Shown here piece by piece: positions 1-22,985 of a stretch of DNA of 22,985 bases. Origin of the DNA: Erythrobacter sp. UBA2510. Lineage in GTDB: Bacteria; Pseudomonadota; Alphaproteobacteria; Sphingomonadales; Sphingomonadaceae. The notes below the pieces were generated by a model. That model saw nothing but the letters and a program-made list of their open reading frames with translations. It made no database searches and was not told the origin of the DNA. Where the stretch lies: contig DDNW01000112.1 of the NCBI GenBank assembly GCA_002341345.1, positions 8,296 to 31,280 on the forward strand. The letters run 5' to 3'. Position numbers and translations under genes: made by a program. Every line of letters starts with the position of its first letter. Position 1 is the stretch's first letter.

Positions 1-45
1 GGTAAACTTTGGGAGGTCGGGAGAGGGAGCGGGCCGGTGCCGCGA

Positions 46-68
46 CTGTTTCAGCTCGGCTGAAACAG
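46..68. repeat. Perfect inverted repeat just after the leuB stop
   Basis: Ten-base arms CTGTTTCAGC (46-55) and GCTGAAACAG (59-68) flank a TCG loop and would form a stable hairpin on either strand. It starts two bases beyond the leuB stop codon (71-73), where a terminator or 3' protecting stem is expected. No run of T follows on either strand, so it is not a classical intrinsic terminator. It may instead block 3' exonucleases at the end of the leuB message. Confidence 0.6.
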
Positions 69-70
69 AA

Positions 71-1129
71 TTAGAGCCGCGCGAGGACCGCATCGGCGAC
101 TTCGGTGGTCCCGGCAGTTCCGCCCAGATCGCCGCCGCGCACGCCGTCTTCCAGCGCCTTGGCCACCGCCGCCTCGATCCGCGCAGCCTCGGCCTCCAGC
201 CCCAGCGAATGCCGCAGCAGCATCGCAAGGCTGAGGATCATCGCCATCGGATTGGCCTTGCCGGTTCCCGCAATATCGGGCGCGGAGCCGTGGATCGGCT
301 CGTACAGGCCGAACGTCCCGTAATCGGTCTGCCGCTCGCCGAGCGAGGCGCTGGCGAGCAGGCCGATCGAGCCGACACACATGCTCGCCTGATCGGAGAG
401 GATGTCGCCGAACAAATTGCCCGTCACCACCACGTCGAACTGGCCGGGCGCTTTCACCAGCTGCATCGCGGCATTGTCGACATACATGTGGGTCAGCTCG
501 ACGTCCGGATATTCGGCGTGAGTTTCGATCACAACATCGCGCCATAACTGGCTGGTTTCGAGGACATTTGCCTTGTCGACGCTGCACAATCTGCCCGTGC
601 GACCATGCGCTGCACGGAAGGCGACATGCGCGATGCGGCGCACCTCGTCCTCGGCATAGGACATGATGTCATAGCCCTGCCGCCGCCCGTCCTCGAGCGT
701 GCGCATGCCCTTCTCGCCGAAATAAACGTCGCCGTTCAACTCGCGCACGATCAGCACGTCGATCTGGCGGGCGATTTCGGGACGCAGGCCGGACATGCCC
801 TCCAGCCCCGGGAACATGGTTGCGGGGCGCAGATTGGCGAACAGGCCGAGTTCGCTCCTGAGGCCAAGGATCGCCTGTTCGGGGCGCAGGTGGCGCTCCA
901 GATTGTCGCAATCGGGATCGCCGACCGCGCCGAACAGCACCGCGTCCGCCACGCGCGCCTTGGCCAGCGTTTCGGGCGGGAGCGGGTGACCGTGCTTCTT
1001 GTAGGCGCTGCCGCCGACGTCGCCTTCGGTCAGGGTCAGGCCGGGCAAAGCGAGCGCGTCGAGCACGCGGCGCGCCTCGACCATGATTTCGGCCCCGATG
1101 CCGTCCCCGGCGAGCAGCAATATTTTCAC
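71..1129 (-). CDS. leuB: 3-isopropylmalate dehydrogenase
   Basis: Catalyses NAD-dependent oxidative decarboxylation of 3-isopropylmalate, the third committed step of leucine synthesis, in the cytosol. The 352-residue product has the normal family length and N-terminus ([12 protein letters not shown]). It carries the substrate/metal segments [12 protein letters not shown], a [10 protein letters not shown] stretch and [10 protein letters not shown], and the nucleotide-binding [12 protein letters not shown] near the C-terminus. The start is a GTG whose bases overlap the recO stop (GTGA, 1126-1129), so translation is probably coupled to recO. It is the last gene of a minus-strand run tspO-ubiK-recO-leuB, an unusual setting, because leuB more often sits with leuCD; leuCD could lie beyond the left edge. 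The Shine-Dalgarno before the GTG is weak, which fits coupling. Confidence 0.97.
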
Positions 1130-1740
1130 GTTTCAATCCGTCCCAGCAATTGTCTCAGGCGATGGCGCGCGGCCATAACATCGGTTCGGCGCTCGGCAAG
1201 CAGGTAGTTGTCGAGCGGGTCCGCCAGAGCATCCATAGCGGCCAGCACCTGCACCAGTTCGCCGGTCGGGCGCACCGCCCAGCCCGCGCCCTCTCCGCCA
1301 TAGCCCATTTCGCGCAGCAGCAGCATTTCATAGCCGACCAGCGCCCCCGCCCAGCCACGCGCAGAAGGGGCCGCGCAGATTGCCTCCAGCAGCCCGCCCA
1401 GCGCCTCGTACAGATGCGGATAGGGCTGGCGTTCGGGCAGGACGCTGGCGGTCAGCGCACTGGCCCAGCCGATCGCGGCAGCCTGCAGCGGTTCGCCCAG
1501 CCACGGCCCGCAACTGGCGGTGAGTTCGAGCTTCATGAAGGGCAGTTGCGTTTCCGAACGCGCGGAAAGCTGCATCTCGACCCGGTTGCCGGGGATCACG
1601 ACCGGGCGCAGGTGCCGCCCGCGCCCACCCGCGACATAGCCTGCGACAAGGCCATGCTCGGCAGTCAATAGCCGCGCGACCACGGCGGTTTCGCCATGCT
1701 GGCGCGCGGCGACGAGGATGGCGGGGGCACGGATCTGCAT
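1126..1740 (-). CDS. recO: DNA repair protein RecO
   Basis: RecO anneals single strands and, with RecR (and RecF), loads RecA on SSB-coated DNA in gap repair. The 204-residue product begins with the typical RecO OB-fold pattern: [14 protein letters not shown], then [24 protein letters not shown] (about residues 15-40), followed by a helical C-terminal domain ([19 protein letters not shown] and [17 protein letters not shown]). It is shorter than the roughly 240 residues of E. coli RecO and no Cys4 zinc site is visible in the C-terminal half, as in many alphaproteobacterial versions. The ATG at 1738-1740 is preceded by an inverted repeat (1741-1758) whose loop holds the AAGG of the ribosome-binding site. 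It lies 27 bases downstream of ubiK and overlaps leuB by four bases. Confidence 0.92.
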
Positions 1741-1758
1741 GGGGCAGGCCTTTGCCCC
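1741..1758 (-). promoter_or_regulatory. Hairpin presenting the recO ribosome-binding site
   Basis: Perfect six-base arms GGGGCA and TGCCCC enclose a six-base loop and abut the recO ATG. On the mRNA strand the loop reads AAGGCC, so the only Shine-Dalgarno-like AAGG is in the loop and the 3' arm touches the start codon. This could modulate recO translation relative to ubiK. The structure is seen in the sequence; the role is inferred. Confidence 0.45.
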
Positions 1759-1767
1759 GTGCGGGCC

Positions 1768-2016
1768 TTACTTGTCGAGCTTCGCCTCAAGCGCGGCCAG
1801 CCGTGCCTCCAGCACATCGCACTTTTCGCGGGCAAGCGCGGCCATGTCCTTCACCGCGTCGAATTCCTCGCGGCTGACGAAATCGAGGCCGCCCATGGCT
1901 TCCTTCATTTTCTCGCGGGCATTGTCGCGCGCCTCGCGGGTCATGCCCGCCAGCGTACCGGCGGCGGCATTGGCCATTTTGGCGAAGTCGGCGAAGATCG
2001 GGTTCTCGCTCTGCAT
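1768..2016 (-). CDS. ubiK: UbiK/BMFP family ubiquinone biosynthesis accessory factor
   Basis: Small 82-residue protein of the BMFP (YqiC/UbiK) family. In enterobacteria UbiK supports aerobic ubiquinone synthesis and binds UbiJ, and the Brucella homologue was named a membrane fusogenic protein. The sequence shows an amphipathic N-terminal half (MQSENPIFADFAKMANAA, then GTLAGMTREARDNAREKM) and a C-terminal coiled coil (about residues 48-82: SREEFDAVKDMAALAREK, then LEARLAALEAKL), the normal family architecture and length. The ATG has an AAAGGA Shine-Dalgarno sequence about seven bases upstream. It lies between tspO and recO on the same strand with short gaps, so co-transcription is likely. Function is assigned by family resemblance only. 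Confidence 0.85.
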   Translation of the reverse strand: MQSENPIFADFAKMANAAAGTLAGMTREARDNAREKMKEAMGGLDFVSREEFDAVKDMAALAREKCDVLEARLAALEAKLDK

Positions 2017-2054
2017 GGGCAGTCCTTTATGCGTCCGGCCACCGCCGGCGATGA

Positions 2055-2606
2055 TTACAATTCGATGCGCTGCGATTCCTCGCTCGATTCTTTACCGCCA
2101 TCGGGATTGAGTTCCCAGAACTGGTAGTTGAGCAGGCTCGCGAACAGCACCCAGCCAAGATAGGGAAGCAGCAGCACGCCTGCCAGAGGGCGCACCTTCC
2201 AGAACAGGAAGAGCGTGACGATCACGGCGATATCGATCACCAGCAGCAGGATCAGCGCCTCGAAGATCATGTGCTGGCCGAAGCACACCGGCGACCAGGC
2301 GAGGTTCAGCGCCAGCTGCACGATAAAGGCGATGATCGCGGCCGTGCGTGCCCTTGCGCCCCATGCCGCGCAGACCATGGCGAAAGCAAAGCCCATGATG
2401 GCATAGAGCGCGGTCCACACGATCCCGAAAGTGACGGGCGGCGGGAAGGTCGCAGGCTTGGTCAGCTCTTCGAACCACGGATTACCCGCGCCGCTCCCCG
2501 ACATCTGGCTGGACAGGTAACCGAGCAACAGGACGGCCGGGACGAGGAACAGGGACCAGCGCAAGAGGCTGGCGCGCAATTGCGCGGGACTGGCAAGTCG
2601 ATTCAT
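2055..2606 (-). CDS. tspO: TspO/MBR family tryptophan-rich sensory protein
   Basis: Five-helix membrane protein of the TspO/peripheral benzodiazepine receptor family, which binds porphyrins. In photosynthetic and related alphaproteobacteria it modulates tetrapyrrole-linked gene expression. The 183-residue product carries the family signatures NPWFEELTKPATFPPP (about 42-57) and FGIVWTALYAIMG, then LALNLAWSPVCFGQH (about 98-112) and LLLPYLGWVLFASLLNYQFW near the C-terminus, with five hydrophobic segments. It is slightly longer than the typical 155-160 residues, through an N-terminal extension with an extra hydrophobic stretch and an acidic/Ser-rich tail. An AGGAG sequence lies five bases before the ATG. 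It appears to be the first gene of the run leading to ubiK, recO and leuB. Confidence 0.94.
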   Translation of the reverse strand: MNRLASPAQLRASLLRWSLFLVPAVLLLGYLSSQMSGSGAGNPWFEELTKPATFPPPVTFGIVWTALYAIMGFAFAMVCAAWGARARTAAIIAFIVQLALNLAWSPVCFGQHMIFEALILLLVIDIAVIVTLFLFWKVRPLAGVLLLPYLGWVLFASLLNYQFWELNPDGGKESSEESQRIEL

Positions 2607-2781
2607 CCTGACTCCTGACTAAGCTGCAAACCCGGCTAATTCTTGTCTACTCGGTCGTTCCAAGAGCGATCCACCCTGTCACACGAATCGCGCAAGCGAT
2701 ACTGGCGAGGGCCAAAGCGCCGCGCAACCGGCGTTGACCGTCCTTCGCATCCATTGCGGACCATCGTGTCAAAATGGCGCG

Positions 2782-3531
2782 TCATGCCGAGGCACCGCCG
2801 CGCCGTGCCGCAATCAGGAATTCCAGATTGCCCTCGCTGCCCTTGATCGGGCTTTCGGTCAGGCCGAGGATGGTCCACCTCTCCCCTTCGAGCCAGTCGC
2901 GCACCTCGTCGCAGACCCGGGCATGGAGCGCCTCGTCGCGTACGATGCCGCCCTTGCCGACTTCGCCCTTGGCCACTTCGAACTGCGGCTTGATCAGCGC
3001 CACCAAAGTGCATTGCTCTTCCGCCAGAATAAGCGGCATTTCCAGCACCTTGCGAAGCGAAATGAAGGATGCGTCACAGACCACCCAGTCGCATGACCGG
3101 TCTATCTGCAAGGGCGTGAGGTGGCGGGCATTGGTCTGTTCGAGGACGGTAATCCGGTCATCTTGCCGCAACTTCCAGTCGAGCTGGTTGGTCCCGACAT
3201 CGACCGCGAAGACATGCGCTGCGCCATGCGCCAGCATGACCTGCGTGAACCCGCCGGTTGAGGAACCGATATCCATCGCGACGGCGCCCGTCGGATCGAG
3301 GCCGAAGTGCCTGATCGCATGATCCAGCTTCACCCCGCCGCGCCCGACCCAGGGATGATCGCGGCCCCTGACCACGATCTCGGCATCTTCGGCGACCTGC
3401 TGGCCGGGCTTGTCCACCCGCCGCTCGCCCAGAAACACCACGCCTGCCATGACCAGCGCGGAGGCGCGGGCGCGGCTTTCGGCATGGCCTTGCTCGACGA
3501 GCAGCTGATCGATGCGGCGTTTGGCGCTCAT
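2782..3531 (-). CDS. tlyA: TlyA family rRNA (cytidine-2'-O)-methyltransferase / hemolysin-like protein
   Basis: TlyA proteins 2'-O-methylate cytidines of 16S and/or 23S rRNA using S-adenosylmethionine. The 249-residue product starts with an S4 RNA-binding domain (about residues 1-60: RIDQLLVEQGHAESRARASA). An FtsJ/RrmJ-type methyltransferase domain follows: GRGGVKLDHAI, the SAM-binding VAMDIGSSTGGFTQVML, VCDASFISLRK, ALIKPQFEV and SEGNLEFL. The spaced Lys (GGVK), Asp (CDAS), Lys (IKPQ) and Glu (GNLE) match the catalytic tetrad of the family. The frame is open further upstream to 3645, but the start at 3531 (MSAKRRIDQLL) matches the family N-terminus. The 5' leader contains a hairpin GCAAGC-GGGTT-GCTTGC (3563-3579). 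The gene stands alone, with 175 bases to tspO and a long gap on its 5' side. Confidence 0.93.
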   Translation of the reverse strand: MSAKRRIDQLLVEQGHAESRARASALVMAGVVFLGERRVDKPGQQVAEDAEIVVRGRDHPWVGRGGVKLDHAIRHFGLDPTGAVAMDIGSSTGGFTQVMLAHGAAHVFAVDVGTNQLDWKLRQDDRITVLEQTNARHLTPLQIDRSCDWVVCDASFISLRKVLEMPLILAEEQCTLVALIKPQFEVAKGEVGKGGIVRDEALHARVCDEVRDWLEGERWTILGLTESPIKGSEGNLEFLIAARRGGASA

Positions 3532-3733
3532 TGCGGCGGGGTTAGGGAGAAGTTCGGCGGATGCAAGCGGGTTGCTTGCCGGAACCTTGCGCGAAGCCTT
3601 AATTCTGACTGTGAAAAACAAAAATACAAGACTTGTCTTCGCCATCGGGACGATTCACAAAGGCACTCAAGACCGGCGGCACTCGCGGTCTTCGCCCACC
3701 CAATGAAACGGCCGGGCGTGGCTTTCCAAGCGC

Positions 3734-3748
3734 GAAAGGAGGTGATCC
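3734..3748 (+). promoter_or_regulatory. Extended Shine-Dalgarno, complementary to the entire 16S rRNA 3' tail
   Basis: The 15 bases GAAAGGAGGTGATCC are the exact complement of the conserved 16S 3' terminus (GGATCACCTCCTTTC in alphaproteobacteria), far longer than a usual four- to six-base site. GGAGG (3738-3742) lies seven bases before an ATG at 3750, an ideal spacing. The 5' part can pair with CTTTC at 3722-3726. The match stops exactly at the 16S tail and the flanks do not resemble rRNA, so this is not an rRNA fragment. Confidence 0.7.
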
Positions 3749-3749
3749 G

Positions 3750-3806
3750 ATGTCTCATGGTTCAGCAGGGAGGTCGGTGACGACCCGCGCGGAGCATATT
3801 CGGTAA
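3750..3806 (+). CDS. Possible 18-residue peptide behind an extreme ribosome-binding site
   Basis: The ATG follows the 15-base Shine-Dalgarno sequence at seven-base spacing. The frame encodes MSHGSAGRSVTTRAEHIR and ends at TAA. The peptide is basic, with no membrane segment or signal peptide, and I recognise no family. Two alternatives overlap in another frame: a 25-codon frame from 3703 that has no Shine-Dalgarno, and its internal ATG at 3757, which would give seven residues. Because the ribosome site fits 3750 best, that start is preferred. The coding content itself is too short to judge. The ORF may matter as a ribosome-loading or leader ORF rather than for its product. Confidence 0.4.
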   Translation: MSHGSAGRSVTTRAEHIR

Positions 3807-3862
3807 TTCTGACTTTCGCCGAGTAAGGCTTCGTGAGCGGTCTACCAGACCGCTGACCATGC

Positions 3863-3903
3863 GAAGGGTCGTTTGGCTTGAGGCCAAGCGGCCCTTCTCA
3901 TTT
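3863..3903 (+). terminator. Strong intrinsic terminator of the small transcript
   Basis: Arms GAAGGGTCGTTTGGC (3863-3877) and GCCAAGCGGCCCTTC (3883-3897) form a 15-pair stem with a few G-U pairs and a TTGAG loop. They are followed by TCATTTT and then GGGGTTTT. The T-tract lies on the plus side; the minus side of the stem has no T-run, so it terminates the plus-strand unit ending here. Confidence 0.8.
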
Positions 3904-3984
3904 TGGGGTTTTGCAAAGGTGGCCGGTTTTTGGGGTGGGAAGCGGACTTTGGGGGAGGGTTATTTATAGTGATAACGTTCTGCG

Positions 3985-4227
3985 ATGATCTATAACATTA
4001 TTGACCGCCGCAAACGCCCCTAACGGTGGCGCGAGGTGTACGCGATTATCGAAGTTACCAGTCACGATAATTCCTGCGCAGATGCCGACCAGCAGCCCGC
4101 AGTGGATGACGACATCATTTACGATCAGCGCGAAAACATCTCGCTGCATGAGGCTGCTGTGTGGGCAACAAGCGTTCCGTGCGCTGTCACGCTCTACCTT
4201 TACGACAAGGGCAACGGCACCTCGTAG
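3985..4227 (+). pseudogene. Small ORF broken by an in-frame TAA (hypothetical protein)
   Basis: From ATG at 3985 the frame reads MIYNIIDRRKRP, meets TAA at 4021-4023, and continues in the same frame as RWREVYAIIEVTSHDNSC and on to a natural stop at 4225-4227. It would be an 80-residue protein apart from that one stop. The downstream part can start at GTG 4036 (63 residues, ending YLYDKGNGTS), but neither start has a good ribosome-binding site. The product is acidic in the middle (PAVDDDIIYDQREN), soluble, and belongs to no family I can name. The region is more AT-rich than its neighbours. The simplest reading is a recently inactivated gene, with a one-base change such as TAC to TAA; a sequencing error or a shorter GTG-started gene are the alternatives. 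Confidence 0.55.
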
Positions 4228-4265
4228 CCAACATCCGCAATTGGGTCGTAAGCGGAAAGTCGAAG

Positions 4266-4664
4266 CTAATGCAGCGCGCCACCCGATTCCGGCGCATCAG
4301 GCCCGAGAATCCGCCGCGCCTCGCGCATCATCACCTCGGTCGCCACGGGCTTGACCAGATAGCCATCGGCGCCAGCGCCCGTCACCTCTTCCCGCACGTC
4401 ATCGGTGGCATAACCCGAAATCGCGAGAATCGGGATCGCGGCGGTGGTCGCCTGTGCTTTCAGCTGCTCGATCAGTTCAAGGCCGGATACATGCGGCAGG
4501 CCGATATCCATCATGATCAGATCGGGGCAAAAGCGCCCCACTGCGGCCAGCACCTGCGCCCCGTCGGCGACCAGCTCGGTCTCGAACCCGTCAATGCGCA
4601 GCGATTCCTCGAACAGGAGGCCATTGAGGGCGTCGTCCTCGACAATGAGTACGCGGCTGGTCAT
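4266..4664 (-). CDS. Single-domain response regulator (CheY/DivK-like receiver)
   Basis: A 132-residue stand-alone receiver domain with the full phosphoacceptor set: acidic pocket E9-D10-D11 (LIVEDD), phosphorylated Asp D53 (LIMMDIGLP), Ser at about 83 (LAISGY) and Lys K105 (GYLVKPV). No output domain follows, so it acts by protein contact or in a phosphorelay, as DivK and CheY do. The MMDIGLPHVSGLE stretch is DivK-like, but no histidine kinase lies nearby, so the partner is unknown. It diverges from the patatin gene over 206 bases. The upstream stretch holds two GANTC sites (GACTC at 4665 and GATTC at 4712), the CcrM methylation target of alphaproteobacteria. No clear Shine-Dalgarno precedes the ATG. 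Confidence 0.91.
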   Translation of the reverse strand: MTSRVLIVEDDALNGLLFEESLRIDGFETELVADGAQVLAAVGRFCPDLIMMDIGLPHVSGLELIEQLKAQATTAAIPILAISGYATDDVREEVTGAGADGYLVKPVATEVMMREARRILGPDAPESGGALH

Positions 4665-4812
4665 GACTCATATACGTATTTTCACATTATTCGATCCCGG
4701 ATTTCTCAAGCGATTCAACATTTTGTTAAGGATCGCGAGCCGCCCCGCTCCACGGATCAGGCTAAGAACGGGTCAGTCGCTTACTAATCCCCGGAACCGA
4801 ATCACTGTTCAT

Positions 4813-4841
4813 TTGTCGTGCAGCGGCAACCGGTGTATGTT
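4813..4841 (+). promoter_or_regulatory. Predicted promoter of the patatin gene
   Basis: A TTGTCG box (4813-4818), a 17-base spacer and TATGTT (4836-4841) resemble a housekeeping sigma promoter. The leader to the ATG at 4871 would be about 23 bases and includes AGAAGG (4853-4858) as ribosome-binding site. Read by eye only. Confidence 0.45.
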
Positions 4842-4870
4842 GCAATGCAGCATAGAAGGTCTGTGCCCTC

Positions 4871-5911
4871 ATGAAAAACTTGCTTCCCCCGCAACGACTC
4901 GACGTCGCCCTGCAAGGCGGTGGCGCGCATGGCGCCTTCACCTGGGGCGTGCTCGACCGGCTGCTCGAAGCGCCCGACATCCGCATTTCGGCCGTCAGCG
5001 GGGCCAGTGCCGGGGCAATCAACGCGACCGTCTTCGCCACCGGCATGGCGACGGGCGGACCGGCAGGCGCGCAGGCCGCTCTCGCCGCCTTCTGGAAGGC
5101 GCTGAACGATGCGGGGCGTGATTCCGGGCCGCTGCTGCCGCTGCTCGAAGCGTTTCCGGAAACCGCCGAACTGGCCGTGACCTGGTGGTCGCTGCTGTTT
5201 GGCGACGTTCCCCTGCCCAATTCGCCACGTCTCGGGAAACCGATACAGGACGTATTGCGCAAATTGCTGGAGGAGCATGTTGACTTCGCCGCGCTGCGCA
5301 CACGCAAGGCGCCGCGCCTGTTCATCGCCGCGACCAATGTGCGGACCGGGGGCGCGCGCATCTTCCGTAATGACGATCTCAGCGTCGACGCATTGCTCGC
5401 CTCGGCCTGCCTGCCACTGGTCTTCCCGCCGGTGACGATCGACGGGGCCGAGTACTGGGATGGCGGCTATAGCGCGAATCCGCCGCTGCTGCCGCTGGTC
5501 CTGGAAAGCCCGAACGATGATTTGCTGCTGATCACGATCAACCCGACCACGCGCGAGCAGACTCCGTCCTCCTCGCGCGATATTTCCTACCGGATTTCCG
5601 AGCTCGGCTTCAGTCAGGGGCTGGCACAGGATTTGCGCGGGCTCGACATGATCCAGAAGGCAGCCGCCCCGCTATTGCTGGCGCGCGGCGTGCTGGGGCG
5701 ACTCAAACGCCTCAGGATGCACGAGATCCATGACGAGCCGACGCTGGCGGCGATGCATCCACGCTCGAAAATGGTGCCCGCCTGGCAGATGCTCACGCAG
5801 TTGCATGCCGCAGGACGCGAGGCCGCCGACCAGTGGCTGGGCGAGGATGCGCATTACATCGGCAAGGCAAGCACGATCGACATCTCCCAGCGTTACGGGA
5901 TCGCATCCTAA
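4871..5911 (+). CDS. Patatin-like phospholipase family protein
   Basis: Serine lipid acyl hydrolase of the patatin family, using a Ser-Asp dyad. The 346-residue product shows the oxyanion glycine-rich loop GGGAHGAF (about 16-23), the nucleophile elbow GASAG (44-48, Ser46) and the catalytic Asp in a DGG motif (YWDGGYSANPP, Asp197). No signal peptide or membrane segment is seen, so it is probably cytosolic or peripheral at the inner membrane. It belongs to the common bacterial group related to RssA/YlbK-type proteins, whose substrates are mostly not defined. The start is supported by AGAAGG upstream and by the short distance to the oxyanion loop. It is divergent from the response regulator and is followed 88 bases later by ilvE, which appears to have its own promoter. 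Confidence 0.93.
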   Translation: MKNLLPPQRLDVALQGGGAHGAFTWGVLDRLLEAPDIRISAVSGASAGAINATVFATGMATGGPAGAQAALAAFWKALNDAGRDSGPLLPLLEAFPETAELAVTWWSLLFGDVPLPNSPRLGKPIQDVLRKLLEEHVDFAALRTRKAPRLFIAATNVRTGGARIFRNDDLSVDALLASACLPLVFPPVTIDGAEYWDGGYSANPPLLPLVLESPNDDLLLITINPTTREQTPSSSRDISYRISELGFSQGLAQDLRGLDMIQKAAAPLLLARGVLGRLKRLRMHEIHDEPTLAAMHPRSKMVPAWQMLTQLHAAGREAADQWLGEDAHYIGKASTIDISQRYGIAS

Positions 5912-5943
5912 CATCGGAGCGCCCCAACCGATCCCGCAACCCC

Positions 5944-5972
5944 TTGCCTCTCCCGCGCACCGCGACTAATCG
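5944..5972 (+). promoter_or_regulatory. Predicted promoter of ilvE
   Basis: TTGCCT (5944-5949), a 17-base spacer and TAATCG (5967-5972) lie between patatin and ilvE. AAGGAG at 5982-5987 is the only ribosome-binding site, 12 bases before the ATG at 6000, a rather long spacing. The assignment is by eye. Confidence 0.35.
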
Positions 5973-5999
5973 GCCCGGTCCAAGGAGTATCCCGCAATT

Positions 6000-7106
6000 A
6001 TGGCGACTGTGCCCGCCCTGACCTTCACGCATTTGCCCCACCCCTCGCCGACCAGCGACGAGGTACGCGAGGCGGCGATCGCCGCGCCCGGCTTCGGTAC
6101 GGTGTTCACCGACCACATGGTGTCGATCGATTGGGATGAAGGCCCTGATGGCATTGGTGCGTGGCACAACGCCACGATCGGCCCGCGCGTGCCCATCGCG
6201 CTCGATCCGGCGGCGAGCGTGCTGCACTATGCGCAGGAGATTTTCGAAGGGCTGAAGGCCTACCGCCTCGCCGATGGCACGATGGCGCTGTTTCGCCCGG
6301 AGGCAAATGCGGCGCGCTTCAACGCCTCGGCCCGGCGCCTCGCCATGCCCGAACTGCCCGAAGAGACCTTCATCGAGGCGGTGCGCCTCGCGGTCGCAGC
6401 CGATGCCGACTGGTTTCCGACCGTCGAGGGCGGTTCGCTCTACATCCGGCCCTTCATGTTCGCCAACGAGCATTTCCTGGGGGTGCGTCCGGCGAAGAAG
6501 TACAAGTTCCTCGTGATCCTCTCGCCGGCCGGCAATTACTTCAAATCCGGCGCGCCCGCGGTCAGCGTCTGGGTGTCGGACTATACCCGCGCGGCCCCCG
6601 GCGGCACGGGCGCGGCCAAGTGCGGCGGCAATTACGCCGCCAGCCTCGTCCCCACCAAGGAAGCGTTCGAACGTGGCCACGATCAGGTCGTGTTCCTCGA
6701 CGCTGCCGAACACAAATGGATCGAGGAACTGGGCGGCATGAACCTGTTCTTCGTCTTCGAAGACGGCACCATGGTCACCCCGCCGCTGTCAGGCACGATC
6801 CTGCCGGGCATTACCCGCGACAGCCTGATCGCGCTCGCCCGCGAGGAAGGGCTGACCGTGCGTGAGGAAAAATACAGCATCGACCAGTGGCAGGCTGACG
6901 CCGCCAGTGGCAGGCTGGTCGAGACCTTCGCCTGCGGCACCGCCGCCGTGGTCACCCCGGTCGGCCGTGTGGCGGGCCGCGAGCACGACTTCACCATCGG
7001 CAGCGGCGGTCCGGGGCAATTGACGACAAAGTTGCGCGAAAAGCTCGTGGCGATCCAGCGCGGCGCAGCCGAGGACCGGCACGGCTGGGTAATGAAACTG
7101 GGCTGA
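6000..7106 (+). CDS. ilvE: Branched-chain amino acid aminotransferase
   Basis: PLP-dependent class IV (fold type IV) aminotransferase that interconverts leucine, isoleucine and valine with their 2-oxo acids using glutamate/2-oxoglutarate. The 368 residues match the longer BCAT type (eukaryotic/actinobacterial-like) rather than the roughly 310-residue E. coli form. Landmarks are LHYAQEIFEGLKAYR (about 75-89), YIRPFMFANEHFLG (148-161), the PLP-binding Lys207 in GTGAAKCGGNYAASL, the family stretch WIEELGGMNLFFVF, and PLSGTILPGITRDS with CGTAAVVTPVG. It would complete leucine synthesis with the leuB encoded 5 kb away on the other strand. Near 6884-6917 a 14-base stretch is repeated 20 bases later in a different frame. 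Confidence 0.96.
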   Translation: MATVPALTFTHLPHPSPTSDEVREAAIAAPGFGTVFTDHMVSIDWDEGPDGIGAWHNATIGPRVPIALDPAASVLHYAQEIFEGLKAYRLADGTMALFRPEANAARFNASARRLAMPELPEETFIEAVRLAVAADADWFPTVEGGSLYIRPFMFANEHFLGVRPAKKYKFLVILSPAGNYFKSGAPAVSVWVSDYTRAAPGGTGAAKCGGNYAASLVPTKEAFERGHDQVVFLDAAEHKWIEELGGMNLFFVFEDGTMVTPPLSGTILPGITRDSLIALAREEGLTVREEKYSIDQWQADAASGRLVETFACGTAAVVTPVGRVAGREHDFTIGSGGPGQLTTKLREKLVAIQRGAAEDRHGWVMKLG

Positions 7107-7179
7107 ACCCGGACGCCGCCGTTGCGGACGGGATCACGCCGAACGAGATAGCGTGAGCCGGAGAGAATACGGACTCGGC

Positions 7180-7848
7180 TTAGCGTCCCTTGCGGAACAG
7201 CGCCGCACCAGTACGTGCCGTCTGGACGATGAAAATGCCCATCATCAGTGTGCCCAGGCAAAATATGAAGATGTCGAAGCCGGAAAAAGGGATCGTGTGC
7301 ATTGCCTGACCGAAGGTGAGCCTGGGGTCGTCAAAATACATCATGACCGTCATCGCCATCAGCGCGAGCCGGACCTCGGTAGGGCCGCCACCGAGATAGG
7401 TGAGCTGAAAAACACCGAATATGCGCGCCACGATGAAAGTGTGCACCGACAGCAGCAAATATCCCATCAGCCCGAACAGCGCGACATCGACCCGCAGATA
7501 GGGGCTGAACCCCAGACCCAGCACCAGCACCGTATTGGACAGGGCATCGAGACTGTGGTCGATGAAATAGCCGTAATCAGGCCTTTCGATCCGGCGATAG
7601 CGGGCGATGGCGCCATCCAGTGAATCTCCGAACCAGTTGAGCGCGAAGCCAATAAGCACCAGGAACAGCCAGTCCCGCCCCCAATTACTGAGTACGAAAC
7701 CGGCACAGACCAGCATCGCTCCGGCAAAACCCAACGCCGTCAACCGGTCAGGTGTCAAAGATGCAGGCAGACGCGGACATAGCCAGGCGATCAGCCGCTG
7801 TTCCGCAGCTGCAGTAAGACTAGTCTGTATGCGAACAGGGGCTGCCAA
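7180..7848 (-). CDS. CDP-alcohol phosphatidyltransferase family membrane protein
   Basis: Integral membrane enzyme that transfers a phosphatidyl or similar CDP-linked group to an alcohol. The signature D(x2)DG(x2)AR(x8-9)G(x3)D(x3)D is complete: Asp75, Asp78, Gly79, Ala82, Arg83, Gly93, Asp97 and Asp101 (NWFGDSLDGAIAR, then YGYFIDHSLD). About six hydrophobic segments are visible in the 222 residues. The acceptor alcohol (glycerol phosphate, inositol phosphate, serine or other) cannot be told from sequence. The only in-frame start after an upstream stop is TTG at 7848, with GGAGAG nine bases before it, so a rare TTG start is likely. It is convergent with ilvE, lies 74 bases from the M49 gene, and has no lipid-synthesis neighbour. 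Confidence 0.88.
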   Translation of the reverse strand: MAAPVRIQTSLTAAAEQRLIAWLCPRLPASLTPDRLTALGFAGAMLVCAGFVLSNWGRDWLFLVLIGFALNWFGDSLDGAIARYRRIERPDYGYFIDHSLDALSNTVLVLGLGFSPYLRVDVALFGLMGYLLLSVHTFIVARIFGVFQLTYLGGGPTEVRLALMAMTVMMYFDDPRLTFGQAMHTIPFSGFDIFIFCLGTLMMGIFIVQTARTGAALFRKGR

Positions 7849-7922
7849 GCTGTAATACTCTCCAGAACAGCTTTCGTGTCACACAATTGCAATGAAACCA
7901 ATAGGCATGCGACAGGTGCCTG

Positions 7923-9575
7923 TCAGATGCTGCTGGGATAGAGCGGGCGGATATCGACCGGGATGTTGCTCATTGCGGCAATGGTATCCTTCGCGTGACT
8001 ATCAAGCACGCCATAGCGGTCGAGGAAGGCCTTGGTGCCCGCGTAATCGCCGGTTGCCTGCAGCATCAGTTCCTCGGCCAGCATCTCCTTCAGCGCGCTT
8101 TCCATCCGCGCCTTGTCGAGGACATATTTGCCGGTGGTCTCGTCGAACGCGAAAGCGCCTTTCTCCAGCAGATAGCCATATTGCGCCGCCGCGCCGAGGC
8201 CATGCGCCTCCTCCGCGCCGAATCGGACCGAGCGGAAGATGCCGGTGAAATAGGTTGCCCATAGCTGGCTCTTCTCGGCGGCGGGCAGTTCGCCCTTCTC
8301 CATCATAAACAGGATGTTCCACACGCCCATGATATCGGCCTTGCTCTCTTCCAGCGCCGAATAGAGGTCGCGCAGTTCGGCGTTCACGGTGGTCTTGCGG
8401 CCATAGACGGTAATGGTCCCCGGCCCCAGTGAATGGCTGAGTTCATGGAACAGCGTGCTCAGTTCCATGTATTTCTTGGCCACCAGTCCGGCCTGGTCCT
8501 CGGCCAGCACGACGCTGGCCATCGGCTGTAGGATCATGTCGTATTTCGCGCCCAGCACGTTCGACAGGATGACCTTCTTCGCACCCTTGGCCTCGCGCAC
8601 CCGCTCGTCATTGGGCAGGTTGAACGCGATGGTCTGGACGCCCGGAACGTTATCGCCGCCGCCCTGCACCTGGTCGGCGACCGAGATCGGGCTTTCGAAA
8701 CCGCGCGCGAAGTTCTTGTGCTCGTCCGAAATGGGGAGGTTACCCTCCATGTCGCGCAGGTAAGCGACATAGCGCCTGAGCGCGGCGGACTCTTCCGGGT
8801 TGCGCAGGGTGACAAAGCTTTCGAACGCAGTCTTCGTGCCCATCAGCCGGTCGGTGTAGACCTCGTAGGGGCCGATCGCGACCTCGATAGGCGTGTCCTT
8901 GAGGTCCATCCACGCCATCTCGCTCTCGTAATAATCGTCCGAGAGGAAGCTTTCGGCACGCAGCGAGAGAAACTTCTTCAGGCTTGGATTGCTCGTGATT
9001 TCAGCGGCTTCGCGCAGCAATTTCGCAGCCGGTTCGAGCCATTCCTTGTATTCGACCGAATAAGGCACCGAGACCAGCGTCTCGCCGTCTCTCTTGACCA
9101 CCGTATAGGGGCTCAGGATCGCCTCGCGCTGATCGGGATGCGACGCCAGATAGGTTTCGAGTTCCGCACGCGTCAGGTCCGCCGGGTAGAAGCCCGCGCC
9201 CTCCGGCATGGGCGTATCGCCGTAGAAGGGATGAAGATCGGCAACCGTATCCCACGGCCCGAAATTGCGGTCGAACATGTCGAGCAGGTCGGCATCGCCC
9301 GTCACTGCGATCTGCTCGCGCATGGCAGGCAGATCGGCGCCGCGCTGGCGCAGGTAGATTTCGCTCATCAGATGGCTCGCCTCGATGAGCTTGTTGACCA
9401 CCTGCCGCTCTTCGCCGCTGAGGTAGGATGTATCCGGCGACATCGTGACGTCGGCAATCGTGTCGCGGCTGGCGATCATGTCATAATCGTCGCTCGTTGC
9501 CTCGCTTTCGGGTGCCGGCGAGCAGGCTGCGACTATCGCGGTCAGGGGAAGCAGGGCGGCAACGAGAACACGCAT
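7923..9575 (-). CDS. M49-family (dipeptidyl-peptidase III-like) metallopeptidase, lipoprotein
   Basis: Zinc metallopeptidase related to dipeptidyl-peptidase III. The 550-residue protein has a lipoprotein signal peptide with lipobox VAAC (acylated Cys18 after a hydrophobic stretch), so it is tethered in the envelope rather than cytosolic like classical DPP III. The zinc motif is HELSH (about 377-381) followed by SLGPG, and the second motif is EESKAD (about 409-414). Classical DPP III has a six-residue HEXXGH; the five-residue HEXXH followed by LGPG is seen in a divergent branch. The ATG at 9575 is preferred to a TTG 18 bases upstream because the signal peptide then begins MRVLVAALL. A GACAGG/CCTGTC inverted repeat overlaps the stop codon. 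It lies 80 bases downstream of the small exported protein and may share its transcript. Confidence 0.87.
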   Translation of the reverse strand: MRVLVAALLPLTAIVAACSPAPESEATSDDYDMIASRDTIADVTMSPDTSYLSGEERQVVNKLIEASHLMSEIYLRQRGADLPAMREQIAVTGDADLLDMFDRNFGPWDTVADLHPFYGDTPMPEGAGFYPADLTRAELETYLASHPDQREAILSPYTVVKRDGETLVSVPYSVEYKEWLEPAAKLLREAAEITSNPSLKKFLSLRAESFLSDDYYESEMAWMDLKDTPIEVAIGPYEVYTDRLMGTKTAFESFVTLRNPEESAALRRYVAYLRDMEGNLPISDEHKNFARGFESPISVADQVQGGGDNVPGVQTIAFNLPNDERVREAKGAKKVILSNVLGAKYDMILQPMASVVLAEDQAGLVAKKYMELSTLFHELSHSLGPGTITVYGRKTTVNAELRDLYSALEESKADIMGVWNILFMMEKGELPAAEKSQLWATYFTGIFRSVRFGAEEAHGLGAAAQYGYLLEKGAFAFDETTGKYVLDKARMESALKEMLAEELMLQATGDYAGTKAFLDRYGVLDSHAKDTIAAMSNIPVDIRPLYPSSI

Positions 9576-9655
9576 GGGCAAATCCGGATACAAATGAAAC
9601 CGGATGAGGGCTTAGCGATGTCTTGAGCCGCTGTCACGCGGTGCAGGAAGAGTCC

Positions 9656-10117
9656 TCAGCTATCGAGGTCGCGCCAGCGCCATTGCTGCGGCGCAGCGCG
9701 GGTCATGCTCTCGGCCAGTTCCATAACCGCCTCGAAAGCTTCGCCTTCCATCGCGGGCGCCTTGGCCGGGATCGCCTGCTGCATGCCCGACAGCGCGAGC
9801 GGCGTGAACTGGAAGATATTGCGCGTCGCCACGCCCGTTTCCGCCACCTCGACGCTGACATATTGCGTACGGCCCGAAGCCAGATGCAGCGCGATCTCGT
9901 GCTCGCCTGCGGGCAAGTTCTCGAAGAGATAGCTGCCGTTTTCATCGCTGATCGTTTCGAGCGCCAGCGCATCGATGGTCAGGCGCAGGCCCGCAACCCT
10001 AGCGCCCTCGCCATCATGCACCACTCCCGCGACATCGCCCGCTTGAGCGACAGTGGGGACGGCGATGGCGGTGCCGAGCAGCGCAGCAAGCGCAAGGAAT
10101 CGGTGTGCGAATTTCAT
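9656..10117 (-). CDS. Small exported carboxypeptidase-regulatory-like domain protein
   Basis: The 153-residue protein begins with a Sec signal peptide (MKFAHRFLALAALLGTAIA, predicted cut after AQA at about residue 26). One beta-sandwich domain of the carboxypeptidase-regulatory-like type follows: GDVAGVVHDGEGARVAGLRL, then SDENGSYLFENLPAGEHEI. The C-terminal about 60 residues are helical and unassigned (GEAFEAVMELAESMTRA). In sphingomonads this domain is usually the N-terminal part of TonB-dependent receptors; here it stands alone with no barrel. The start at 10117 is chosen because the longer open frame lacks any signal peptide. No purine-rich ribosome site precedes it, but a hairpin lies 13 bases upstream. 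The M49 lipoprotein follows on the same strand. Function unknown. Confidence 0.75.
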   Translation of the reverse strand: MKFAHRFLALAALLGTAIAVPTVAQAGDVAGVVHDGEGARVAGLRLTIDALALETISDENGSYLFENLPAGEHEIALHLASGRTQYVSVEVAETGVATRNIFQFTPLALSGMQQAIPAKAPAMEGEAFEAVMELAESMTRAAPQQWRWRDLDS

Positions 10118-10129
10118 AAAGGCGACAAA

Positions 10130-10149
10130 GCGGAGTTTTGTGACTCCGC
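10130..10149. repeat. Inverted repeat in the divergent gap upstream of two genes
   Basis: Perfect arms GCGGAGT (10130-10136) and ACTCCGC (10143-10149) with a TTTGTG loop lie 13 bases before the minus-strand start at 10117 and 94 bases before the plus-strand gene at 10244. It could be a 5' leader hairpin of the minus gene, which lacks a visible Shine-Dalgarno sequence, or an operator. Role is inferred. Confidence 0.4.
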
Positions 10150-10243
10150 GATTACAATGGATGACAATTTCGCGTCGGGCGCATGCGCGGCAGAGCGAAG
10201 CGAACTCTTCCCCTGCCCGCGCCGCCGCCCTATCCAGCACAGC

Positions 10244-10699
10244 ATGGATGAGGACGCGCGCCATTTTGTCGAACGCAGCGTTGGCTCGCGGCTGCGGCTG
10301 ATCGCCGATAGCTTCGAACGGCTGACCGGTGAGCCGCTTGTCCCCGAGGGGGAGACCCTCTGGACACTGCCCCTGCCGGTCCTCGCGCATGACACACAAG
10401 CGAGCCCGCACTTCATCTACGCCAATCGCGCCGCCCTCGCGCAGTTTCGCATGACTGCGCGCGACGTGATCGGGATGGAGAGCCGCCGCTCCGCCGAGCC
10501 GGACCTGCGCGCCGAGCGACAGGCGATGTTCGACCGGCTAGAACAGGCCAATGTCGTCACCGGATATGAGGGTATCCGCATCGCCGCCGACGGCAGCCGG
10601 TTCCGCATGGTCGATGCGGTGATCTGGAACCTGGTCGACGAGCACGGCGCCCGCCACGGACAGGCAGCTTTGCTGCGGAAGTGTGTAGCGGTCAAATAG
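10244..10699 (+). CDS. MEKHLA-domain (PAS-like) protein
   Basis: A 151-residue single-domain protein of the MEKHLA family, a PAS-related fold also found at the C-terminus of plant HD-ZIP III proteins. The matching stretches are LRLIADSFERLTGEPLV, LPVLAHDTQASPHFIYANRA (about 45-65), the RRSAEPDLRAER block, GYEGIRIAADGSRFRMVDA and VIWNLVDEHGARHGQAA. No catalytic motif is evident; a small-ligand or sensory role is assumed for the family but not shown. The ATG at 10244 was chosen because the family N-terminus begins just after it. A longer open frame extends leftward but is only the shadow of the gene on the other strand. It is divergent from the exported small protein and is followed 118 bases later by the YghU-like gene. 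Confidence 0.85.
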   Translation: MDEDARHFVERSVGSRLRLIADSFERLTGEPLVPEGETLWTLPLPVLAHDTQASPHFIYANRAALAQFRMTARDVIGMESRRSAEPDLRAERQAMFDRLEQANVVTGYEGIRIAADGSRFRMVDAVIWNLVDEHGARHGQAALLRKCVAVK

Positions 10700-10817
10700 T
10701 AGCAGGCGAGCGGCAAAAGCCAGACTGCGCCCGCGCCAAGCCATCCTTTCTTGTCCGTCCAGCCAGCCGTCACCACCTGAACCGCACACTCACCCCAGCT
10801 GCCGAGGAGCGCCTCAC

Positions 10818-11687
10818 ATGTCCGACAGCTACACCCCGCCCGAAATCTGGTCGCCCGACACGAAAAGCGGCGGCACTTTCGCCGGGATCAACCGCCCCTA
10901 TGCCGGGGCACGCGAAGAGCGTGACCTGCCCGCAAGCGAACATCCCTTCCAGCTCTATTCGCTGGCGACACCCAATGGCCAGAAGGTCGCCATCATGTTC
11001 GAAGAGTTACTCGACGCTGGCCATGAAGATGCCGAATACGACGCCTGGCAGGTCAAGATCGGTGACGGCGAACAGTTCTGGTCGGGTTTTGTCGACCTAA
11101 ACCCCAATTCCAAGATTCCCGCACTGCTCGATCGCTCGGGCCCCGAGCCGCTGCGCGTGTTCGAAAGCGGCGCGATCCTGCTGCATCTGGCCGAGAAATT
11201 CGACCGATTCATGCCCAGTGCAAACCCGGCGCGCGCAGAGGTGCTGAGCTGGCTTATGTGGCAGATGGGTACCGCGCCCTTCATCGGCGGCGGCTTTGGC
11301 CACTTCTACAACTACGCACCGGAGAAGCTGGAATATCCGATTGACCGCTATGCGATGGAGACCAAGCGCATTTACGACGTCGCCAACCGACGGCTCGCCG
11401 AAAGCGAATATCTGGGCGGCCCGGACTATACGATTGCCGACATCGCGACCTACCCCTGGCTGTCGAGCGTATGGCATGGTGGCTATAACGGCGCAGACCA
11501 TTTCCTGTCGCTGCACGAATATGAACATGTCGGGCGCTGGATAAAGGCAATCGACGCGCGCCACGCCGTCATTCGCGGGCGGCTGGTCAATTCCGCCGCC
11601 CTGCCCGAGCGGCATTCGGCAGCGGATTTTGAAACGGTCGAGGATCGCACCCTGTTCAGCCCGGTTCGCAAGCGGCGCGACGCCTGA
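10818..11687 (+). CDS. yghU: YghU-type glutathione S-transferase / disulfide-bond reductase
   Basis: Thioredoxin-fold N-terminal plus helical C-terminal glutathione transferase of the Nu (YghU/YfcG) class, which shows glutathione-dependent disulfide-bond reductase activity. The 289 residues include the N-terminal extension typical of YghU (PPEIWSPDTKSGGTFAGINR) and the active-site stretch YSLATPNGQKVAIMFEEL with Thr51 and Asn53 in place of a catalytic Cys. Then come LNPNSKIPALLD, ESGAILLHLAEK (the glutathione-binding Glu-Ser) and a C-terminal YLGGPDYTIADIATYPW motif. GAGGAG lies eight bases before the ATG. It appears monocistronic, between the MEKHLA gene and tRNA-Gln. Confidence 0.93.
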   Translation: MSDSYTPPEIWSPDTKSGGTFAGINRPYAGAREERDLPASEHPFQLYSLATPNGQKVAIMFEELLDAGHEDAEYDAWQVKIGDGEQFWSGFVDLNPNSKIPALLDRSGPEPLRVFESGAILLHLAEKFDRFMPSANPARAEVLSWLMWQMGTAPFIGGGFGHFYNYAPEKLEYPIDRYAMETKRIYDVANRRLAESEYLGGPDYTIADIATYPWLSSVWHGGYNGADHFLSLHEYEHVGRWIKAIDARHAVIRGRLVNSAALPERHSAADFETVEDRTLFSPVRKRRDA

Positions 11688-11721
11688 GCGGGCGCGTTGC
11701 GGGACAAGGCGACAGCACAAC

Positions 11722-11749
11722 TTGCAAGCCGGGGCGCGCAGGCTATATG
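11722..11749 (+). promoter_or_regulatory. Predicted promoter of tRNA-Gln
   Basis: TTGCAA (11722-11727), a 16-base spacer and TATATG (11744-11749) lie 55 bases before the mature tRNA. The spacer is GC-rich. Read by eye; it would give a 5' leader removed by RNase P. Confidence 0.5.
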
Positions 11750-11803
11750 GGCGCCTTCCCGTCTTCGGCAGCAAGTGTGCACCACGACTACGGGCAAGGA
11801 TGC

Positions 11804-11878
11804 TGGGGCGTCGCCAAGTGGTAAGGCAGCGGCTTTTGGTGCCGCCATTCGCAGGTTCGAATCCTGCCGCCCCAGCCA
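11804..11878 (+). tRNA. tRNA-Gln (anticodon TTG)
   Basis: A complete cloverleaf: seven-base acceptor arm TGGGGCG paired with CGCCCCA (11868-11874), D-arm with AAGTGGTAAGG, anticodon arm GCGGC-TTTTGGT-GCCGC with anticodon TTG at 11836-11838, and T-arm GCAGG-TTCGAAT-CCTGC. The discriminator is G75 and the CCA end is encoded in the DNA (11876-11878). The U1-A72 acceptor closure and the TTG anticodon identify glutamine. No integrase or duplicated 3' end is seen after it, so it is not an occupied attachment site in this window. Confidence 0.98.
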
Positions 11879-11968
11879 GTCACTGCCACGAAATCGCAAC
11901 TTGACTATGTGCGCCCCGGGGCCTGCGCCTTAGCGCCAGATCGCAGATCAGCGCGGACGCCAGACATG

Positions 11969-11999
11969 AAAAAGCCGGACACGCGGCGCGCGCCCGGCT
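11969..11999 (-). terminator. Intrinsic terminator of the small membrane protein gene
   Basis: On the minus strand AGCCGGGCGCG pairs with CGTGTCCGGCT (11 pairs, two of them G-U) and is followed by a run of five T (complement of 11969-11973). It begins about 40 bases past the stop codon at 12040. A second hairpin, AACATCC-GATGT-GGATGTT (12011-12029), lies between the stop and this terminator. Confidence 0.72.
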
Positions 12000-12039
12000 G
12001 ATTCTGAAACAACATCCGATGTGGATGTTTGCCGTGCTA

Positions 12040-12264
12040 CTACGGGCTGGCAGGCTCGTCACCGCCGTCGTTGCTGGTGATGATCACCAGAGCGGCAACC
12101 GCGACCAGCAGCGCCAGAATGTAGAAAGCCCCATCGTTTTCGCCAACGAGCGATTCGGCATCGGCCATGCTCGTCGAAGCGCGGTCCGCCTCGGCAGCAG
12201 TGGCACCGGCCGAAACGGCGACCAGCGAAGCCGCAGCGGCGGAAGCTAAAATCTTGCGGACCAT
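12040..12264 (-). CDS. Small secreted or membrane-anchored protein of unknown function
   Basis: A 74-residue protein with a Sec-type signal peptide (MVRKILASAAAASLVAVSAG, likely cut after ATAA at about 24). A short polar linker (EADRASTSMADAESLVGEND), one hydrophobic segment (about 47-62: FYILALLVAVAALVII) and an acidic tail (TSNDGGDEPASP) follow. Uncleaved, it would span the membrane twice. It belongs to no named family I recognise, although small proteins of this layout are frequent in sphingomonads. An AAGGAG ribosome site lies nine bases before the ATG, with a predicted promoter at 12292-12320 and a strong terminator downstream, which together support a real one-gene unit. Confidence 0.7.
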   Translation of the reverse strand: MVRKILASAAAASLVAVSAGATAAEADRASTSMADAESLVGENDGAFYILALLVAVAALVIITSNDGGDEPASP

Positions 12265-12291
12265 TTCAAAACTCCTTGTTGCAGCCTGAAA

Positions 12292-12320
12292 GCTATCACA
12301 ATTATGCCGCGATGCAACAA
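12292..12320 (-). promoter_or_regulatory. Predicted promoter of the small membrane protein gene
   Basis: On the minus strand TTGTTG (complement of 12315-12320), a 17-base spacer and GATAGC (complement of 12292-12297) form a plausible promoter with about a 20-base leader. Its -35 side overlaps one arm of the long inverted repeat at 12305-12378. Confidence 0.4.
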
Positions 12321-12378
12321 ACGCATTGATTTTGGATTAAACTTTTCTGATCGGGTCGAAATATGTTGCATCACGGCA
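12305..12378. repeat. Paired 15-base inverted motif, possible operator pair
   Basis: TGCCGCGATGCAACA at 12305-12319 is the reverse complement, with one mismatch, of TGTTGCATCACGGCA at 12364-12378. The 44 bases between them are AT-rich. The left arm overlaps the -35 region of the small membrane protein promoter. Two facing copies of one asymmetric motif suggest binding sites for a regulator; a long RNA stem is less likely because the right arm lies upstream of the promoter. Confidence 0.45.
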
Positions 12379-12424
12379 ACGTAAAACAGCACCCTTCAAG
12401 CCGCCATTCGCAGGTGTCGCGGGC

Positions 12425-13099
12425 TCAGATTGTAGTGTCTACGGGTTCTTGCGGATGGTGCGGAACGAGGATCAGCACATCACCCTCGACCCGCCACGAG
12501 GCCAGCCGCGACAGCAGGTTCATCCCGATGACATTGGTCGGCCCCAGGCCCGGCGCGATGATCGCATCGAGCCCGCGCGCCGCCACATTGCCGAAGCGCA
12601 ATTCGTCGATCGAGGTCATCTGCGCGGCCACCGCCCCGTTCGCGGTCTGCAAGCGGATCGGCAGACCGCCCTCACGCGCCTCCAGCCGCGCTGCCTCTGC
12701 CGTCTCAGCTGACACTGCGGTCAGCGTCGCGCCGGTATCGACAAGAAAATTGGCCTGATGCCCGTTGACGCTGGCGGCAAGCCAGAAATGCCCGTCGCGC
12801 GCCATTTCGACACGCGTCTCGCCGCCCTCCACCACCTGTTCGGGCAGGCCCAGCTCGGGAACCGCAAGCGAGAAGCGCGGATCGAGGCGCGACAATTGCA
12901 AAACGATCAGCACCAGCACCGCCATCAGGCACAGTGTGCTCGCCATGCGCATCGCACGGCCTAGCACCGGACTGCGGCCGATCACGAAGGTGCCGAGCAG
13001 GCCCAGCCCCATCGCGACAATGGCGGCCATGAGCAGGCCCGAACGCGGCAATTCGCGGATTGAATGCGCCAGCTGGTCCCAGATAGGTGCGAATTCCAT
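12425..13099 (-). CDS. Membrane-anchored retropepsin-like aspartic protease (clan AA, TIGR02281-like)
   Basis: A 224-residue protein with two N-terminal hydrophobic segments (about 22-40 and 52-69) and a periplasmic retropepsin-like domain from about residue 90. The single active-site motif is LVDTGATLTAVS (Asp121), followed by the flap-like LQTANGAVAAQ and the closing NVIGMNLLSRL stretch. One catalytic Asp per chain implies a homodimer, as in retroviral proteases. The substrate is unknown. The segment before the ATG has a TATATA seven bases upstream and only a weak AGGCGA, so a leaderless message is possible. It is downstream of egtD by 67 bases on the same strand and could share its transcript. 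Confidence 0.88.
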   Translation of the reverse strand: MEFAPIWDQLAHSIRELPRSGLLMAAIVAMGLGLLGTFVIGRSPVLGRAMRMASTLCLMAVLVLIVLQLSRLDPRFSLAVPELGLPEQVVEGGETRVEMARDGHFWLAASVNGHQANFLVDTGATLTAVSAETAEAARLEAREGGLPIRLQTANGAVAAQMTSIDELRFGNVAARGLDAIIAPGLGPTNVIGMNLLSRLASWRVEGDVLILVPHHPQEPVDTTI

Positions 13100-13166
13100 G
13101 CTCGCCTATATAGGAAACCGGAAAGGCTTTGGCGATATCAGCACGCCGGACCCGCCGACCATGGCC

Positions 13167-14153
13167 TCACGGTGCCCCGCGTGGGATCGTTGCCCGCGCC
13201 ATGATCAGTGAGAAGTGGCCATCTGCATCCAGCCAGCGCGCCTGCGGTGTCCAACCGCCCGCCAGCAACAGCATATTGGAGCTGCGCCGCCCGAACTTGT
13301 GGCTGTTTTCGGTATGGATCGTTTCCCCCTCGCGCATGGTGAAGGGTTTGCCCGTGACGGTAAAACGCAGATCCCGTGTGGCAACGAGGTGCATCTCGAT
13401 CCGGGCATAAGTGTCGTTCCAAATCGCCCGGTGACGCAGTGCCTCTACCGGAATCGTGCCGTCCAGCTCGCGGTTGATGCGCTCGACCATGTTGAGGTTG
13501 AAGCGCGCGGTTACCCCTTGGGCATCGTTATAGGCGTTAAGCAGCACGCTGCGCTGCTTGATCAGATCCATCCCGATCAGCAGCATCGCGTCATCGCCCA
13601 GCGTGGCCCGCATGGTGCGCAGCAGATCGACCGCCGTGCGCGCTACCATATTGCCGATGGTCGATCCGGGAAAGAAACCGAGCCTGGGCAGATCGGCAAT
13701 CTTACCGGGCAATTCCACCCGGCGGTTGAAATCAGCCTCTACCGGCAGGATCGGCAGGTCGGGAAATTTCGTCGCCAGTTCGGCGGAGGAAGCGCGCAGG
13801 AAGTCCCCGGCAATGTCGAGCGGGACATAGGCCGCCGGATCGATGGCGCGCAGCAGCAGTGGCGTCTTGACCGAGGAACCGGAACCGAATTCGACCACTG
13901 CCCGCCCCGGCCCGGCCAGCGCGGCGATCTCGCCCGCACGCGCCTTCAGAATGCTCGTCTCGGCACGGGTGGGGTAATATTCGGGCAGGCGTGTAATCTC
14001 TTCGAACAGGTGCGAGCCGGCCTCGTCATAGAACCAGCGCGCCGGAACCGCCTTCTGCTCCTGCGAGAGCCCCTCCAGCACATCGGTCCGAAATGCCTTG
14101 TCTACGCCCTGCTCGTCGCGTTCGACGAGTTGCAAGCCTTCGCTAGCGGCCAT
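13167..14153 (-). CDS. egtD: L-histidine N(alpha)-methyltransferase
   Basis: EgtD trimethylates the alpha-amino group of L-histidine with S-adenosylmethionine to give hercynine, the first step of ergothioneine synthesis, in the cytosol. The 328-residue product has the family hallmarks: ARWFYDEAGSHLFEEITRLPEYYPTR split across about 38-64, the SAM-binding VVEFGSGSSVKT (87-97), VPLDIAGDFL, the FFPGSTIGN motif (160-168) and IHTENSHKF, whose Glu and Ser contact the substrate amino group in studied homologues. A longer open frame extends upstream, but ATG 14153 fits both the family N-terminus and the two-base gap after egtB. Translation is probably coupled to egtB. Confidence 0.94.
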   Translation of the reverse strand: MAASEGLQLVERDEQGVDKAFRTDVLEGLSQEQKAVPARWFYDEAGSHLFEEITRLPEYYPTRAETSILKARAGEIAALAGPGRAVVEFGSGSSVKTPLLLRAIDPAAYVPLDIAGDFLRASSAELATKFPDLPILPVEADFNRRVELPGKIADLPRLGFFPGSTIGNMVARTAVDLLRTMRATLGDDAMLLIGMDLIKQRSVLLNAYNDAQGVTARFNLNMVERINRELDGTIPVEALRHRAIWNDTYARIEMHLVATRDLRFTVTGKPFTMREGETIHTENSHKFGRRSSNMLLLAGGWTPQARWLDADGHFSLIMARATIPRGAP

Positions 14154-14155
14154 AA

Positions 14156-15445
14156 TCAGAGGTCCTTGGCAAGCCTGACGCCGGTGAATTGCCAGCGCTG
14201 GTGAGGATAGAAGAAATTGCGATAGCTGGCGCGCGAATGGCCGCGCACGGTGGCGCAACTGGCGCCCTTGAGCACGCACTGGCCGGACATGAACTTGCCG
14301 TTATATTCGCCCACCGCGCCTGCGGCAGGGCGATAGCGCGGATACGGCAGATAGGCCGAGCGGGTAAACTGCCAGCAATCACCGAACAGCGCCGAGCCGC
14401 CGCGCGGCATTGGCGGAGCCTCGCACCCGGCAGGATGATCGAGCTGGTTGCCCGTCGCCGGGTCCGATCCCTCGGCCCGAGCGATCGCCTCCCACTCGAA
14501 TTCGGTCGGTAGCCGCGCCCCTGCCCAAGTTGCGAAGGCATCGGCCTCGTAATATGAAATATGCGTGACCGGCGCGTCCGGCTCCCGCGCCTGCCAGCCC
14601 TGATGCGTGAAATGCTCGCCCCCCGTTTGGCCGTCGCGCCAGTAAAGCGGGGCCGATATCGCATTGGCCTTGACCCATGCCCAGCCGTCGGACAGCCACA
14701 GCGAAGGCGTGGTGTAGCCGCCATCGGTAATGAACGCTTCCCATTCGCGATTGGTGACGAGGCTGCGCGAAAGGGCGAAGGGATCGAGCAGCACGCGGTG
14801 GACCGGCCCTTCGTTATCGAAGGCAAACCCTCCGGGCTTCTCGGAAGACAGCATGCCGATGCGGGCCATGCCCCCCGGATGCTCGAGCCATCCCGCTACC
14901 GGGGCGGCAATTGCGGAGGTCTCCTGCCATTGCCACATGGCCGGACCGAGCGGGTTCTGGTGCAGGGCATGTTTGATGTCGGTAAGCAGCAGTTCGGCAT
15001 GTTGCTGTTCGTGCGCTATGCCCAGCGCGACCAGATCGGCCAGCGCGGGGTCCTCCAGCAAGGGTGCCATGGCGGCATCGACATGGGCTCGCCAGTCGAG
15101 AATTTGCGCAACGCCGGGCCGCGACAGCATGCCGCGACGGTCGCGCGCGATCCTTGCCCCTTCGGTCTCGTAATAGGAATTGAACAGATAGGGCCACTCG
15201 TCATCGAACAGTCGATAGCCGGGCAGGTAGTCGCGTAGCAGGAAGGTTTCCCAGAACCACGTAGTATGCGCCAGATGCCACTTGGCAGGCGAGGCATCCT
15301 CCATCGACTGGATTGTCGCGTCTGCCTCGCTCAGCGGAGCGGCCAGCGCTTCGCTGAGCTGGCGGGTGGTGGCAAAGCGTGCGGCCAAACTGGCGGACGC
15401 AGCTGTGCTGTCATCGTCGATTGAGCGGGACTGGGCTTCAGGCAC
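14156..15445 (-). CDS. egtB: Hercynine oxygenase / sulfoxide synthase EgtB
   Basis: Non-haem iron enzyme that joins a thiol (gamma-glutamylcysteine or cysteine) to hercynine with oxygen, giving the sulfoxide precursor of ergothioneine. The N-terminal DinB-like domain holds the iron ligands: His60 in KWHLAHTTWFWE, and His145/His149 in the HX3HXE motif AHEQQHAELL. The C-terminal part is a formylglycine-generating-enzyme-like sulfatase fold (TNREWEAFITDGGY, ARLPTEFEWEAIAR, then WQFTGVRLAKD). The frame opens with TTG at 15460, but GTG at 15445 has AGGAG six bases upstream and is preferred (429 residues). Whether it uses gamma-glutamylcysteine is undecided, since no egtA, egtC or egtE is nearby. 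egtD follows after two bases. Confidence 0.94.
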   Translation of the reverse strand: MPEAQSRSIDDDSTAASASLAARFATTRQLSEALAAPLSEADATIQSMEDASPAKWHLAHTTWFWETFLLRDYLPGYRLFDDEWPYLFNSYYETEGARIARDRRGMLSRPGVAQILDWRAHVDAAMAPLLEDPALADLVALGIAHEQQHAELLLTDIKHALHQNPLGPAMWQWQETSAIAAPVAGWLEHPGGMARIGMLSSEKPGGFAFDNEGPVHRVLLDPFALSRSLVTNREWEAFITDGGYTTPSLWLSDGWAWVKANAISAPLYWRDGQTGGEHFTHQGWQAREPDAPVTHISYYEADAFATWAGARLPTEFEWEAIARAEGSDPATGNQLDHPAGCEAPPMPRGGSALFGDCWQFTRSAYLPYPRYRPAAGAVGEYNGKFMSGQCVLKGASCATVRGHSRASYRNFFYPHQRWQFTGVRLAKDL

Positions 15446-15543
15446 GGCGCGCTCCTGCAAACTGTGGGAGGCACATGCACCATCGCCCCCACTTCCACCG
15501 GGTCAACCCATGGTGTGGCCAGCCGTTCCGAGCTGCGCAGATG

Positions 15544-15568
15544 AAAAAATCAGGCGGCGCGGCGCACC
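15544..15568 (-). terminator. Possible terminator overlapping the end of the diguanylate cyclase gene
   Basis: On the minus strand GGTGC-GCC-GCGCC forms a five-pair stem inside the last codons, then GCCTGA and six T (complement of 15544-15549). The stem is short and partly coding, so termination may be weak, leaving some read-through towards egtB. Confidence 0.35.
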
Positions 15569-17358
15569 TGATTGCGTCCACCCGCCTTGGCACCATAAAG
15601 CGCCTCGTCCGCACGGGCGAGCAGGCTGCCCGCATCGTCGTTCGGCCCCAGACAGGCGATCCCGACCGAGACGGTGACCGGCGGCAGGCCTTGCACCCCG
15701 CTGTCGGCGGCAATCGCCGCGCGCAACCGTTCGGCCAGCGCCCGCGCATCGTTCGGGCCAAGCCCCGGCATCAGGCAGACAAATTCCTCACCGCCGATCC
15801 GGCCCACCAGATCGCTGCCGCGCATCTCGCGCCGCGCAAGACTTGCCACGCGCAGCAGCACGTCGTCGCCTGCCTTGTGCCCGTAGGTATCGTTGACCTT
15901 CTTGAAGTGGTCGATATCGAACAGCAGCACCGACAGATTGGTGTTATCACGGTGTCCCTGATCGACCAGCCGCTCAAGCAGGCCGAGCGAGCAACGCCGG
16001 TTGGGCAGTTCGGTCAGCACATCGGTATTGGCGAGTTTCTGCGCCTCGGCAGCGAGGCGCACCGCACGACCGCGCGCCAGGTCGAGCGCCTCCTCGCGGC
16101 GGACCTGCCCCGTGACGTCCATCGCCACCGCGAAAACGCTCTTGCGCATCCCTGCGGGATCAAAAATGTTCTGCGCCGAAAAGCGCAATATCCGCTCCGG
16201 CCCGTCGACTGGCTTGATCCGGCAGTCGAACGAGTAGGCGGCATTTTCGCGGCAGTTGCGTTCGAGTTCGTCGAAGACCGTTTCGCCCCCGCCCTGCAGC
16301 AGGTCACGGATGTCGTCACCCTCGCCCGCCAGATCGGCATCCATGCCAAGCAATTCGTACATGACGGGCGAGTAAATCTGTTTTCCGCTGGTCAGATCGA
16401 GCTGCCAGCGCCCGATCTCGGCCAGTTCCTCGGCCAGCCCGAAGACCGTCACGTTTTCTTCCAGCTGCGCGTTCTGCATGGCAAGCTGGTTGGCCATGTC
16501 ATCGCGCCGGGCGATGATCGAGGCAATCGGCACTGCGGTAGCCAGCGACAACGCCAACCAGGTCTGGATCAGCAGCATTGCCTCTGCCGGATCGGAGGCG
16601 AGATTGGGGAGCGGGCTGCGCCCCCCTATGCTGAACAGCGTGGCGATTGCGGCCACCAGCAATACGTTGAGCGCCGGGGCAGGAGCAGGGAGACGGATCG
16701 TCGCGAGGATCAACCCGGTCAGCAGAATGGGAACCAGCAGGTAGCTCTCGGCCTGTAGCAGCACGATCGACAATGTCGCGACAAAAGCCATCGTCCAGGC
16801 CAGTTCGTTCGTGAGCTTTGGCCCGTCGGAGGCGTCCGGTTGGAGCAGACGTTTGCGCCCGTGGAGCACCAACGAGGTCATCGTAAGCATGCCGAGCAGA
16901 TGGGCAAACAGACCGGTCGTAATCGCCCCGCCACCGCCTGAAAAAGTCACTGGCAGCATCACCAGCGCATAACCGAAGCTGCCGGCAAAGGCCGCACCGT
17001 AAAGCCCGAGCACCTGCCGCGGACCGTCGGGCAGCTGCACATTGCCCTGCATTGCCCACAGGCCCAGCGCGGCGCAGATCATGCCCTCGGCCAGCGTGGC
17101 GAGCGCGAAGACCGTCGCATAAGGAACAGACGCACCCGAAGCGAACAGGACGGCGAAACTTACCGGGCCCAGTACTGCCGCGGACAACAGCCAGCGACGT
17201 TTGGGCAGCAGGCCGAACTGGGCGACCGACAGGCCAGCCGGGAGCCAGATCGGCACCTGCGCATCGAGCACCGTCGCCAGCGCAAGGCACACAGCCGCGA
17301 GCAGCGCCCAGACAAGCGCGCAGGCGACGATGATCCGAAAGTCCCCAACCAGTTTCAC
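15550..17358 (-). CDS. Diguanylate cyclase: MASE1-like membrane sensor, PAS and GGDEF domains
   Basis: Makes cyclic di-GMP from two GTP. The 602-residue product has an N-terminal multi-helix membrane domain (about 5-285) beginning with MASE1-like features (VPIWLPAGLSVAQF and LLPKRRW). A PAS domain follows (about 305-420: EIGRWQLDLTSGKQIYSP, ending FAVAMDVTGQVRREEALD). The GGDEF domain (about 440-600) has NTDVLTELPNRR, metal-binding DIDHFKKVND (481-490), active-site GGEEF (522-526) and the product-inhibition RxxD site RGSD (513-516). All catalytic residues are present and no EAL domain follows. The start is GTG at 17358 with AGGGGA six bases upstream; the longer open frame lacks a membrane-type start. 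A promoter overlapping the upstream aroG stop is predicted. Confidence 0.93.
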   Translation of the reverse strand: MKLVGDFRIIVACALVWALLAAVCLALATVLDAQVPIWLPAGLSVAQFGLLPKRRWLLSAAVLGPVSFAVLFASGASVPYATVFALATLAEGMICAALGLWAMQGNVQLPDGPRQVLGLYGAAFAGSFGYALVMLPVTFSGGGGAITTGLFAHLLGMLTMTSLVLHGRKRLLQPDASDGPKLTNELAWTMAFVATLSIVLLQAESYLLVPILLTGLILATIRLPAPAPALNVLLVAAIATLFSIGGRSPLPNLASDPAEAMLLIQTWLALSLATAVPIASIIARRDDMANQLAMQNAQLEENVTVFGLAEELAEIGRWQLDLTSGKQIYSPVMYELLGMDADLAGEGDDIRDLLQGGGETVFDELERNCRENAAYSFDCRIKPVDGPERILRFSAQNIFDPAGMRKSVFAVAMDVTGQVRREEALDLARGRAVRLAAEAQKLANTDVLTELPNRRCSLGLLERLVDQGHRDNTNLSVLLFDIDHFKKVNDTYGHKAGDDVLLRVASLARREMRGSDLVGRIGGEEFVCLMPGLGPNDARALAERLRAAIAADSGVQGLPPVTVSVGIACLGPNDDAGSLLARADEALYGAKAGGRNQVRRAA

Positions 17359-17425
17359 ATCCGGTCCCCTGAATATGCTCAGGAGAATAGCCGGGTAATG
17401 GTTAGGAGAGCCGCGTGCTCGCCTA

Positions 17426-17454
17426 GGTATAAATGCTAGGACACAGCTAGTCAG
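17426..17454 (-). promoter_or_regulatory. Predicted diguanylate cyclase promoter inside an inverted repeat
   Basis: On the minus strand CTGACT (complement of 17449-17454, overlapping the upstream stop codon), a 17-base spacer and TATACC (complement of 17426-17431) resemble a promoter. The -10 box lies between and partly within the arms CCTAG/CTAGG (17422-17426 and 17436-17440), a layout suited to a repressor site. Confidence 0.4.
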
Positions 17455-18830
17455 GCGGCGTCGCGGCGCCGTTCCTCGATCTCCAGGTTGAGCATCTCGG
17501 CGAGCGTAAAGGCCAGTTCGAGCGACTGCGCGGCATTGAGGCGCGGATCGCAATGCGTGTGATAGCGATCCGCCAGACCCGCATCGGTGATCGCGACCGC
17601 GCCGCCCGTGCACTCGGTCACGTCCTGCCCGGTCATCTCGACATGAATGCCGCCAGCATGCGTACCCTCGGCGCGGTGAACGGCGAAAAAGCCCTTCACC
17701 TCGGCCAGAATCCGGTCGAACGGACGCGTCTTGTAGCCGCTGTCACTCTTGATGACGTTGCCGTGCATCGGGTCGCAGCTCCACACTACCGGGTGGCCTT
17801 CACGCGCCACGGCGCGGACCAGCGGGGGCAGGCCCGCCTCGACCTTCTCATGGCCGAAGCGGCTGATCAGCGTCATGCGACCCGCCTCGCGCGACGGGTT
17901 GAGCACATCGAGCATCTTGAGCAATGCATCAGGTTCAAGGCTGGGGCCGCACTTCATCCCGATCGGGTTGTTGATGCCGCGCATGAACTCGACATGGGCA
18001 CTGTCTGCGAACCGGGTGCGGTCGCCAATCCACAGCATGTGCGCAGAGGTATCGAACCACTCGCCGGTCAGCGAATCCTGCCGGGTCAGAGCCTGCTCGT
18101 AAGGCAGCAGCAGCGCCTCGTGGCTGGTGTAAAGGCTGGCCATCTTGAGCTGCGGCTGGTCCTCGATATCGATCCCGCAGGCCTCCATGAAATCGAGCGC
18201 CTCGCCGATGCGGTCGGCAATCGACTTGTATTGTTCAGCCCAGGCGCTGCGGCCCATGAAATCGAGCGTCCACTTATGGACCTGCCGCAGATTGGCATAG
18301 CCGCCGGTCGTGAAGGCGCGCAGCAGGTTCAGCGTCGCCGCCGCCTGGCTGTAGGCGCGCAGCATGCGCTGCGGATCGTTCTGGCGCTGGCCGGCTTCGA
18401 AATCGATGCCGTTGATGATGTCGCCGAGGTAGCTCGGCAGCGTCACGTCGCCTTGCGTTTCGGTCGGCGCGCTGCGCGGCTTGGCGAACTGGCCGGCCAT
18501 GCGCGCCACCTTCACCACGGGCAGCTTGCTGGCATAGGTCAGCGTCGCCGCCATCTGCAGGATCACGCGCAGCGTGTCGCGGATGTTGTCGGCCGAATAT
18601 TCGGCGAAGCTCTCGGCACAATCGCCGCCCTGCAGCAAAAAGGCCTCGCCGCGCGAAACTGCACCCAGCTTCGCCTTGAGCGCACGTGCCTCACCGGCGA
18701 AAACCAGCGGCGGATAGCCGGCGAGCGTGTGCTCTGCCTCGGCCAGCACGGCCTGATCTTCATATTGCGGCAGGTGTTTGGCAACGAAGCCATCCTGCCG
18801 CCAGCTTGCCGGATTCCAGTCCTTTGACAC
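17451..18830 (-). CDS. aroG: Class II 3-deoxy-7-phosphoheptulonate (DAHP) synthase
   Basis: Condenses phosphoenolpyruvate and erythrose 4-phosphate to DAHP, the first step of the shikimate pathway. The 459-residue length and sequence are those of the plant/mycobacterial class II enzymes, not the class I AroF/G/H of E. coli. Seen motifs are [13 protein letters not shown] (metal-binding Cys71), [57 protein letters not shown] and [16 protein letters not shown]. The start is GTG at 18830 ([11 protein letters not shown]), a normal family N-terminus, with a weak ribosome site. A good promoter is predicted at 18923-18951. The motif CCTCCCACAG before this gene recurs before egtB. The symbol follows mycobacterial use; the family is firm, the symbol is convention. 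Confidence 0.96.
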
Positions 18831-18922
18831 GGTATTTGTGCTTTCTTCTCAAACCTGTGGGAGGAAAAGGCGATTGCGCGGCGCCAAGGCCTTGCAAGCG
18901 TCCAATCCTGCCGGGATGGGCC

Positions 18923-18951
18923 TATCTAGTCCTGCAAAGCGCCGCTTACAA
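18923..18951 (-). promoter_or_regulatory. Predicted promoter of the DAHP synthase gene
   Basis: On the minus strand TTGTAA (complement of 18946-18951), a 17-base spacer and TAGATA (complement of 18923-18928) form one of the better promoters in the window. The leader to the GTG would be about 86 bases. The rest of the gap 18831-19063 holds only a GGCGC/GCGCC inverted repeat (19015-19034), which may lie in the 3' end of the M16 protease message. Confidence 0.5.
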
Positions 18952-19063
18952 AGGTTTCATGTGCAATCGGCTGTAGCAAAAAGTCGTAATTACTGTTCGC
19001 CCCAGCCGATTACTGGCGCTGAGGGTACGGCGCCAACCCTCTCCCACCCGCGTGAAGCTAGGG

Positions 19064-22000
19064 TCAGCGCCCGGTTACAGCAGCCGTGTTGCCGGCCATA
19101 CTTTCGGGCAGGACGACCAGCCGCCACGCGCCATGCTCGCCTGCCAGGTAATACTGCGCCAGCAGCTGCACCTCTTCCGGCGTCGTGTCGGCATAATCGG
19201 CATACCAGCCGCGCAGATGGACCATGCGGTTGATGTCGAAGGTCGCGCCTTCGAGCTGGTTGAGCCAGAAGGTGTGCCCGGTCTGCGCGCGGCCCAGATA
19301 TTGCCGGATCGGTTCGAGCACGCGCGCCATCTCGTCCGCCGTCGGCCCGTTGGTCGCCAGATCGGCGACGATCCGGTCGGCCTCCTCGAAGAAAGCAGGG
19401 ACATCGCCGGGTCGCAACTGGACCATGGCGAACAGCGTTCCGCCCTCGGCCAGATCGAGCGGCCAGACCGAATTGGCGGTGGGCGAATAACTCGCGCCAG
19501 AGCGCTCGCGCATCGCATCGAGCAGGCGATTGCCGAGCAACTGGGCGAGCAGGTCGAGCTTGCGCGCCTCGGGCAGGCGGTCGGACCCGCCGCCGGTCGG
19601 CCACGCAATGACCGCCGCCGCCTGATCGGCATCGCCGCTATGGGTCAGCACCAGCGGGGTGTCGTTCGCTTCGGGGAAGGCGAAGGTGCGCGCAGCCACT
19701 TCAGGATCGAGCGGCTCGCGCGCGGGCAAGGCGCCAAAGGTCCGCGACAGTGCGGCAATCGTCGCATCGCGATCGATATCGCCGAACACCGCCACCTCCA
19801 GCGGTCCCTGTGCCAGCAGGCGCGACCAGACGCGGGCGAACTCTTCCGGCGTCGCCGCGCTGATCTGCGCGGGCGTTGGCGTCGCGAAACGCGGATCTGA
19901 GCCGCGCATCAGGTAATCGAAATCACGCGCCAGCACGCCATTGGGATCGCGCCCATAAGCGGCATAGCCTTGCAGCGCGCTCGCCTTGGCCCGCTCCACC
20001 GGCGGCGCGTCGAAGCGCGGATCGGCCAGCTTGGCGGCAAAAAGATAGAGCTGGTCGGCCAAATCTTCCGAGCGTGTCAGCCCCTCGAAGGTGAAGGCAC
20101 CGTCCTCGATGTTGAAATTGAAGGTCAGCTTGCGTCCCGAGGCAAGCCGGTCCAGCCCGTTCTGGTCGATCTCGCCAAAGCCCTGGCTGACCATCGCCAT
20201 CCGGCCAAGCATCGCATAGACCGCCTCGTCCTCGCCGAGTGAGCGCCAGCCGCCGCCGAACCGCACGCGCACGGTGACGCGGCCCGGTTCGTTGTCGCGG
20301 CCATAGATCATCGCGCGCACGCCATTGGGAAATTCGAGCTGTTCGAGCGTGTCGAAGCCCATCGGCTCGATGCTGACGGGCGGCGTCGTCTCGCCGATCG
20401 ATGGCAGCTCGTCGAACCCAAGCACAGCACCCTCGGCCTGCGCAGCCATGGAGGCATCGGCCGGCGCCATCAACGCGGCGCGCAACTGCGCCTCCTCGTC
20501 CTCGCCGGGGCTGGCAGCGGGCGCGAGCATGACCGCGCGCATCACCTCGCCCTGGAACAGGGCGCGCGTATGCTCGAGGATCGCCTCGGGCGTGAAACGG
20601 TCGTTCATCTCCCGGAAAACCGACAGGAAAGTTTCGGGTGCGGCAATCGCCTCGCGGATGTCGACCGCATCAACCACCGTATCGGCCAGCTGCGCACCGG
20701 CCTGAATCTCGGACTGGCCGACCATGTCGACGAAAGCGATGTCGTATTCGGCGACCTCGCGGTCGATCGCTTCCTGACTGGGCGCCTCGGCCAGCGCATC
20801 GGCGATGACGCCGCGCACTTCGGCCAGCGCCGTCTCCCAGTCATCGCCCAGTGGCGCGAGGGTCACGAAGGTCGCATCGGCGGAACGACTGACCTTGTCG
20901 CGCCCGACCGAAGCATAGAGGAAGCTGCCGCCCGAGCGTGCACGCTCCTCCAGCCGTCGGTTGATGACCTGTTCGGCAATCGAATCGATCAGGATACCGC
21001 GGTTGTATTCAAGGTTGTCGACCACCCCGACCCATGGACGCAGGATGGCATAAGTAATGCTGCGCGGCTGGCCCGCTTCGACGATGACCCGCACGTCACC
21101 CACCGGCACGCCGTCGTCATTATCGTTGGCCGCACTGCCGGCAGGGGGCCTGGGGCTGCCGAAATCGGGCTGCGGAGTCAGCTTGCCGGGAACCTCCCAG
21201 TCGCCGAAATAGCGCTCGACATAAGCGGCGAGGACTTGCGGGTCCGCCTCGCCCACCAGCACCACCACCGCGTTGTCGGGCCGGTACCACCGCCGGTGGA
21301 AGGCCTGTACCGATTGCGCAGTCGCACCCTGCAAGGTTTCGACGGTGCCGATCGGGATGCGCGAAGCATAGGGCTGTCCCGCGAACAAGGTCTCGCGCAT
21401 GGCATTGGCGATGCGCTCGCCCGGTCCGGCGCGCTCGCGCTTCTCGGCCAGCACGATGGGCACATCGGCGGCGAGGTTCTCAGCTGACAGCGCAGGTTCG
21501 CGGATCATCCCGGCAAAGCGGCGAATGCTGTCGGTCAGCACCCGCTCCTGCGCATTGGGCAGGTCCAGCTTGAAGACGGTCTGCGTATGCGTGGTCAGCG
21601 CATTGGTATCGTAGCCGAGCCGGGCGCCCAGCCGCTGGAAAAAGGGGATCGCCTCGGAATCGGCGAAATAGCGCGACTGGCGGAACACCATGTGCTCGAT
21701 CAAATGAGCATAGCCCTGCTCGTTCTGGCGCTCGTACAAAGCACCCGCATCGATCCGCACACGCATCGAGACCTGGCACGGCGGGACGCCGTTCTTGCGC
21801 ACCGCATAGCGCAGGCCATTGGGCATCTCGCCCATCAGCCATTCCCCGTCGACCGGAATATCGGTGCCGCGATAAATCCACGGATCGTTCGGGCGGGTAT
21901 ATTTGGGCGCTGCGACCGGCTCGCTCAGCGGCAGGCCGCAGATCGTCTGCGAGTCGGCGGCAGGGGCCGGAGCCGACTCGACCTGAGCCTGCGTCTGGAC

Positions 22001-22087
22001 CTGTGCCTGGGCCTGAACCGGCAGCGGCAACAGCGAAGTGATGAGGAAAAGCGGGAGCGCGCGCGCGATGCGCTGGGAAATCGTCAT
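19064..22087 (-). CDS. Exported M16 family zinc metallopeptidase (insulinase/pitrilysin-like)
   Basis: A 1007-residue protein with a Sec signal peptide (to about residue 26, ending PVQAQA) and a low-complexity Gln/Ala/Val stretch at the mature N-terminus (QVQTQAQVESAPAPA). The first M16 domain carries the inverted zinc motif HLIEH (128-132) and a downstream acidic cluster LAEKRER (about 213-219) that should supply the third ligand. A catalytically silent second M16 half follows from about residue 520, with an RFGGGWRSLGEDEA stretch but no HxxEH. This double-domain, single-active-site layout is normal for pitrilysin-type enzymes, which degrade peptides inside a clamshell cavity, here in the periplasm. 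The ATG at 22087 has a poor ribosome site. It is divergent from the Nfu gene. Confidence 0.95.
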   Translation of the reverse strand: MTISQRIARALPLFLITSLLPLPVQAQAQVQTQAQVESAPAPAADSQTICGLPLSEPVAAPKYTRPNDPWIYRGTDIPVDGEWLMGEMPNGLRYAVRKNGVPPCQVSMRVRIDAGALYERQNEQGYAHLIEHMVFRQSRYFADSEAIPFFQRLGARLGYDTNALTTHTQTVFKLDLPNAQERVLTDSIRRFAGMIREPALSAENLAADVPIVLAEKRERAGPGERIANAMRETLFAGQPYASRIPIGTVETLQGATAQSVQAFHRRWYRPDNAVVVLVGEADPQVLAAYVERYFGDWEVPGKLTPQPDFGSPRPPAGSAANDNDDGVPVGDVRVIVEAGQPRSITYAILRPWVGVVDNLEYNRGILIDSIAEQVINRRLEERARSGGSFLYASVGRDKVSRSADATFVTLAPLGDDWETALAEVRGVIADALAEAPSQEAIDREVAEYDIAFVDMVGQSEIQAGAQLADTVVDAVDIREAIAAPETFLSVFREMNDRFTPEAILEHTRALFQGEVMRAVMLAPAASPGEDEEAQLRAALMAPADASMAAQAEGAVLGFDELPSIGETTPPVSIEPMGFDTLEQLEFPNGVRAMIYGRDNEPGRVTVRVRFGGGWRSLGEDEAVYAMLGRMAMVSQGFGEIDQNGLDRLASGRKLTFNFNIEDGAFTFEGLTRSEDLADQLYLFAAKLADPRFDAPPVERAKASALQGYAAYGRDPNGVLARDFDYLMRGSDPRFATPTPAQISAATPEEFARVWSRLLAQGPLEVAVFGDIDRDATIAALSRTFGALPAREPLDPEVAARTFAFPEANDTPLVLTHSGDADQAAAVIAWPTGGGSDRLPEARKLDLLAQLLGNRLLDAMRERSGASYSPTANSVWPLDLAEGGTLFAMVQLRPGDVPAFFEEADRIVADLATNGPTADEMARVLEPIRQYLGRAQTGHTFWLNQLEGATFDINRMVHLRGWYADYADTTPEEVQLLAQYYLAGEHGAWRLVVLPESMAGNTAAVTGR

Positions 22088-22103
22088 GGGGGCAATAGGC
22101 CTT

Positions 22104-22160
22104 CAAGCTATGAAGCTTGTGTGAATGGAACCCGCATAAAGGGCAAGTTGCCTTGCAACT
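22104..22160. repeat. Two small inverted repeats in the M16/nfu divergent gap
   Basis: CAAGCT-ATGA-AGCTTG (22104-22119) and AGTTGC-CTT-GCAACT (22146-22160) lie in the 126-base gap between two divergent genes. Neither has a T-run, so they are not terminators. They may be operators or leader hairpins of the protease message. The gap otherwise shows no gene. Confidence 0.35.
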
Positions 22161-22213
22161 GACGAGATCGCAGTGCCCTTGCCCCGGCCCCTTCAGGCTC
22201 CTACCTAGATATC

Positions 22214-22795
22214 ATGTTTATCGAGACCGAAACCACGCCCAACCCGGCAACCCTCAAATTCCTCCCCGGCCAGCAGGTCATGCCCTCGGGCACGCGCGAT
22301 TTCGCCAGCCCTGAACAGGCGGAGGCCAGCCCGCTCGCGCAGGCGCTGTTCGACACCGGTGAGGTGACCGGCGTGTTCCTTGGGGGCGATTTCGTCTCGG
22401 TCACGGCTGCTCCCGGCGTCGATTGGGGAATCTTGAAACCGCAGGTGGTCTCCGTCCTGCTCGACCATTTCGTCAGCGGCGCGCCGCTGTTCACCGGCGG
22501 CGATGCCAGCGGCATCGCTGTGCCTGCCGATGGCGATGGCGAAATGATCGGCGACGACCCCGCCGATGCCGATATCGTCGCGCAGATTCACGAACTGCTC
22601 GAAACCCGCGTCCGTCCGGCTGTCGCAGGTGATGGGGGCGACATTCGCTATCGCGGCTTTCGCGAGGGCGTGGTCTATCTGGAAATGCAGGGCGCGTGCA
22701 GCGGCTGCCCCAGCTCCGCCGCAACGCTCAAGCAGGGCATCGAAGGGCTGCTCAAGCATTATGTCCCCGAGGTGACCGAGGTGCGCGCCGCCTGA
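22214..22795 (+). CDS. nfuA: NfuA-like Fe-S cluster scaffold/carrier protein
   Basis: Nfu-type carrier that delivers Fe-S clusters to target apoproteins in the cytosol. The 193-residue product has the N-terminal Nfu_N domain (about 1-90: MFIETETTPNPATLKFLPGQ, then FLGGDFVSVT) and a C-terminal NifU-like domain (about 120-190: ETRVRPAVAGDGGDIRYRGF) with the cluster-binding CSGC (Cys162 and Cys165). This Nfu_N plus NifU arrangement is the usual alphaproteobacterial and mitochondrial form, not the A-type-fused NfuA of E. coli. No Shine-Dalgarno precedes the ATG at 22214. A weak TTGCCC (22179) - 17 bases - TACCTA (22202) would place transcription start at the ATG, so the mRNA could be leaderless. 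No isc/suf gene is nearby. Confidence 0.95.
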   Translation: MFIETETTPNPATLKFLPGQQVMPSGTRDFASPEQAEASPLAQALFDTGEVTGVFLGGDFVSVTAAPGVDWGILKPQVVSVLLDHFVSGAPLFTGGDASGIAVPADGDGEMIGDDPADADIVAQIHELLETRVRPAVAGDGGDIRYRGFREGVVYLEMQGACSGCPSSAATLKQGIEGLLKHYVPEVTEVRAA

Positions 22796-22842
22796 TCGCA
22801 GCGTTATCGCAGCAACATGTGAACTTTTGGCGGGCTGCGTCG

Positions 22843-22870
22843 TTGCCCTGAGCGAAACGTCACATATTCC
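22843..22870 (+). promoter_or_regulatory. Predicted promoter of the malonic semialdehyde reductase-like gene
   Basis: TTGCCC (22843-22848), a 16-base spacer and TATTCC (22865-22870) are followed by GGAG at 22875-22878, the ribosome site for the ATG at 22884. The leader would be only a few bases long if this promoter is correct, so either the -10 box or the start of transcription may be slightly misplaced. Confidence 0.35.
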
Positions 22871-22883
22871 CAGTGGAGACACC

Positions 22884-22985
22884 ATGTCCGAACCCCTTTC
22901 CGATAGCGTCCTCGACCAGCTGTTCCGCGAAGCGCGCAGCTTGGACGGCTGGCTCGACAAGCCGGTCAGCCAAGGTCAGATTCAC
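22884..22985 (+). CDS. Malonic semialdehyde reductase / RutE-HadB type nitroreductase (partial, 5' end)
   Basis: The first 34 residues run to the window edge. The segment LSDSVLDQLFREARSLDGW followed by LDKPVSQGQIH matches the N-terminus of RutE-type FMN-dependent nitroreductases (malonic semialdehyde reductase, pyrimidine breakdown) and related HadB proteins: a helix LxxLFxxAR, then NGW/DGW and PVS. The active domain lies outside the window, so the assignment rests only on the N-terminal pattern. GGAG precedes the ATG by five bases. It is separated from nfuA by 88 bases and has its own predicted promoter. Confidence 0.82.
   Translation, partial: MSEPLSDSVLDQLFREARSLDGWLDKPVSQGQIH

Follow-up and report, generated by a model that had tools for sequence, protein, structure and literature searches.

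A candidate translation-gated RNA of Sphingomonadaceae related to the Caulobacter RNA CC2171

Introduction

The Caulobacter RNA CC2171, represented in Rfam by the family RF01867, was reportedly first identified in 2008 by Landt and colleagues. In the RF01867 consensus structure (CS line), a long-range helix, CAUUGUC/GACAAUG, closes the domain ahead of the terminator. The RNA MH_s33 of Mesorhizobium huakuii has been assigned to this family, and the passages on these RNAs in the same source report RNA-seq reads for 34 of 35 predicted non-riboswitch RNAs, MH_s33 being among the 35 and MH_s6 alone lacking reads (PMC5596092). In the open-access literature, we found neither a function in print for RF01867/CC2171 nor a description of an ORF in the CC2171 RNA, which is not proof that this ORF is unpublished.

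The Sinorhizobium trp attenuator RNA, rnTrpL, ends in a terminator. Like the RNA analyzed here, it is a small alphaproteobacterial RNA with a short ORF, translated in the case of rnTrpL (PMC10117765, PMC7298713). As characterized in the passages concerned, rnTrpL has a leaderless start (PMC10117765), encodes a functional leader peptide and corresponds to the tryptophan attenuator (PMC10117765, PMC7298713); none of these three traits is seen in the window RNA. Extended, start-proximal Shine-Dalgarno (SD) pairing on small ORFs, another point of likeness, is described in Staphylococcus aureus, where one such sORF is regulatory via ribosome pausing (PMC13009471). However, the regulatory example given there serves as the uORF of a gene that follows it, in a different phylum, whereas no such gene follows the window RNA.

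Here we analyze a window of 22,985 nucleotides (the whole stretch of DNA under study) from Erythrobacter sp. UBA2510, contig DDNW01000112.1, and compare its RNA unit with related loci across Alphaproteobacteria.

Layout of the locus and relation to RF01867

The RNA unit and its immediate surroundings in the window comprise the following features:

2782-3645, minus strand: tlyA-like gene with S4 and FtsJ domains
3627-3635, plus strand: palindrome CAAGACTTG over the -35 region, with TTG at 3633-3635
3640-3910, plus strand: RNA unit, with the tlyA-like gene on one side and the response regulator on the other, both on the minus strand
3652-3656, plus strand: GATTC, a GANTC (CcrM-type) site just 5' of a weak -10-like CACAAA (3656-3661)
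3668-3694, plus strand: 5' leader hairpin (hairpin 1), from sequence and fold
3726-3894, plus strand: full-length match to RF01867 (CC2171), 55.5 bits, E 5.1e-11, gathering score 75
3734-3748, plus strand: extended SD GAAAGGAGGTGATCC, a 15-base complement of the 16S tail
3750-3806, plus strand: 18-codon ORF MSHGSAGRSVTTRAEHIR, start ATG at 3750, TAA included in the coordinates
3756-3766, plus strand: P1 5' strand; the six tested pairs are at 3756-3761 (codons 3-4), the remainder to codon 6 being inferred
3772-3777, plus strand: P2 5' strand GGTCGG, which extends the rod; pairing in 82.3% of the cells of the 85 rows, with the window copy having one mismatch
3836-3854, plus strand: H3 hairpin AGCGGTCTACCAGACCGCT, alternative to P1/P2 and part of the minimum-energy fold of the window RNA
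3852-3861, plus strand: P1 3' strand GCTGACCATG, immediately 5' of the terminator
3863-3897, plus strand: intrinsic terminator stem-loop, with a T-rich tail to about 3905
4266-4664, minus strand: response regulator

The order of hairpin, SD, 18-codon ORF, second hairpin and terminator, which had been described in a sequence-only reading of this DNA, was both read directly and located by script. The terminator stem of that reading is present, with 16 pairs by scan rather than the 15 given there. The segment 3664-3906 folds with a z score of -5.2 against 200 shuffles, and searches for tmRNA and tRNA found neither at the RNA locus. Hairpin 1 is present in the clade of the window, and many other clades have a short leader instead.

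The sequence-only reading recognized no described family. At a permissive threshold, however, RF01867 matches it over all 159 model positions (55.5 bits, E 5.1e-11); because this score falls short of the gathering score of 75 bits, a default Rfam scan lists nothing at the locus. The two RNAs have in common the alignment along model positions 1-159, the same GAAAGGAGGTGATCC, the position of the start codon, the P1 helix, the terminator and an intergenic location. The GAAAGGAGGUGAUCC motif at the 5' end of RF01867 is found in the window copy, and the long-range helix recurs as CAUGGU/ACCAUG, that is, with compensatory change, although in the window copy it is not the minimum-energy fold. Unlike RF01867, the branch that includes the window RNA has ATG in many members in place of GTG, a different P1 sequence, a longer leader (in the clade of the window) and the CAAGNCTTG/GANTC promoter; its ORF has 18 codons compared to mostly 20-26 in the loci of the other type. 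From these alignments, we call the window RNA a putative divergent Sphingomonadaceae branch of CC2171-type RNA.

Relatives of this RNA were found across Alphaproteobacteria. Within the class, the RF01867 model matched 61 of 289 genomes at E<=0.001, and 9 of the 289 scored above the cut-off. A covariance model built from both the Sphingomonadaceae type and the CC2171 type (R1) was positive in 61 of 147 genomes of the order, every one from the window's own family, and in 50 of 299 genomes of the phylum, a tally that includes five SD-only rows of 23 bases and four rows of 43 bases, to which we give little weight. Of these 50, 49 fall within the class (12 in the window's own family), and the single match outside the class is weak (27.8 bits). 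In three sphingomonads (G091, G576 and G578), a Sphingomonadaceae-type copy coexists with one of the CC2171 type, so that the two types look like paralogous lines of one RNA. In these genomes, the second, CC2171-type copies (L046, L310 and L312, beginning MSHCH... or MSHCF...) are at a separate locus.

The Shine-Dalgarno sequence

As the sequence-only reading had proposed, the SD GAAAGGAGGTGATCC is an exact 15-base complement of the alphaproteobacterial 16S tail GGATCACCTCCTTTC, as read from one Rhizobium and one Rhodobacter record. As typed, the 16S-tail query matches 211 plasmid records, 15 of them from Sphingobium. The assembly of the window gave no reverse-strand match for the 16S tail, and alphaproteobacterial plasmid records served as the reference; a search for SSU rRNA in a complete same-genus genome returned none, and the single hit of a further 16S-tail search was the RNA unit itself. 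Because a complete genome gives no SSU rRNA at all, the rRNA genes are probably masked. The predicted duplex energy of the 15-bp SD/16S helix is -26.8 kcal/mol, compared to -8.7 for GGAGG alone.

The sequence AAAGGAGGTGATC occurs once in the window's assembly (both strands searched) and is single-copy also in each of three same-genus genomes. Of 199 family genomes, 146 contain the pattern AAAGGAGGTGATCCNATG, compared to none with the reversed control; the family is taken to be Sphingomonadaceae from named loci that encode a similar kind of peptide. The earlier description of a unit around a maximal SD is supported, and this unit is self-contained and conserved. The long SD is present at all loci read, with few bases changed at most. 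Sequestration of the SD by a 16S-tail mimic within the ORF (CTGGATC in Rhizobiales) was considered and set aside as weak (mean z of -1.2 for 87 loci and -1.4 for 117 loci against shuffles), and is kept as a hint.

Start, length and stop of the ORF

The Sphingomonadaceae-type set comprised 126 loci, reduced to 117 after removal of duplicates. The truncated L128 and three Azospirillum loci (L162, L189 and L201) were left out; the latter carry, under the same perfect SD, a gene of 57-59 codons with a secretion-signal-like start (MSHGA...) that is apparently unrelated. The 117-locus set kept only ATGTCTCATGG after the SD, so these letters are fixed by selection of the set and are tested instead in 90 loci fetched on SD+NATG. 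One locus search gave at least 120 stretches, 80 of them as loci.

The frame from the ATG spans 15-21 codons in all 117 distinct Sphingomonadaceae-type loci, and in 96 of them the stop is exactly at codon 19 (TAA 55, TGA 32, TAG 9), where TGG occurs in 0 of 117. The ends of the two other frames are scattered from codon 5 to codon 148, with 2 and 4 loci, respectively, open past 600 bases. All 33 family loci found with the model (L242-L274) start with ATG and have 18 or 19 codons. Among 87 distinct loci of the other type, a count that includes L295 (a 43-base row with 14 codons), 85 have 18-27 codons, compared to 7 and 12 when either of the remaining frames is read. The start codon in these 87 loci is GTG in 64 and ATG in 23, but 37 of them were fetched by a pattern that demands RTG and provide no test of the start codon; the 50 loci found by the covariance model alone have GTG in 29 and ATG in 21, with an ORF of 18-27 codons in 49.

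Because the stop is fixed at codon 19 in most Sphingomonadaceae-type loci and the length is held at 18-27 codons in the other type, whereas other frames scatter, the ORF looks translated and appears, from this comparison, to be selected to begin and end where it does. The sequence-only reading had also suggested a ribosome-binding RNA or a sensor of free 30S subunits; such a role without elongation is less likely because the stop codon is under selection.

The encoded peptide

From codon 6 onward, pN/pS is 1.02 in the Sphingomonadaceae type (45 pairs) and 1.12 in the other type (17 pairs), and the same count in wrong frames gives 0.75-0.84; these values come from a simple count of synonymous versus non-synonymous differences, made in a small number of close pairs that are disjoint. 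Purifying selection on the amino acid sequence, as expected of a small protein, is thus absent from two separate sets, which speaks against a highly translated micropeptide, proposed earlier, as the product that matters. In the comparison of codon selection with SD conservation that had been suggested along with it, the SD is conserved and the codons lack amino acid selection.

When family loci are fetched by SD+NATG only, 89 of 90 read ATGTCTCATGGT, and TCG stands at codon 9 in each of the 96 loci that stop at codon 19; both are fixed down to the wobble base, as expected from constraint on the RNA. L027 is one base shorter than its close relative L028 and has a different C-terminus, yet the frame stops after 20 codons. 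Judging from these comparisons, the peptide is probably not the point of the ORF: since ORF length is conserved and protein sequence is not, passage of the ribosome over the RNA, rather than the peptide, is suggested to matter.

Secondary structure

Structure was compared in an alignment of 85 of 122 selected sequences (50 of 84 Sphingomonadaceae-type and 35 of 38 others). The make-up of this alignment reflects choices: a plain P1 was the reason for including 43 of 68 other-type loci, 3' arms were identified from their pairing or, in the Sphingomonadaceae type, by GACC(C)ATG, and both covariance models include P1. L036 and L183 were excluded for misplaced ends, L163 and the remainder were left out to limit size, and no P1 arm was obtained for L125, L043, L048 and L186.

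In the 85 rows, codons 3-4 pair with a segment before the terminator (P1) in 99.6% of cells. P1 and P2 together are paired in 91%, and in 17-47% when the partners are slid by 1-3 columns. Column 28/228 of P1 is GC in 50 sequences, UA in 31, CG in 3 and other in 1, a compensatory change between clades. H3 is paired in 78.2% of cells compared to 73.8% when shuffled, so its comparative support is weak; H3 and P2 use the same 3' bases.

P1 was also sought independently of the alignment, by scanning the region 61-170 bases past the start for a segment able to form seven pairs with ORF bases 7-13 (codons 3-5). Such a 7-pair partner is present in 56 of 87 loci of the other type, well above shuffles (mean 6.9, maximum 13); with Watson-Crick pairs only, 38 of 87 have one, compared to 0.7 (maximum 3). 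In the remaining 31 of the 87, this simple scan does not see a 7-pair P1. GACC(C)ATG follows the ORF in 115 of 117 Sphingomonadaceae-type loci, and the remaining two run out of sequence; 106 of the 115 share an identical CCGCTGACCATG, a constancy beyond what pairing requires.

The window RNA folds into local hairpins at -87.2 kcal/mol, compared to -81.8 with P1 enforced, a gap of 5.4, and H3 remains in the fold when the start region is blocked in silico. Minimum-fold predictions include P1 for 54 of 115 Sphingomonadaceae-type sequences and lack it for the window RNA. Given two folds of similar energy and P1 in the minimum fold of these 54 sequences, bistability of the RNA is predicted, and the window copy would favor the open form.

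The stop codon precedes the P1 3' strand by 36-125 nt and never by less (n=115), so that a ribosome halted at the stop should not cover that strand. In Sphingomonas-like loci (L305-L308, L311, L177, L131, L159 and L190), an insert of about 95-125 nt is found between the stop and the P1 3' strand. These inserts share a similar hairpin, of the kind GGGGGGTATCCTCCCCCAATCAACG, and the insert of L305 also contains GGATCACCTCC, identical to the 16S tail. An enrichment of CCTCC in the long inserts was considered and is not convincing (12 of 28, compared to a shuffle mean of 5.4 and maximum of 13).

Promoter region

An exact CAAGNCTTG is present within 170 nt upstream in 98 of the 117 distinct Sphingomonadaceae-type loci. 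A GANTC follows this palindrome at a spacing of exactly 16 nt in 73 of the 98, just 5' of a CACATT-like -10; the full CAAGNCTTG-N16-GANTC arrangement, at 3627-3661 in the window, is thus seen in 73 of 117. Anywhere in the tested 14-nt interval, GANTC occurs in 78 of 98 loci (shuffled mean 4.1, maximum 11), with the variable base being C in 30, T in 29 and A in 19.

GANTC is the site of CcrM, and GcrA binds methylated GANTC (PMC7987155). As stated in the passages on this regulon, an extended motif, YGAKTCK, has been proposed for the GcrA/CcrM regulon of C. crescentus, and Brevundimonas subvibrioides lacks such a preference (PMC7987155). The Sphingomonadaceae-type loci do not match YGAKTCK, a motif from C. 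crescentus, because A comes after the GANTC site (in 97 of 98 loci). A conserved promoter GANTC, as expected under GcrA/CcrM control, is found in Sphingomonadaceae only; because the site is rare at the comparable place outside the family (16 of 83 loci), methylation control would be a family-level proposal. A GANTC promoter as a trait of the whole RNA family was ruled out on the same count.

Gene neighborhood

The first recognized same-strand gene 3' of the RNA in the window is a patatin-like gene at 4871, and the 117-codon frame at 4001-4354 matched no Pfam family. The sequence-only reading saw no conventional gene downstream; this stands for the same strand of the window up to 4871 but not for the family, where 21 of 30 loci have ilvE downstream on the same strand, with the match to it beginning some 220-870 bases past the SD. 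TlyA is upstream in 20 of the 30, and 7 have neither TlyA nor ilvE; these counts rest on 30 of the 146 family loci with the SD pattern. At 28 loci of the class outside the family, neither gene was found within roughly 1.5 kb. In the window, a response regulator on the minus strand and the patatin-like gene (together 4266-5911) separate the RNA from ilvE, which starts at 6000.

The frequency of ilvE in the family would suggest a leader or attenuator of this gene. A strong terminator nevertheless separates the two, other genes precede ilvE in the window, 7 of the 30 family loci and all 28 loci outside the family lack it in the range searched, and runs of Ile, Leu or Val are missing from the window peptide. 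The RNA is its own unit rather than a leader; the ilvE leader, which calls for a conserved regulated gene directly downstream where none is found, was rejected on synteny, and we consider it exceedingly improbable.

Possible functions

By sequence comparison, the RNA is defined by a maximal SD, fixed start and stop positions, a P1 helix in the majority of members, a terminator and a peptide sequence that appears free to vary. We tentatively propose, at somewhat less than even chances for the whole chain, that it is a translation-gated riboregulator, the Sphingomonadaceae branch of CC2171-type RNA. Transcribed independently, at a length of about 200 nt, it would serve as a minimal mRNA and a riboregulator together. 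The SD would take up the whole free 16S tail, loading ribosomes at the ATG or GTG, and codons 3-6 would form the P1 strand of a long hairpin, with the partner strand just 5' of the terminator. P1 would open under a ribosome that sits on the start codon or crosses the 18-27 codons, which would release the 3' strand and allow the local hairpin H3 to form; leaving at the stop, short of the 3' half, the ribosome would keep that half ribosome-free. When initiation is scarce, P1 would close. The opening of P1 would be the output, with the freed 3' strand or H3 acting on an RNA or protein partner. Counted against this proposal are the minimum folds, which contain P1 for only 54 of 115 sequences and lack it for the window, the 31 of 87 loci missed by the scan, the bias of alignment and models toward P1, the weak support for H3 and the few pairs behind pN/pS. 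A broader version, which we regard as rather unlikely, would extend to the RNA of the whole class: the ORF would be solely a ribosome carrier, with ribosomes loaded by the full anti-SD match and let go after a fixed number of codons, the peptide being of no consequence, and the RNA would sense free ribosomes or initiation capacity and signal in trans via the P1 3' strand, timed by CcrM in Sphingomonadaceae.

The same SD, maintained at every locus read, together with a structure that starts at codon 3 so that initiation complexes could wait, would fit a ribosome decoy, in which 30S or 70S initiation complexes are held by the 15-bp helix while P1 slows elongation, sequestering or marking idle 30S subunits. 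A decoy requires no stop at a set distance, yet the stop is at codon 19 in 96 of 117 loci and the length is 18-27 codons in 85 of 87; with a single copy per genome, very high expression would also be required, and we judge this explanation unlikely. A conventional trans-acting sRNA, with the 3' strand or the H3 loop pairing with mRNAs and the ORF only protecting or timing the RNA, agrees with the sRNA-like size, the terminator, the mostly single copy, the changing neighbors, the cataloguing of RF01867 as an sRNA and the constancy of CCGCTGACCATG beyond pairing needs. By itself, it leaves the maximal SD and the set ORF length unexplained, and appears distinctly unlikely. The H3 loop is ACTTCC before GGCCGCTGACC in 52 of 117 loci.

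A functional micropeptide, whether from a small-protein gene or from a dual-function RNA with an active peptide, would account for the selection on start, frame and stop and for the shared N-termini MSHGS and VSHCH. These N-termini, however, coincide with the P1 strand, where wobble bases are fixed too; pN/pS is about 1 in two sets, above the control frames, and the C-terminus of L027 is altered relative to that of L028. We therefore consider this explanation highly unlikely. Under the preferred reading of a translation-gated riboregulator, if the conserved feature of RF01867 is a translated ORF with an unselected peptide, the family would offer a clean natural case of ribosome passage as a regulatory signal, in an RNA small enough for testing in Caulobacter. 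Such a case bears on how tightly gene control can follow ribosome supply and, in sphingomonads, also the replication-linked methylation cycle.

Elsewhere in the window, two adjacent ORFs on the minus strand (13167-15460; 370 and 434 codons) resemble the ergothioneine pair egtD/egtB, as judged by eye from their translations.
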